Source: Candidatus Saccharimonadota bacterium
GTDB taxonomy: Bacteria > Patescibacteriota > Saccharimonadia > Saccharimonadales > Saccharimonadaceae
Direction of reading: 5' to 3'
DNA length: 56,922 bases
NCBI GenBank assembly: GCA_017514805.1
Contig: JAFWIP010000005.1
Span: 1-56,922, forward strand
Shown here: piece after piece, positions 1-56,922 of the stretch
How the letters are laid out: each line of letters begins with the position of its first letter
How positions within the stretch are numbered: position 1 is the stretch's first letter
The notes under the pieces: generated by a model
What the model was told of the DNA's origin: nothing
Seen by the model: the letters and a program-made list of their open reading frames with translations, nothing else
Database searches by the model: none
Translations under genes and position numbers: made by a program

Positions 1-123
1 CGGATCAAAGCTTGTTCTCAGCTACCCGAAGCTTATCGCAGAGTTCTACGTCCTTCATCGGTTGCAAATGTCAAGGCATCCACTATCAGTGCCCTTATGT
101 ACCTTTTTATGCATTGACTTAAC
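1..123 (-). rRNA. rrl: 23S ribosomal RNA, 5' end only (gene runs off the window)
   Basis: Read on the minus strand, the sequence matches the conserved 5' region of bacterial 23S rRNA: GTGGATGCC, then CGATGAAGGACGT, then CTGCGATAAGC, in the same order and spacing as in E. coli. Only about the first 120 bases are present; the rest lies to the left of the window. The 5' end near base 123 is approximate and was placed by homology to the GTTAAG start. Upstream there is no 16S gene but a protein-coding gene (443-1525), so this 23S gene is not preceded by 16S in the usual way. Confidence 0.95.
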
Positions 124-178
124 TAGTAATTGAAGTTCAATTACTTGCCGTCAATTAATTTCCTATTGTTGTCATGTT

Positions 179-194
179 CAAATTGTTAAAAGAT
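179..194 (-). promoter_or_regulatory. boxA-like antitermination site in the 23S leader
   Basis: On the minus strand the leader reads ATCTTTTAACAATTTG, very close to the E. coli rrn boxA core (CTTTAACAATTT). boxA binds NusB-S10 and is normally found in rRNA leaders and spacers. Its place between the promoter and the 23S start supports independent rRNA-type transcription. Confidence 0.6.
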
Positions 195-315
195 AAATTT
201 TCTGGGCCAAAGAAAACTACTTTATTAATAATTCGTAGTTTGGTTTGCCTCGCAGTATTTATCAAACTATGTTCAGAGGTTCATAAAAATTGAACTTGAA
301 TCAAAAACTGAATCT

Positions 316-344
316 ATCTTATCGCATTTTTTTGACTTATGCAA
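316..344 (-). promoter_or_regulatory. Promoter for the 23S rRNA transcript
   Basis: On the minus strand a -35 TTGCAT (339-344) and a -10 TAAGAT (316-321) are separated by exactly 17 bases, placing the start near base 309. The leader to the 23S 5' end is about 185 nt. A dedicated promoter here is direct evidence that the 23S gene is transcribed without an upstream 16S gene. Confidence 0.7.
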
Positions 345-442
345 GTACTTTTTTGAAGATTTTTTGTGATTTTTGGACTTTTTTGAGCAAAATGGCGTTT
401 TTTTAGCTTTTTTAACGGCTTTTTCTACGTTTTTCCCCTATA

Positions 443-1525
443 TTAAGGCAAGAATGCAAGCATTAAATATAGAACAATCGCGACAATATTTAGAGTAATA
501 GAGAAACCTTTAGGTAGGCAGCTTTTCGCCTTCTCTCCTAGAGTGAGTATATATACGACAAGAATAAACAGCGCGAGCAGTATTGATATTAGTGGAATTC
601 CCCATGATTCATAGCCAAGCCTCATTATCTGACTAATCGACTCGACGTGATCTAGCTTCAAGATATTATAGATAATCGACAGTACTGCTGGAATATAACA
701 AAGAATAATAGCAGTATTCGTTCTTTTCTGAACCGTTTTAACAATGCATATATTTAATAGCAATATTCCAAGTAGGCCCGCAACCGGCACGCAGCAAATG
801 AACGTAATCGTGGACCCTCCCGACCGAATTCCAGAACGAAGAGGCGTAGCTAAAGCGAAACCGATTGAAGCTATTGTTAATATGACAGATATAGCAGTAA
901 TTCCGGAGTAGCTATCGCCCTTCTTTAAATCCTCTCTCTTTAAAACACTAATGCCGTTATCGTTTGCGACTTGCCCTTCTTCGCTAGCGACATCTATATC
1001 TCTTGTTTTCACTTGTTCGCTATTCGCAGCCATTATTTTATCTCGATGTGACTCAATAGCAGCGAGAGATGCTACGAACATAATAACCGAAATCACTACT
1101 CCTGCCACCCAGCTGCCCATCATAATCATTGCGACCCCCATACAACCCATGCCATCACACCTCGCCGTAGCGGAGAGTAACATTGGTATTGCTACAAAAA
1201 ATAAAATAATTGATACTGCTACATAGATCATCGTATAGGTATAGCTCGCGCATTTCTTTGCAGAAAAGGTAGCTATCGCAAAGACAATTAGCTCTACCAT
1301 AGATATAATTCCGCCCACAAAAACAAATATGCTCCCTGTTTTACTCGTCAATAAAGCCATTGCAGCGAACAGTAATATTGTCGCAGCCATAACAGACAGG
1401 CCAATTTTTGTAACTTTAGCTGGATTAATGCCGACCTCAACAATCGACTGAGCACTATTAAAAATCGGGCTAACCTCAGACTTACTAGCGTTATCAGTCG
1501 GCATTTTATTATCCGAGGTATCCAT
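443..1525 (-). CDS. Polytopic membrane protein of unknown function
   Basis: A 360-residue protein with a hydrophilic N-terminus of about 37 residues, then roughly eight hydrophobic segments in two blocks (about 40-155 and 205-358) separated by a charged, probably cytoplasmic stretch near 157-204. I recognise no family. The start has a good Shine-Dalgarno (GGAAGAG, spacing about 4). It overlaps the last 17 bases of pepN in another frame, so the two genes are very probably one transcript with coupled translation. The 3' end runs straight toward the 23S promoter region. The two-block layout could reflect an internal duplication, which I could not test. Confidence 0.8.
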   Translation of the reverse strand: MDTSDNKMPTDNASKSEVSPIFNSAQSIVEVGINPAKVTKIGLSVMAATILLFAAMALLTSKTGSIFVFVGGIISMVELIVFAIATFSAKKCASYTYTMIYVAVSIILFFVAIPMLLSATARCDGMGCMGVAMIMMGSWVAGVVISVIMFVASLAAIESHRDKIMAANSEQVKTRDIDVASEEGQVANDNGISVLKREDLKKGDSYSGITAISVILTIASIGFALATPLRSGIRSGGSTITFICCVPVAGLLGILLLNICIVKTVQKRTNTAIILCYIPAVLSIIYNILKLDHVESISQIMRLGYESWGIPLISILLALFILVVYILTLGEKAKSCLPKGFSITLNIVAIVLYLMLAFLP

Positions 1526-3881
1526 AAATCTCTTCCTTATCTGCTTTAATTAATCGTAGTCGCGCGGCGATCTCTGCATAAGCAACAGAGACATCGCGAG
1601 CAAGAATCTTCTCTTTTTCGTGCTTGCTAAAGAATTCTTCGTAGACCCTAGCGTCAGCGGCCGTACGAACAAAGGCAGCCATATAACGTGGATAATCAGG
1701 AATAGTCTTGTCGCCCTCCTCTTTATAAAGCCAATCCCAGTTATTAAATACCCAGTCAAAGCATTCTTTGCGGACACGATGGTTGCGTAGGAGACGAATA
1801 TAGAACATTAAGCGATCCTGTGGGCGCACCGAGCCATCTTTTAGTCGATCAAGATAACTTATCGCAATATCTTTGCTACGAACAGAGGTTAGCGCCTCCA
1901 TTAAATCGCGCTTTAAGGCAGAATCTGGACTAGTTTGATAGATGCCGAAGTATTTCATTGAAAGCTCCGGATGGATACGAACTAAGCTGCAAGCAATAAT
2001 ATAACGAAGGTTTTGATCGATTTTCGCAATATAGAGCTTACTATAAGTATCGTCGATTGCCTCGAAATAATCTTCATCTTCGGAATAATGCATCATACCC
2101 ATAATAATTGGGCGGAGTTTAATATCCTGGTCCGAATCAGTTTTCTTTGCGCTAACACCTAGGCGGCGATAATTCGGATAGGCGAGCTTATAAATGAAGC
2201 GCTTAAATGTAGCCTCTTCTTTGCTTTCTGGCGTAAAGAATACTTTGAGATCGGCAACGATTGAGGAGAGGATTTCCCAGATAACTGGATCGGTTTCATC
2301 TGCAAAAGCCTCGAGCAACGGCAAAAGCGAAACACTCTTTACGCGGTCAGTCTTAGCTAGTAAGCGGCGGTCAATTAAGAGGCGAAGCTTCTGTTCTTTA
2401 TTTAGCTTGTCGAGTTTTGCGAGTTTCTTGTCGAGCTCTGCGTCAGATAGGTTAATGATATAGTCGCCAGTTAAGTCGTCTTTTATATCATGGATAGGAT
2501 ATTTTTCATCAGATTTTTCGCCAGTAATTAAGAAGCGCTCCTGCTCTCCATCTGTTAATACTGGGTAACCCGGCTGGATGAGCCATGGCGTCATAAACTC
2601 TTTAACGTCAAAATCCGCATAAGGATTAAGTGCTTTCCAAAGATCATTTGCCTCAGTATTCTTATATTTATGCTTTTCGAAGTAATCTGCTAGTCCTTTA
2701 AAGAAGTTTTTCTCTCCCATCGTGCGCATGAGCATCATTAAAAGGCGAGAACCTTTGCCGTAAACAATGGCACCATCGAACAGATTCGAAATATCCTCAA
2801 CATTCTTAACCTCGACCTTTACCGGCTGTACCCCCGGTAAACAGTCGCGATGATAGGCGCCCAAGATTGCAGAAGTATAGAAATCATCCCAGGCAGATAG
2901 TTCTGGGCGAATCTTATCCGTAGAATAAACTTCCATCATATTCGCAAAGGATTCATTAAGCCAGAGGTCATCCCACCATTTCATCGTAACAAGATCACCG
3001 AACCACATATGAGAAAGCTCGTGCGCAATCACAATAGCAACATATTGGCGATGGTCTAATGCAGATTCCTCATTCGCGAGCATCGCAATCTCGCGGAAGG
3101 TAACAAGCCCCCAGTTCTCCATCGCACCAGCCTCAAAATCCGGCAGAGCCAAAAGATCCATTTTCGGCAATGGAAATGGCGTATGGAAGCAGTCGTCATA
3201 AAAATCCAAAACATCGGCCGCAAAATCGCCCGCATACTTGAGATCTTCGACTTTTTGATGAAGGCCGGCATAGGCCGTAATCGTAACGCCATGCTTCGAC
3301 TTCGTCTGATAACCGATAAAATTGCCGACAGCGAACGCTAGCAAATAAGTCGACATCTTTGGCGTTTTCTCAAAAATAACGGTTTTTTTATCTGTTTCTA
3401 GTATTTCTTTTTTGGCTGGCATGTTCGAGAGGATCGTATCGGTAGGAACTTCAGAGCTCAAGGTAAGGCTAAAACTTGCCTTCGCGGACGGTTCGTCGAC
3501 ACACGGGAAACATTGGCGAGCATAATGAGATTCAAACTGAGTAGCAACGATTTTTTCAGTTTTTTCGCCGTATTTATACGTAGAGAGATAAACGCCCTCC
3601 ATATCCATCTCGATTGGAGCAGAATATTCAAAATGAAGAGTGACAACTTGAGATTTTTTGAGACCGTTAATAATAATTGCGCCCTTTTCGCGATCATAAT
3701 CAATTTCTTTGACGCCGAGCTTGACTGATTTGAGACGGATTTTTTCCGCATGTAACTTGATTTGCTCAGCTTTTGCTATACCAGTGACAGTAGCCTTACC
3801 TCTGATGCGAGTCTTATCGGCACTAACCGTCAAATCTAAATCGTAATGTTCGGGCTTAAAATAGTCAAAAAATCTCTCCAT
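1509..3881 (-). CDS. pepN: Aminopeptidase N family M1 zinc peptidase
   Basis: This is a 790-residue metallo-aminopeptidase that removes N-terminal residues from peptides in the cytoplasm. The M1 signature is complete: GAMEN substrate-binding motif at 252-256, zinc motif HELSH at 287-291, and the third zinc ligand Glu310 in the sequence NESFAN. The N-terminal beta-saddle precedes residue about 200 and an ERAP1-like helical C-domain follows about 450. In an organism with few biosynthetic genes, peptide breakdown would supply amino acids (inference). The start is fixed by an extended -10 (TGT-TAAAAT, 3888-3893) exactly six bases before the ATG, predicting a leaderless message. The 3' end overlaps the downstream membrane gene. 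Confidence 0.95.
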   Translation of the reverse strand: MERFFDYFKPEHYDLDLTVSADKTRIRGKATVTGIAKAEQIKLHAEKIRLKSVKLGVKEIDYDREKGAIIINGLKKSQVVTLHFEYSAPIEMDMEGVYLSTYKYGEKTEKIVATQFESHYARQCFPCVDEPSAKASFSLTLSSEVPTDTILSNMPAKKEILETDKKTVIFEKTPKMSTYLLAFAVGNFIGYQTKSKHGVTITAYAGLHQKVEDLKYAGDFAADVLDFYDDCFHTPFPLPKMDLLALPDFEAGAMENWGLVTFREIAMLANEESALDHRQYVAIVIAHELSHMWFGDLVTMKWWDDLWLNESFANMMEVYSTDKIRPELSAWDDFYTSAILGAYHRDCLPGVQPVKVEVKNVEDISNLFDGAIVYGKGSRLLMMLMRTMGEKNFFKGLADYFEKHKYKNTEANDLWKALNPYADFDVKEFMTPWLIQPGYPVLTDGEQERFLITGEKSDEKYPIHDIKDDLTGDYIINLSDAELDKKLAKLDKLNKEQKLRLLIDRRLLAKTDRVKSVSLLPLLEAFADETDPVIWEILSSIVADLKVFFTPESKEEATFKRFIYKLAYPNYRRLGVSAKKTDSDQDIKLRPIIMGMMHYSEDEDYFEAIDDTYSKLYIAKIDQNLRYIIACSLVRIHPELSMKYFGIYQTSPDSALKRDLMEALTSVRSKDIAISYLDRLKDGSVRPQDRLMFYIRLLRNHRVRKECFDWVFNNWDWLYKEEGDKTIPDYPRYMAAFVRTAADARVYEEFFSKHEKEKILARDVSVAYAEIAARLRLIKADKEEIYGYLG

Positions 3882-3887
3882 ATCTTT

Positions 3888-3896
3888 ATTTTAACA
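3888..3896 (-). promoter_or_regulatory. Leaderless extended -10 promoter of pepN
   Basis: TGTTAAAAT on the minus strand followed by exactly six bases and the ATG at 3881. The expected transcription start (+1, seven bases after the -10) is the A of the start codon. No Shine-Dalgarno is possible in this arrangement. Confidence 0.65.
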
Positions 3897-3918
3897 TGGA
3901 GAGATTAATTGCTTATGA

Positions 3919-5115
3919 TTATTCTGCTTCGGCAGCTAGAACAGCCTGGGCGCGATAAATCATCTGGTCAGTTTCGTCTGTAAGGACAACATAGATCGGC
4001 TTACTGTCGTTTGCCGAAATCAATGCGTAACGACCCTCAAAGACTGGGTTTTCATTCTTTTCATTGTCGAGCTTAAAGCCAAGATAGCCGAGCTTTTGGG
4101 TAACAAAACGACGGATTTCGTCGGAGCGCTCACCAATCGTGCCAGCGAATACCAATGCATCGCAACCGCCGAGGCTAGCTGCCATTTGACCGACATAGCT
4201 CTGAATACGATAGACAAAGATGGCGTGAGCCATAGTCGCACGTGGATCACCCTCGTCGCGCTTCTGAATAATCTCGCGCATATCATCAGTACTGCCAGAG
4301 AGACCAAGGAGGCCACACTGTTTATTAAGATAAAGCTCGAGTTCTTCGTCGGTCTTCATCTTGAGCGCGTGCTTAATTGCCATCGCAGCAGCAACATCCA
4401 TGCTACCGGAACGAGTTGACATTGCAACGCCTTCGAGCGGGGTGTAGCCCATGGTATTATCCATCGCTTTGCCATTATAGATAGCAGAAATACTAGACCC
4501 GGAACCGAGATGCATCGCAACGAGCTTCTCGGGGAGAATGCCTTGCTCCTGCATATAACGAGAAATGAAAGCATAGCTCAAACCATGGTAGCCATAACGC
4601 TTAATCTCGTACTTATCAGCAAGTTCAGTGTCGAAGCTGTAATACTTCATCGTATCTGGCTTATCCCAGTGGAAAGCAGTATCAGAAACAGCAATAAGCT
4701 TCGTATCTGTGAACGATTCGCGAAGGAGCTTAATCTCGTTTGCAATATTTGGCACATGAATTGGAGCGCGCTTCTCTGCTTCAGCGAGCTTCTTCATGAA
4801 TTCTGCGTCAACAACGCGGTCCTTAACAAAGTAATCGCCAGGAGCAACCATGCGCGTAACAATCGCGACGAGCTTATTCTTCTCGTTAATATACTGCTCA
4901 TCGGTAAGAATCTGCGGCACAACCGTAGCTGCCTCGTTGAGGTGCTTAATCGTGACCTTAATATCTTTCTTATTGCCCTTTTCGTCCTTGAGAGTGCAGA
5001 TAACTTTCTTGCCCTCATATTCGAAATGAAGTTGCGCTAAGAGTTGATCGCCATCGTAAAGCGCATATTTACGACTGGCGCTGCCCGGATTCGTAATTAA
5101 AATAAGTTTGCTCAT
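3919..5115 (-). CDS. ackA: Acetate kinase
   Basis: This 398-residue ASKHA-fold kinase converts acetyl phosphate plus ADP to acetate and ATP, the energy-yielding step after phosphoketolase or Pta. Family landmarks are visible, although divergent: N-terminal NPGSASRKYAL (usually NxGSSSxK), DTAFHW, HLGSGSSISAI, TRSGSMDVA and FAGTIGERS. The true start is MSKLILITNPG at 5115. A longer reading to 5133 uses TTG and would run through the promoter. TATAAT (5122-5127) lies exactly six bases before this ATG, so the transcript is predicted to be leaderless. The partner enzymes Xfp (9-11 kb) and Pta (26 kb) are in the same window but separate transcripts. Confidence 0.9.
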   Translation of the reverse strand: MSKLILITNPGSASRKYALYDGDQLLAQLHFEYEGKKVICTLKDEKGNKKDIKVTIKHLNEAATVVPQILTDEQYINEKNKLVAIVTRMVAPGDYFVKDRVVDAEFMKKLAEAEKRAPIHVPNIANEIKLLRESFTDTKLIAVSDTAFHWDKPDTMKYYSFDTELADKYEIKRYGYHGLSYAFISRYMQEQGILPEKLVAMHLGSGSSISAIYNGKAMDNTMGYTPLEGVAMSTRSGSMDVAAAMAIKHALKMKTDEELELYLNKQCGLLGLSGSTDDMREIIQKRDEGDPRATMAHAIFVYRIQSYVGQMAASLGGCDALVFAGTIGERSDEIRRFVTQKLGYLGFKLDNEKNENPVFEGRYALISANDSKPIYVVLTDETDQMIYRAQAVLAAEAE

Positions 5116-5121
5116 AAGGGT

Positions 5122-5127
5122 ATTATA
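5122..5127 (-). promoter_or_regulatory. Leaderless -10 promoter of ackA
   Basis: TATAAT on the minus strand with six bases (ACCCTT) to the ATG at 5115, so +1 coincides with the start codon. No convincing -35 is seen. Confidence 0.6.
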
Positions 5128-5164
5128 CCGCAAGTAAGAAACTATTGCCTATTCCTCTGAGGTA

Positions 5165-5193
5165 TTGACTTTTCTGCTTATGTATAGTATAAT
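5165..5193 (+). promoter_or_regulatory. Near-consensus promoter with leader for the 5.3 kb gene
   Basis: TTGACT (5165-5170), a 17-base spacer containing GCTTATG, and TATAAT (5188-5193). The start is expected near 5200, giving a leader of about 65 nt with an A/T-rich stem (arms GCTATTTTT and AAAAAATAGC) before the Shine-Dalgarno of the next gene. Confidence 0.8.
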
Positions 5194-5265
5194 ATAAGAG
5201 TGAGCTATTTTTACAAAAAAATAGCCATGTTTCTCGTTGATCGATCATACACGGAGGTGGAAGGT

Positions 5266-5697
5266 ATGAAAATTTCATTTAATCTTAAAGTCGAAAAAGA
5301 CAAGAAAATCATTGAAACACGAGGATTTAAAAAGCTTTGCGAAATAGCCGAAAAGATAATTATCAAGACAACTCTAAACTATTACGCAGATAAGCTCGCA
5401 TATGCGAGATTCTGGTTCTATGACGACATCTTCTCTAGGCCATTCTATAGGCTCGCTATCTATAGCGACGGAAAGAAGCCAAATATGAGTCGAGGCGAAG
5501 TGACAGCTATGGGGATTTTTATTTCCAAAGTGGACGTTAATAAAGATAGTGCCGCTCTGCTCTGCGCCGATGATTGCCTAAGCGTTGAATTTGATATAGA
5601 GACAATAGATGAAAGCGAACAGCATATACAGTCGTTCCATGATTACTTAGCAAAAAATTTAGAGTTAGCTTTGATCAACACGGACTATATTGTCTAG
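5266..5697 (+). CDS. Small soluble protein of unknown function
   Basis: A 143-residue protein with mixed charged and hydrophobic residues, no signal peptide and no membrane segment. I recognise no family. The start is chosen at the ATG preceded by GGAGGTGGAAGGT (strong Shine-Dalgarno) rather than the upstream in-frame start at 5200, which would lie at the predicted transcription start. It is a single-gene unit between a near-consensus promoter and a strong terminator. Genes at 36.9 kb and 46.2 kb have the same design (TTGAC promoter, leader, purine-rich SD, orphan small protein), which suggests shared expression behaviour but not shared function. Confidence 0.8.
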   Translation: MKISFNLKVEKDKKIIETRGFKKLCEIAEKIIIKTTLNYYADKLAYARFWFYDDIFSRPFYRLAIYSDGKKPNMSRGEVTAMGIFISKVDVNKDSAALLCADDCLSVEFDIETIDESEQHIQSFHDYLAKNLELALINTDYIV

Positions 5698-5718
5698 CTT
5701 CAAAAAGTATCTAGCTTC

Positions 5719-5748
5719 AAAAAGCCCCCTCGAATGAGGGGGCTTTTT
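5719..5748. terminator. Bidirectional terminator between the 5.3 kb gene and dnaK
   Basis: Perfect 8-bp G/C stem (GCCCCCTC, loop GAAT, GAGGGGGC) flanked by A5 and T5, so it works on both strands for two convergent genes. The 15-base string TCTAGCTTCAAAAAG occurs twice just upstream (about 5693 and 5710) as a short direct repeat. Confidence 0.9.
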
Positions 5749-5764
5749 CTAGCCGCGACTATTC

Positions 5765-7657
<1,893 letters not shown>

Positions 7658-7691
7658 TTAATTTTCCTCCATTTAGAAAATCTTTAATCGT

Positions 7692-7718
7692 TTAGCACTC
7701 ACGGTGGATTAGTGCTAA
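7692..7718. promoter_or_regulatory. CIRCE operator 2 (HrcA site), one mismatch
   Basis: TTAGCACTC-N9-TAGTGCTAA, one base off consensus. It lies just downstream of the dnaK transcription start, within the leader. With operator 1 it brackets the promoter. Confidence 0.9.
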
Positions 7719-7730
7719 TTCTTACAGATA

Positions 7731-7759
7731 ATTCTATATCATTAGCACTCTACTGTCAA
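7731..7759 (-). promoter_or_regulatory. dnaK promoter
   Basis: On the minus strand TTGACA (7754-7759) and TAGAAT (7731-7736) are 17 bases apart. The start falls near 7724. The -35 lies inside the spacer of the upstream CIRCE element, so HrcA binding would cover it directly. Confidence 0.85.
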
Positions 7760-7768
7760 GAGTGCTAA
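7742..7768. promoter_or_regulatory. CIRCE operator 1 (HrcA site), perfect
   Basis: TTAGCACTC-N9-GAGTGCTAA matches the CIRCE consensus at every arm position. It overlaps the dnaK -35 box. Confidence 0.95.
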
Positions 7769-7790
7769 TACAGAGGTAGTACAAAGATTT

Positions 7791-8378
7791 TTAGTCTTTT
7801 TCAAGCATTTTTACGAAGCTAGGGGTAGTCATCAATGTCGCACCAATAAGCGAGCCGACAAATGCTGAAATTAAATCAAACATCGTATCATCTACGCCGA
7901 CCGAAACAAGTTGCTGCATGCTCTGACCAAGGAATTTATCGCAACAGAACTCAAAACATTCCCAGCCAACCGCAACTAGCATACAAACTGAGATAATAAA
8001 TAGAAATTTGAAGCCACGTGGAGCTTTTTTGATCTTGAAATATACTAGGCCATAATATCCAACTAGAGCAGATAGAATTCCAGAGCCAAAGTGAATGATT
8101 TTATCAAAGCAAGGCGCAGTCTTGTACCAATCTAGACAAATGCCAAGATCGAGCGCTACGAATAAAAACACATAGTAGGTTAGCTGAATGCGAAAAGAGA
8201 TATGGCTCTTATATATCTTCTGAATAATAACTGGCAGAAACGGCAAGCCGACACCCGCAATTACGCCGCCCCATTTGTTATAGTTCGGATCGATAATAAT
8301 TTTTACAAGAAAAAGCGCTGCCAAGATAACAAAACAGGCTCTAATAGCATAGATAATTGCACGCTCAATTTTATTCAT
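7791..8378 (-). CDS. DUF2238/YjdF-like membrane protein
   Basis: A 195-residue polytopic protein with about five or six membrane spans. The motif FDKIIHFGSG near 90-100 and the later WECFEFCCDKFLG with DDTMFDL resemble the conserved His/Glu/Asp pattern of the DUF2238 (YjdF) family, whose function is not known. Family assignment is from memory of these motifs, so it is moderate. TATAAT lies seven bases before the ATG, giving a predicted leader of one base. It is followed by the dnaK regulatory region and transcribed in the same direction as dnaK. Confidence 0.75.
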   Translation of the reverse strand: MNKIERAIIYAIRACFVILAALFLVKIIIDPNYNKWGGVIAGVGLPFLPVIIQKIYKSHISFRIQLTYYVFLFVALDLGICLDWYKTAPCFDKIIHFGSGILSALVGYYGLVYFKIKKAPRGFKFLFIISVCMLVAVGWECFEFCCDKFLGQSMQQLVSVGVDDTMFDLISAFVGSLIGATLMTTPSFVKMLEKD

Positions 8379-8422
8379 AACAATAATTATACCTCATTAC
8401 TTCTGTATTTTCGTCAAGGCTA

Positions 8423-8548
8423 CTAGAGAAATATTATCTTAAAGACAAATAGTAAAATAGTCATAATTATCGCGACAAGAATGACCGTAATTACATAGCT
8501 CATTACACGTACAGCTAAGTCGAAGAATAGTTGCATCTTTGAATACAT
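8423..8548 (-). CDS. 41-residue single-span membrane peptide
   Basis: An ORF too short for standard calling: starts MYSKMQLFFDL, then one long hydrophobic stretch (about residues 15-40) and a stop. It has a good Shine-Dalgarno (TAGGAG, eight bases before ATG) and begins ten bases after the stop of the pilin-like gene 8558-9052, so it is probably the second gene of that operon. Its function is unknown. A membrane anchor or assembly partner for the secreted upstream protein is an obvious guess, not shown. It could also be a toxin-like hydrophobic peptide, but I see no antisense RNA signal. Confidence 0.7.
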   Translation of the reverse strand: MYSKMQLFFDLAVRVMSYVITVILVAIIMTILLFVFKIIFL

Positions 8549-8557
8549 CGTGATCTC

Positions 8558-9052
8558 CTACTCAAAGTCAAATTGGTTTACTTTTGCGCCGGAAGCGTCA
8601 TGGAGGAAAACAGAAACGACCCGACCGGCAGGATTACTCTTCTTGTCGTAGGTTTCATGAAGGTCAAAAAGGATAGAATAACTCGTTGAATTTTCGCCGA
8701 GACCATTGATAATCGATTCCGTTACTTCAACCTCGATCTGCTTCGAAGTATTATCTGCGAATGCAACGCTAGACAAATCTACGTCAATACATTTCGTAAG
8801 GCCATCAGTAATATCTTCAAAGTTAATAGTTTGAGTCTTTGGGAGGCCTGTCAAACCCGATTCTTTCGCTTTGAATTCATAGCTATAAGATCTAGGCGCG
8901 TTTTTCGCGTTATCAATCGTCTTGCAGATTTTTACATTTTGCTGTGAGACGGGACTGGTAGCATCCGTCACGGATAAAGCGCTAGCACAGCTAGCAATAC
9001 TGGCTACAACTAGAGCCGAAATAAGTGTGGTTCTCTTGATTTTTGCTTTCAT
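8558..9052 (-). CDS. Secreted pilin-like (FctA/Spy0128-type) protein
   Basis: A 164-residue exported protein. A basic N-terminus (MKAKIKRTT) and hydrophobic core end at an Ala-rich cleavage region (ASCASALS). The mature part is rich in beta-strand patterns. The SYSYEFKAKESG segment and the late strand with the VVSVFLHD pattern resemble the streptococcal FctA/Spy0128 isopeptide-linked pilin fold; that similarity is by eye. No LPXTG-type tail is present. The start is the ATG at 9052 with AGGG upstream; an upstream in-frame TTG at 9070 is unlikely. The promoter is TTGACA-N16-TAAAAT at 9130-9157. Confidence 0.7.
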   Translation of the reverse strand: MKAKIKRTTLISALVVASIASCASALSVTDATSPVSQQNVKICKTIDNAKNAPRSYSYEFKAKESGLTGLPKTQTINFEDITDGLTKCIDVDLSSVAFADNTSKQIEVEVTESIINGLGENSTSYSILFDLHETYDKKSNPAGRVVSVFLHDASGAKVNQFDFE

Positions 9053-9129
9053 ATTTGTTTTCCCTGCCAAAAACTAGACAGTTAATTTTGACCTTTTTCG
9101 TTTTTGTTTCCACTAAACCACTTAAGCTT

Positions 9130-9157
9130 ATTTTAGCAAATCCCCCCGAAATGTCAA
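9130..9157 (-). promoter_or_regulatory. Promoter of the pilin-like operon
   Basis: TTGACA (9152-9157), 16-base spacer, TAAAAT (9130-9135) with TGC just before the -10. A leader of about 70 nt follows. It belongs to the same class as the two camelysin-like genes at 12.4 and 25.6 kb. Confidence 0.75.
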
Positions 9158-9160
9158 GGT

Positions 9161-10333
9161 CTACTTGTCGAGGCCGGTTAAGCGAGCGCAGTGCGCATTT
9201 TCGACGATTTGCGCCTCAAATTTGTTTGTATAGCCGTAATTGCCCGAGCGCTCAAGGATATCAGCTGCAATATCGTAGCGCGAGCAATGGTTGCGAGCTA
9301 GCTCATCTAACGGACTAGTAGTCGAACCCTGATCTTCGTAGCCATGAATCGAGAGGCGCATTGGATTGGCGTAATGCGAAAGTATCGAACGGATAGTCTC
9401 TTGATAACCATGGAAGTTTACTACGATTGGTTTATCGAGCGTAAAGAGCTTGTCGAAATCGCGAGAAGACAACTTATTATTAGTCGTGCCAATTGCCGCA
9501 TACGACAAAGCCGCAATACCAATAAAACGAACACGCAGTTCCGGTACTTCGGCTTTAGCAAGCTTTATCCCCTCTAGCGCCTCGTTTGTCGGGATGTCGC
9601 CGATTGCCGCGACAATCACATCCGGTTCATCATCTGAGGCGAATTGGAATACTGAGCAACCATGTCCATCTTGCAGCTGATAGCGCGCATGATTTATGTC
9701 AATCCAGCGAGGCTGTTCATTCTTATTAAATGTTGTCAGATTTACAACATTTTTAGTTTGATTCATGTAATCCCAGGTCGCTGCAGCAGCCACGTCGTCG
9801 ACTGGGAAGAAACAGTTTACTAGATTCGAAGGCTTCGAGAGCAGACTGGAAATTAACGCAGGATTCTGATGAGTATAGCCATTGTGATCCTGGCGCTGCC
9901 AGCAAGATGTCGAAAGGATATTTAGCGCATGAACATCGTTGCGCCAATCAAACTCACTACTTTGCTTCAAAAATTTTAAATGCTGATCGAGCTGAGATGA
10001 AACGATTGGCAAAAATGATTCATATGAAGTCATACAGCCACGCCCGCCACTAAGAATATGTCCTGCCAATACCGCAAAGAGCGTATTCTCGGAGAGCATC
10101 TCAATAACTCGGCCATTTGGCGCTAAGTGTTGATCCCACTCTTCAATCTTACGGGTCCAAGCGCGGTCCGAGGCGTCATAGACGGCGGCAAGACGATTCG
10201 AGGTAGTCTCATCTGGCGAGAAGAAATAATAATCCTCATAGCGATACATCGATTCGCGAAGGCCTTCACCGAAAGTCTGCGCACTAGAACCATTCTCTTC
10301 TCCTGGACGATCAATTCTCGTAGGCAAACTCAT
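9161..10333 (-). CDS. Phosphoketolase, C-terminal half (split gene)
   Basis: A 390-residue polypeptide equal to the pyrimidine-binding and C-terminal domains of xylulose-5-phosphate/fructose-6-phosphate phosphoketolase. Family motifs are intact: SPDETTSN with the catalytic Glu, TSYESF, WRQDHNGYTHQ and HGYEDQGSTTSP. It starts MSLPTRIDRPG at its own ATG, seven bases after GAGGAG, and overlaps the N-terminal gene by 23 bases in the +1 frame, so translation is probably coupled. Relative to fused enzymes, the linker that normally carries the NPHANGG-type motif is missing. Together with the upstream gene it should form a TPP enzyme that cleaves Xu5P or F6P to acetyl phosphate. Confidence 0.9.
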   Translation of the reverse strand: MSLPTRIDRPGEENGSSAQTFGEGLRESMYRYEDYYFFSPDETTSNRLAAVYDASDRAWTRKIEEWDQHLAPNGRVIEMLSENTLFAVLAGHILSGGRGCMTSYESFLPIVSSQLDQHLKFLKQSSEFDWRNDVHALNILSTSCWQRQDHNGYTHQNPALISSLLSKPSNLVNCFFPVDDVAAAATWDYMNQTKNVVNLTTFNKNEQPRWIDINHARYQLQDGHGCSVFQFASDDEPDVIVAAIGDIPTNEALEGIKLAKAEVPELRVRFIGIAALSYAAIGTTNNKLSSRDFDKLFTLDKPIVVNFHGYQETIRSILSHYANPMRLSIHGYEDQGSTTSPLDELARNHCSRYDIAADILERSGNYGYTNKFEAQIVENAHCARLTGLDK

Positions 10334-11252
10334 GATAAAGCTCCTCAAAATTATATGATTTTAGCCAGTTCTCCAACATCGCTAGTTGCGCTCGGTCAGT
10401 CTTCGCATTCGGAAGCGGAACTTGATGCGCCGCGCAATTCCCTTCAATCTTAATTCCATCAACTTCTTTTGGACCAGTATAGCCTTTTGGCGTTTTCATG
10501 ATAATAAAAGTATTCGGGTTAAGACAATTAAGGATAGTTTGAAATGCTTCAGTATCGGTTCCGTCCACTATGACAGGATCGTAGCCAAAACCACGGAATA
10601 ATTGCAATAGTTCGCGTTCACTGCTTCTACCATAAATCGTAGGCGCTGAAATCTTGTAGCCATTGAGATGTAGAATTGGCAAAACATGCCCATTCTTATT
10701 TGAATCGAGTAGTTTGTTGAGATTTAGACTAGCCAAAGCCGTAGCCGTCTCAAGTTCACCATCACCAATTAGTACGGTGATAAACTTCTCTGGCTTGCCA
10801 AGCGCTGCGCCATAGGCCGTCGCAAGCGAATATCCGAGTTCGCCACCCTCAGCGATCACGCCCGGAGTCATCGGACTGGCATGGCTCGGAAAACCATATG
10901 GCCAAGAAAAATTCTTGCAGACATATTCGATACCATGAAGATTCGGCGTAGCATCTGGATAGTAGTTAAATAAATCACCGTCAAAATACAAATTAGCTTG
11001 TAGTGCTGGGAAGCCATGCCCTGGCCCAAGAATAAACTGCATCTTCGGGAAGCGTGCCTTGAGATTTGCGTAGGCGATATTTATGCCCGGACACGATCCC
11101 CAGTGACCAAGCAAACGCGGTTTTACGTCAGCGAATTCTAGCGGTCGATTCAGCAAAAAATTATCCTGCAAAAAAATCTGCGCAACGGAAAGATAATTGC
11201 AGAATCTGATACGACGGTTGATTTTATTAATATCTATGCCCAACCCGTACAT
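10311..11252 (-). CDS. xfp: Phosphoketolase, N-terminal half (split gene)
   Basis: A 313-residue protein matching the N-terminal TPP-pyrophosphate domain of phosphoketolase: HWGSCPGINIAYAN, GPGHGFPALQANLY, SHASPMTPG, EGGELGYSL and the Mg-TPP motif GDGELETAT. It ends with WLKSYNFEELYHEFAYEN, where fused enzymes (about 790-830 residues) continue into a linker. The second half is encoded by the overlapping downstream gene. All visible cofactor and catalytic residues are kept across both halves, so a two-chain active enzyme is likely. The ATG has an extended -10 (TGA-TAAAAT) exactly six bases upstream, predicting a leaderless message that starts after the small-RNA terminator. Confidence 0.92.
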   Translation of the reverse strand: MYGLGIDINKINRRIRFCNYLSVAQIFLQDNFLLNRPLEFADVKPRLLGHWGSCPGINIAYANLKARFPKMQFILGPGHGFPALQANLYFDGDLFNYYPDATPNLHGIEYVCKNFSWPYGFPSHASPMTPGVIAEGGELGYSLATAYGAALGKPEKFITVLIGDGELETATALASLNLNKLLDSNKNGHVLPILHLNGYKISAPTIYGRSSERELLQLFRGFGYDPVIVDGTDTEAFQTILNCLNPNTFIIMKTPKGYTGPKEVDGIKIEGNCAAHQVPLPNAKTDRAQLAMLENWLKSYNFEELYHEFAYEN

Positions 11253-11258
11253 ATTACT

Positions 11259-11267
11259 ATTTTATCA
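11259..11267 (-). promoter_or_regulatory. Leaderless extended -10 promoter of xfp
   Basis: TGATAAAAT on the minus strand, six bases from the ATG at 11252. It lies downstream of the small-RNA terminator, so xfp does not depend on read-through from that RNA. Confidence 0.65.
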
Positions 11268-11290
11268 TAAGCGACTTGAAATCTAAGCAA

Positions 11291-11326
11291 GAAAAAGGGG
11301 TGTCCAAAATGGGTCATGGACACCCC
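11291..11326 (-). terminator. Terminator of the small RNA
   Basis: On the minus strand GGGGTGTCC, a 12-base loop and GGACACCCC form a perfect 9-bp stem followed by TTTTTC. It is strong and oriented toward xfp. Confidence 0.9.
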
Positions 11327-11470
11327 GTGTGGGATAATAAAATTTAACAGGTCGAGCCGAAGGTATGAGCTCTTATGATCTGTGCCCTGGCAAAAGGCTC
11401 CCACGTAGTTTGAAAGATATGTAAAGCACTTACGTGCAAATACATCGAAAGTTACACTAGATAACCAGCA
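11293..11470 (-). ncRNA. Freestanding small RNA of about 175 nt, family not recognised
   Basis: A textbook promoter (11477-11505) and a 9-bp terminator stem followed by TTTTT (11291-11326) bound a transcript with no ORF. By eye it folds into a 5' hairpin (GATGTA/TACATA with GCAC/GTGC on top), then a stem GTGGGA/TCCCAC enclosing a hairpin with arms ACAGATC/GACCTGT and GAGC/GCTC, then the terminator. It does not show the signatures of SRP RNA, RNase P, tmRNA or a TPP riboswitch. Its size would suit 6S RNA, but the two ends do not pair as 6S does. Because xfp has its own promoter further down, this is probably a stand-alone RNA rather than a riboswitch. Confidence 0.65.
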
Positions 11471-11476
11471 ATATAT

Positions 11477-11505
11477 ATTATATCACTTTCAAATTTAGAA
11501 GTCAA
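11477..11505 (-). promoter_or_regulatory. Promoter of the small RNA
   Basis: TTGACT (11500-11505), 17-base spacer, TATAAT (11477-11482). It sits inside the last codons of the upstream hydrolase gene. The predicted start is near 11470. Confidence 0.85.
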
Positions 11506-12322
11506 TATGAAGGAGAAAATGCAATAATGTTTCTTTCGTAATTTTATCGATTTTCTTTGCCTTGGCGCCAGTCATATCATGGCCGCCGAAAGTTTCCGTA
11601 AGATGAAAAGACTTATTATGCTTCGCAACTTGATGAAGATTTGCTGTTATAACGAGTGGGTCAAAACGGCCATGAATTACTTCCATCGGGATTTTCAAAT
11701 TTACTGCTTCACTATAATTGTCGGCATTTAAGATAATGTTATCCATTGCCTTACGAAATGCGGTCGTATTGAGCGAACGTTTTTCGAAACTCGAAAGCGC
11801 ATCAACAAAACCAGCAATCTGAGCAACAACTTTCGCATCAGTATGGCGACGTAGGCCACCGTACAACTTAGTATATATTTGGTCCTTAAACCCGCCGATT
11901 TCGCTAGCGCGAATAATTGGCGGCGAAACCAAAACTAATTGATCAACAATATGGTCGCCATTTGCGGCATAGTCGATCGCAATTAAGCAGCCCATCGAAT
12001 GACCGCATAAAATTAATGGCGTATGAATCTTGAGCTTCTTAAGCGTTCGCGTCAATACACGACGATAGCTAGCATAGTCATACTCGAAACTCTCTGGCTT
12101 TTCCGATTTTCCAAAACCGATTAAATCGAGCGCGATAAAACGTACTTTCGATAAATCTTTATCCCGCGCTAGCGGCGGGAGTGTCTCTCGCCAAGTCGCA
12201 TAGCTGGAGGCAATACCGTGCAAGAAGACAATCGTAATCTCCGGCTTTGCGGCAACGCAATGATCATAGCGAACGCGCATCGTAAGTGGCAGATGAAATA
12301 GGCTTCGAAACAGCTTTAACAT
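11495..12322 (-). CDS. Alpha/beta-hydrolase fold enzyme
   Basis: A 275-residue hydrolase with the nucleophile elbow GHSMG (near residue 105), an oxyanion segment FLHGIASSYATW near the N-terminus, a catalytic Asp in GRFDPLV and a catalytic His in GGHDMTG. The substrate cannot be told from sequence; esters of lipids or small molecules are possible. The ORF has two early ATGs. The second (MLKLFRS, 12322) is chosen because TGC-TATAAT ends exactly six bases before it, so transcription would begin on that A; the first ATG would lie upstream of the transcript. The gene's 3' end contains the promoter of the neighbouring small RNA. Confidence 0.85.
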   Translation of the reverse strand: MLKLFRSLFHLPLTMRVRYDHCVAAKPEITIVFLHGIASSYATWRETLPPLARDKDLSKVRFIALDLIGFGKSEKPESFEYDYASYRRVLTRTLKKLKIHTPLILCGHSMGCLIAIDYAANGDHIVDQLVLVSPPIIRASEIGGFKDQIYTKLYGGLRRHTDAKVVAQIAGFVDALSSFEKRSLNTTAFRKAMDNIILNADNYSEAVNLKIPMEVIHGRFDPLVITANLHQVAKHNKSFHLTETFGGHDMTGAKAKKIDKITKETLLHFLLHIDF

Positions 12323-12328
12323 AAACAT

Positions 12329-12337
12329 ATTATAGCA
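12329..12337 (-). promoter_or_regulatory. Leaderless extended -10 promoter of the hydrolase
   Basis: TGCTATAAT on the minus strand, then six bases to the ATG at 12322. This case is informative because it selects between two closely spaced in-frame ATGs. Confidence 0.7.
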
Positions 12338-12346
12338 CTCGGCAAC

Positions 12347-12376
12347 TTGACAAAGCGAGAATGCTTATGTTAAAAT
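12347..12376 (+). promoter_or_regulatory. Promoter of the 12.4 kb surface protein
   Basis: TTGACA (12347-12352), an 18-base spacer containing GCTTATG, TAAAAT (12371-12376). A leader of about 35 nt follows. Confidence 0.75.
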
Positions 12377-12416
12377 TTAGCTAACAATTTTGCAAAATAA
12401 AAAGGCTAGCTACTAT

Positions 12417-12995
12417 ATGACAAAAAAACGATTACTAATTGCAGGCGCAGCATTGATTAGTGTTGCCCTAATCGGCGGAACTATCGCATATCTTCAGGAC
12501 AGTAACTTCTTCGATAACTCTTTTAAATTGGGCGATGCGGATACAGAGTTTACCGAGGTTTTCGAGAGCCCACAAAACTGGAAAAGCTGCGATGTGACGC
12601 CAAAAGAGTTTTACATTACTAACAAAAGTGATACTCCGGTCACAGCGAAGTTTAAGATGGAAGAATACTGGAAAAGCAAAGGCAGTACCAGTACCGACCA
12701 CACTAGCGACTTGAGCATGACCTACAATAATGAACGCGTAGCGATTATTCATCTTAAAAATGAGAGCGATTGGACGCTCGATAATGAGGGATGGTATGTC
12801 TATAAAGATACCCTGGGAAAGAATGAATCGACCTCATCTATGATTGAATCGGTCGAATTTAACTGTAATCAAAACTTTGTTGGTGGAGTTTCATACTCAG
12901 CTGACGGTCTGAGCGGCGAGACGGTCGGAAGCGACTACGAAGAAGCGACTTACCACCTATTTATTACCGGCCGCACCGAACAAGCACACGATTAG
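12417..12995 (+). CDS. Camelysin/TasA-like secreted protein with SipW-type signal
   Basis: A 192-residue exported protein. The N-terminus MTKKRLLIAGAALISVA with GGTIAYLQDSNFFDN is typical of SipW-dependent signal peptides found on TasA and camelysin (CalY) proteins. The mature part has the motif FESPQNWKSCD, which recurs as FDAPQNWMTCD in the 610-residue protein at 23.7-25.6 kb, and a second Cys in NCNQNF, so a disulfide is plausible. The role is probably structural at the cell surface, as TasA fibres are (family knowledge). The start is the ATG after a weak AAGG site; an upstream TTG is rejected. No SipW peptidase lies in the window. Confidence 0.8.
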   Translation: MTKKRLLIAGAALISVALIGGTIAYLQDSNFFDNSFKLGDADTEFTEVFESPQNWKSCDVTPKEFYITNKSDTPVTAKFKMEEYWKSKGSTSTDHTSDLSMTYNNERVAIIHLKNESDWTLDNEGWYVYKDTLGKNESTSSMIESVEFNCNQNFVGGVSYSADGLSGETVGSDYEEATYHLFITGRTEQAHD

Positions 12996-13000
12996 CCTTT

Positions 13001-13030
13001 AAAATATCCCGCTATTGCGGGATATTTTTT
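13001..13030. terminator. Bidirectional terminator
   Basis: AATATCCCGC, loop TATT, GCGGGATATT with A and T runs. It separates the convergent surface-protein gene and DHH gene; the DHH stop codon lies within it. Confidence 0.9.
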
Positions 13031-13997
13031 ATTCATCAAGCAATTTTAGTGTGGCGCCGATAAGGTCTGGCAAAGCCGTGTCGTAATCTTCGTAAATCCG
13101 GAAACCAGAGGCATACGGATGGCCGCCACCGCCAAAGAATCCAGCTAGCTGATCAGCAATTGGTTTGCTACTGCGGATTTTGCCAGTAAGTTTTCCGTCC
13201 GGGTAAGTCTTGATTGCGACAGCTACCTCAACCCCCTCAACAAGACGGAGCTCCTCGAGAATTAGTACGTTCGGATTATACTCGTCGGAATATTCTTGAA
13301 TATCCTCAAATGGAATTAATACCGTAGCAAGACGTCCATCGAGATGGTATTCAACACGCTTAATAAGATCAGCCTTGTAGTCGAGAATACGTGGAGACTT
13401 CTTCGAGAATTCGCGGCGACGTTCTTCCATATCGGCAATCTGTGCACCGTCATCAAGTAGGCTCGCAGCCGCACGATAGTCGTCGGCCGTAGTTGAAGGC
13501 GAAGTGAGGCCGAGCGTATCAGCCAAGATGCCATAAAGAAGATGCTCAGCGCATTGCGCGTTGATTGCGATCTTTTGCTCAGTAAAAATCTTGAATAGCA
13601 GTGCGCAGCAGCTAGAAGTCGTCTCAATAATACTCTCATAATCGAAATCGAGGTCGGCCTCGGTCTCGTGATGATCGATTACAAGAACTGGCGAAGAATA
13701 GAGACAATTGCGAATGACAGGATCATCGAGCAACTTGCTTAGTAGAGTCGAGCTAGCCGTATCGACAATAATGAACGCATCGGCTTTATAAGTAAAATCG
13801 TTCGTTACCCTATCCCAGCCAGCAAAGTAGCGCATATATTTTGGAATATCAACCGGACAATAGAGCGATATTTCACAGTCGCCCAAAGCTTCTTCAAGCG
13901 CTAAAGCAGAGCCCAAAGAATCACCGTCCGGATTCTCGGCTTGGATAACACAGATATGTTTTTTGTCTTTAATAAAATCACTAAATTTATCGTACAT
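13029..13997 (-). CDS. DHH/DHHA1 phosphoesterase (NrnA-like), altered motif I
   Basis: A 322-residue protein of the DHH family, which includes nanoRNA and pAp phosphatases (NrnA) and cyclic-di-AMP hydrolases. Visible motifs: NPDGDSLGS (motif I), VDTAS (II), VIDHHE (III), GILADTLGL (IV) and the DHHA1 signature GGGGHPYASG. In most relatives motif I begins with His two residues before NPDGD; here that position is Ala (IQAENPDGD), which removes one expected metal ligand. Activity may thus be changed or metal use altered. The promoter TGC-TAAAAT is seven bases from the ATG, so the leader would be one base. The gene ends inside a bidirectional terminator. Confidence 0.85.
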   Translation of the reverse strand: MYDKFSDFIKDKKHICVIQAENPDGDSLGSALALEEALGDCEISLYCPVDIPKYMRYFAGWDRVTNDFTYKADAFIIVDTASSTLLSKLLDDPVIRNCLYSSPVLVIDHHETEADLDFDYESIIETTSSCCALLFKIFTEQKIAINAQCAEHLLYGILADTLGLTSPSTTADDYRAAASLLDDGAQIADMEERRREFSKKSPRILDYKADLIKRVEYHLDGRLATVLIPFEDIQEYSDEYNPNVLILEELRLVEGVEVAVAIKTYPDGKLTGKIRSSKPIADQLAGFFGGGGHPYASGFRIYEDYDTALPDLIGATLKLLDE

Positions 13998-14015
13998 TAA
14001 GATAATTTTAGCATA

Positions 14016-14264
14016 TTAACAGATAGAAATACAGCTGCTGCTTACTCTCTGTAACATTTCTGAAGGCGAATAGCCGTCGACTCGGCGATAATAGAAAAAC
14101 TCATCAAAATAACTCGATGAGACTTTTTCGCCATATTTACGACCAAAAGCAAATTCCGTCGTAGAACTATATAAATGACCTTTTAGCACATACCGATTTG
14201 CTCCGAAATCGAATTGCACTTCTTTACCTCGCATAAGCAAGTCCTTGAGATAACTTGGGCTCAT
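14016..14264 (-). CDS. Small protein of unknown function
   Basis: An 82-residue protein beginning MSPSYLKDLLMRGKEVQF, soluble, aromatic-rich in the middle (SSSYFDEFFYYRR), ending with two cysteines (SSSCISIC). No family recognised. The start is the ATG preceded by GAGGAGAAGTG rather than the upstream in-frame start at 14303, because the extended -10 TGCTATACT lies within that upstream stretch and a Shine-Dalgarno stands at the right distance from 14264. It lies between the DHH gene and the 14.3 kb membrane protein on the same strand. Confidence 0.65.
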   Translation of the reverse strand: MSPSYLKDLLMRGKEVQFDFGANRYVLKGHLYSSTTEFAFGRKYGEKVSSSYFDEFFYYRRVDGYSPSEMLQRVSSSCISIC

Positions 14265-14304
14265 CACTTCTCCTCGAACTTTATTTTTACTAGTATAGCA
14301 CAAA

Positions 14305-15393
14305 CTATTCAGCGGGCGCAGGATTAGTGAGTTCTTCCGATTCAGGAGCGCATTTTACCGCATCGTCAGAATCGAAGTTATTAAAATCGTAATAAGTTTG
14401 TCCGCATTTCTTGCGTGTAGGAACCTTCACGTCTGCCCGTTTCGAGAACATATAAGAATCGCCGGTATTATACAAAAATCCGCGAGCCTCATTCTCATTC
14501 AAATACACAAAGAGAAGCTTCAATTCACTGGCGGTTTCAGTCTTATCCTCGCCTCCAGATACTAATTCCGTCGGCACCAAATGAATAGAATAGACGTTAT
14601 CTAAAGTCGCATCACCTTTATTTAGCCCGACCGCCTCAAATGCCTGGTCGATCGTAATTCCTAAATCAATTAGAGCTTCGCTGTCGTTCTTTACTACGAC
14701 ATCGCCATAATAATAGTTGTCGCTAAAATTCTCGCAACTTTGCAGCCAGAAGGATTTTTTGTCGGGCGCAAACACATAGCAGGAGCCACCCTCCGCCTGC
14801 GATTCCCATACTCCAGCTATTCGCCGATATGGATTAAGTTTCCGGACTGCAACCGGGGCGCTACTGCCCGCCGGAGTTTCTGTCGTATTTTTCGCCTCCC
14901 ATATTGAGCGAAGAAACATAGCGACGCCAATCACGAAAATCGCCAAACAAATAATCGTTATAAATACCAAGAATGCTATCGAAACTGGCTTAGAATCTTT
15001 TAATCGTTTCAGCTTTTTAAGTCTCTTCTTCTCGGACGGGGTAGGAGCTGGAGCCGGAATATCCTCTTCTGGCTCGGCTTGCGCCGGGGATTGCTCTGGC
15101 TCTGGATTATCCGACTCGTATTCGACGCCCTCAAAAGTTGCCGCCTTTAAATCTTCGGCAACGGATTCTGGCGTAGGCGCTTCTTGTTGCTCGGCAGCCT
15201 CACGTTGTGGCTTATCGATGTCGTACGGATCAAACGGCTCAGGTTCGCCAGATACTCGCAAAGTATCACCGTCACTTATCATCTCTATATCAGACTGCAT
15301 TTCTTCTTGCGGATACGAACCAAAAGTAGTCTCGACGGTAAGCGTTTTTACCGAGATTACTCTTTTGACTGGTATCTTTTCTTCTTCGTTCAT
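14305..15393 (-). CDS. Single-span membrane protein with acidic cytoplasmic region
   Basis: A 362-residue protein with three parts: an acidic, Pro/Glu-rich N-terminal region (about 1-120, probably disordered), a basic patch (EKKRLKKLKRLKDSK) followed by one membrane span near 133-160, and an extracytoplasmic domain of about 200 residues with several Cys and Tyr (NPYRRIAGVWESQAEGGSCY). The outside domain resembles lipocalin-like or DUF-type small-molecule sensing domains only in general look; I cannot assign it. A -10 (TATACT) lies five bases before the ATG, and another lies a little further upstream, so the leader is very short or absent. Confidence 0.75.
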   Translation of the reverse strand: MNEEEKIPVKRVISVKTLTVETTFGSYPQEEMQSDIEMISDGDTLRVSGEPEPFDPYDIDKPQREAAEQQEAPTPESVAEDLKAATFEGVEYESDNPEPEQSPAQAEPEEDIPAPAPTPSEKKRLKKLKRLKDSKPVSIAFLVFITIICLAIFVIGVAMFLRSIWEAKNTTETPAGSSAPVAVRKLNPYRRIAGVWESQAEGGSCYVFAPDKKSFWLQSCENFSDNYYYGDVVVKNDSEALIDLGITIDQAFEAVGLNKGDATLDNVYSIHLVPTELVSGGEDKTETASELKLLFVYLNENEARGFLYNTGDSYMFSKRADVKVPTRKKCGQTYYDFNNFDSDDAVKCAPESEELTNPAPAE

Positions 15394-15448
15394 ATTGCAG
15401 TATAAAGCTTATGCTTATATTGTATCATGAGCTAATCAATAAATATGA

Positions 15449-15454
15449 TATAAT
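15449..15454 (+). promoter_or_regulatory. Extended -10 promoter of tRNA-Trp
   Basis: TGATATAAT (-10 hexamer at 15449-15454) with no clear -35. The start near 15461 is about five bases before the mature tRNA. Confidence 0.6.
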
Positions 15455-15465
15455 TACTGATGTGT

Positions 15466-15541
15466 AGGGGCGTAGCTCAGTTGGTAGAGCACTGGTCTCC
15501 AAAACCAGGTGTCGCGAGTTCGAGTCTTGCCGCCCCTGCCA
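15466..15541 (+). tRNA. trnW: tRNA-Trp (CCA anticodon)
   Basis: Complete cloverleaf: acceptor AGGGGCG/CGCCCCT, D arm GCTC/GAGC, anticodon stem CTGGT/ACCAG with loop CTCCAAA (anticodon CCA), T arm with GTTCGAGT, discriminator G and an encoded CCA end. It reads UGG only, consistent with TGA being a stop in this genome. Confidence 0.97.
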
Positions 15542-15593
15542 AGTACTCAAACTTTTTTCAAAAAGAAAAGTTTGGAAAAGAAACTAGTATAAA

Positions 15594-15625
15594 ACAAAAA
15601 AGCAGGCACATGTCCTGTTTTTTTG
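15594..15625 (+). terminator. Terminator after tRNA-Trp
   Basis: CAGG, loop CACATGT, CCTG followed by T7, with an A run before it. A second weaker hairpin (AAACTTTT/AAAAGTTT) sits just upstream near 15549-15573. Confidence 0.7.
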
Positions 15626-15670
15626 TTCTGATTATGAAGTGTCGCGACTTTCTTTTTTATTTGTTAAGTT

Positions 15671-16231
15671 CTATTGGAGGATTGGGGACTTCTTATAGAG
15701 AACGACATTATAGACATTGCCGTCCATCAAGGTTAGGTCGAGGCCATAATTGTCGTCGCCATAAGAAAGGTATTTATAGTGGCTGAAGTTCGTAATCTTC
15801 GTATAGCCAAAATACGAAACAAAATCCGATGCTGCTTTGAGCGGATAACCGCGATACTCAAGCGCAACGTCGTCGATAGTCGTGCCGTCACCATCAGAGG
15901 TTGCAGTCGTATAAAATGCGAGGCGATCGATTTTATTATTCTCGTCGACGGATATCGAGATGTCATCATAAGAATAATCAAATTCTGCATCAATTACCTG
16001 ATGAGCGAGCGCCTCAGTAGAAATATCGCTACCGATCGTCATGCCGTTAAAGCTAACTTTTGAATAGTCGAGCTCAGCGGAAAGCGCCTTGTTCGGCGGA
16101 TTGATCTGATTATAGACGACTATGAAGTCTAGCAATATAAGCAAGAGAAGAAAAAATAATGTCGCAATCCAAACAAATACCATCTTTCGATAGTGCTCTT
16201 GATACGAGCGACGGATCTTCCTCTTAGCCAT
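15671..16231 (-). CDS. Membrane-anchored protein of unknown function
   Basis: A 186-residue protein with a basic N-terminus (MAKRKIRRSYQEHYRK), one membrane span at about 17-42, and an extracytoplasmic domain of about 140 residues rich in Asp, Ser and Tyr. No family recognised; the outer domain has a beta-rich look (repeated YDDISISVD and DLTLMDG patterns). The start has a Shine-Dalgarno (GGGAAGG). A TATAAT about 35 bases upstream gives it a short leader. It is convergent with tRNA-Trp and divergent from the structured RNA promoter at 16.3 kb. Confidence 0.75.
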   Translation of the reverse strand: MAKRKIRRSYQEHYRKMVFVWIATLFFLLLLILLDFIVVYNQINPPNKALSAELDYSKVSFNGMTIGSDISTEALAHQVIDAEFDYSYDDISISVDENNKIDRLAFYTTATSDGDGTTIDDVALEYRGYPLKAASDFVSYFGYTKITNFSHYKYLSYGDDNYGLDLTLMDGNVYNVVLYKKSPILQ

Positions 16232-16308
16232 GACCTTCCCTTTTTACTTATGTTTAATTATAACGAATTATGATTATTTTGTAAATTTTGAAACTCTCCC
16301 TAAAAGTC

Positions 16309-16337
16309 TTGACTTTTTCATAAATCTATGATAGAAT
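16309..16337 (+). promoter_or_regulatory. Strong promoter of the 16.3 kb structured RNA/leader
   Basis: TTGACT (16309-16314), a 17-base spacer and TAGAAT (16332-16337). The start is expected near 16344, about 590 bases before the ABC exporter gene. Confidence 0.8.
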
Positions 16338-16343
16338 AATCAT

Positions 16344-16762
16344 ACAGTTATCATTTAGTGTTCATTTTAGATAATTAAGGTGGGTGCTGAATACAGGACT
16401 GTACAGAGGTGATCCTGCAATATGTTTAATGCACATCTCTAAGGGTTGATGTGAATTACCCGCATATTCAGGAGAGGGTGTTCCTTTCATTCGGCAGGCG
16501 CGAAGCAAAAACAATAACAAAGCTACGAGTTCTTATATTTGTTCATAATACATATAACGAAGGGGGATCGTTATTGTCCTCCCAGCTATTTGCTAAATGT
16601 TTCAACCCTGCCCGCTAACTCAATTGTTCTGCATTTATCAGAACAATTTTATCCATATATTTATTTAATTTCCCCCAAGTCGGCGCCAACTTAGTTTGAC
16701 GCCGATTTTCATTTTCTATATAATTATTAGAGCATCGCATCATGTGTTGCTCTTTTCTTTTT
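16344..16762 (+). ncRNA. Structured noncoding RNA or attenuating leader, family not recognised
   Basis: No long ORF lies between this promoter and the ABC genes. By eye the 5' part forms a three-way junction: closing stem CTGAATA/TATTCAG (about 16387-16470), hairpins CAGGA/TCCTG and CACATC/GATGTG, and a possible pseudoknot GGGT/ACCC. It contains a segment AGGTGATCC, complementary to the usual 16S 3' end, before a six-codon ORF at ATGTTTAATGCACAT. Further on, ATAACGA and TCGTTAT enclose AGGGGGA, which can also pair with TCCTCCC. Three terminator-like hairpins follow (16622-16648, 16680-16705, 16729-16753); the last ends in TTTTCTTTTT. It is either a freestanding RNA of about 415 nt or a leader controlling the exporter. 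Confidence 0.55.
16729..16762 (+). terminator. Intrinsic terminator inside the exporter leader
   Basis: Stem AGAGCA/TGCTCT followed by TTTTCTTTTT. It is the best terminator between the 16.3 kb promoter and the ABC genes and is preceded by two weaker hairpins. Confidence 0.65.
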
Positions 16763-16933
16763 ATATATGCCGATATGCGGCTAGCAGCATAATAACTCTC
16801 ACTATTTGTGCGCCAGACCGCCTCTATCGTTCATATAGAGGGTACTCGTAAAAGCCTCCCTCGGCGCCTACGAGGATTACCCACGCCCCTCTTTTAGAGG
16901 GGCGCTCTTATTGCTTAATAATTAAAGAAAAAA
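16763..16933 (+). other. Hairpin-rich region immediately upstream of the ABC exporter
   Basis: Three nested or adjacent hairpins: CCTCTAT/ATAGAGG (about 16821-16841), GGGTA-CTCGTA paired with TACGAG-gat-TACCC (about 16840-16882), and CGCCCCTC/GAGGGGCG (about 16884-16904) followed by a modest T run. There is no clear Shine-Dalgarno or leaderless -10 before the ATG at 16934. This could be a second regulatory layer for the exporter. Confidence 0.45.
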
Positions 16934-18691
16934 ATGTTCAAAATATTTAGAAATTTCAAAAAACACGACCTCGTCTTTTTATTTGGCGGAGTCATTGCCG
17001 TCATTCTTCAGGTTTGGCTCGAGCTAAAGATGCCTGACTATATGTCAGAAATCACAAAGCTCGTTGAAACCGAAGGGAGCGAGATGGGCGAAATTCTTCG
17101 GAATGGCGGATTAATGCTCGCCTGTGCATTCGGCAGTTTCGCCGCCACGGTAGCGGCGGGCTATTTCTTCGCAACGGCCAGCGCCAGCCTCTCGATGAAT
17201 ACACGCAAAAAGCTATTCGATAAAGTCGAGCGTCTTGGCATGCACGAGGCGAAGGGTTTTTCTACAAGCAGCCTCATAACCCGTACTACGAACGATATTA
17301 CACAAATTCAAATGTTCGTCGCAATGGGGGCACAAATGCTCGTACGCGCACCGATCACTGCGATTTGGGCAATCACAAAGATCGCTGGTAAGAGTTGGCA
17401 ATGGAGCACAGTTACAGCGATTGCAGTAGTAATTTTACTCTCTACGATTATCACGATAATGTCGATCGTGATTCCGCGTTTCAAGCTAATCCAGAAACTC
17501 ACTGATAAACTCAACGGCGTAACTCGCGAGAACCTAACCGGTATTCGTGTAGTGCGCGCTTTTAACGCCGAGAAATATCAGGAGAAAAAGTTCGCGAAGA
17601 CAAACAATGAATTAACCGGCATGAACTTATTTAATGCGCGCGTAATGTCGATTATGTCACCAATGATGTACTTCGTCATGAATGGCGTCACCTTGGCGAT
17701 TTATGTCTCTGGCGCATACATTATTGCGAACGCGGCTGTGCCCGATAGGCTCACCTTATTTAGCGACATGATTGTATTCTCAACTTATGCGTTACACGTA
17801 ATCCTCAGCTTCCTATTCGTCGCAATCACATTGGCAATCCTGCCACGCGCGCAGGTATCTGCAATGCGCATCAACGAAGTATTGAAGGCGCCAATCGACA
17901 TAAAGGATGGCGAGTTCGCTGGCGAGACCGCAGAGACCGGTACGGTCGAATTTCGAAATGTCTCCTTCAAATATCCTGACGCCGAAGAATATTTATTACA
18001 AAACATCTCCTTCCGCGCAGACACGGGCGAGACCGTCGCCTTTATCGGCTCAACCGGTTCCGGTAAGTCGACACTGATTAATCTCGTGCCGAGATTTTAT
18101 GACGTGACCGATGGTGAAGTTTTTATCGACGGCGTCGATGTGCGCGAATATAAGCAAGACGCTCTGAGAAATAAAATTGGCTACGTTTCACAAAAAGCCG
18201 TCATGTTCGACGGAAGCGTTTCGAGTAACGTCGCTTACGGCGATAATGGAAAGGGTAAAAAATCCGAGAAACAAATTAAAGCCGCCGTGCGTGTTGCACA
18301 GGCTAAGAATTTCGTCGAGAAAATGCCGAAGCAGTATAAAGCACATATCGCCCAAGGTGGCACGAACATTTCCGGTGGCCAGAAACAGCGCCTAGCGATC
18401 GCGCGTGCGATTGCGCGTGATCCAGAGATTTATATTTTCGACGATAGTTTTTCGGCGCTTGACTATAAAACCGATGCAGCATTGAGGCGCGATTTAGACA
18501 AGCATACTAATAAAGCAACAAAACTCATCGTCGCGCAGCGAATCGGAACTATTATGCATGCCGACAAGATCCTCGTATTAGATGAAGGTAAATGTGTCGG
18601 TATGGGCACACATAAAGAATTAATGGAGAACTGCGAAGTCTATCAGCAGATAGCACTCTCACAGCTGACGAAGGAGGAGCTCAATGTTTAA
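16934..18691 (+). CDS. ABC exporter subunit A (degenerate ATP site half)
   Basis: A 585-residue type IV ABC exporter half-transporter: six membrane spans (about 1-310) then the ATPase. Walker A is GSTGSGKST, the signature is ISGGQKQR, and Walker B reads IYIFDDSFSALD, where the catalytic Glu of the usual DEATS is Asp. Asp at this place is typical of the degenerate-site partner in heterodimers such as TM287/288, LmrCD and BmrCD. It overlaps the next gene by eight bases, so both are made together. Likely substrates are drugs, lipids or peptides, which cannot be told apart here. Expression may be controlled by the long structured leader. Confidence 0.9.
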   Translation: MFKIFRNFKKHDLVFLFGGVIAVILQVWLELKMPDYMSEITKLVETEGSEMGEILRNGGLMLACAFGSFAATVAAGYFFATASASLSMNTRKKLFDKVERLGMHEAKGFSTSSLITRTTNDITQIQMFVAMGAQMLVRAPITAIWAITKIAGKSWQWSTVTAIAVVILLSTIITIMSIVIPRFKLIQKLTDKLNGVTRENLTGIRVVRAFNAEKYQEKKFAKTNNELTGMNLFNARVMSIMSPMMYFVMNGVTLAIYVSGAYIIANAAVPDRLTLFSDMIVFSTYALHVILSFLFVAITLAILPRAQVSAMRINEVLKAPIDIKDGEFAGETAETGTVEFRNVSFKYPDAEEYLLQNISFRADTGETVAFIGSTGSGKSTLINLVPRFYDVTDGEVFIDGVDVREYKQDALRNKIGYVSQKAVMFDGSVSSNVAYGDNGKGKKSEKQIKAAVRVAQAKNFVEKMPKQYKAHIAQGGTNISGGQKQRLAIARAIARDPEIYIFDDSFSALDYKTDAALRRDLDKHTNKATKLIVAQRIGTIMHADKILVLDEGKCVGMGTHKELMENCEVYQQIALSQLTKEELNV

Positions 18692-20489
18692 CGGCAAAGG
18701 CAATCGCAACGAACAGCCGAAGAATATGAGCAAGAATTTCGGCAATGCGATGAGACGTCTGTTTAAAGAATTGCATAATCTTAAACTGCTCGTCCTGCTT
18801 GGTATTTTGTTTGCAGTAGGTGGCTCAATCCTAACAATTATCGCGCCAGGATATATTGCAGACTTGGCTGACGAGATTAGTAAAGGTCTAGGTCTGATAC
18901 CTGGTAGCAGCATCGATTTTAATATTATTCACGGCATCATGATACTCATGATAATCCTATACGCGTCTGCGGCCATACTAGAGCTCGGCGAAGGCCTAAT
19001 CATGTCTCATGTATCGAATATCTTCGCCAAAGATTTACGCGAACGTATCTCTAAAAAGATCAATCGCTTACCGCTACGATACTTCGATAAAAACCAGACC
19101 GGCGACATTCTTTCGCGCGTCACAAACGATGTCGACACCGTATCAACAAGCCTAAGCAATTCCCTTTCGACAATTATCAGTGAGGCAGCCCTCATGGTCG
19201 GCGTCGCCGTAATGATGTTTATCACAAACTGGATAATGGCACTCGTAGCAGTAGGTGCAAGTTTGGTTGGTTTTCTCGGAATGGGTACAATTCTGAAGAA
19301 GTCACAAAAGTATTTCGAGATGCGCCAAAAAGAATTAGGCAAACTTAATGCCCACATCGAAGAAATCTACTCGGGTCTTAATATTGTTAAGGCCTACAAC
19401 GGCAAAGCAGAAAGCGACCGCAAATTCGACCAGCTAAACAAGCGCGTTTATATCGCCAACCAACGTAGCCAATTCTTGTCTGGATTAATGCATCCAATCA
19501 TGGCTTTCATTGGTAATTTCGGCTACGTCGCGGTCTGCGTGACCGGCGCATTATTTACAGCAAATAACGTTATTACTTTCGGCGTAATTGTAGCCTTTAT
19601 TAGCTATGTACGCTTGTTTACCTCGCCACTATCTCGCATTGCGCAGTCGATGACGAATCTTCAGTCTGCCGCTGCTGCGAGCGAACGCGTATTTGAATTT
19701 ATCGACGAAGAAGAGATGTCGGCCGAAGATAACATCAAGCAACACGTCGACAAAGAAAAAATTCGTGGCGACATTGAATTCGATCACGTAAAATTCGGAT
19801 ACGACAGCGATAAACTAATCATTAAAGATTTCTCCGCTAAAGCTAAAGCTGGGCAAAAAATCGCAATCGTCGGCCCGACTGGTGCCGGCAAAACCACAAT
19901 GGTTAATCTTTTAATGAAGTTCTACGATATTGATTCTGGCGAAATCCGCATTGATGGCATTTCGACGCGCGAAATGACTCGCGAAGATATTCACTCACTC
20001 TTCACGATGGTCCTTCAGGATACATGGATGTTTGCCGGTAGTGTTCGCGATAACATCGTTTATAATCGCCGTGGCATTTCAGATGAAGAAGTAATGAAGA
20101 TCTGTAAGACTGTCGGTTTGTCACACTTTATTAAAACATTGCCAGACGGACTTTCGACTGATATTTCCGAGAATGATTCAATTTCCGCTGGACAGAAACA
20201 GCTACTCACAATTGCTCGCGGCATGGTCGAAGACGCGCCGTTCTTGATTCTTGACGAAGCGACCTCGAATGTCGATACGCGCACTGAAGAACTTGTCCAG
20301 AAAGCAATGGATAAGCTCATGGAAGGTCGCACTTCTTTTATCATCGCACACCGTCTTTCCACGATTAAAAATGCCGACCTTATTCTCGTAATGAATGAAG
20401 GTAATATTATCGAGACTGGAAACCATAAAGAACTCATGAAGAAGAATGGTTTCTACGCCGAGCTCTATAATTCGCAATTTGCATTATAA
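18684..20489 (+). CDS. ABC exporter subunit B (catalytic ATP site half)
   Basis: A 601-residue partner half-transporter. Six membrane spans lie in the first 320 residues, followed by the ATPase with Walker A GPTGAGKTTMV, signature SISAGQKQLL (slightly non-canonical) and Walker B FLILDEATSNVD with the catalytic Glu present. In heterodimeric exporters one consensus and one degenerate ATP site form across the two chains, which matches this pair. The start ATG at 18684 follows GGAGGAG, and the four-base spacing favours it. The stop lies one base from the stop of the convergent gene 20491-21180 with no terminator between. Confidence 0.9.
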   Translation: MFNGKGNRNEQPKNMSKNFGNAMRRLFKELHNLKLLVLLGILFAVGGSILTIIAPGYIADLADEISKGLGLIPGSSIDFNIIHGIMILMIILYASAAILELGEGLIMSHVSNIFAKDLRERISKKINRLPLRYFDKNQTGDILSRVTNDVDTVSTSLSNSLSTIISEAALMVGVAVMMFITNWIMALVAVGASLVGFLGMGTILKKSQKYFEMRQKELGKLNAHIEEIYSGLNIVKAYNGKAESDRKFDQLNKRVYIANQRSQFLSGLMHPIMAFIGNFGYVAVCVTGALFTANNVITFGVIVAFISYVRLFTSPLSRIAQSMTNLQSAAAASERVFEFIDEEEMSAEDNIKQHVDKEKIRGDIEFDHVKFGYDSDKLIIKDFSAKAKAGQKIAIVGPTGAGKTTMVNLLMKFYDIDSGEIRIDGISTREMTREDIHSLFTMVLQDTWMFAGSVRDNIVYNRRGISDEEVMKICKTVGLSHFIKTLPDGLSTDISENDSISAGQKQLLTIARGMVEDAPFLILDEATSNVDTRTEELVQKAMDKLMEGRTSFIIAHRLSTIKNADLILVMNEGNIIETGNHKELMKKNGFYAELYNSQFAL

Positions 20490-20490
20490 A

Positions 20491-21180
20491 CTATTTGATT
20501 GTTTTGACTTTTTCGAGAATATCGTAATATTGCTTTTTGACAGAGGAGTCAGAAAACTTAATTTCCTTACCATCAGCATTCCAAGCCTTCGGATATTTAG
20601 CGAGCAATTCAAGTTCCGCAATATAAGTATCCAACATTCCCTGAATCATTTTAAATGCATCCGCATAGTTAACATGCGAATCCTCGTCCGCAAAATCCTT
20701 TCCTAGCTCTTCGCGATAACGATTTTTGAATTCATCATTCAACTCATTCCCGATTTGTTCAACTGCAGCATCAATTGTCTTGACCTTGTTGTATTTTTCG
20801 CGCGCAGTCTCAAAAGTAGTTTTCGCATTTTTTAGCTTAGTGAGAATATCTTTAAATTCTGGCGCATTCGCACGCAGCTTATCTGCGTCGAGCGCAGTGT
20901 TCAATTCTTCGTCAGACTGAATCTCTTCTAGCGTAGAAAGAGACTCTAGGCGATTCCTGACATAATCTTTAACTGCGCGCTCAAGCTTCCCCCAATCGCC
21001 GCCAGCGGATGTACGATCGAGCAGTGGCGTTATAGAATTCTGACTGTCCGACAAGTATATTTTGCGAAGCTGGCTAATTTCTCGACCATAAATATGAGCT
21101 GGATGGTTCCAATAAAAAGCAAAGCCCAAGACCGACACGGAGACAATTCCGGCAACGATAATTTTGATCGATTTCTTCAT
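20491..21180 (-). CDS. Membrane-anchored helical protein of unknown function
   Basis: A 229-residue protein: short basic N-terminus MKKSIK, one hydrophobic span (about 7-27), then an extracytoplasmic part that is almost wholly alpha-helical and charged, with coiled-coil character near 65-150. No family recognised. The start at 21180 is chosen because TATAAT (21187-21192) ends six bases before it, predicting a leaderless message; the longer reading to 21219 would run through that promoter. It is convergent with the ABC exporter, with stops one base apart. Confidence 0.7.
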   Translation of the reverse strand: MKKSIKIIVAGIVSVSVLGFAFYWNHPAHIYGREISQLRKIYLSDSQNSITPLLDRTSAGGDWGKLERAVKDYVRNRLESLSTLEEIQSDEELNTALDADKLRANAPEFKDILTKLKNAKTTFETAREKYNKVKTIDAAVEQIGNELNDEFKNRYREELGKDFADEDSHVNYADAFKMIQGMLDTYIAELELLAKYPKAWNADGKEIKFSDSSVKKQYYDILEKVKTIK

Positions 21181-21186
21181 ACGAAA

Positions 21187-21192
21187 ATTATA
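21187..21192 (-). promoter_or_regulatory. Leaderless -10 promoter of the 20.5 kb gene
   Basis: TATAAT on the minus strand and six bases to the ATG at 21180. Confidence 0.6.
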
Positions 21193-21261
21193 ACTCAAAA
21201 GATATCTTTTGCGCTTCAAACGGGTGCAAATTCATTCCGCTAGTGCTATACTAATAGGTAG

Positions 21262-22479
21262 ATGAAAATTTTGATGCTAGGATGGGAACTCCCTCCCCAC
21301 AACAGTGGTGGATTGGGCGTAGCATGCCTTAATCTGTCTAAATCTCTCGCAAAGATGGGGGCAGACATCGATTTTGTTGTACCTTATGAAGCAGAGCATC
21401 ATCTAAAATATATGAACGTTCTTTCGGCAATGAAGATCGATCCGCTTATTCGCTATGGCGGCGCATACGAGTCGAAAGAAATCGAAGTGAAAAAATTTCA
21501 CAAAACAGATACAAAACAGGTATTATCTATTCGCGACATCCAGAAGAGTTATTGCGAGTTCGTCGAACGCTATCTGATGGATTTTAAGCCAGATGTCGTA
21601 CATGCACACGATTGGCTTACTTACGAGGCGGGTATTCTCGCAAAGAAACAGTACGGCATCCCACTCGTTGCGCATGTCCACGCAACAGAATTTGATCGTG
21701 GCGGCGAAAATGGCGGTAATCCGCTAATTCACGAGATTGAATATCAAGGCTTAATTTGGGCTGATAAAATTATTGCCGTTAGCCAGGCCACGAAGAATAT
21801 CATCGTCGAGAAATACAAGATCCCGGCAAGTAAAATTGATGTCGCATACAATGGCTGGACTTCTCCAGACGACGATTACCATTACGACGGTTCAAGCTAT
21901 CAATATCTCGAGAATCTAAAGAAAAAAGGCTATACGATTATTTCTACCGTTGGTCGCTTCACGCTACAGAAAGGCCTCTTCCATCTCATGCGTGCGGCTG
22001 CACGCGCAATTAGTTTCCATCCAAAGATGGTCTTCCTTTTCGCGGGTGATGGCGAGCAAAAAGATGAACTCATGCGCATGAGCGCCGACCTCGGCATCTC
22101 GCAAAACGTTATCTTTACTGGTTTTATTCGCGGCAAACAATTGCGCGATATTTATAGCATTTCCGATATTTTTGTAATGTCTTCCGTATCGGAGCCATTT
22201 GGCCTCACCGCACTCGAAGCTGCTCATCATGGCAATGCCCTGATCGTAACAAAGCAGTCTGGCGTTGGCGAGGTCTTGCATTCAATTCTTCGCTACGATT
22301 TCTGGGACGAAGACAAACTTGCTGGTGCATTAGTCAACATCGCTGAGAGCCCTGCTCTTGTAGATTCCTTACGCGATGGCATCAAACACGAATACGCACG
22401 CATCTCTTGGGATGACGTTGCGAAAAAGTGCGTCGAAGTGTATGATGAAGTAAGGAAACATAAGAGAAATCGGTTTTAG
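21262..22479 (+). CDS. Glycosyltransferase (GT4/GT5, glycogen-synthase-like)
   Basis: A 405-residue GT-B fold enzyme. The N-terminus MLGWELPPHNSGGLGVA matches the sugar-nucleotide glycogen synthase start (the KxGGL-type loop, here SGGLG). The C-terminal half has VGRFTLQKGLFHLMRA, FAGDGEQKDELMRM and SEPFGLTALEAAHHG, the E-x7-E region of retaining GT4 enzymes. With the GH57 gene 18 bases downstream it forms an operon of a type known for alpha-glucan metabolism. It probably extends a glucan from ADP- or UDP-glucose; the donor is not readable here. The extended -10 TGCTATACT gives a leader of only about three bases. Confidence 0.85.
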   Translation: MKILMLGWELPPHNSGGLGVACLNLSKSLAKMGADIDFVVPYEAEHHLKYMNVLSAMKIDPLIRYGGAYESKEIEVKKFHKTDTKQVLSIRDIQKSYCEFVERYLMDFKPDVVHAHDWLTYEAGILAKKQYGIPLVAHVHATEFDRGGENGGNPLIHEIEYQGLIWADKIIAVSQATKNIIVEKYKIPASKIDVAYNGWTSPDDDYHYDGSSYQYLENLKKKGYTIISTVGRFTLQKGLFHLMRAAARAISFHPKMVFLFAGDGEQKDELMRMSADLGISQNVIFTGFIRGKQLRDIYSISDIFVMSSVSEPFGLTALEAAHHGNALIVTKQSGVGEVLHSILRYDFWDEDKLAGALVNIAESPALVDSLRDGIKHEYARISWDDVAKKCVEVYDEVRKHKRNRF

Positions 22480-22497
22480 GCGAGGTAATACTAATCA

Positions 22498-23712
22498 ATG
22501 CGTTCAATAGTCTTATATTTGCACATGCACCAACCGTGGCGCTTGAAGCACTACAGCATTTTTTCCGTCGACCACGATCATGATTATTGGACCGAAAAAG
22601 ATTGGTACGCCGGCACGAATAATGAGCGTATCTTCAAGAAAGTTGCCGAAAAGTCCTATCGCCCAATGCTCGCAATTCTCGAAAAATGCATCAATACTTA
22701 TGCTGGTTTCAAGTTCTCGATCTCCATCACTGGCACGTGGTTAGACCAGGCCGAAAAATGGGAACCAGAACTAATCGAAACATTAAAGCGTCTAGTTAAG
22801 ACTGGTCGCGTCGAAATCGTAGCCGAGACATATTATCATTCACTTGCTTTCTTCTATGACCGCGAGGAATTCGAGGCACAGGTCAAAGCGCATCAGGACA
22901 AGATTCATAAATTATTTGGCGTTAAGAGCCAGGTTTATCGCAATACCGAGCTATCTTATAATAACGAGCTCGCACGTTGGGCCGACGAATTCGGCTTCAA
23001 AGGCATTCTCGCTGAAGGATGGGATAAAATTCTTGAATGGCGCAGCCCAAACTTCGTCTATCGTCCAGAAGGATGCAAGAATATTAAGCTACTCATGAAA
23101 AACTATCGTCTTTCCGATGATGTCGCTTTTCGCTTCTCAGACAAGCACTGGAAAGAATGGCCGCTTACAGTCGATAAGTATATTCAGTGGCTCGAGGCGG
23201 CAACCCTGCGCGGGCCATTAATCAACCTCTTCATGGATTTTGAAACCTTTGGCGAAAACATCTGGGAAGATACCGGCATCTTTAAGTTCTTCGAACACCT
23301 CGTTTATCGTTGGGATCGCGACAAGGATAATAATTTCTTGACCGTCTCCGAAGCTTGCGATGCTGCAGAGCCGACCGCAGAGATTTCAATGCCTTGGACA
23401 GTAACCTGGGCAGACACTGAGCGCGACTTGTCGGCTTGGCTCGGCAATTCAATGCAACACGAAGCAATGAAGTCTGTCTATAGCCTCAAAAACGAAATAC
23501 TTGCAAGCGGCGATCCGAAGATTATCGAAGACTGGCGTCGTCTACAGACCTCTGACCATCCATATTACATGTGCACAAAGTATTTCAATGATGGCGACGT
23601 TCATGCCTACTTCTCACCATACGATTCGCCTTATGACGCATTCTTGTATTATATGAATGCTCTTCGCGATATGCGCGGCAGACTTGACGGTATCACACGA
23701 CGTAAAAAATAA
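22498..23712 (+). CDS. Glycoside hydrolase family 57 (alpha-amylase or branching type)
   Basis: A 404-residue enzyme with GH57 landmarks: HMHQPWRLK near the N-terminus (residues 9-17), SITGTWLDQAE, the region YRNTELSYNNE with the likely nucleophile Glu, and FMDFETFGENI with the probable acid/base Asp. GH57 members cleave or transfer alpha-1,4/1,6-glucan chains in the cytoplasm. It follows the glycosyltransferase after 18 bases with a Shine-Dalgarno (GAGGT). Together they could build and mobilise a storage glucan feeding the phosphoketolase route (inference). Whether it is an amylase or a branching enzyme cannot be decided here. Confidence 0.88.
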   Translation: MRSIVLYLHMHQPWRLKHYSIFSVDHDHDYWTEKDWYAGTNNERIFKKVAEKSYRPMLAILEKCINTYAGFKFSISITGTWLDQAEKWEPELIETLKRLVKTGRVEIVAETYYHSLAFFYDREEFEAQVKAHQDKIHKLFGVKSQVYRNTELSYNNELARWADEFGFKGILAEGWDKILEWRSPNFVYRPEGCKNIKLLMKNYRLSDDVAFRFSDKHWKEWPLTVDKYIQWLEAATLRGPLINLFMDFETFGENIWEDTGIFKFFEHLVYRWDRDKDNNFLTVSEACDAAEPTAEISMPWTVTWADTERDLSAWLGNSMQHEAMKSVYSLKNEILASGDPKIIEDWRRLQTSDHPYYMCTKYFNDGDVHAYFSPYDSPYDAFLYYMNALRDMRGRLDGITRRKK

Positions 23713-23716
23713 CATC

Positions 23717-23747
23717 AAAAAACTGGAGCATATCGCTCCAGTTTTTT
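23717..23747. terminator. Bidirectional terminator after GH57
   Basis: A6, CTGGAGC, loop ATATC, GCTCCAG, T6. It serves the convergent GH57 gene and the large surface-protein gene. Confidence 0.9.
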
Positions 23748-25578
23748 ATTGCTCAACCACGTATGGATTTTCCTTTGTGCCGTCGCCAGAAACGCCGACT
23801 TTTGTTCCAGCTTTTAGCGAGACAGATGGGCGGAAACCGCTCTTGTCATAAAAGATTTCACGATTAAACATATATGTACTGCCCATAACATAATAACGGT
23901 TGCTGCTGCCGGTTCCAGACGATTGTGGTGTCATTGTCCAGTTATACCACGAGCTCGTCAAATATGAATCCATATTGCCATTATTCATGCCAGCAAGCGT
24001 AAATTCATCCGCCGTGAGTAGCCCAACTTTGTAGCCCAACTTACCATTACCATTAGTCGTATCGGACTTCGTAAACGCATCTCTTTGCAAAGGACAATCT
24101 AAAATTGGTGCGTATCGACGATAATTGAAGGTAAAAGTCGCACCAGTTGCCGACGCCGAATAGACGCTTCGATCATTACAGAAAATAGCATCTTCTAGCT
24201 CATTCTCGTGAGCATCAAGCCCATTCGCTACGAACCAGCCCTCAATCGCCGTCTTCGCAATTGAATCATGCACGTTTTCGAATGCACTCTCTCGGAGATC
24301 AGCATAGTCGTCATAGCCACCGAGTGGACAATAGTTAATCGTATCGGAATACGAGGAGTAAGAATAGATTATCGCAATGTTTGCTTCATCGCACGTAGTT
24401 GTGCCATCAAGACAGAAATATGGATATCGACTAGAATAGCTACTTGCGGTTCCCGTAATATAAGCGCCCTCACTTGTATCGAGCGTATAGCTATTGCCAT
24501 TTCTGGTCACACCGTTCGAGAAGGTAAAGACCGTACTTCCTGCCGTTATGCTCTCTTTATATATCTTTTCATTATACATATAACCAGAATCGGCAAAGGT
24601 GCCTTCACTAGAATGTCCTTGTTCGTAGTAGTTGATTGGGAAGTCATGGACGTTAGTATATTGGCGATCGAATGTAGAATAATTGCTATGGATTATATCG
24701 CTATAGGAGCTGCTAGCGCTCGCCCGACATTGGCGTGCTCCATCCACGACAGTAGGTACGCCATTATAAACAATCTTTATACCACCAGTATACGTAGTGC
24801 GCACAATCTTCCAGCATATGTTTGACCAGATTATGTTGTTGTCCGGGATCTGCCCACGATAATAGTAAACCGTCTGGCCTTTTTCGGTATAAGGATCAAT
24901 GCCGTTACCATTTGCTACGACTGGATCATCAGAGATTTTTGCTCCACGAGAATAATCGATTGTCATGGCTGGGTTAGCTTGCGCGGTAATAATACTATGC
25001 AGATCGGTCCAGGAATCTTTGTTTTCGGCCTCGATTGATTGCGCGGTAATCTTGAGATGGTAAGTCGCATCGCCATATAATTTATCGGCGCCAGTCAGAG
25101 TGTCAATATTAGCATCACAATTAAGCGTTACGGCCGTCATGAGCGGATTCGTCGTAGCGCCTTTGGCGAGATCCGTGTCATAGTAATAATATGAACCTTC
25201 TTTTGTCCAGCCGGAATTCTGAGGAAAATTAATTTGCGCCATCGTCAAACCAGATGCGGCGGAAACGAGCGGTAATTCAGTCGTGCCGTCACTAGCGAGC
25301 CATTGCTCTTCTAGCTTAACGCGCACGGCAATCGGACTAGACGAACTCGAGTCATTGGTAACAGTAAAGATTTTATCGATCGTATCACAAGTCATCCAAT
25401 TTTGCGGCGCATCAAATGTTTCCGTGAATAATGTCTTATAACCTGGCAATTGCATCTTATCGGACATGACGGCCCGATCGTGACTATAGGCAATTGTTGC
25501 GCCAACTGCGATAAGCGCAAGAGCAGGAATCGTGACGACCAGCAAGCGCTTTCGATTATTCTTAAGATGTTTTTTCAT
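23746..25578 (-). CDS. Large surface protein with camelysin-like N-terminal domain
   Basis: A 610-residue exported protein. The signal region (NNRKRLLVVTIPALALIA with VGATIAYSHD) is of the SipW/TasA type. Residues about 35-190 are homologous by eye to the 192-residue protein at 12.4 kb (FTETFDAPQNWMTCD against FTEVFESPQNWKSCD). The remaining 400 residues are Tyr/Ser/Asn-rich with several Cys and end in GDGTKENPYVVEQ, a pattern seen in Gram-positive type surface proteins. No sortase tail is present. It is probably an adhesin or matrix protein. The promoter at 25621-25649 has TTGACA-N17-TAAAAT and the leader is about 35 nt with an AGG ribosome site. Confidence 0.8.
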   Translation of the reverse strand: MKKHLKNNRKRLLVVTIPALALIAVGATIAYSHDRAVMSDKMQLPGYKTLFTETFDAPQNWMTCDTIDKIFTVTNDSSSSSPIAVRVKLEEQWLASDGTTELPLVSAASGLTMAQINFPQNSGWTKEGSYYYYDTDLAKGATTNPLMTAVTLNCDANIDTLTGADKLYGDATYHLKITAQSIEAENKDSWTDLHSIITAQANPAMTIDYSRGAKISDDPVVANGNGIDPYTEKGQTVYYYRGQIPDNNIIWSNICWKIVRTTYTGGIKIVYNGVPTVVDGARQCRASASSSYSDIIHSNYSTFDRQYTNVHDFPINYYEQGHSSEGTFADSGYMYNEKIYKESITAGSTVFTFSNGVTRNGNSYTLDTSEGAYITGTASSYSSRYPYFCLDGTTTCDEANIAIIYSYSSYSDTINYCPLGGYDDYADLRESAFENVHDSIAKTAIEGWFVANGLDAHENELEDAIFCNDRSVYSASATGATFTFNYRRYAPILDCPLQRDAFTKSDTTNGNGKLGYKVGLLTADEFTLAGMNNGNMDSYLTSSWYNWTMTPQSSGTGSSNRYYVMGSTYMFNREIFYDKSGFRPSVSLKAGTKVGVSGDGTKENPYVVEQ

Positions 25579-25620
25579 ATTTTGGCCTGTTTATTTTTAT
25601 CGATAAAAAAACTTATGCTT

Positions 25621-25649
25621 ATTTTATCTTAAAAATGCATCTCTGTCAA
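25621..25649 (-). promoter_or_regulatory. Promoter of the large surface protein
   Basis: TTGACA (25644-25649), 17-base spacer, TAAAAT (25621-25626). The leader carries AAGCATAAG directly after the -10, a string also found after or within other promoters of this class. Confidence 0.8.
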
Positions 25650-25651
25650 GA

Positions 25652-26422
25652 CTAGATAAGTCGTATTAGCGATTCGGCAGTGAGAATAATATCCTCAACT
25701 GTTGATCCGCGCGAGAGATCAGAAACCGGTTTTGCAAAACCAAGCAGAATTGGGCCTGCGACCGTTGCGCCGGCAAATTGCTCGAGCGATTTATAGAGAA
25801 TATTACCAGAATTAATGTCTGGGACGATTAAGACATTCGCCTTGCCAGCAACCTCGGAACCGCCACGCGCGGCCGCCTTCTTTTCGCCGACGCGAGGATT
25901 GACGGCAGTGTCAAGTTGCATTTCTCCATCAACAATTATATCCAACCTACGCTCATGAATAATATTGAGCGCCTCGGCAGTTTTATCCATCGAAGGATCT
26001 TTGCCTCCAGAACCGAATGTAGAGAAACTAAGAATCGCAACACGCGGTTCTTCGTCGAGAATCTTCGCGGCAGCATCATTTGCTAATTCGATAATATCTG
26101 CGAGCTGAGCGGAGTTTGGATTTTTGCAGGTAGCGCCATCAGAAATAATAATGCGACGACCATCTGGAAATTTCGCAACAAATAAACTAGAGAAGGTTTG
26201 CTTTCCGTCAGCAATGCCAATAATATCGCGTGTAGCAAGAATTACATCGCGCGATGAGTAATCGATGCCAGCTATCATCGCATCGACATCGCCATCGAGA
26301 ACTTTTACAGCAGCAGACTGAAGATCGGATTCGAGTAAAACTGGCTCACAGATATCGCTTAGACGAGCAGCGGCTTCTTTTATATACTCATTATTTGCTT
26401 CTGGAAATATTACTTTATACAT
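25652..26422 (-). CDS. pta: Phosphate acetyltransferase, compact form
   Basis: A 256-residue protein of the PTA_PTB family, which exchanges acetyl-CoA and acetyl phosphate. It starts YKVIFPEANNEYIKEAA, and the active-site region SRGSTVEDI keeps the Ser-Arg and Asp known in Methanosarcina Pta. The middle has LSFSTFGSGGKDPSM and ARGGSEVAGKANVLIVPD typical of the family. At 256 residues it is 60-80 shorter than usual (about 320-330), mostly by internal shortening. TGA-TAAAAT is exactly six bases before the ATG (leaderless). With Xfp and AckA it links acetyl phosphate to acetyl-CoA and ATP. Confidence 0.88.
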   Translation of the reverse strand: MYKVIFPEANNEYIKEAAARLSDICEPVLLESDLQSAAVKVLDGDVDAMIAGIDYSSRDVILATRDIIGIADGKQTFSSLFVAKFPDGRRIIISDGATCKNPNSAQLADIIELANDAAAKILDEEPRVAILSFSTFGSGGKDPSMDKTAEALNIIHERRLDIIVDGEMQLDTAVNPRVGEKKAAARGGSEVAGKANVLIVPDINSGNILYKSLEQFAGATVAGPILLGFAKPVSDLSRGSTVEDIILTAESLIRLI

Positions 26423-26428
26423 AAGCTT

Positions 26429-26437
26429 ATTTTATCA
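26429..26437 (-). promoter_or_regulatory. Leaderless extended -10 promoter of pta
   Basis: TGATAAAAT on the minus strand, then AAGCTT (six bases) and the ATG at 26422. Confidence 0.65.
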
Positions 26438-27211
26438 TCAAAGTTTACCAAGCTCTAGAATGAGCGAGCTAGGATCGTATTTTTCCGAAATTGAACGACC
26501 TAACTTAGTGAAATCTTCATTGTAATCCTTGCGATATTTCTCAAGCTTCTTTTGCATCTCTACAAAACTTTCTTTAGTGCAAACCGAAACGCAAATCGCC
26601 GAATTCTTTGCCAATTCGGAAATCTTTCGTGCGAATGAATCGATTCGATTGCGTAGCTCTTCATATTCTTCGGTTTTTAGATTTGCAAGCGCATCACTGA
26701 GCGTTTGGAACGATTGTTGAATTTGATAAAAATTCATTGAGTTTAATTTTTCCGTATCAACATCATCCAATTCGAGCAATAAACTTTCCAGCGCAGCATC
26801 TAACTCTAGCAGCTCGGCAATGCTTGTCGTATTTTCTTGGAGATTTTTGTTATAGTCGCGTAATTTTGATAGTAACTCCAGCTGGTGTACGCGCGCATAA
26901 TCATTCTCGGAAAACGATGTAAGCGTATCCTGATAGCGCGAAATAGAATTATCATAAAGCGTCTTATTGCCAGACCGGAACGCTGACGAGATGAGGCTCA
27001 ATTCAACAGATAATTCTTCGGCGCTCTCTTTGGCAAGGCGATAATCGTGCTGATTCTTTGCCGTAAAAATTGCTAGTATTTCACCGGCACAAAATACCAA
27101 CGCCGCTACGAAAAATACAATTGCAAAATTTCGACGACGAAGCTCATTGCGTTTTTTGTCGCGTGTAGATTCGCGATTTAGCTTTCGAATTTGACGCCTA
27201 GTATTGCTCAT
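26438..27211 (-). CDS. Membrane-anchored coiled-coil protein
   Basis: A 257-residue protein: strongly basic cytoplasmic N-terminus (about 28 residues with many Arg/Lys), one membrane span at about 29-50, then a long helical extracytoplasmic region with heptad patterns (about 55-240). No enzyme motif is seen. Its ATG overlaps the stop of the acyltransferase gene (ATGA), so translation is coupled and the two proteins may act together at the envelope, for example in cell wall or surface polymer modification (inference). Confidence 0.75.
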   Translation of the reverse strand: MSNTRRQIRKLNRESTRDKKRNELRRRNFAIVFFVAALVFCAGEILAIFTAKNQHDYRLAKESAEELSVELSLISSAFRSGNKTLYDNSISRYQDTLTSFSENDYARVHQLELLSKLRDYNKNLQENTTSIAELLELDAALESLLLELDDVDTEKLNSMNFYQIQQSFQTLSDALANLKTEEYEELRNRIDSFARKISELAKNSAICVSVCTKESFVEMQKKLEKYRKDYNEDFTKLGRSISEKYDPSSLILELGKL

Positions 27212-29055
27212 CTCATCCCCCTAATTACGTTACTGATTAGGTTCGCATATACAATCCGGCCAGACGGATTAAGGTGAATATGGTCTGCGTACATTAGTGA
27301 CCAGTTATCGTGCGCAATTGACCACCAGTCCGCCAAATACACATTGCTATGCTTGCTCGCAAATGACTTGAGCGTAGCATTCTGTTCATCGCGCGGCTGA
27401 AGTGGCCCGGCATATGCCGTAACTAAAATAAACTTATGGCCAGAGCCCGCAACATTAACTATATCCTGCAAAAGCGCTTCGGTAATCGTGCGTTGATTCG
27501 TAGCTAAACTAATAACGATCGTCGACGGCAGTTTGCCGGAAGCCGCATAGCCAGACAAAATTCCAGTCGCAGTTTCGATGCCGCGATTCTCTTTTGCGTC
27601 AACAAATGATTTTGCAATCGTTGCTTCAATGGCCTGCTTTGCACCAAGCGTAACCGAATCACCGATCACTAAAACCTTCGCGGAGTTTGCATTTGGCGCC
27701 GCCAAAGAACCACTAGGCGCAGGAAGCGTCTCCGCATTCTGTGCAAGCGCTAATTCAGTATTCATTATTTCAATCGTGCTCTCAAGCAAGCGAGTCGCGT
27801 TCACAAAATCTGAATCAACAGAAGCACTCGAAATTAATTCAGCCGAGCTATGATTATTTTCCTGACTTAATTGCTCAGCAATGCTAGAAGCCTGCGGAGC
27901 GCGAACGAGCGTAATCGTCATCACTGCAATGATTCCGGCCGTAATTGTGGCGTAGCTAGCTTTAATAATGCGACGGGATTTGCGAATTTTCTGCCAAGGC
28001 TTTTTAATTTTCGACAGTTCAAACACAACGTAAGCCAAGGCAAAACTCAGCAGTATATTTATAAGCGCATATCCCCATAGCGCCGTATCGGACGGCAATA
28101 AATGTGGTAATAGAATATAAAGCGGCCAATGAAATAGATAGACGCCATAAGACAGATTCCCAAGGCCTTCAAATACACGCACAACATTCATCGTCTTGCG
28201 GCGTTCGCGAATATTATGCTGGAGTTTTATAATACAGGCTAACGTAATGATCGTTAAAAAGGCCATAAAAGGCATCGCAAAAATAAACGCGAATGGATTG
28301 CTGTAATCAATGCGAAGAGCAAGAACTACCATCGCGATAGAACATAAAATCAGCCCAAGTGTCGGTATACCTTTCACAGTACGAGGCGTGCGCGGCACGA
28401 AGAATTTAAAGACCGCAAAAGCGCCGCCTAGACAAAATGCGCCCATATGCGAATCAAGAGCAAAATACGCCCGATCTTGCATCTCAAATAGTCCGCCATA
28501 ACATGCCATTAAAATTGCCGAAATAATACTGAGCGCCAATAGTGATATCCCGAAAAATTTAATCGCGTTTCGCTTTGTTTTAAATACAGCCAAGTGAAGT
28601 TTTAGAATGAGCGGCAATAACAAATAAAATTGAAACAATAGAGCCAAAAACCACGTATGCTCAAACACATTAGGCAAGAAGGTATTTTCATAATTCCCGC
28701 CAGTGATTAGCTCAGATATATTCGTAGTAAAAGTCAGCGCGGTCAAAGTATTACGGCGCGCACCTGTCAAAATATCTGGCGCGATAAATATACCAAGCAC
28801 GAGCGTAAGTGCAACCATCGCTAGCAGTGTCGGATAGAGCCGCTTAATGCGCGACTTAATAAACTGCCCATATTTCAGCTCACGATTCGCATCAATCTGA
28901 TTAATTATTTTTGCGGATATCAAGAAGCCGGACAGGCAAAAAAAGATTTCGACTGCTAAATAACCTCCAGGCAGAAATTCGCGGAATAGGTGGTAGGTCA
29001 CGATAAAGACTATCGCAAAAAAACGAAGTGAATTTATACCTACCAACTTATGCAT
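27208..29055 (-). CDS. OatA-like membrane acyltransferase with SGNH domain
   Basis: A 615-residue protein built like OatA. Residues about 1-380 form an acyltransferase-3 membrane domain with roughly ten spans (NSLRFFAIVFIVTYHLFREF with the catalytic-type His, then EIFFCLSGFLIS). Residues about 430-615 form an extracytoplasmic SGNH esterase-like domain with VLVIGDSVTLGA (Ser nucleophile) and DHIHLNPSGR (Asp/His). Such enzymes O-acetylate peptidoglycan or surface polysaccharide, giving lysozyme resistance in known cases. TATAAT (29062-29067) is six bases before the ATG, so it is predicted leaderless. The coiled-coil gene follows in the operon. Confidence 0.88.
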   Translation of the reverse strand: MHKLVGINSLRFFAIVFIVTYHLFREFLPGGYLAVEIFFCLSGFLISAKIINQIDANRELKYGQFIKSRIKRLYPTLLAMVALTLVLGIFIAPDILTGARRNTLTALTFTTNISELITGGNYENTFLPNVFEHTWFLALLFQFYLLLPLILKLHLAVFKTKRNAIKFFGISLLALSIISAILMACYGGLFEMQDRAYFALDSHMGAFCLGGAFAVFKFFVPRTPRTVKGIPTLGLILCSIAMVVLALRIDYSNPFAFIFAMPFMAFLTIITLACIIKLQHNIRERRKTMNVVRVFEGLGNLSYGVYLFHWPLYILLPHLLPSDTALWGYALINILLSFALAYVVFELSKIKKPWQKIRKSRRIIKASYATITAGIIAVMTITLVRAPQASSIAEQLSQENNHSSAELISSASVDSDFVNATRLLESTIEIMNTELALAQNAETLPAPSGSLAAPNANSAKVLVIGDSVTLGAKQAIEATIAKSFVDAKENRGIETATGILSGYAASGKLPSTIVISLATNQRTITEALLQDIVNVAGSGHKFILVTAYAGPLQPRDEQNATLKSFASKHSNVYLADWWSIAHDNWSLMYADHIHLNPSGRIVYANLISNVIRGMR

Positions 29056-29061
29056 AATTTA

Positions 29062-29067
29062 ATTATA
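29062..29067 (-). promoter_or_regulatory. Leaderless -10 promoter of the acyltransferase operon
   Basis: TATAAT on the minus strand, six bases (TAAATT) before the ATG at 29055. Confidence 0.6.
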
Positions 29068-29108
29068 TAGAGTTTCCAAATAGATTAAAAACTTAAGCGT
29101 AATTAAAA

Positions 29109-29117
29109 TGCTACAAT
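29109..29117 (+). promoter_or_regulatory. Leaderless extended -10 promoter of sbcB
   Basis: TGCTACAAT followed by GGTTTC and the ATG at 29124, again six bases between -10 and start codon. Confidence 0.65.
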
Positions 29118-29123
29118 GGTTTC

Positions 29124-30473
29124 ATGAATCAAACATTTTTCTTTTACGATCTTGAGACGTCCGGTCTTAGCCCGAAGACCGATCGCATTATGCAGTTCGC
29201 CGGACAACGCACAACGATGGGTCTAGAGCCAATTGGTGAGCCGATCAATATTCTTATTAAGCTCGCAAACGATACTTTGCCTAGCCCCGACGCAATCATG
29301 GTGACTGGCATCACCCCACAAAGCACACAGCAAGACGGGCTTACTGAAGCAGAATTCTGCAAGTATGTTACTAACGAGATTTTTACGCCTGGCACCGTAG
29401 CTTGTGGTTACAATTCCGTGCGTTTCGACGATGAACACATGCGCTATTGTTTTTGGCGTAATTTTTATGACCCTTATGAATGGCAATGGAGCGATGGCCG
29501 TAGCCGCTGGGATATGCTTGACGTCGTGCGAATGACACGCGCACTTCGACCAGAAGGAATTAATTGGCCCATCAAAGACGGCAAGGCGACTAATCGCCTC
29601 GAATTAATCACGAAGGAAAATGGGATTTCGCACGAGAATGCGCATGACGCATTGGCGGACGTGAATGCCTTGATAGACGTAACGCGTCTAATTCGCGACA
29701 AGCAGCCACAACTCTATAATTACTTGTTCAAGATGCGCGAAAAGAAAGCCGTGCAACAACTAGTGAATCTCCAAACCCCAACACCCTTCGTTTATTCTTG
29801 TGGCCAATATTCGAGCGCGAACGAAAAAACAACAGTTGCCTTCCCGATTGCGCCGGCAAAGAATGGCAACGTGCTCGTATTTGATTTGCGCCACAATCTC
29901 AATGAATTACTCGAACAAGAAGAGCCAAAATTCTATCCAATCGTAAAGGAGATGAAATACAATCATTGCCCGGCCGTGGCGCCGCTTGGCGTGCTCGAAC
30001 AGGGTGACGGCTGGAAGAAAATCGGCCTAGATAAAGAGACAGTCGAGAAAAACTTAAAAGCGCTACTCGCACATCCTGATTTCATCGAGCGAATGCGGAG
30101 CGAGAATGAAGAGCGTGCAGAATTTCCGCCTGCACCCGACAGCGAAAGCGCACTTTATGACGGATTTCTCGATGCGCCAGACAAAACAAAATGTCTCGCA
30201 GTCGCTAGCGCGTCAGCAAACGAACTCGCGGATTTTCATCCAGATTTCAACGATCCTCGATTGCCAGATTTGTTACTGCACTACAAGGCGCGCAACTATG
30301 AAAATTCACTATCCGAAGATGAGCATGCGGCATGGGAAAAATATCGCGTCGAGCGAATCAAGGCGCAAGCAAATCACTATATTAAACGTATCCAAGAGTT
30401 GGCTGAGACCGGTGCCGATTCATTCCTATTAGAAGAGCTTCAGCTCTGGTACCAATCGTTACTGCCGTACTGA
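29124..30473 (+). CDS. sbcB: Exodeoxyribonuclease I
   Basis: A 449-residue DnaQ-fold 3'-5' single-strand DNA exonuclease. The match to E. coli ExoI is clear along the N-terminal half: YDLETSGLSPKTDRIMQFAG (Exo I motif with DxE), TGITPQ, YNSVRFDDEHMRYCFWRNFY, SRWDMLDVVR, ALRPEGINWP and HENAHDALADVNA (Exo III motif with the catalytic His and Asp). The C-terminal part covers the SH3-like and helical domains. It stops with TGA, direct evidence for ordinary UGA stop use. It is a single-gene unit with a leaderless promoter and its own terminator. Confidence 0.95.
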   Translation: MNQTFFFYDLETSGLSPKTDRIMQFAGQRTTMGLEPIGEPINILIKLANDTLPSPDAIMVTGITPQSTQQDGLTEAEFCKYVTNEIFTPGTVACGYNSVRFDDEHMRYCFWRNFYDPYEWQWSDGRSRWDMLDVVRMTRALRPEGINWPIKDGKATNRLELITKENGISHENAHDALADVNALIDVTRLIRDKQPQLYNYLFKMREKKAVQQLVNLQTPTPFVYSCGQYSSANEKTTVAFPIAPAKNGNVLVFDLRHNLNELLEQEEPKFYPIVKEMKYNHCPAVAPLGVLEQGDGWKKIGLDKETVEKNLKALLAHPDFIERMRSENEERAEFPPAPDSESALYDGFLDAPDKTKCLAVASASANELADFHPDFNDPRLPDLLLHYKARNYENSLSEDEHAAWEKYRVERIKAQANHYIKRIQELAETGADSFLLEELQLWYQSLLPY

Positions 30474-30490
30474 TTTTTGACATGGGAAAA

Positions 30491-30523
30491 GGTCGGCGTT
30501 TAATTGCCGACCTTTATTTTTTC
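30491..30523. terminator. Bidirectional terminator after sbcB
   Basis: GGTCGGC, 8-base loop, GCCGACC with A4 before and T-rich tail after. Confidence 0.9.
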
Positions 30524-30534
30524 CGTAACCCACA

Positions 30535-30948
30535 TTATAGCATATTCATTGTTTTTACAAGTTTAGGCTTTCTCGATATAACCGCATTCTTAAGCTTGAA
30601 GTAACAATATGCTACGAATGTAGCAAATATTACGATCCCCGTTAAACTAATGATGTCTCCCCACGCTGCATGACTATCATAGTTTCTGCCTAAGAAGTTG
30701 ATGACGAACTGGACAATGCCTGCGTAGTGCTCAAATATCACGATAGCTTCCGTTGCTATCACTACGATAAAGAACTCTACCCAGTTCATAATGCAAGAAA
30801 GATCCCATTTTTTAGAAATCTTCTCTGTCCAGCCGTCATTCCAACCGGAAATCACAGCCATACCAATCAGAATATCAAAGAAGACAAATGCCTTAAATGA
30901 AAACTGTGGCATAAAAGAGTGTACCCATGAACTCATTGACATATCCAT
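30535..30948 (-). CDS. Small membrane protein with structured leader
   Basis: A 137-residue protein with a Met-rich N-terminus (MDMSMSSWVHSFM) and about three membrane spans (near 17-36, 53-82 and 93-118), ending in a basic tail. No family recognised. The start is the ATG eight bases after GGGAGG; the longer reading to 31023 would translate through a perfect RNA hairpin. Upstream lie a leader of about 150 nt with a 15-bp stem (30984-31037), a near-consensus promoter (31106-31134) and an inverted repeat over the -35. This is one of the most elaborately controlled small genes here. Confidence 0.7.
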   Translation of the reverse strand: MDMSMSSWVHSFMPQFSFKAFVFFDILIGMAVISGWNDGWTEKISKKWDLSCIMNWVEFFIVVIATEAIVIFEHYAGIVQFVINFLGRNYDSHAAWGDIISLTGIVIFATFVAYCYFKLKNAVISRKPKLVKTMNML

Positions 30949-30983
30949 ATACATTACCTCCCATAAAATAAAAATTTTTCTCA

Positions 30984-31037
30984 CAATTACCTGCAGTTCG
31001 AAGTGCGAGAATTCGTACGCCAAACTGCAGATAATTG
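30984..31037 (-). promoter_or_regulatory. Long hairpin in the 5' leader of the 30.5 kb gene
   Basis: Arms AATTACCTGCAGTT (30985-30998) and AACTGCAGATAATT (31023-31036) pair over 14 positions with a single G-U wobble in RNA, extended by one C-G pair. A smaller CGAA/TTCG stem lies inside the loop. It ends about 35 nt before the Shine-Dalgarno. Confidence 0.7.
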
Positions 31038-31105
31038 CCTAGGAGGCGTATCTGAAATGTAGGTTACTAATTTGCGATGATGTCCTAAAAGAACACCATG
31101 ACTAG

Positions 31106-31134
31106 ATTATATCACAGATAGCTAAAAAAGTCAA
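31106..31134 (-). promoter_or_regulatory. Promoter of the 30.5 kb gene
   Basis: TTGACT (31129-31134), 17-base spacer, TATAAT (31106-31111) with TGA before the -10. Confidence 0.8.
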
Positions 31135-31152
31135 TAGCGCTTATGCTATTGA
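31131..31152. promoter_or_regulatory. Inverted repeat overlapping the -35, possible operator
   Basis: Perfect 8-bp arms TCAATAGC and GCTATTGA around six bases. The left arm covers four bases of the -35 box, where a repressor would block polymerase. The binding protein is unknown. Confidence 0.5.
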
Positions 31153-31157
31153 ACTCG

Positions 31158-31188
31158 AAAAATACCCCTTTAAATTAGGGGTATTTTT
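31158..31188. terminator. Terminator after the FKBP gene
   Basis: AAAAATACCCC, loop, GGGGTATTTTT. On the minus strand it ends the pheS-pheT-FKBP operon. Confidence 0.85.
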
Positions 31189-31199
31189 CTGAATTTTTA

Positions 31200-31940
31200 C
31201 TAATTGGCGTACTGTTCGCGGAAAGAGCCGCCATAAAGCTCTTGATAGAGATTCTCGAGCTCGTCTGGGACCTCTGGAGAAGCCGGTTTTTCAATCAACA
31301 TGACGATAAACTTAAGAGGTGAGCCTGCCGGGATAGTATCACCCTGTGCCTGATCGCCATATCCGAGAGCTGCAGGAATTGTAATCTCGCGAACGCCACC
31401 GATATGCATTCCCTTAATGCCCTCAATCCAACCCTGAATCATCTGAGTAGTACCTTTGAGCGGGCTCTTTAAAGAGACAGGATTTTCGGTGCTATTGAAA
31501 GACGAATCAAAGATTTTTTCATCCTTGAGCCAGCCGATATAGTATGCAGCGTAATCGACGTCATAATTCGTCGCATTGCCGTTTTCGTCATACTGATACT
31601 CAATTTTACGACCAGAACCTTTTACGAGATCTTTTGTTTTGACCTCAGTAACATCAGCGCCATTGAAGGCTTTGACATTAGCTAGGTAAGGCTTGAAGGT
31701 CTCGAAATACTTGCCAGAAAGCTCATTCGCCTGATCGTTCAGCTTGGAGCTATATTCACTATAGAGCTGGTTGAGACGATTTTCTTTCTCTTGAGTGAGC
31801 TGCGACTGAGTCTCCGAGTTCTGATAGTTCAAGACAATACTAACATAGAGCGCGAAGGTGCTAAAAAGCATAAAAGCAGCAATCGCGAGGATAATCAGGC
31901 GTTGTTTCCCTGTGGTTTTTCTTTCTTCATTTACAATCAT
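31200..31940 (-). CDS. Membrane-anchored FKBP-type peptidyl-prolyl isomerase
   Basis: A 246-residue protein with one N-terminal span (about 15-40), a helical linker, and a C-terminal FKBP domain (about 120-235) showing DYAAYYIGWLKDEKIFDSSF, IQGWIEGIKGM, GGVREITIPAALGYG and IPAGSPLKFIVMLIE. It should catalyse proline isomerisation during folding of exported proteins on the outer face of the membrane. The ATG at 31940 follows GGAGG at four bases; the upstream alternative start overlaps the Shine-Dalgarno. It lies about 20 bases after pheT and is probably co-transcribed with pheST. Confidence 0.9.
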   Translation of the reverse strand: MIVNEERKTTGKQRLIILAIAAFMLFSTFALYVSIVLNYQNSETQSQLTQEKENRLNQLYSEYSSKLNDQANELSGKYFETFKPYLANVKAFNGADVTEVKTKDLVKGSGRKIEYQYDENGNATNYDVDYAAYYIGWLKDEKIFDSSFNSTENPVSLKSPLKGTTQMIQGWIEGIKGMHIGGVREITIPAALGYGDQAQGDTIPAGSPLKFIVMLIEKPASPEVPDELENLYQELYGGSFREQYAN

Positions 31941-31959
31941 ATTACCTCCGTCCACCCGA

Positions 31960-34389
31960 TTATTTTATAGCTTCTAATTTTTTCATTATACCTTGAATTT
32001 CTTCTTTTGTCAGAGTTTTATCTGGCGAAGCAAATTCGAGGTGGAAGCTCAAGTTCTTCGTCTCACTTCCCTCGGCCTGATAGATCGAGGTCGGGCGTAG
32101 CGAGTAGATAAAGTCACCGAGAATCTCGCGAATGGCAGATTCAATCTTAGCATATTCTGTGTCAGCCGAAACGGTCAATGTGAGATCGCGCGATACGGAA
32201 GGATAGTCGCTAATGCGGAAATCTTTAGTATTAACGCCCTGCTCTGCCTTGAGGATGGTAGCAAGCTTCAACTCAAAGGCAGCGACGCCGGCTGGTAGTT
32301 TGAAATCGCGCAAGATGCGGCGCTGAACCTCGCCGATATAACCAAGAATCGTGCCATCAGCAGTCTTGATAGTCGCCGAACGCTTTGGTTCGTAATAACT
32401 ATTCGTGCTAGTAGACTCAAATACTGAAATTTCGAAAGGAATATTTAAGCTAGAGAGGAGACTCTCAAGATATTTCTTGACGATATAATAGTTGCTATTT
32501 TCGGTATGGTCGGCAAAGAGGAAACCGAGCTCATAACTACCCTGCGGAACATTATCGGAATCGACGCCAAGATCGCGTGGATAAACCTGGTTCATTTCAA
32601 AGAGAGCGAAACGGGCATGGCCGGCGCGTAGATTGCTGTAGCTTTTGTCGAGTAAGCTCGGAACGATGCTCTGGCGGATATACTGCAAATCTGGCGAAAT
32701 GGAATTGACAATCTTATAAGCATTGTCTGGCTTCTGGCCAACTTTCTGCATGAGATCGCCATGGACGAAGCTATAAGTTAATACTTCGTTCGCACCGCGG
32801 GCGGAAAGATGATTACGAATCGTGGCCTTGAGACCGAACATCTCATTTGGATCTGCGGTAGCATGAAGTGGCAGGATTGGCGCAATATTGTCAAAACCAG
32901 AAAGGCGACCGACTTCCTCAATGATATCTTCAGCGATATGAATGTCCGTGCGCCAGAATGGTACGACAACACGAATCTTGTCGTCATCGAGCGTAACCTG
33001 AAATTCAACATTTTCTAGAATGCGCTTGACGTCTTGGCCAGAGAAATCAGTGCCAAGCAGGCCGTTAAGCTGGCTGAGCGTAAGATCTACCTCAATTGGC
33101 GCTGGCGCCTCAGTCTGAGTATCAAATAGAGCAAGCGGTTTGAGATAGTGCGAAATCTTATCAGCGAAGCGGAGTGCAACAGCTTTGGTTTGGCCAGCTG
33201 GCTGCCCCTTCGTAAAGCGAGTAATTGCCTCAGAGAAAATACCGTGCGCCATCTGAGTCTTACGAAGATTATAAAGACTGAAGGTAGCAGACTCGAGAAT
33301 TACGCGCTTCGTGTTCTCGTCGATTGCCGTTGAAGCACCGCCCATTGCGCCAGCAAGTGCAACTGGAACATCATTACTCGTAATGATAATATCGTCTGGA
33401 ATTAGCTCGACAACTGCGCCATCGAGAAGTTCGAGTTTTTCGCCCTTCTTTGCGGCGCGAACGATAATCTTTGGCGTTTTAGTGCCGCCAACTTTAATAA
33501 ATTTATCGTAGTCAAATGCATGAAGCGGCTGGCCGAAGGCGAGCATCACCATATTAGTTGCGTCAACAATCGGATTGACTGGGCGCATTCCAGAACGTGC
33601 AAGCATTGTTGCGTCAAAATCGAGATACGGAGTCTTATTCTCTGCAACAGATTCGAATACGATCGCCGTATAGCGAGGACAAAGTTGTTCATCGATTTTG
33701 ATTTCGAGCTTTATATCCGAATCATTCTCGAAGTTTTGCTCTGGCTCAAAGTACCAATCTTCAGTCGTATGTTTCTGGCCAAGAATGCCAGCAACTTCGC
33801 GACGAAAACCGAGAATACCAAAAGTATCTGGGCGATGCGTGAGAGATTTATTCTCGATGTCGAGAATCTTATCGTCGAGATTGCCAAAAGTCTCAGAAAG
33901 CGTGCGACCAGGCTTAGCCCACTTCGGATCGAGCTCGACAATGCCAGAATGGTCATCACCAAAATCTAGCTCATCGGCGCCAGCCATCATGCCATAGCTA
34001 TCATATTTGCCAAGCATTTTGCGCATGCCAATCTTGAAAGGCTCATCAGTATTGAAAGTCTGCGGGACGATTGCACCAGGCGCAATCCAGGCAGCAAGCA
34101 TGCCCTCGTGAACATTCGGCGCACCGCACATAACTTGAACGTAGCCATCTTCGTCGCGTTCAACGTCGGTCGCCTTGCCAGCATCGTCAATCTTGCAAAG
34201 ATGAAGATGCGTGCCTTCAATTGCTTCGCAATGCTTGACCTGGACGACGTAGATTTTGTCGTATTTGCCAGTCTGGTCAATAACGCCTTCGACTTCAACG
34301 AGACGAGCGCCGATCAATTTAACGAGTTCGTCGTCAGTAATATTATCGGTCTCTAGACCACCTTTTAACCAATTAAGTGATACTAACAT
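31960..34389 (-). CDS. pheT: Phenylalanine-tRNA ligase beta subunit
   Basis: An 809-residue subunit of the (alpha-beta)2 synthetase that charges tRNA-Phe. Domain order is standard: N-terminal tRNA-binding (EMAP-like) domain with CGAPNVHEGM, B3/4 editing region, B5 domain, core, and the C-terminal FDX-ACB domain ending with the DKTLTKEEIQGIMKKLE segment. Typical motifs such as DVTNM appear as DATNMVMLAFGQPLHAFD. It overlaps pheS by seven bases and shares its promoter. Full length, nothing missing. Confidence 0.97.
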   Translation of the reverse strand: MLVSLNWLKGGLETDNITDDELVKLIGARLVEVEGVIDQTGKYDKIYVVQVKHCEAIEGTHLHLCKIDDAGKATDVERDEDGYVQVMCGAPNVHEGMLAAWIAPGAIVPQTFNTDEPFKIGMRKMLGKYDSYGMMAGADELDFGDDHSGIVELDPKWAKPGRTLSETFGNLDDKILDIENKSLTHRPDTFGILGFRREVAGILGQKHTTEDWYFEPEQNFENDSDIKLEIKIDEQLCPRYTAIVFESVAENKTPYLDFDATMLARSGMRPVNPIVDATNMVMLAFGQPLHAFDYDKFIKVGGTKTPKIIVRAAKKGEKLELLDGAVVELIPDDIIITSNDVPVALAGAMGGASTAIDENTKRVILESATFSLYNLRKTQMAHGIFSEAITRFTKGQPAGQTKAVALRFADKISHYLKPLALFDTQTEAPAPIEVDLTLSQLNGLLGTDFSGQDVKRILENVEFQVTLDDDKIRVVVPFWRTDIHIAEDIIEEVGRLSGFDNIAPILPLHATADPNEMFGLKATIRNHLSARGANEVLTYSFVHGDLMQKVGQKPDNAYKIVNSISPDLQYIRQSIVPSLLDKSYSNLRAGHARFALFEMNQVYPRDLGVDSDNVPQGSYELGFLFADHTENSNYYIVKKYLESLLSSLNIPFEISVFESTSTNSYYEPKRSATIKTADGTILGYIGEVQRRILRDFKLPAGVAAFELKLATILKAEQGVNTKDFRISDYPSVSRDLTLTVSADTEYAKIESAIREILGDFIYSLRPTSIYQAEGSETKNLSFHLEFASPDKTLTKEEIQGIMKKLEAIK

Positions 34390-35345
34390 GCGAACTCCTT
34401 TAAGAAATCAAGTTTTGCAGATTCGAAATTACGAACGTCAGTCAGTCCGTAGCGAAGCATAACAAGACGATCAATGCCACCGCCCCAAGCAAAGCCCTGA
34501 TATTTCGTTGGGTCGATGCCGGCAGCCTTGAGGACATTAGGATGAATCATGCCGCAACCGAGCATTTCAAGCCATCCATCACCCTTACCGCCGAGCGATG
34601 CTGGTTTTTCGATTAAGAATTCGAGGCTAGGCTCAGTGAACGGGAAGTAACCCGGCTGAGTCTTAATATTAAGTTTTTGGCCATAGTATTTTTCGAAGAA
34701 TTCGCGAAGAATGCCGAGCATGTTGCCGAGCGTACAATCTTCGGATACATAAACACCCTCGCACTGATAGAAAGTGTGCTCGTGGGTTGCATCGACGTCC
34801 TCATTTCGATAGACGCGACCAGGAACAGCGACCGCAATCGCCTTCCCCTCAGCGAGTTTATGTGCGTTTGCTTTTAGGACACGATTCTGCATCGTACTAG
34901 TGTGAGCTGGCGGGATAAAACCCTCTTCCGTGCGGAAGGTATCGTAACCATCGCGTGCAGGATGGCCCTTCGCAAAGTTGAGGCTATCGAACATATGATA
35001 TTCGTCGTCAAGCTGAACGGATTCAGCAATATCAAAACCCATGCTCTGATAAATCGCGATGACGCGATCGAGCTCGGTCATGAGCGGGTGTTTACTACCA
35101 AAATCGGCAGTCAAAAACTGAGGAAGTTCCCCATTAATGTCACATGGCGCACTAATATCTAGCGGCACGATGTCTTCCTGTTCGGCAGCGGCCTCGGCGG
35201 CTGCGATTTCGGCGTTTAGTTGCTGTTTCTTTTGATTGATTTGTTTACCAAAATCTGCACGCTGGTCGGCCGACAGGTCCTTAATTTTCGCATATTCTGC
35301 GTTGAGCTTTTTGAGCTCATTTTTTAGTTCCTGAATGGTGGCCAT
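34383..35345 (-). CDS. pheS: Phenylalanine-tRNA ligase alpha subunit
   Basis: A 320-residue catalytic subunit with the class II motifs: GHPARDGYDTF, LLRTHTS-equivalent PAHTSTMQNRVL, YRNEDVDATHEHTFYQCEG, FPFTEPS and the C-terminal motif 3 GFAWGGGIDRLVMLRYG. An N-terminal coiled coil (about 1-60) binds tRNA. It begins the pheS-pheT-FKBP operon. TGC-TAAAAT nine bases before the ATG gives a leader of about three bases. No T-box or leader peptide is present, unlike many Firmicutes pheST operons. Confidence 0.97.
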   Translation of the reverse strand: MATIQELKNELKKLNAEYAKIKDLSADQRADFGKQINQKKQQLNAEIAAAEAAAEQEDIVPLDISAPCDINGELPQFLTADFGSKHPLMTELDRVIAIYQSMGFDIAESVQLDDEYHMFDSLNFAKGHPARDGYDTFRTEEGFIPPAHTSTMQNRVLKANAHKLAEGKAIAVAVPGRVYRNEDVDATHEHTFYQCEGVYVSEDCTLGNMLGILREFFEKYYGQKLNIKTQPGYFPFTEPSLEFLIEKPASLGGKGDGWLEMLGCGMIHPNVLKAAGIDPTKYQGFAWGGGIDRLVMLRYGLTDVRNFESAKLDFLKEFAC

Positions 35346-35413
35346 AATAGATATATTTTAGCACATTTCACTCTGTTTGCGAATTTTCAAGCATCATACG
35401 AAACGACGTTCGC

Positions 35414-35641
35414 CTAGCGAACAATAAAGATGACAACCAGCGCAGCGATTGCCAAAATAACAAGAATCGTCCAGAACCAAATTGAGCCACTAGTCTTCTT
35501 CATGTTGCGAAGATATTCAGAATCCATGACACCATCATAATCTTCTTGCTTACTAGTAGACTCGAGACGTTCGCGTAGATCGGAATTAATTCTCTCTGAA
35601 AGTTTACTACGTTCTTCGTCTTTTTCAACTAAAATTCCCAC
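35414..35641 (-). CDS. Small tail-anchored membrane protein
   Basis: A 75-residue protein: charged helical N-terminal part (about 1-50) and a C-terminal membrane span (about 52-74) ending in IVR, the layout of a tail-anchored protein. No family recognised. The start codon is GTG, supported by AGGAGG four bases upstream; the extended -10 TGGTATACT lies about 25 bases before. It is divergent from the aquaporin gene, with under 80 bases between starts, so the two promoters are close together. Confidence 0.7.
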   Translation of the reverse strand: MGILVEKDEERSKLSERINSDLRERLESTSKQEDYDGVMDSEYLRNMKKTSGSIWFWTILVILAIAALVVIFIVR

Positions 35642-35720
35642 ATTTCCTCCTAATTACCTATCTAGTATACCATAAGCGAAGATGTGCTATAATACACTTA
35701 TATTATTTAAAGGAGGTGCG

Positions 35721-36722
35721 ATGGCAACAACCAAAGCCAAGTCGACCAAGAAGCCTGCGGCAAAGAAGACTACCGCAAAGAAACCAGCTTCAAAGTCGAA
35801 AACTACAGTCAAGACTGTCAAAGCTACCGCTAAGGTAACCACAGTCAAATCAGAAAAGGTGGGCGCAGAAAAAACCAAAATCGTCTCCGAGAAGAAGTGT
35901 CATCCAGTAAAGGAGTTCTTCGCTCGCAAGGGTGACCCAGACGAAAATATTCTAACAATCTTTAAAGATACAAAGATCATCGGTGCAATCATCGGCGAGA
36001 TTATCGGTACCGCGCTTGTTACCGGTGTCGCATTAACGCTCGGTCTATTCAATCCGCTTTATTTGATCTTTGCCTACACTGGTATCACGGCTGCCGTGTT
36101 CGCTCTTTCGGGCGCACATCTCAACCCAACCATTACTGCTGGTATGATGGCGAGCCGCCGCGTTTCTGCAATCCGCGGTGTTCTATACATCATCTCCCAG
36201 CTAATTGGGGCATGGATTGGCTTCATGATCGTCAATTCGTTCTACCAGGCTGGTATTGCTAGCGGCAACATCGACGCAGCTTCTACGGTTCTTCCAACCC
36301 TAGCAACCGCAGACAGCATCAAGGCAACCACAGAAGGCTTTAGCTTCTTCTGGACCATTACAATGATTGAGTTCGTCGGCGCAATGATTATCTCATTCTT
36401 CTTTGCACGCGCACTCGATTACAAGCGTGGCGCATTTACCTTCGGTGCAGTCGTTGGTAGCGGCGTTTTTCTCGCTATGCTCTTCGCGGTCGTATGCTGC
36501 AGCAACTTCCTCGGTATTCAGGATAATGTCTTTATCATGAACCCAGCAAGTGCATTTATGTACGGCTTGCTCCCAGCAAGCGCAGAGGGCTTCGACGCAT
36601 TGATGGGTCAGCTCATGCCAATGCTCGTAAGCTACGTAATCTTCCCAATCTTCGGTGGCGTAATTGGTTTCTACGTATCCGATTTTGCAAACAAATTGCA
36701 ACACAGAGATTTGAAAGCTTAA
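35721..36722 (+). CDS. MIP family channel (aquaporin/glycerol facilitator) with H1-like N-terminal tail
   Basis: A 333-residue protein. Residues about 85-330 form a six-span MIP channel with both pore boxes: GAHLNPTITAG (first NPT-type, usual NPA) and FIMNPASAF (second NPA). Preceding it is a tail of about 65 residues made almost only of Lys, Ala, Thr, Ser and Val in KPAAKKTTAKK-type repeats, like the C-terminal tail of histone H1 and bacterial histone-like proteins. A cytoplasmic position is expected. The ATG at 35721 follows AGGAGG; the upstream reading to 35682 is rejected. Whether it passes water, glycerol or another solute is not clear. Confidence 0.88.
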   Translation: MATTKAKSTKKPAAKKTTAKKPASKSKTTVKTVKATAKVTTVKSEKVGAEKTKIVSEKKCHPVKEFFARKGDPDENILTIFKDTKIIGAIIGEIIGTALVTGVALTLGLFNPLYLIFAYTGITAAVFALSGAHLNPTITAGMMASRRVSAIRGVLYIISQLIGAWIGFMIVNSFYQAGIASGNIDAASTVLPTLATADSIKATTEGFSFFWTITMIEFVGAMIISFFFARALDYKRGAFTFGAVVGSGVFLAMLFAVVCCSNFLGIQDNVFIMNPASAFMYGLLPASAEGFDALMGQLMPMLVSYVIFPIFGGVIGFYVSDFANKLQHRDLKA

Positions 36723-36742
36723 CTAATAAAGATTGTTTAGAT

Positions 36743-36775
36743 AAAAGAATCCGTAAAAAATACGGATTCTTTTTA
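36743..36775 (+). terminator. Terminator after the aquaporin gene
   Basis: GAATCCGTA, loop A5, TACGGATTC followed by T5. The rest of the gap (36776-36859) holds only A/T-rich DNA with the string AAGCATAAGCTT and no credible gene. Confidence 0.85.
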
Positions 36776-36859
36776 TCGAGGAAATATATTATAAAATAAG
36801 CATAAGCTTTGAGAGACACAGGGATGTTAAAAACAAACAAGCCATAACAGAGGCCAAAA

Positions 36860-36888
36860 TTGACATTTTAGCATAAGTGTGATATAAT
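36860..36888 (+). promoter_or_regulatory. Promoter of the 36.9 kb gene
   Basis: TTGACA (36860-36865), 17-base spacer with GCATAAG, TATAAT (36883-36888). A leader of about 50 nt follows. Confidence 0.85.
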
Positions 36889-36944
36889 AGTATTATTGGA
36901 TTGTACTCGTAGATAATGGCTCTTTAAGGAAGGGGGAATGTAGA

Positions 36945-37460
36945 ATGTCAGGAATGTCTGAAGATCAGGGCAGATCACTTGCTATCTGTTTAGGAATTCT
37001 CGTAGTTACGCTTGCGATATGCGTATTAATACTCTTCTATGATAGGAAGAATGCGGCAAGCCTTGACGCTGAAAGCGATAACGTCGAAAACGAAGTCGAG
37101 GTTTACGATGGGCAGGCAGATGAAGTTTGCGGACAACGCCTCACGCAATACACGAGTGACGGCGTGCTCGATTTAGAGCAATTTCTTTATAGCTACGGCT
37201 ATAAGCCGACGGAAAGTGGCTGGGTTGGCGAAGAAGGAGTATTAAACTTTGACTACTCGAAAAACGACTCAAAGCCAATCATATGCTTTGATACTGGCGA
37301 GAAGAAATATAAACGCCAAACTTCCGTCACAGCAGACGATACTGTCGATTGCGTGAGGGCGCAAATTGGAGTAAAGAAATTCACTATGTCTCGCGATGAT
37401 ATGACTGCCATCGGCAGAATAATAATTGGAATAACAGATGATTTTGAAACTGAAGAGTAA
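36945..37460 (+). CDS. Membrane-anchored protein of unknown function
   Basis: A 171-residue protein with an N-terminal span (about 10-33) followed by an acidic extracytoplasmic domain of about 130 residues with two or three Cys (EVCGQRL, PIICFDTG, DTVDCVRA) that could form a disulfide. No family recognised. The start has a GGGGG-type Shine-Dalgarno eight bases upstream. It is a single-gene unit with a consensus promoter and strong terminator, one of several orphan small genes with this layout. Confidence 0.78.
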   Translation: MSGMSEDQGRSLAICLGILVVTLAICVLILFYDRKNAASLDAESDNVENEVEVYDGQADEVCGQRLTQYTSDGVLDLEQFLYSYGYKPTESGWVGEEGVLNFDYSKNDSKPIICFDTGEKKYKRQTSVTADDTVDCVRAQIGVKKFTMSRDDMTAIGRIIIGITDDFETEE

Positions 37461-37464
37461 ATCC

Positions 37465-37497
37465 AAAAAATAGTCCGGCTAAATTGCCGGACTTTTT
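37465..37497. terminator. Bidirectional terminator
   Basis: A6, GTCCGGC, loop, GCCGGAC, T5 between the convergent 36.9 kb gene and the M16 peptidase. Confidence 0.9.
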
Positions 37498-38773
37498 ATA
37501 TTGTATCGAGAATACGTTGCCAGAGTTCGTCTAGGACAGCCTTGTTCATGTTGCCGACGACGGCAAGGCCAGAAACGCCGGACTGCATAAAGATACGCGC
37601 GAGCTGAACAATTGTGCTCTTATCGATATTTTCAATCATCTTTGGCGCATCAGCCATTGGCTCGAATTTACCAGTGGTAATATAGTCCTTGAGATAATAA
37701 TTGCCAATCTGATCCGCAGTCTGAGCGAGCATCTGATGACGACCGAGCGCATAAGCCTTCGCGGCAACAATATCTTCTTCAGAAATATCGCCATTGATTA
37801 CCTTGCCTAGCTCAACAGCAATTAAGTCAAAGAGGTCAGCGGCATTTTCGGAGTTCACTTCCCCGTCGAAATCCCAAGTGCTCGATTGGCGATCAGATTC
37901 CGTCTGCGAGCCCATGCCATAAACGATACCCTTCTTGCGAGCAGCGCCAAAAATCTTGCTACTCATCGTGCCATTCAAAATATGATTAAGACAAGTCATT
38001 GCATACTGCTCAGCTGGCTCAAGAGCGCGTTGAATAACAAACGAAAAACCAAAGCTCATATTACTGGCGTCTTTGCGGCGAATCAATACTGGCTTTGAGC
38101 TACGGTAGGCCGAAAGTGGCATTTCGAATTCTTTGCCTGGCTTCAAATCCCAGCCCTCGAGCATATTAATAATTTTACGCTTGCGTCCATGAAGGTTACC
38201 GGTAATAATAAAGCGCATGTTTGAAGCCGTATGGGTACGACGATAGTGATCGCGGACATCTTTGAGCTCAATATTATTAATCGTCTTGAGACGCTCGCCA
38301 TAAGTTAAGACTTCTTCGCCGAGTGACTGCTGAAGCTTTGGCCAAATTAAGCGACAATAATCATTCTGATAACCCGTAAGCTCCGAGCGGACGTTGCCCT
38401 TTTCGGAAATAAGTTCTTCTTCATTAAAGCGCGGCTTCGCAACAGCTAACTCTTGAAGCTCGAGAATGCGTTCCCATTCAAAGTCCGCACACTCTGCCTC
38501 ATAAGCAATAAAGTAATCAGAAGTCCAAGCATTATGATAGGCGCCGTTCTTCGTAAACTCAGATTCATAGGCCTGTTCGTCACGGAACTTTGCGTTGCGA
38601 CCAAAAGCCATATGCTCCATCAAGTGGGCGACTTCATAGATTTCTGGAGATTTAACAAATTTATTGCCAGCACGAAAAATCACCCGAATATTTAGGACTG
38701 GGCTACTAGGCGCATCAATAAGGAGGCCCCGGGCGCCATTTTTGAGCCGGACCTCCTCAATCGAATGTTTCAA
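37496..38773 (-). CDS. M16 family zinc peptidase
   Basis: A 425-residue inverzincin. The inverted zinc motif HLMEH is at residues 50-54, with the downstream Glu in the conserved segment near 125 (NEEELISEKGNVRSEL). The N-terminal catalytic domain and a homologous C-terminal half follow the usual M16B layout (processing-peptidase-like). It begins immediately after the secA stop (abutting genes), so it is translated from the secA message. It lacks a signal peptide; a cytoplasmic or exported role is not decided. M16 enzymes often degrade small peptides such as cleaved signal peptides, which would fit the SecA link (inference). Confidence 0.9.
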   Translation of the reverse strand: MKHSIEEVRLKNGARGLLIDAPSSPVLNIRVIFRAGNKFVKSPEIYEVAHLMEHMAFGRNAKFRDEQAYESEFTKNGAYHNAWTSDYFIAYEAECADFEWERILELQELAVAKPRFNEEELISEKGNVRSELTGYQNDYCRLIWPKLQQSLGEEVLTYGERLKTINNIELKDVRDHYRRTHTASNMRFIITGNLHGRKRKIINMLEGWDLKPGKEFEMPLSAYRSSKPVLIRRKDASNMSFGFSFVIQRALEPAEQYAMTCLNHILNGTMSSKIFGAARKKGIVYGMGSQTESDRQSSTWDFDGEVNSENAADLFDLIAVELGKVINGDISEEDIVAAKAYALGRHQMLAQTADQIGNYYLKDYITTGKFEPMADAPKMIENIDKSTIVQLARIFMQSGVSGLAVVGNMNKAVLDELWQRILDTI

Positions 38774-41677
38774 CTATCTACGACCTTTTTTCTTGTTCTG
38801 GCGAGCCTTTTTCTTGGACTTGCGAGCGGCATTGCGCTTGGCATTGCGATCGGTATTTCTTGCGCCAGACTTCTTGCTAGTACCAACAGATGATTGATGC
38901 TCAGCAGCTTTGCCGACACCGTGTTCATCTTTACTGAACTCATCGTCCATATTCTTAACGCCGGCAGAGACTTCGTTCACACCCTTCTCAGTGGCGCTTT
39001 CAGCCATCTTGGTGAGCTCAGTATCGTACTTCTCATCGGAAACTTCAGCAACCTCTTGCATACGAAGAGTGAGAAGAATCTTCATTACTTCCTCGCGAAG
39101 AGCACGCTGGAGACCATCAAAGAGTTTTTGAGATTCAGAGCGATATTCTACAAGCGGATCACGCTGACCAACGCTGCGCCAGTGGATACCTTCACGGAGA
39201 TGCTGCATGTTCTCAAGATGTTGCATCCAGAGAGTATCGAGAACATTGAGATAAACCTCACGCTCAATCTTGCGCATCGTGTCGTCACCGAATTCAAGTT
39301 CCTTATCGCGATAAAGTTCTTCGACGGCAGCGAGAGCGAGCTTGTAGCGATCCTTTTCCTTGCGCATACGACCGATAGAATCAATCAAGTCGTCGTCGAG
39401 ATCAAAGATGCGCTTAAAGTTCTCAGCGAATTGCTTATTGATGCGAGAGCTAAACTGAACGAGCTCAGCAACCTCGTCCTTATAGAGACGAGAAATCTCT
39501 GGGCGAATATTGTCACCGTCAAGAATCTTGCGACGCATCGTATAGACGACCTTGCGGTGACGGTTAATGACGTTATCATACTGAACAACATTCTTGCGGG
39601 AATCAAAGTTGAAACCTTCAATACGCTTCTGGGCCGACTCGAGAGTCTTACTAACCATGCCGTTGCGAATTGGCATATCATCATCAACACCGAGGCGCTT
39701 CATAATCATCGCAATGCGATCGCCTTGGAAGATACGCATAAGGTCATCTTCACAAGATACGAAGAACTGAGTCGTACCAGGATCGCCCTGGCGGCCGCCA
39801 CGACCACGGAGCTGATTATCAACGCGGCGAGAATCATGACGAGCAGTGCCAATCACGACGAGACCGCCGAGTTCAACGACGCCCTTACCAAGCTTAATAT
39901 CGGTACCACGACCAGCCATGTTGGTAGCAAGGGTGACTGCGCCCTTTTCGCCAGCCTTAGCAATAATCGCAGCCTCACGCTCATTGTTCTTTGCGTTCAA
40001 AATCTCGAATGGGATGTTTTCTTTCTCGAGATAAGCAGCGATGCGCTCGTTGTTTGCGATCGAATCGGAACCAACAAGCACTGGCTGACCGCGATCATGA
40101 TATTTATGAATCTCAGCAGCAATCGCCTTGAGCTTTGCAGCCTCAGTACGATAGATGAGATCATCTTTATCGACACGAATAATTGGCTTGTTTGGTGGAA
40201 TCTGAATAACGTCGAGAGCGTAAATCTGCTGGAATTCCTCTGCCTCAGTGAACGCCGTACCGGTCATACCAGATAGCTTATTATAGAGGCGGAAGAAGTT
40301 CTGGAAGGAGATCGTCGCGAGCGTCATTGACTCTTCGCGAACCTGAACAGCTTCCTTTGCCTCGATTGCCTGATGGAGGCCTTCGTTATAACGACGACCA
40401 TGCATGAGACGGCCGGTATGCTCATCGACAATCATAACTTCGCCAGAATTAGTGACGACATAATCTTTATCACGCTTAAAGAGAGTCTCTGCGCGGAGAG
40501 CCTGCTCGAGGTGATAAACGATACGGGTATTTTCAGTACTATAGAGAGTCTCGATACCGAGAATCTTTTGGACTTTTTCAACACCAGCGTCAGTTAAGGA
40601 GACAGTACGACGCTTTTCGTCGACAATATAATCTTCGTCGGCAAGCTGAGCGCAAACCTTAGCGAACTGATAGTAGCTCTCTGGGTTGTCAGCAGCTGGA
40701 GCGGAAATAATAAGTGGAGTACGAGCCTCATCGATCAAGATAGAGTCAACCTCATCGACGATCGCGAAGTTCAATTCGCGCTGACGGAGGTATTCAGCAT
40801 CCTTGACCATGTTATCGCGGAGATAGTCGAAGCCAAATTCATTATTCGTACCATAAGTAACATCACAGAGATAAGCCTCTTTGCGAGTAGCAGGTTTCAG
40901 GTGCTTCATACGAGGATCATCATGATCGGTATTCTCGTATTCGCGGTCATAAACGAAGCTTGCTTCATTGATGATAACACCAACGGTGAGCCCGAGGAAG
41001 TCGTAGAGCTCGCCCATCCAGCCAGCATCGCGCTGAGCAAGATAATCGTTGACCGTAACGACATGAACGCCGCGACCAGTAAGTGCATTCAAATAGACCG
41101 GGAGAGTTGCAACGAGAGTTTTACCTTCACCAGTCTTCATCTCGGCAACATTGCCTTCATGAAGAACCATACCACCGATGAGCTGAACATCAAATGGGCG
41201 GAGACCGAGTACGCGGTCACTTGCTTCACGAACAAGCGCGAAAGCTTCTGGAAGAAGCTGATCAAGCACCTTATTGTCGGCAGCAATCTGCGCCTTTTTG
41301 TCGATCTTCTTGGTCTTTGGAGCTTTTTTGCCCTTTTTATCAGCATCAGCTTTAACCTTTTCGGAAGCGGCTTTTGCCTGGGCTTGTTTATTGAGCTTAT
41401 TAAAGCGCTTCTTAAGCTCTTCGGTCTGTTCAGCGAGCTCTTTTTTGGTCATCTCGGAATATTTGCCGCCGAGCTTATTAATTTCATCAACGCGCTTCTG
41501 GAGACGATGTAGAGTCTTTTTCTGCGCATCACCAAAAATATGTTGCAAAACTTTGGTAGTTTTAGTCTTATCGGCTAGTTTGTCGGTAGGTTTTTTGTCT
41601 TTAGGGGCCTTCTTGGCTTTTGCCGCCTTGGCCGGTTTTTCTGCCACCCTCTTCTGTTCTGACTTCCTCTCTTTCAT
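38774..41677 (-). CDS. secA: Preprotein translocase ATPase SecA
   Basis: A 967-residue motor that drives proteins through SecYEG. Motifs: MKTGEGKTLVATLP (Walker A), YVDYLRDNM-type FGFDYLRDNM, VDEVDSILIDEARTPLI (Walker B), TNMAGRGTDIKLG and RGRGGRQGDPG. It has unusual basic low-complexity additions: an N-terminal Lys/Ala tail of about 40 residues, a Lys-rich insertion near 95-135, and a C-terminal run of Arg/Lys. The usual Cys-rich zinc-binding tail for SecB is absent. TGC-TATACT (41684-41689) is exactly six bases before the ATG (leaderless). The M16 peptidase follows without a gap. Confidence 0.97.
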   Translation of the reverse strand: MKERKSEQKRVAEKPAKAAKAKKAPKDKKPTDKLADKTKTTKVLQHIFGDAQKKTLHRLQKRVDEINKLGGKYSEMTKKELAEQTEELKKRFNKLNKQAQAKAASEKVKADADKKGKKAPKTKKIDKKAQIAADNKVLDQLLPEAFALVREASDRVLGLRPFDVQLIGGMVLHEGNVAEMKTGEGKTLVATLPVYLNALTGRGVHVVTVNDYLAQRDAGWMGELYDFLGLTVGVIINEASFVYDREYENTDHDDPRMKHLKPATRKEAYLCDVTYGTNNEFGFDYLRDNMVKDAEYLRQRELNFAIVDEVDSILIDEARTPLIISAPAADNPESYYQFAKVCAQLADEDYIVDEKRRTVSLTDAGVEKVQKILGIETLYSTENTRIVYHLEQALRAETLFKRDKDYVVTNSGEVMIVDEHTGRLMHGRRYNEGLHQAIEAKEAVQVREESMTLATISFQNFFRLYNKLSGMTGTAFTEAEEFQQIYALDVIQIPPNKPIIRVDKDDLIYRTEAAKLKAIAAEIHKYHDRGQPVLVGSDSIANNERIAAYLEKENIPFEILNAKNNEREAAIIAKAGEKGAVTLATNMAGRGTDIKLGKGVVELGGLVVIGTARHDSRRVDNQLRGRGGRQGDPGTTQFFVSCEDDLMRIFQGDRIAMIMKRLGVDDDMPIRNGMVSKTLESAQKRIEGFNFDSRKNVVQYDNVINRHRKVVYTMRRKILDGDNIRPEISRLYKDEVAELVQFSSRINKQFAENFKRIFDLDDDLIDSIGRMRKEKDRYKLALAAVEELYRDKELEFGDDTMRKIEREVYLNVLDTLWMQHLENMQHLREGIHWRSVGQRDPLVEYRSESQKLFDGLQRALREEVMKILLTLRMQEVAEVSDEKYDTELTKMAESATEKGVNEVSAGVKNMDDEFSKDEHGVGKAAEHQSSVGTSKKSGARNTDRNAKRNAARKSKKKARQNKKKGRR

Positions 41678-41683
41678 CGTTCT

Positions 41684-41692
41684 AGTATAGCA
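41684..41692 (-). promoter_or_regulatory. Leaderless extended -10 promoter of secA
   Basis: TGCTATACT on the minus strand, then AGAACG and the ATG at 41677. Confidence 0.7.
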
Positions 41693-41699
41693 CCTAAAA

Positions 41700-42056
41700 T
41701 TACTTCTTCAAAAGACGCTTTAGGAATCCTTTCTTGTCGTAGTTAGTTTTCTCTGTCTTAAAACGGCGAATCTGACCATCAAGCTTAGCTTCGATAATAT
41801 CGATACCAGCATAGACATTAGAAGCCTGATCCTTAGCAGCAAGGACCTTACCGCCTGGAATATCCATAGAAACAGAAATTTCATACTTGTTGCCATGAGC
41901 ACGGTCAACCTCGGTAACAACTACCTTGACAACGACATCTTTGCGATGGTCGCGTGGAAGGTGGCGATCAAGCTTACCAAGGCGCTTTACGACGTATTTT
42001 TTGAAGCTCTCTTCGACTTTGTAATTAGAGCCGCTAATATCAATTTTTTCGATCAT
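41700..42056 (-). CDS. hpf: Ribosome hibernation promoting factor (short HPF/YfiA type)
   Basis: A 118-residue protein matching the HPF/RaiA fold: starts MIEKIDISGSNYKVEESFKK, with the conserved RLGKLDRHL, VVVKVVVTE and DIYAAID-like NVYAGIDIIEAKLDGQIRRFK. It binds the 30S decoding site in resting cells and blocks translation. Only the short form is present, without the long-HPF dimerisation domain. It abuts the serS stop and is co-transcribed with it. HPF could have extra importance here because leaderless messages need 70S ribosomes (inference). Confidence 0.93.
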   Translation of the reverse strand: MIEKIDISGSNYKVEESFKKYVVKRLGKLDRHLPRDHRKDVVVKVVVTEVDRAHGNKYEISVSMDIPGGKVLAAKDQASNVYAGIDIIEAKLDGQIRRFKTEKTNYDKKGFLKRLLKK

Positions 42057-43358
42057 TTAAATGGTCTCCTTTCCATCCAAATACTTTTGCAAAACCTTTG
42101 GCACGCGAACGGTGCAATCTGGGTTCTGATAATTTTCGATAATCGCAATCATGATACGGCCGAGCGCGGCAGCAGTAGCATCATTGGTATGAACAAGTTC
42201 TAGATCGCCATTCTCACGGCGGACACGAGTCTGAAGGCGACGAGCCTGATAGTCGGTCATATAGTCAGCAGTGTGTGTCTCACGATATTTCTGCTGGCCC
42301 GGAAGCCAAACTTCCATATCGATACCACGAGCATCAGGTTTGCCGATATCAAAAGTACATTTGCGAATCACGCGATAAGGGAGCTCGAGTTGCTCGAGGA
42401 GCCAGCGCTGAACAGCAACGAAGAATTCGTGCTCTTTGCGGCTAGTTTCCTTCGTAGAGAAGCTCTCCATCTCAAGCTTGTCGAATTGATGCATACGAAT
42501 GATGCCTTCCATATCCTTGCCATAGGTGCCAGCCTCTTCACGGAAGCTAGATGCATAGCCAAGATAACGGATAGGAAGATCTTTTTCTTCAAAAATCTCA
42601 CCAGCGTGCATAGAACCGAGAACATGCTCAGCGCTACCCTGGAGCCAGAGTTCCTGGCCTTCGATTTTATAGCGATCCTCACGTGGCTCGAGGCGATCCA
42701 TCGCGTCATAGATATCAGTCTTGAGCATAAGCGGCGGAAGAACAAGCGTAAATGGTTTCTCGGAAACCTGGCCTTCAAGTCCTGCGCCCTTAATAATCTC
42801 TTTGATAACCTTCTCATCGGAGAGACTATTCATGAGGAAATTAACGATAGCCATCTGGAGCTTAACCATGTCGCCCTTGATATAGGCAAAACGAGCGCCA
42901 GCGACCTTAGCGGCACGCTCTTTATCGATCCAATCGCGGACCTGGCCAATTTCATAGTGATTCTTTGGGTCTTTGATATCCGGAATCTTGCCGCAAACTT
43001 CGGCAACTTCGTTCTCGTCCTCAGAGAGACCGACTGGAACGTCGTCTTCGTAGACATTTGGTACCTGCTTAAGCTTAGCAATGAAGCTCTGCTCGATTTC
43101 GTCGAGCTTTGGCTCTTGCTCGGCGAGCTTCGCCTTTAGCTCCTTGCCCTGTTCGATAAGTTTCTGATCTGGCTTGCCGCCCTTCATCTGAGCGGAAATT
43201 TGATTGCGCTCTTGGCGGAGTTGATCAATCTCACGCGAGAGCTCTTTGCGCTCGTCGTCGAGTCGCAAAATCTCATCGAGATCAATCTCGTAAGCTTTGT
43301 TGCGGATTGCATCCTCGACTTTCTGACGATTCGCACGGATGTAATTAATGTCTAACAT
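42057..43358 (-). CDS. serS: Serine-tRNA ligase
   Basis: A 433-residue class II synthetase. The N-terminal long coiled coil (about 27-105, tRNA-binding arm) precedes the catalytic core with GEIFEEKDLPIRYLGYASSF (motif 2 region), FREEAG and motif 3-type LGRIMIAIIENYQ. The start MLDINYIRAN at 43358 is the family start; an upstream in-frame reading adds 20 residues that run through the promoter. TGG-TATACT lies nine bases before the ATG, so the leader is about three bases. hpf follows directly. Confidence 0.97.
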   Translation of the reverse strand: MLDINYIRANRQKVEDAIRNKAYEIDLDEILRLDDERKELSREIDQLRQERNQISAQMKGGKPDQKLIEQGKELKAKLAEQEPKLDEIEQSFIAKLKQVPNVYEDDVPVGLSEDENEVAEVCGKIPDIKDPKNHYEIGQVRDWIDKERAAKVAGARFAYIKGDMVKLQMAIVNFLMNSLSDEKVIKEIIKGAGLEGQVSEKPFTLVLPPLMLKTDIYDAMDRLEPREDRYKIEGQELWLQGSAEHVLGSMHAGEIFEEKDLPIRYLGYASSFREEAGTYGKDMEGIIRMHQFDKLEMESFSTKETSRKEHEFFVAVQRWLLEQLELPYRVIRKCTFDIGKPDARGIDMEVWLPGQQKYRETHTADYMTDYQARRLQTRVRRENGDLELVHTNDATAAALGRIMIAIIENYQNPDCTVRVPKVLQKYLDGKETI

Positions 43359-43407
43359 ATTAGATATAGTATACCATAGAAAACAGAGAAAAAACGGCGT
43401 ATTCAAT

Positions 43408-43415
43408 GGTATAAT
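43408..43415 (+). promoter_or_regulatory. Leaderless extended -10 promoter of the 43.4 kb gene
   Basis: TGG-TATAAT (hexamer 43410-43415) followed by CAAAAT and the ATG at 43422, six bases apart. Confidence 0.65.
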
Positions 43416-43421
43416 CAAAAT

Positions 43422-43781
43422 ATGGATAAGCGTTTACGAGAATATATCGCCTATATTAAAAAAGAGGCGAAAAATCCCACGCCAGAACTGATTGAATATC
43501 ACAAGGTTATGACCGCGCAATTTCAGCACGAGCGCCTAATCCATCTGATCGTAACGCTATTCTTTGCGCTATTTATGATTATTTTCTTCATATTCTTTGG
43601 CGCCGTCGAGCTAAGCCTGCCGACAGGCACTTGGGAGAATATAATCGCCTACAGCATTGGCGCGGTAGCAGTCATTCTATTAATTACGACTCTATTCTAT
43701 GTGCGCCATTATTATCGCCTCGAGAATGGCGTACAAGTGCTAGAAGAAATCACGCGCAAATTATATAAACGCGACAAATAA
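43422..43781 (+). CDS. Small two-span membrane protein
   Basis: A 119-residue protein with a charged helical N-terminus (about 1-38), two hydrophobic spans (about 40-62 and 70-92) and a basic, helical C-terminal tail. No family recognised. The leaderless promoter and compact spacing to serS (divergent, about 60 bases between starts) place it among housekeeping genes. A hairpin terminator directly follows. Confidence 0.75.
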   Translation: MDKRLREYIAYIKKEAKNPTPELIEYHKVMTAQFQHERLIHLIVTLFFALFMIIFFIFFGAVELSLPTGTWENIIAYSIGAVAVILLITTLFYVRHYYRLENGVQVLEEITRKLYKRDK

Positions 43782-43809
43782 AAATCCGCCTTTTATCAGG
43801 CGGATTTTT
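43780..43809. terminator. Bidirectional terminator
   Basis: AAAATCCGCC, loop TTTTATCA, GGCGGATTTTT between two convergent genes. Confidence 0.9.
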
Positions 43810-43816
43810 GCTTTTT

Positions 43817-45487
43817 CTATTTGCGACTGTATTCGTGAATCTTTTTACCATCAGCGGCAAAGAATACAACTTTTTCGTCACCGGATATCTTAATCGTATC
43901 GTTATGCTCGTTATAGTAGACATAACCGCTAGCGTGGTCTTTTTCTTGCTTGTTAGCGACATCAATATAAGCATATTCGTTCGAGCTAACGCGCGCGAAA
44001 ACGATCTTATTTTCGTTATAGAAGGAAAAGTCGAGATATTCGCCAGAAACAATCTCTTTGCCATCCTTATCTAGTAGCGCGACAGTCTTATTAGCAGAGC
44101 TCTTTGCGGTATAATAATCGCCGTAATTGCGAATCTCATTATACTTCTCGGCAAGCGTTTCGCCTTTGCGATTCACAAGCAAATAACGCTCGTCATTTGG
44201 CTGATTTGGATCGCGGACAATAATATTATCATTCTTATCTAGGCCAATGAGGTCGCCGTAGCTGGTGTTTTCAAGCGAGTAGAGCATCTCGCCATCGATG
44301 CTGTAGAGGTAAACCTTCTTATTATTGCTATTACGGACATAGTAACCTTTGAGAGAAATCGTTGGCGCAAAGCTAGCATCAATCGTACCTTTTTGTTCGT
44401 TCTTAACAAAGAAAGTCGCCTTCTTTTCTTTACTATCGAACTTCACATAATGATCTTCGTCATAAACACGGTATTCACTATCGTAAGAGCTAGCAGCAAT
44501 ATCAGATACGGTTGCGCCACGGATTAGATAAGTCTTATCGTCTTTGCTACAAGTGAGATAATTGCGACCAATCGTTGCGTCGGAATTTAGAGTAATACTC
44601 TTACATTCGTCGCCATATTCAGTAACCTTACCATCGCGATAAATTGCGTACTTGTCGGAATCTTTGCCGGAACGATCGCGGAGGACAATAATCGATGAAT
44701 CTTTCGTAGCGCTCTCGATGCCATATTTATTATCCGTCAAGTAATTAATCATGATAGATAATTTTTTGTTATCGAGAAGGAGGATGCCTTCATCATAACG
44801 GGCGTAGCTGACAGTATTAGCATTATAGGCATCAATATACGGCTGCTCGCCTTCGAACTCGGCAAGACGATCGCCTTTGGCGCTATAGAGCGAATAATGC
44901 TTCTCTTCGGTCTCTACCGCTAAGAATGGTGCACTATAGTCATAAGTAACGGACTTATAGTCAGTAGCAATTTCCTTGCCATTGCCGAGGATGAGCTTCT
45001 TTGACTCGTCTTCCTTAGCTTCTCTCACTTCATAGAAACCTACAAATGAGCGAATTTCGGCATATTTATCGTAATCGACGGAAATCTTGCCATTATGATC
45101 AATGATGGCATATTTGCCATCAGTATTGCGGACGGCAGCATAGCCATCAACGAATTCGCCCACGCTAGTAAACTCAAATTCCGTGAGGCGTTCGCCATTA
45201 TTCCTGAACAGTGCATATTTTGCCTCAGGGGATTCATTCTCTGGAAGAAATACTGCATCGGTATCAAATACGGTCTTATCAGGATTACTATTCGCGAGAT
45301 GAATAATGAAGATAATTACGCCAATAATTAATGCGATGCCAACGGCGGCGACAATAATTGGCAGAAAACGCTTTTTTGAGCGGCGCTCAGCCTTTTCTTT
45401 TGCTGTTTTTTTGCTTTTCTCGACCTTCTTTTCGTCCTCAATAACTGAGGCCGTTTCTTTGGCTTTCGCAGTTTCTTCACTAGACAT
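43817..45487 (-). CDS. Membrane-anchored WG-repeat protein
   Basis: A 556-residue protein: Lys/Glu-rich cytoplasmic N-terminus (about 1-40), one span (about 43-66), and an outside region of roughly 490 residues. The repeats fit the WG (KWG) pattern: GYAAVRNTDGKYAIIDHNGK, then KYALFRNNGERLTEFE and later copies ending YLLVNRKGETLAEKYNEI and VALLDKDGKEIVSGEY. WG repeats are structural beta units found on surface proteins of many bacteria; the function is unclear. A weak GGAA site precedes the ATG. It is another exported surface component. Confidence 0.85.
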   Translation of the reverse strand: MSSEETAKAKETASVIEDEKKVEKSKKTAKEKAERRSKKRFLPIIVAAVGIALIIGVIIFIIHLANSNPDKTVFDTDAVFLPENESPEAKYALFRNNGERLTEFEFTSVGEFVDGYAAVRNTDGKYAIIDHNGKISVDYDKYAEIRSFVGFYEVREAKEDESKKLILGNGKEIATDYKSVTYDYSAPFLAVETEEKHYSLYSAKGDRLAEFEGEQPYIDAYNANTVSYARYDEGILLLDNKKLSIMINYLTDNKYGIESATKDSSIIVLRDRSGKDSDKYAIYRDGKVTEYGDECKSITLNSDATIGRNYLTCSKDDKTYLIRGATVSDIAASSYDSEYRVYDEDHYVKFDSKEKKATFFVKNEQKGTIDASFAPTISLKGYYVRNSNNKKVYLYSIDGEMLYSLENTSYGDLIGLDKNDNIIVRDPNQPNDERYLLVNRKGETLAEKYNEIRNYGDYYTAKSSANKTVALLDKDGKEIVSGEYLDFSFYNENKIVFARVSSNEYAYIDVANKQEKDHASGYVYYNEHNDTIKISGDEKVVFFAADGKKIHEYSRK

Positions 45488-45583
45488 TTTTCGATTCCAT
45501 TAAATATATTTTTAGTTTAGCATGGACGGCCCAGATTTAACACTTTACTTGATAGAGATAATCTGATATAATTAGTCGTAATT

Positions 45584-45916
45584 ATGAAAAAATCAATCCA
45601 ACCTAAAGACTATGGCTTTGTGGTGTTTGCCGATGAGCAGGCAAAGTTTTCTTTTCTAACTCGCTCCACCGCTAAGTCTGACGAAACCATCAAATGGACG
45701 GATGGCAAAGAGTACCCACTTGTAAAGGTACAGATTTCTAGCGCATCCCACCCATTCTTCACGGGCGAAGAAAAGATTATTGATACCGAGGGTCGCGTCG
45801 ATCGCTTCAAGGCTCGCGCTAAGAAAGCAGAAGCACTCAAGGCTACTCGTGGCAACAAAGTTGCTAAGGCCAAGAAGGAAGCCGAGAAGAAGGCTGCCAA
45901 GGCTGAAGCTAAATAA
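45584..45916 (+). CDS. rpmE: Ribosomal protein bL31 with Lys/Ala-rich extension
   Basis: A 110-residue protein whose first 80 residues match bL31: [51 protein letters not shown] and [15 protein letters not shown]. No Cys pairs are present (the zinc-free C- form). The last 30 residues are a Lys/Ala/Glu tail not seen in typical bL31 (about 70-85 residues). The extended -10 TGATATAAT gives a leader of about five bases. A 36-residue basic gene follows after 20 bases. Confidence 0.92.
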
Positions 45917-45936
45917 TATATTCGGAGTTATAGATT

Positions 45937-46047
45937 ATGGCACGCAAAACTAAGGGCAAGAAGGTTCCAACTGCAAAGTTGAACCGCAACAATAATCACA
46001 AACACAGCGAAAAGCGCAAGCATTTCAACTTACGCGACGGTCGCTAA
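45937..46047 (+). CDS. 36-residue very basic protein after bL31
   Basis: Too short for usual callers: starts MARKTKGKKVPTAKLNRN and ends HFNLRDGR. More than a third of its residues are Lys, Arg or His, and the middle is Asn/His-rich. A purine-rich GGAG lies about 11 bases before the ATG, and it shares the bL31 transcript, followed by a terminator. The size, charge and position suggest a small ribosomal or rRNA-binding protein, but it is not one I recognise (not bL34, bL35, bL36 or bS21). It could also be chance coding, although start, stop and terminator fit well. Confidence 0.65.
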   Translation: MARKTKGKKVPTAKLNRNNNHKHSEKRKHFNLRDGR

Positions 46048-46052
46048 AAATG

Positions 46053-46079
46053 TCCCCTCGTCTGAGGGGATATTTTTTA
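46053..46079 (+). terminator. Terminator after the rpmE operon
   Basis: TCCCCTC, loop GTCT, GAGGGGA followed by TATTTTTT. Confidence 0.85.
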
Positions 46080-46085
46080 TGGTCA

Positions 46086-46114
46086 TTGACTTTTTTAAGC
46101 ATATGTAGTATAAT
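46086..46114 (+). promoter_or_regulatory. Promoter of the 46.2 kb gene
   Basis: TTGACT (46086-46091), 17-base spacer, TATAAT (46109-46114). The leader of about 55 nt has a small CGCTT/AAGCG hairpin. Confidence 0.85.
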
Positions 46115-46176
46115 AGAAAGATACGCTTTGCTTCTCGAAGCGCAAATTTTAGAAAATCCGAGGGGGATATAAAAAA

Positions 46177-46479
46177 ATGGGAAGTGTACCTGATTTATCA
46201 CATATTGTCTATAGGCCTGCAGGATGCGGGATTAAGTTTCTTTTCGTCCACGACGTCGGCTTAGTCGGCGTACAAGACGCAAGTGGCAAACGATATTTTT
46301 ACGGAGATACTGTCGAGGTGACGATTGACGAAGTAAATGATAGTATCACTCATCCAGGCTCCGGCATTCTTCTTCAAGTATGGCCAACCGACAAAGGATG
46401 TAGATGCCTCTTCGAGGTTCTTATGAACAACGGAGAACGAGGCATGATACAGCCAAATCTTATTCAAAAAGCAGCCTAA
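46177..46479 (+). CDS. Small protein of unknown function
   Basis: A 100-residue soluble protein with beta-strand patterns (KFLFVHDVGLVGVQDASGKR and GDTVEVTIDEV), no signal and no span. No family recognised. GAGGGGG lies about ten bases before the ATG, a rather long spacing. It is a single-gene unit with consensus promoter and strong terminator, as at 5.3 kb and 36.9 kb. Confidence 0.72.
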   Translation: MGSVPDLSHIVYRPAGCGIKFLFVHDVGLVGVQDASGKRYFYGDTVEVTIDEVNDSITHPGSGILLQVWPTDKGCRCLFEVLMNNGERGMIQPNLIQKAA

Positions 46480-46488
46480 AAGGCATGC

Positions 46489-46521
46489 GCTCCAGCCATC
46501 TTAATGGCTGGAGCATTTTTT
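46489..46521. terminator. Bidirectional terminator
   Basis: Perfect 11-bp stem GCTCCAGCCAT/ATGGCTGGAGC with loop CTTA and a T run; it separates the convergent 46.2 kb gene and queH. Confidence 0.92.
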
Positions 46522-47170
46522 ATGACTTCATTTTGCTTGGGTTAATGATGTTGTCGACTTTTTTCGCTTCAATAATTTTGCGCACATTCGCATTAGTCGG
46601 CGAAATACCCTGTTTCTTGAGCTGCTTGGCAATTTCGCGACCAAGGCCAGATTCTTCTTCAGAATAAACGCAGCCGCAGTACTTTTGCATGTAGAGCCCA
46701 GCCGCGCGCGCTTCGTCTTGCCCTTCCCGCCAGCCTTCGCGGAAGTCGCGGTAAAGGAATTTAACACCATATTCTTTTGCCATTTTTTGCATAATCTCGG
46801 CGATTATATCGTGCTTCTGATAAATGCTATAGAGCAACGTGGTCGTAATCGTGTCGTAGCCGTTCGCCTTGGCGTATTCAAAGGCTTTGCGGAAGCGCTT
46901 TGGATAGCAATAATCTTCGCAACGCGTGTCGAGGCGCTTTGGATCGACCTGGCAAATAAACTCGTCCAAACCATAGGCATCTTCAAGCACAAGTTCAACC
47001 TGCTTTTCGGCGGCATAATTCTTCAGGCAGTCGCGACGCGCCTTATATTCAGAATACGGATGAATGTTGGGATTGTACCAAAATAAGGTCGGCTCAATAC
47101 CCTCAGCACGAAGCGACTTTATACAGTAAACACTGCAAGGCGCACAACAGGTATGCATCAATAATTTCAT
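46520..47170 (-). CDS. queH: Epoxyqueuosine reductase QueH
   Basis: A 216-residue enzyme of the QueH (DUF208) family that performs the last step of queuosine tRNA modification. Conserved features are clear: HTCCAPCSVY near the N-terminus with the Cys pair, RRDCLKNYA, LLYSIYQKHDII, YRDFREGWREGQDEAR and YMQKYCGCVYSEEES, giving the Cys ligands for the iron-sulfur and metal sites. No other queuosine gene is in the window, so the precursor could be salvaged (inference). TGA-TAGAAT is exactly six bases before the ATG (leaderless). Confidence 0.93.
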   Translation of the reverse strand: MKLLMHTCCAPCSVYCIKSLRAEGIEPTLFWYNPNIHPYSEYKARRDCLKNYAAEKQVELVLEDAYGLDEFICQVDPKRLDTRCEDYCYPKRFRKAFEYAKANGYDTITTTLLYSIYQKHDIIAEIMQKMAKEYGVKFLYRDFREGWREGQDEARAAGLYMQKYCGCVYSEEESGLGREIAKQLKKQGISPTNANVRKIIEAKKVDNIINPSKMKS

Positions 47171-47176
47171 AGTTAG

Positions 47177-47185
47177 ATTCTATCA
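47177..47185 (-). promoter_or_regulatory. Leaderless extended -10 promoter of queH
   Basis: TGATAGAAT on the minus strand, then CTAACT and the ATG at 47170. Confidence 0.65.
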
Positions 47186-47246
47186 CAATCATGGTACAAT
47201 TGATGGTAGCCAAATTGGCTCTATTATATCGGGGAGGTGATCTTTT

Positions 47247-47702
47247 ATGGAGAAAAAGAAAATCTATATTGCTGGTCCGGATGTTTTTGCGCCAGATGCA
47301 GTTGAACTTGGCATCAAGTACAAGATAATCTGCGAAAAGTACGGCTTTATCGGATTGTACCCATTCGACAATGAGGCAATTACGAGCCGAGAGATCTACA
47401 AGGCCAACTGCAAAATGATCGAGGAAGCGGACATTATTGTAGCGAATCTTAATTCCTTCCGCGGTCAATGCGTAGACGACGGGACGTCTTTGGAAATTGG
47501 TCTCGCGAAGTATCAAGGCAAAATTATATATGGCTACATGTCAGATACGCGCAGCCTTCGCAGCAAGATTGGCGAGAAAGACAAAGACGGAAACACGGTC
47601 GAAGATTTCGGCCATCCGGTCAACTTAATGGTTTTCAACAGCTGTGACGGAATCTTTCAGGGAGATTTCGAAGATTGCATTAAAGCAATTTCAAAACAGT
47701 AA
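47247..47702 (+). CDS. Nucleoside 2-deoxyribosyltransferase-like protein
   Basis: A 151-residue protein of the nucleoside deoxyribosyltransferase superfamily. It has the N-terminal KIYIAGPDVFAPDAVELG substrate loop, the catalytic Glu context DDGTSLEIGLAKYQGKIIYG (D-x-GT-x-x-E-G-x-A), and an Asn-containing C-terminal strand near NLMVFNSCDG. It would swap bases on deoxynucleosides, a salvage route useful to a nucleotide-dependent organism (inference). GGGGAGGTGATC is a strong Shine-Dalgarno nine bases before the ATG. An extended -10 (TGGTACAAT) and a small AGCCAA/TTGGCT hairpin lie upstream. Confidence 0.85.
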   Translation: MEKKKIYIAGPDVFAPDAVELGIKYKIICEKYGFIGLYPFDNEAITSREIYKANCKMIEEADIIVANLNSFRGQCVDDGTSLEIGLAKYQGKIIYGYMSDTRSLRSKIGEKDKDGNTVEDFGHPVNLMVFNSCDGIFQGDFEDCIKAISKQ

Positions 47703-47703
47703 T

Positions 47704-49416
47704 CTACTCTCCGTGGCGGCTAGCAATAGTCGCCATTTTTCTTCCCAATAAAATGCTCGAGATTGAGCAGATAAGCGCAGCGGAACAGATAGTTAGGAAA
47801 GCAACATAATCAAAGCCATTATCGATAGTATTCGGGTTAACGATACCAAATACGATATGGATACTAACGTCGCTATTCGGCGCATAGAATTGATTGCCAT
47901 TAATAATCGAAATCCGATTACCTTTAGTGTCCGTAACAATAATTTCATCGACATAGTAGCCTGGCGCCGGCTTTGCATTGATAGTAACAAGCGTACCGCG
48001 AAGAGTGCGGGTAGTGTCTACGTCTACCGTACCGCCTGGGAAATCTTCAGAAATTTGATTAATTACCTCATGATACGGATAGACTGCCTCCATTGAATTC
48101 TCAGCAATCTCGCCATGTTCAGTAGCAACATAGTCAGTTACATTATGCGTATAGAGGCCAGCATAGATAAAGTTATCCTTGTCTTCACTAAGGATTGTTT
48201 TTGTGCCAGTAGAGTTAAAGACTGGGCGGTTTTCCGATTCGTCGTCACCAATTTTGATACTGATTTTATCAATATCTTCTTCAGGGTTATTAAGCGGATT
48301 TGCCTCGATAAATGGCAAATTCGCATTGAAAGTACCGCCAGTAATATTAACCTCAATTGGCTGCTTAGTAGTGTGCTGTATGACAGAAACGGCAACGTTG
48401 TGTGCAGCAGAGCCACTCATCTCTGGGGTTACATAATAATCGCCGTCGCCACCCGTAAAAACACCGCCACTAATATTAAGTGTACCGGCGCGAACCTCGA
48501 GAGCAATGTCGCCGCCAGTAATTGTGCCGCCAGTAATTGTCGTCACGCCGTTGCGTTGCGGAGCGTAAATACCGACCGTATCGGAAATAATCTCACCGCC
48601 ATTGATAGTAATCTTCGCATTATCGCTTCCAGAGCCATTCGCAGCAATACCCTGAGAGTGACTCTCGATTTTGCCGCCATTCATCGTGAATTCCGTATCT
48701 GCATAGACGCCTACGCCGACACCGCCGCGGCCCGGTTTGGTTGGATGGACATATTTCGCCTTCGCGAGGCCACCATTCATAACACACTTTGAACCAGTCT
48801 TGGAGAGATGAATCGCGAACGAATCGCCAGCCGCCTCAATCGTGCCGCTATTGAAGATAAGGGTCGAATTCGACTGTGCATAATAGGCCGCCCAATCCGG
48901 AGCCGACGTATAGATAGTACCGCCGTCAACCGTAACCGTACCAGTATTGATAACGGCCGGAACGCTAGACGAAGTAACCGTGCCGCCTTTTAAATTTGCC
49001 GTGGCGCCAGAGAGAAGCCAGAGCGCATAAGTGCCGAGACCCTCGATAGTGCCCGACTCTAAAGTAATGATGCCGCTGCTGCCAACTTGAACAACGCGCG
49101 GACTACTAGAAACGCCCGTAATCCTACCGTCATGATTCGCGGAGGTATCTTTGATAGTTATATTGCCGTTTGCCAAGAGAGTTTTGGAACCGACAGTGAG
49201 CGTTTTTCCATTTAGATCGAGCGTAAAACCATCAGCAGTAATTGAAGTATTGCCAGTAAGCACAATATTATCCTCTAGGCGATAACTGCCTGGAATAGCT
49301 CGGTAATCCTTGAAGTCTTGTAGTGTATAAATCGGAGTTACCTCGTCAGCAAAAACATTAGTAGCCATAAGAAATAGCGATGTAATAATGGTGGCGAGGA
49401 TTACTTTAATTTTCAC
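47704..49416 (-). CDS. Surface beta-helix protein with sortase-like C-terminal signal
   Basis: A 570-residue exported protein. The start is a GTG (MKIKVILATIITSLFLMATN, a signal peptide cleaved near ADEVT). Residues about 50-380 hold many Gly/Asn/Thr-rich turns of the NGGTI/SGGTV/NGGKI kind, typical of a right-handed beta-helix (pectate-lyase-like) adhesin. The C-terminus has NPNTIDNGF, a hydrophobic span and a basic tail (GRKMATIASRHGE), the layout of a sortase-sorting signal with NPxTxD instead of LPxTG. No sortase is in the window. A promoter TTGCTT-N17-TATCAT lies upstream. Stop codons of this and the convergent gene are one base apart. Confidence 0.82.
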   Translation of the reverse strand: MKIKVILATIITSLFLMATNVFADEVTPIYTLQDFKDYRAIPGSYRLEDNIVLTGNTSITADGFTLDLNGKTLTVGSKTLLANGNITIKDTSANHDGRITGVSSSPRVVQVGSSGIITLESGTIEGLGTYALWLLSGATANLKGGTVTSSSVPAVINTGTVTVDGGTIYTSAPDWAAYYAQSNSTLIFNSGTIEAAGDSFAIHLSKTGSKCVMNGGLAKAKYVHPTKPGRGGVGVGVYADTEFTMNGGKIESHSQGIAANGSGSDNAKITINGGEIISDTVGIYAPQRNGVTTITGGTITGGDIALEVRAGTLNISGGVFTGGDGDYYVTPEMSGSAAHNVAVSVIQHTTKQPIEVNITGGTFNANLPFIEANPLNNPEEDIDKISIKIGDDESENRPVFNSTGTKTILSEDKDNFIYAGLYTHNVTDYVATEHGEIAENSMEAVYPYHEVINQISEDFPGGTVDVDTTRTLRGTLVTINAKPAPGYYVDEIIVTDTKGNRISIINGNQFYAPNSDVSIHIVFGIVNPNTIDNGFDYVAFLTICSAALICSISSILLGRKMATIASRHGE

Positions 49417-49485
49417 TATTTATTTTAACCTTACAAAAGCCAGTACTACCAAAATGATAGCATAAGCACAATCGAAAAGCAATGT

Positions 49486-50292
49486 TTATGCTTTTGCGAC
49501 AAGACCATCGGCTAGGAGAATATCGACGTAATCCTTGAGTGTGTAGATTTTTGCCTTGTTCTCCAAATATTCACTGAGGAAGATACGGATCTGACCGAGA
49601 CGCATTTTGTCCTGAGCCTGAAGCGCAGATTCAATATATTGGTCCCCATAAAGACGTGAAGTAAAGATGATCTCGAGGACGCGCGTAATTATTTCGGAAA
49701 GTTGCTCAACGTCGCCATTAATATTAATGCCCTCTTCGTATAGATACATGTGGACGTATGGCGCCGAAAAATCATGATAAACGTTATTGACGTCGTAATT
49801 GGCAATCTTATAACGACTCGTAGTCGAGTCGTATTTTACGCCGAGAATAATATTGCTTTCGCCGTTAAAAATCCCGAAGCCACCATTAATAAACATCGAT
49901 AGGATGATATTAATACCATTATCGTTAGCGATACCAAAGAAACTACGCAAACCTTCTAGATGAAGCTGCGTGATAGCTTCACTATTCTCAGCGTCAGCAA
50001 TAATTGCGTTCTGAAGATCTTTTTTCTGAATGAAGTATGATTGAAAAGCGCCAAGCTCCGGAAGAGTATTCTGTGGATTAAGCGCATACTCAGCCTTGCG
50101 ATGATAGTCGCCAATTGAAACCGCATCATCGCGCGCAACATCAGAGATTTTTTCGAGATAAACACGATAGAGCTCGTCGAAGAAATCTTGATTAGGTAAA
50201 TTTTCGGCCTGACGAATAATATTCTGGCCACGATTAATACAATAATCAATGGCGTAGAGTGATTCGAGATTGTTATTAAATAGAATCTTCAT
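49486..50292 (-). CDS. Conserved-looking protein of unknown function
   Basis: A 268-residue soluble protein, helical N-terminal half and mixed C-terminal half. No signal or membrane span. No family recognised; a segment with SAPYVHMYLYEEG and an upstream YHDF could be a degenerate metal site, but this is weak. TATAAT lies eight bases before the ATG (leader two bases). It is divergent from the flavodoxin gene, with about 35 bases between start codons, so the two are probably regulated from one short region. Confidence 0.7.
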   Translation of the reverse strand: MKILFNNNLESLYAIDYCINRGQNIIRQAENLPNQDFFDELYRVYLEKISDVARDDAVSIGDYHRKAEYALNPQNTLPELGAFQSYFIQKKDLQNAIIADAENSEAITQLHLEGLRSFFGIANDNGINIILSMFINGGFGIFNGESNIILGVKYDSTTSRYKIANYDVNNVYHDFSAPYVHMYLYEEGININGDVEQLSEIITRVLEIIFTSRLYGDQYIESALQAQDKMRLGQIRIFLSEYLENKAKIYTLKDYVDILLADGLVAKA

Positions 50293-50326
50293 TAATAATA
50301 ATTATATACTAGTAGTAGGAGGAAAA

Positions 50327-50803
50327 ATGAAAACATTAATAGTTTATTATTCAGCGCAGTGGCACACAAAGACAATTGCAGAAATGATCGCGAAAGAATT
50401 GGGCGCAGATTTGTTCGAGGTCAAGCCAGCCAAAGCCTATACCGAAGCGGATTTAGACTACACCGATGGTTCCTCACGCGTATACCGCGAGCATAAAGAC
50501 GAAGAATTACGAAAGGTTGCTCTGGAAACGACCGATGTCCCTGGTTGGGATAATTATGAGCGCGTAATTGTTATGTATCCAGTCTGGTGGGCAATTGCAG
50601 CTTGGCCACTCAGTAGCTTTGTAACGTCCGTCGATTTCGGTGACAAGATTGTATATCCGGTGGCAGTTTCGCATTCTTCCCCGCTCGGCAAGAGCGGCGA
50701 AGCACTAGCGAGCGCAGCCAAGGGCGGCAATTGGCAAGAAGGAATTCGCTTCTCGCAAGATGCTGGCGAGGCCGAAATAAAGAAATGGGCCGATAGCCTA
50801 TAA
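50327..50803 (+). CDS. Flavodoxin-family protein
   Basis: A 158-residue FMN-binding protein. The N-terminal phosphate loop region KTLIVYYSAQWHTKTIAEMIA fits the flavodoxin T/S-x-T-x-x-x-A pattern, although the first position is modified. The aromatic flavin-contact segment is YPVWWAIAAWPLSSF, as in flavodoxin_4 family members. It could carry electrons or act as an NADPH-dependent reductase. The start ATG at 50327 is preceded by AGGAGG; an upstream in-frame reading from 50270 is rejected. A strong hairpin follows the stop. Confidence 0.88.
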   Translation: MKTLIVYYSAQWHTKTIAEMIAKELGADLFEVKPAKAYTEADLDYTDGSSRVYREHKDEELRKVALETTDVPGWDNYERVIVMYPVWWAIAAWPLSSFVTSVDFGDKIVYPVAVSHSSPLGKSGEALASAAKGGNWQEGIRFSQDAGEAEIKKWADSL

Positions 50804-50833
50804 AAAATAACCTCCTTCGCGGAGGTTATTTTT
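50802..50833. terminator. Bidirectional terminator after the flavodoxin gene
   Basis: AATAACCTCC, loop, GGAGGTTATT with A6 and T runs. Confidence 0.85.
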
Positions 50834-50837
50834 ATAT

Positions 50838-51275
50838 TTAAGCAGTGGCGTAGGCGAGATTATGAGCGAGGGCTTGCTCCTGCAAGCGCTCAGCGCGAAC
50901 AGCGTCGCTAATAGCAGAGTTGACGGAATGTTTGACGCGGGCCTTTTCCTCGGCCTTTTTGCCATCATTCCAACGATCAAGCGTGCCGACGAGGTAGCCA
51001 GTGATGCGGCGGAGGCGTTCAAATTTTTCGCCGAAATATTGTTCATGCGCTTCAAAATATTGCTTCGCCTTGGCTTCGGTGCCAAATTTTTCGATTAATG
51101 CGGTACCCAATTCTACGAGGCGGCTAACATGGAGATTTTCGTATTCGTTGAGGCATTTTAGTGCCGTTTTGATATCCGCATCAGGAATCTCAGCATAGCG
51201 TTTGAGCGAATTCGCATAACGTTCAAAGTCGAATTTTGCCGCGTCAGAAGGATTGAAGTAGATAATATTTTTCAT
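50838..51275 (-). CDS. Small helical protein of unknown function under a palindromic promoter
   Basis: A 145-residue, almost wholly helical soluble protein with many Ala, Glu and Lys and no membrane span. No family recognised. GAGG lies a few bases before the ATG. Its promoter (51309-51337) is TTGACA-N17-TATACT and the -35 sits between the arms of a large inverted repeat (51317-51362). A TetR-type regulator is encoded next door on the same strand, so this gene may be a regulated target (inference). Confidence 0.72.
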   Translation of the reverse strand: MKNIIYFNPSDAAKFDFERYANSLKRYAEIPDADIKTALKCLNEYENLHVSRLVELGTALIEKFGTEAKAKQYFEAHEQYFGEKFERLRRITGYLVGTLDRWNDGKKAEEKARVKHSVNSAISDAVRAERLQEQALAHNLAYATA

Positions 51276-51308
51276 AGTGCCTCTTTTTGTTTATTAGATT
51301 CTGAAATT

Positions 51309-51337
51309 AGTATAAGCACTATATATAGCGTTGTCAA
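51309..51337 (-). promoter_or_regulatory. Promoter of the 50.8 kb gene
   Basis: TTGACA (51332-51337), 17-base spacer, TATACT (51309-51314) on the minus strand; a leader of about 30 nt follows. Confidence 0.75.
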
Positions 51338-51362
51338 TTATTTTTTGACGCTATATCTAGTG
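51317..51362. promoter_or_regulatory. Large inverted repeat around the promoter, possible operator pair
   Basis: Arms CACTATATATAGCGT (51317-51331) and ACGCTATATCTAGTG (51348-51362) match at 14 of 15 positions, with 16 bases between that hold the -35. The size suits two half-sites for a dimeric regulator or a cruciform. Confidence 0.6.
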
Positions 51363-51384
51363 TATGTTGTAAATTTTACAATGT

Positions 51385-51957
51385 TTAAGATTGAGCGACG
51401 TATTTGCGAAACATCCAGCCAATCTTGGCCTTTAGGTAGTCACGGATATCGTCAAGCGATAGCCTGATTTCGCCACGATAATGTTTGCGCACAATCGCGA
51501 TTGCGCCGTTGGTCGTAAAGAGAAGCTCTAACTCAGCAGATTTATCCGTCACGCCATTTTTATGAAGTACTGAAAGGACGCGCTGACTCATGCTGTTCTC
51601 TAGCTGTGTGAGAAAATCGATCGAGGCATCGCTAGCAAGGAGCTCGCGATAAATGCCCTCTTGTTTTTCAAAGAAGTTAAAGACCTCATCGATATACTGC
51701 TCGATCCCCTCGAGCGTGGCGAGATTATCATATTCAGAAAAGAGACGCTTTTCGAGCTCAGCCTGAAGTTCAGCGCCGACCTCGTAGAGATTGTTATAGT
51801 AATTATAGAAAGTCCCTCGAGTAATTTCGGCACGCTCGGCAAGATCGGTAACCGTAATATTACTAAGACTGCCGCGCTCAGCCAAAAGCTCCGCAAAGGC
51901 TTCTTGAATTTTGCGGCGGTTTTTCTCTGTTACGCGGGTATATTTTGACTTTTCCAT
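51385..51957 (-). CDS. TetR-family transcription regulator
   Basis: A 190-residue regulator. The N-terminal helix-turn-helix reads AFAELLAERGSLSNITVTDL with EITRGTFYNYYNN, a TetR DNA-binding domain; the C-terminal two-thirds is the helical ligand-binding part (TetR_C type). The start is MEKSKYTRV at 51957, since TGG-CATAAT is exactly six bases before it (leaderless) and TTGACT lies 17 bases further. An operator-like palindrome (51998-52013) lies just upstream, between this gene and the divergent MMPL transporter, so it very likely represses itself and the transporter. Confidence 0.9.
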   Translation of the reverse strand: MEKSKYTRVTEKNRRKIQEAFAELLAERGSLSNITVTDLAERAEITRGTFYNYYNNLYEVGAELQAELEKRLFSEYDNLATLEGIEQYIDEVFNFFEKQEGIYRELLASDASIDFLTQLENSMSQRVLSVLHKNGVTDKSAELELLFTTNGAIAIVRKHYRGEIRLSLDDIRDYLKAKIGWMFRKYVAQS

Positions 51958-51963
51958 GTCTCT

Positions 51964-51992
51964 ATTATGCCACTTTTTGCACAAACAGTCAA
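51964..51992 (-). promoter_or_regulatory. Promoter of the TetR gene, leaderless
   Basis: TTGACT (51987-51992), 17-base spacer, CATAAT (51964-51969) preceded by TGG, then six bases to the ATG. Confidence 0.75.
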
Positions 51993-51997
51993 TATTT

Positions 51998-52013
51998 TGT
52001 CTAATTTTAGACA
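51998..52013. promoter_or_regulatory. TetR-type operator palindrome
   Basis: TGTCTAATTTTAGACA: 7-bp arms TGTCTAA/TTAGACA with two bases between, centred between the divergent TetR and MMPL promoters. Another partial copy (GACAGAGTCTAAG) overlaps its right side. Confidence 0.65.
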
Positions 52014-52055
52014 GAGTCTAAGGTTTTTGTTCTTTTCTAACAGAGGTGGAGTAGA

Positions 52056-52061
52056 TATAAT
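52056..52061 (+). promoter_or_regulatory. -10 element of the MMPL gene
   Basis: TATAAT with the ATG nine bases later at 52071 (predicted leader three bases). Confidence 0.6.
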
Positions 52062-52070
52062 TAAGTGGTT

Positions 52071-55000
52071 ATGCGAAAGGTCACAGATTTTATCGTTAAT
52101 CACTGTTATATTATCTTTGCCGTCTTTTTGGTGCTAACTGGTATTTGTGGCATTCTCGCAACGAAAGTCCATATTAATAAGGATATTTATTCTTACATGC
52201 CGGCCGATTCCGAAACTGCAAAGGGCCTCGAGATCATGAACGACGAGTTCAATTACAGCGACACGAGTAGCTACGAGATGATGCTGACCGATGTACCGGA
52301 CGAAAAGAAGCTCGAAATTAAGAAAGATATCGAGAGTATTGATGGCGTAAGCTATGTCGATTATGACGAAAGTGACAATTATAACCGCGATCAATATACG
52401 CTCTACAAGATTAATATTAATGCAGCGGCAGATTCTGAGACAGCCGATCGCGTCTATCATGCGATTCACAATAAGTACATTGAGGAATACGAAACGGTCG
52501 AGGCTGGCCAGGTGCGCGAATTTAATGGCGACGTCTTAAAAATCGGCGTAGCCCTCATGGCGGTCGGCTTTGCGATGGTAATTCTCATTATTATGAGCAA
52601 GTCGTGGGTGGAGCCTTTTCTATTCCTGTTCGCAATCTTGCTCGCCGTAGTCGTAAATAAAGGCACAAATATTATCTTTCCGAGCGTTTCGCACATTACC
52701 GATTCGATTGCGGCGATTCTTCAAATGGCGTTATCGATGGATTATGCGATTATGCTCTCGACGCGCTATCGTCAAGAAAAGGCAAAAGCTGATTGCCCAG
52801 ATAAGCAAACTGCAATGCGTCGCGCGATGCGTTATTCCTTTGGCGCAATTTCGTCTAGCTCAGTGACGACCGTAGTTGGCTTGCTGGTGCTAATATTTAT
52901 GAGCTTTACGATTGGCCGCGATATGGGTCTCGTGCTCAGTAAAGGTGTAATTCTAAGTTTAGTCTCTATCTTTACTTCCCTGCCAGCATTACTTTTACTC
53001 TTCGATAAGGCGATTGAAAAGACTGCAAAGAAGACCATTAATTTCAAAATGGATTTCTTTGGCAAAGCCGGCTATGTTTTTCGTAAGTTCGCGCTGCCAG
53101 CATTTCTCGTGATTTTTGTCGGCGCCTTCCTGCTCAAGGGCAGCACCGTAATCGATTTTACTTCGTCGCAAAACAATAAAATCAAGGACGTGTTTAACGA
53201 GACAAATCAGATGGCGCTAGTCTACGACGGCAAAATGGACGAAAAAGTAACAGAAATCTGCAAAAAATACGCCGAAAAATCTGAGACGACGCGCGTGCTC
53301 TGCTACGGCAATACAATAAATGAGCCCGAGCATTACGATGAGCTCGTGCCGAAAGTAAATGAGCTCAGCACCGAAAAAGTCGATACAGAAGATTATTTGA
53401 TTCGTGCGCTTTATTATCGCTATTATCGCGATGTCGATGCGCACACGGTCACGCTCAATGAGTTCGTAAAGTTCTTACAAGAAGACATCTTCCCGAGCGA
53501 GCATTTTGCTGACGAGGTGGACGAGGAATTGATCGCGAAAGTAAATCAATTCTCATATTTCGTCGATCCAGTGAAGGTAAACCAGCCACGCACGAAGAGC
53601 GAAATAGCCAGTATTCTTGGCGTAGATTCAGCGAAGCTAGACGATGTATTCGTGTTGTATTTAGCCGAGCAAAATCCAAGCACAAGACTCACGACGAATC
53701 AGTTTGCGCGTTTTGTCGTAAATGAAGTTTTGACCGACGCAAAATATGGCAGCATGGTGACGGCCGCGCAAAAGAGCGATTTGCAGAAGCTACTTATTTT
53801 CAGCGACAGCTCCGTCACAAATACACCAAAAACCGCAGCAGAATTAGCGAAACTATTCGGTATTAGCCAGGAAACAGTTGAGAAAATTCTCACATACTAC
53901 ACCTATACGACGACTTCTACGCCGACGGCTAGCGCAACGATTGAGCAGTTAATCAACTTCGCACTGACGGACGAAAATGTGTTGGCTGAGCTTAGATTAA
54001 ATGCCGAGCAGGCAGCAGCAATTCGCAACCAAATCACGAATGCGAAGGCAAATGTCGAGAATTATTATGCGCAGCTAAATGCTCAACTTGATACCTTGGC
54101 GACCGAACATCCAGAACTCGCCGGCGCGATTGCTGAGCTCCGCGCTCAACTCGCACCAAAAATCGATCAGGCGAAAGCAATGCTCGCAAAGAGCTACACT
54201 TATTCAGATATCGCTTCGGCAGCTGGCGTGATTGACGGCAAGTTTAATGAAGTTATTAATTACTTGAATAACTTCGAAAATTCGGAAATTCTAGACGGAC
54301 TCGAGCCAGCGCAAACCGAAAAGCTTGTAACCTATGCAAAAGAATTGGCTGGCAAAATTTCGACCGTGCGCAATAATATCGACTTAAATAGCAAGCTCGA
54401 TAAGTTGCAGAATTTGTTCCGCATTTACCAGGCAGAAACGACCGCTTCGACGAAGCATGTTTCGGCAAAAACTTTGGTCGATTTCTTGCTCGCACACGCT
54501 GGCGACGAGAAGTTGATGGGTGCGTTGACGCCAGAAATGATTGCGAAGTTACAGCAGGCGCAGTTTATTATGAACAACCAAAATACGCGCTATTCTTATG
54601 GCGAACTTGGCCGCGCATTTAAGCTCGATGCTAGCAAATTGAGACTGGTTTATGCGCTTTACGAATACCGCCATGTGAACACCGAGCCGAAGATTTCGCT
54701 CTGGAATTTGATTACATTTATCGATGAGAAAGTTTTGCCAAATCCAGAATATGCTAGCCGCTTGGGCGAGAGCGAGAAGACGAAGCTATCGACAATTGCG
54801 ACCTTAATGCGCGCCGCAAAGGCTGGTACGCAGTATAATTACGATGCCCTTTATCGTGCGATTTTGCCACTTGCAGGCCAGTTTGATAAGAACAAATTGT
54901 ATCTCGCATATCTCTACCACGGTTCGCTCTATGATTACGACGAAAATTGGACTTTGACACTCGAGGTATTTATCAATTATTTGACCGATACGATTTTGCC

Positions 55001-55766
55001 AGATTCGCGCTTTGCGGCACGCATCGATGACGAGATGCGCCAGAAGGTTTTGGACGGTCGCGACACGATTAATAACGCAAAGGAAATGTTAGTCGGGCCA
55101 AAGCATTATCGTATGCTGATTGAATCTTATTTGCCAGCTGAAGGCGAGGAAACATTTGCCTTTATTCGCGGCCTGAAAGATGAGCTGGGCTCAGGCAATA
55201 AAACCGATTATTTCTTGCTCGGCGATTCAGCAATGGCTTACGAGATGTCACAGACCTTCAGTGGCGAGATGGACTTCATTACGATTATTACAATGCTCGC
55301 AATTTTCGCAGTGGTCGTGTTTACCTTCCGCTCAATCTTCGTATCATTACTACTCGTCTGCGTGATTCAATGTGCGGTCTATATCGTGATGGCTTATTTG
55401 TCACTGACTGGCTCAAGTATCTACTTCATTGCGCTGATTATCGTGCAGGCGATTTTGATGGGCGCGACGATTGACTATGCGATTCTGTTCACTTCCTATT
55501 ATGTCGAGAACCGCAACTACTTCAAACTCGGAGTGAAGGATGCGCTAATTGCGACATACAATAAATCGATTAGCGCGATTCTAACTTCGGCTTCGATTCT
55601 TATTGTCGTGACGGCAGTTGTCGGCAACTTCACCTCGGCGATTGCAGGAAAAATCTGTCAGTCGATTTCGCTTGGCACTTTCTGTGCAACGATCATTATC
55701 TTAGGACTTTTGCCGGCGCTACTTGCGGTGCTCGACCGTTGGATTATCAAGAAATCTAAAGCTTAA
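52071..55766 (+). CDS. MMPL/RND-type exporter with expanded helical-repeat loop
   Basis: A 1231-residue transporter of the MMPL (RND) superfamily. It has one span at the N-terminus, a first outer loop (about 30-160), five spans with QMALSMDYAIMLSTRYRQE (about 230-250), a seventh span near 340, then an unusually long outer domain (about 360-1050) and the last five spans with GATIDYAILFTSYYVENRN. The long domain holds four to six repeats of about 80 residues, each starting YSYGELGRAF-like and ending VLPNPEYASRL-like. MMPL proteins export lipids, siderophores or drugs. Divergent from a TetR gene with a palindrome between. The ORF overlaps the convergent DUF362 gene by 11 bases. Confidence 0.88.
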   Translation: MRKVTDFIVNHCYIIFAVFLVLTGICGILATKVHINKDIYSYMPADSETAKGLEIMNDEFNYSDTSSYEMMLTDVPDEKKLEIKKDIESIDGVSYVDYDESDNYNRDQYTLYKININAAADSETADRVYHAIHNKYIEEYETVEAGQVREFNGDVLKIGVALMAVGFAMVILIIMSKSWVEPFLFLFAILLAVVVNKGTNIIFPSVSHITDSIAAILQMALSMDYAIMLSTRYRQEKAKADCPDKQTAMRRAMRYSFGAISSSSVTTVVGLLVLIFMSFTIGRDMGLVLSKGVILSLVSIFTSLPALLLLFDKAIEKTAKKTINFKMDFFGKAGYVFRKFALPAFLVIFVGAFLLKGSTVIDFTSSQNNKIKDVFNETNQMALVYDGKMDEKVTEICKKYAEKSETTRVLCYGNTINEPEHYDELVPKVNELSTEKVDTEDYLIRALYYRYYRDVDAHTVTLNEFVKFLQEDIFPSEHFADEVDEELIAKVNQFSYFVDPVKVNQPRTKSEIASILGVDSAKLDDVFVLYLAEQNPSTRLTTNQFARFVVNEVLTDAKYGSMVTAAQKSDLQKLLIFSDSSVTNTPKTAAELAKLFGISQETVEKILTYYTYTTTSTPTASATIEQLINFALTDENVLAELRLNAEQAAAIRNQITNAKANVENYYAQLNAQLDTLATEHPELAGAIAELRAQLAPKIDQAKAMLAKSYTYSDIASAAGVIDGKFNEVINYLNNFENSEILDGLEPAQTEKLVTYAKELAGKISTVRNNIDLNSKLDKLQNLFRIYQAETTASTKHVSAKTLVDFLLAHAGDEKLMGALTPEMIAKLQQAQFIMNNQNTRYSYGELGRAFKLDASKLRLVYALYEYRHVNTEPKISLWNLITFIDEKVLPNPEYASRLGESEKTKLSTIATLMRAAKAGTQYNYDALYRAILPLAGQFDKNKLYLAYLYHGSLYDYDENWTLTLEVFINYLTDTILPDSRFAARIDDEMRQKVLDGRDTINNAKEMLVGPKHYRMLIESYLPAEGEETFAFIRGLKDELGSGNKTDYFLLGDSAMAYEMSQTFSGEMDFITIITMLAIFAVVVFTFRSIFVSLLLVCVIQCAVYIVMAYLSLTGSSIYFIALIIVQAILMGATIDYAILFTSYYVENRNYFKLGVKDALIATYNKSISAILTSASILIVVTAVVGNFTSAIAGKICQSISLGTFCATIIILGLLPALLAVLDRWIIKKSKA

Positions 55767-56652
55767 TTAGCTCATACTTGCGAGAGCCGATACCGAGTGC
55801 TTCGGCCGCTTCGATAGTATGCTCGCCATTGAGCGATTTGACACGTTCCATAAAATGATCGCGACCAGGATCTTTACTAGATTTAATAAGGTCTAGGCAG
55901 GCCTGGTCGATTGCAACTGGGTCGGTACTCGCAAGAATGCCAATATCTTTCATACATGGATCTTCGGCGACGCTACAACAGTCGCAGTCAACCGAAAGAT
56001 TAACCATCATATTGATATAGGCGATATTTTTGCCAAACATTTGCGTAACGGTCGAGGCAGCATCCGCCATGCTTTCAAGGAAAGCGTCTTGCCTGGTTTT
56101 GAGAATCCAGCAGAGGCGACGGCCCTTGGTTTTGCCGGCAGAATGAATGCGAGCCTTACCCGCACGAGAAGCGCAGCCAATCGAAAGCTGCTTGAGCGCG
56201 CCGCCGTATCCGCCATTTGGATGGCCTTTGAAATGAGAAAGAACAAGCATCGAATCGTAGTTTTTGATATTTTTGCCGAGGAGATTATATTTGAGCTGAT
56301 TGCCGTTCTTGATTGGGACTTTCAAGTCTGGTCCGGTCGCATCCATCAGGTCAACATCGAAATATTTGTTCCAGCCGTGCTCTTTGATGAGTTTGAGATG
56401 ACTCTCAGTATTGTCGCGCACGCCGGTGCCGCTCGCATCGCCATAGGCAGTATTGCATTCGACGACCGTACCGCCAACTTTCTCGATGATTGGTTTGACG
56501 AATTCTGGTTTGACGTAGTTTTGATTGCCTTTTTCGCCAGAGTGAAGTTTGACAGCAACTTTACCCTTCAGCTCGATATTTAGCGCATCATAAACCTTGA
56601 TGAGCGATTGCGGGCTGATAGTTTTCACGAAATAAACTTTTGACTTTGGCAT
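55756..56652 (-). CDS. DUF362-family protein
   Basis: A 298-residue protein of the DUF362 family: AVKLHSGEKGNQNYVKPEF, VECNTAYG, VLSHFKGHPNGGYGGALKQL, and a Cys cluster DCDCCSVAEDPCM near 225-240, plus DPVAIDQACLDLI. Members carry or neighbour iron-sulfur sites and their role is unknown. The start is MPKSKVYF at 56652 after AAGGAGACCTC. A longer reading to 56859 is the well-known spurious antisense translation of a tRNA gene and is rejected. TATAAT lies about 30 bases upstream. Confidence 0.88.
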   Translation of the reverse strand: MPKSKVYFVKTISPQSLIKVYDALNIELKGKVAVKLHSGEKGNQNYVKPEFVKPIIEKVGGTVVECNTAYGDASGTGVRDNTESHLKLIKEHGWNKYFDVDLMDATGPDLKVPIKNGNQLKYNLLGKNIKNYDSMLVLSHFKGHPNGGYGGALKQLSIGCASRAGKARIHSAGKTKGRRLCWILKTRQDAFLESMADAASTVTQMFGKNIAYINMMVNLSVDCDCCSVAEDPCMKDIGILASTDPVAIDQACLDLIKSSKDPGRDHFMERVKSLNGEHTIEAAEALGIGSRKYELIKL

Positions 56653-56724
56653 GAGGTCTCCTTTTGCTTTATTATATCTGAAAGCGATTTTTCGCGCTAA
56701 GTCTTGTATTTTTTCGCGAAAAGT

Positions 56725-56733
56725 GGTAGAATA
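56725..56733 (+). promoter_or_regulatory. Extended -10 promoter of tRNA-Lys (approximate position)
   Basis: TGGTAGAAT about 45-50 bases upstream of the tRNA, which implies a 5' leader removed by RNase P. A small AGCAC/GTGCT hairpin lies in the leader. Confidence 0.45.
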
Positions 56734-56781
56734 TCTTATGTGAGCACTTTGTGCTGACATTTTTAACATTTTGGTGAGTAT

Positions 56782-56858
56782 GGGCCGGTAGCTCAGCTGG
56801 TTAGAGCACGAGCCTCTTAAGCTTGGTGTCGTGGGTTCGAGTCCCACCCGGCTCACCA
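56782..56858 (+). tRNA. trnK: tRNA-Lys (CTT anticodon)
   Basis: Full cloverleaf: acceptor GGGCCGG/CCGGCTC (one G-U), D arm GCTC/GAGC, anticodon stem CGAGC/GCTTG with loop CTCTTAA (anticodon CTT), T arm GTGGG-TTCGAGT-CCCAC, discriminator A and encoded CCA. After it, AACCTG/CAGGTT near 56867-56886 can form a hairpin; nothing else is seen to the window end. Confidence 0.97.
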
Positions 56859-56922
56859 ACAGGGGAACCTGTGGAAAACTCAGGTTCGAAGATGAAATTA
56901 AATGGTGATTTATATCTGTAAA

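Follow-up and report, generated by a model that had tools for sequence, protein, structure and literature searches.

The interval between an alpha/beta-hydrolase gene and the phosphoketolase gene xfp of this Candidatus Saccharimonadota bacterium very probably contains the gene of a real, freestanding, structured RNA. A distinct gene unit, its fold, selection on this fold and its separateness from xfp are all supported by comparison with two homologues. The complete statement, namely a freestanding small RNA gene that most likely acts in trans by base pairing, has in our estimate somewhat less than an even chance of being correct. The features of the locus are given below, with positions in the window, i.e. 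the whole analysed stretch of 56,922 nt.

10311-11252, minus strand: N-terminal part of the phosphoketolase, downstream gene (Pfam XFP_N)
11253-11267, minus strand: extended -10 (TGATAAAAT) of xfp, abutting the ATG at 11252; leaderless-type promoter
11292-11326, minus strand: intrinsic terminator, with a 10-bp stem, the loop UGACCCAUUU and then U5
11292-11470, minus strand: predicted small RNA of ~178 nt, its ends placed from the promoter and the terminator
11329-11404, minus strand: central domain with outer stem H2 (GUGGGA/UCCCAC), middle stem H3a and apical stem H3b, from covariation and the arm test
11359-11367, minus strand: conserved apical loop (C/U)AUACCUUC, candidate seed, from the alignment and fold ensembles
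11389-11402, minus strand: conserved block GGGAGCCUUUUGCC on the 5' side of the central domain, from the alignment and fold ensembles
11419-11445, minus strand: 5' hairpin H1, AUGUA...UACAU with an inner GCAC/GUGC stem, from folds
11477-11505, minus strand: sigma-70-type promoter, TTGACT-17-TATAAT with TG (extended), its -35 within the final codons of the hydrolase gene
11495-12328, minus strand: alpha/beta-hydrolase, upstream gene (Pfam Abhydrolase_1), the same neighbour in both homologues

Promoter, terminator and homologues of the RNA unit

A DNA search of 101 related genomes returned homologues in two genomes of the same genus, G028 and G040, with 69% DNA identity across most of the RNA and 72% across its 3' two thirds, respectively. 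The order hydrolase, RNA, xfp is common to the three loci, and the N-terminal xfp protein beside the RNA is 89-90% identical in G028 and G040. Two short DNA matches, one upstream of a tuf-like gene (L005) and one in coding sequence (L006), were discarded as chance.

The RNA unit exhibits its own promoter and its own terminator, both of which are retained in the two homologues. The promoter comprises TTGACT (11505-11500), a 17-nt spacer and TATAAT (11482-11477), with a TG ahead of the -10. It matches 11 of the 12 consensus positions and is among the three best in 4 kb, in line with its description as near-perfect in the initial annotation. The TG, the 17-nt spacing and both hexamers are kept in G028 and G040, apart from a single altered position in the G028 -35, and the spacer bases vary between the three loci. 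The terminator proposed in the same annotation is present, but its GC-rich stem GGGGTGTCCA/TGGACACCCC (11326-11297) comprises 10 bp instead of 9, with a loop of 10 nt, and is followed by five T at 11296-11292. A simple terminator scan missed it because the loop limit of the scan was 8. In fold ensembles, its probability is 0.98-1.0 in all three RNAs.

In a genome-wide census, a promoter-noncoding-terminator unit was found after 12 of 183 strong promoters, and several of these 12 units contain tRNAs or small-protein genes. Such units are thus uncommon, not unique. Three further ones were recorded. The first, at 16731-16905 of the window (plus strand), has a TTGACG-17-TATAAT promoter, ~174 nt devoid of ORF, an MFE of -66.7 kcal/mol and the terminator GCCCCTCTTTTAGAGGGGC; a DNA search of the 44 remaining genomes of the genus returned no homologue. 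The two others are strongly folded and lie elsewhere in the genome (G000), at C11 ~16972 to 16742 (minus strand, L128; no ORF of at least 20 codons) and at C4 67272-67566 (plus strand, L140; a 40-aa frame only). Neither of these two matched Rfam where scanned.

Fold, covariation and coding potential

The MFE of the ~178-nt RNA is -54.9 kcal/mol (z -4.5), and none of 200 dinucleotide shuffles is as good. When the terminator hairpin is left out, z is -2.2 for the window RNA and about -1.2 in both homologues. As the terminator supplies much of the energy z-score, it is covariation, not folding energy, that carries the argument.

In the hand-aligned stems of the three species, 77 of 81 stem cells are paired, and compensatory double changes occur in 11 of the 27 pairs; they affect 9 of the 17 pairs of the central domain and 5 of the 6 pairs of the middle stem. 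The variable bases of the RNA fall largely in stems. We also used an arm test, which leans less on the choice of stems: the variable stretch from the first block up to the apical loop was paired with the arm 3' of the loop. In this test, for which the arm boundaries are the analyst's choice and three sequences were available, the summed energy was -36.4 kcal/mol for arms of the same species, versus -16.7 kcal/mol for arms exchanged between species. Shuffled arms gave -19.9 ± 4.2 kcal/mol, and 0 of 2000 reached the own-arm value. Stems that had been called compensatory-looking from one sequence are therefore truly compensatory once the two homologues are compared, which supports selection on the fold of the RNA.

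Three elements are constant in the three species: the block GGGAGCCUUU, the apical loop AUACCUUCGG and the terminator loop ACCCAUUU. In the block GGGAGCCUUUUGCC, GGGA pairs in H2 and the remainder pairs differently from species to species. The apical loop is mostly unpaired in all three ensembles, less clearly so in G028. In H1, the base of the stem is invariant in the homologues, and the inner stem differs in length and sequence.

These data bear on the possibility that the region serves mainly to insulate the 3' end of the hydrolase gene, with a terminator for the hydrolase message and an internal promoter whose RNA, laid out like a type I 3'-end sRNA, has little or no function of its own. 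The -35 sits in the final hydrolase codons, the terminator would also serve the hydrolase message, and close relatives dispense with the region. Nevertheless, a terminator alone needs neither a conserved -35/-10 pair at 17-nt spacing nor compensatory changes in internal stems, and we consider this explanation unlikely.

The interval had been described as about 175 nt without an ORF. This holds for conserved ORFs; an ATG frame of 33 aa does exist within the RNA, at 11445-11344, and could suggest a small protein gene. However, the same ATG is immediately followed by TAA in G028 and by TAG in G040, so the frame is not conserved. It is the stems that are kept rather than the codons, and the homologues exclude a small protein as the conserved function. 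A coding role is hence hardly conceivable, as the three species share a conserved structure and no conserved coding frame.

At the Rfam cut-offs, Infernal matched the RNA to no known family and reported only two tRNAs and an rRNA fragment in the window. With relaxed filters, the matches at the RNA were at chance level (E 0.65 or worse), which bears out the earlier statement that no known RNA family is recognisable. Over ~767 of the 881 kb of the genome (~87%), Rfam yielded tRNAs, rRNA, RNase P RNA, tmRNA and the L10 leader. In the whole genome, which is 98.87% complete, neither 6S RNA nor the small bacterial SRP RNA (RF00169) was detected; the RF00169 search was positive in 13 of 14 control genomes. 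The RNA described here matches neither the 6S (RF00013) nor the SRP (RF00169) covariance model. It probably does not represent the undetected SRP or 6S RNA either, since most genomes of the genus yielded no copy of it (3 carriers among 45).

A protein- or polymerase-binding RNA (6S-like, CsrB-like or a scaffold) that does not pair with mRNAs would also be small, structured and terminator-ended, with invariant blocks, and the lack of a detected 6S RNA in this genome fits such a role. In contrast, the folds show neither the long rod with a central bubble of 6S RNA nor the repeated GGA loops of CsrB, and presence in 3 of 45 genus genomes is unlike a general polymerase partner. We regard a role of this type as quite improbable.

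Separateness from xfp and distribution in the genus

A TGnTAAAAT-type extended -10 is located a few bases before the xfp ATG in all 30 genus loci fetched, and this arrangement is the same whether a hydrolase, a DHH phosphoesterase or the RNA lies upstream. From the spacing between the -10 and the ATG, we infer a leaderless-type start; no Shine-Dalgarno is visible ahead of the xfp ATG in the three carriers. The leaderless promoter that had been assigned to xfp downstream of the terminator is thus kept throughout the genus whether or not the RNA is present, which also backs the earlier view of the RNA as freestanding. Because xfp keeps this promoter with or without the RNA, the latter is probably freestanding and not an xfp leader.

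A cis-acting xfp leader, i.e. a riboswitch or attenuator in which metabolite sensing decides read-through of the terminator into the phosphoketolase gene, was considered in this light. In the three carriers, the RNA immediately precedes xfp in the same orientation, its terminator lies ~40 nt ahead of the xfp start codon, and it possesses conserved unpaired blocks, as an aptamer would. However, xfp retains its leaderless-type promoter after the terminator, as in relatives devoid of the RNA, and a read-through message would have no visible Shine-Dalgarno before the ATG. Moreover, the terminator has a probability of 0.98-1.0, terminator-less structures are ~16-20 kcal/mol worse, the three-RNA ensembles contain no conserved antiterminator and no shared alternative partner for the 5' arm of the terminator, and no riboswitch family was matched in Rfam. 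A leader is accordingly quite unlikely.

The phosphoketolase itself is split into two overlapping ORFs on the minus strand, at 10311-11252 (N-terminal) and 9161-10348 (C-terminal, in another frame). The same split is present in G028 and G040.

Regarding the distribution of the RNA, a covariance model (R1) was built from the three sequences, which it recovers by construction. It gave no further convincing match in 45 genomes of the genus or in 151 sampled family genomes, in searches whose stricter filters may lose weak matches and in which several genomes are incomplete. Weak R1 matches, when inspected, proved to be coding or antisense sequence devoid of the conserved blocks and were set aside as chance. 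The same applies to a match in an HTH-type gene (L039, E 0.002) and to another that is a plain terminator between two genes (L050). An exact two-block pattern, which is strict and of limited power, revealed no wider homologues in 380 phylum genomes; two viral-contig stretches that match it lack the flanking anatomy, and R1 scores nothing there. No second copy was found in the own genome. In these searches, the RNA was found in three species of one genus and not more widely across Saccharibacteria, for which the initial annotation had suggested a covariance search.

In the xfp tree, the three carriers cluster (support 85/76), next to the genomes L013 and L014, whose xfp locus is devoid of the RNA. 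The simplest reading of these sequences would be one recent origin of the RNA within a single branch of the genus, and the RNA looks like a young, lineage-restricted sRNA gene. Its absence from most of the genus indicates that it is dispensable there. Among near relatives, the named records are for the most part of Saccharibacteria from animal guts.

In G024, the slot ahead of xfp (L035 1235-1470, plus strand) is occupied by a different promoter-terminator unit of ~236 nt, of the TTGACA-17-TATAAT type, with an MFE z of -2.4 and no Rfam match. It was rejected as a relative, being not recognisably related to the present RNA (9.4 bits, E 0.26).

Possible mode of action and comparison with known RNAs

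In the mechanism that we propose, RNA polymerase would start at ~11470 on the minus strand, from the promoter that overlaps the final hydrolase codons with its -35, and would stop at the intrinsic terminator at ~11292, thereby releasing an RNA of ~178 nt. This RNA is predicted to fold into three hairpins, one at the 5' end, one in the center with two tiers and that of the terminator, and downstream xfp would be read from its own leaderless promoter. In this scheme, transcription in cells, like the trans action and the seeds, is a prediction. The RNA would then most likely act in trans, with its conserved C-rich loops pairing to mRNAs. Both the invariant AUACCUUC loop and the terminator loop ACCCAUUU, which is rich in C, look like seeds that would mask the Shine-Dalgarno or the start region of a message. 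That base pairing in trans is the main job of the RNA takes up about half of the high probability assigned to the RNA itself, and it is a best guess, not a result.

The candidate seeds were compared with potential targets in the own genome, using a simple model of 798 ORFs. In favor of the seeds, the loops are invariant and mostly unpaired parts of the RNA. The complement of the apical loop, GAAGGTAT, occurs near 3 predicted starts versus 0.76 expected. For the ten best sites of the apical loop, the duplex energies are around the 5% level when compared with shuffled loops. The GCC block reached 5% for the single best site only, and the terminator loop and linker gave duplex energies worse than shuffles. 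As four elements were each evaluated by three measures, the predicted targets taken together do not reach significance. For the apical loop there is a weak excess of sites, and no target is conserved across all three carriers.

Individual sites were rejected as follows. For thymidine kinase, the best single target, the site falls within the last part of the gene upstream of it, and the kinase gene was not found in G028 or G040. A site at a glycosidase gene lies between the -10 and the leaderless-type start, and would thus be outside the message. Other sites complementary to the loop are not common to the three carriers.

A gene at 5266-5697 of the window (plus strand) encodes a 143-aa protein with no Pfam match, whose start region GGAGGTGGAAGGTATG is complementary to the apical loop. 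The protein is present in G028 (93% identical) and was not found in G040, G032 or G033. The complementary start region is kept in G028, but the flanking DNA is nearly identical there anyway.

As for its significance, the RNA gene appears to be a candidate that is new at the family level, of a known kind. A lineage-specific regulatory RNA that either acts in trans or senses a ligand tied to phosphoketolase-dependent carbon flow is conceivable, although we consider it more doubtful than probable; if true, it would make RNA regulation in a bacterium of the Candidate Phyla Radiation accessible to study. Titles and abstracts retrieved in a literature search that was far from exhaustive pointed to no publication about RNAs of this sort in the group. 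The presence of a structured RNA unit that is under selection and left unnamed by the libraries suggests that annotation misses RNA genes in reduced genomes such as these, which are probably those of host-dependent organisms. A defined sequence, a fold and three homologues are now at hand for testing.

With regard to known systems, the best relaxed Rfam match is ctRNA_p42d (RF00489), which covers the terminator hairpin and U-run only. With 16.7 bits against a cut-off of 50, and an E of 0.65, this is a generic terminator resemblance. In type I 3'-end-derived sRNAs, the promoter lies within the final part of a coding gene. Likewise, the -35 of the present RNA is located in the last hydrolase codons, and its terminator could be shared with the hydrolase gene. 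In contrast to these sRNAs, most of the RNA lies beyond the hydrolase stop codon, in an interval absent from relatives that lack the RNA. RsaE-type RNAs of Gram-positive bacteria are freestanding intergenic sRNAs with C-rich loop seeds. Although the present RNA has no sequence or Rfam relationship to them, is found in three species only and has seeds that are candidates, it resembles them in its own promoter, its intrinsic terminator, its hairpins and its C-rich loops, which could face ribosome-binding sites.
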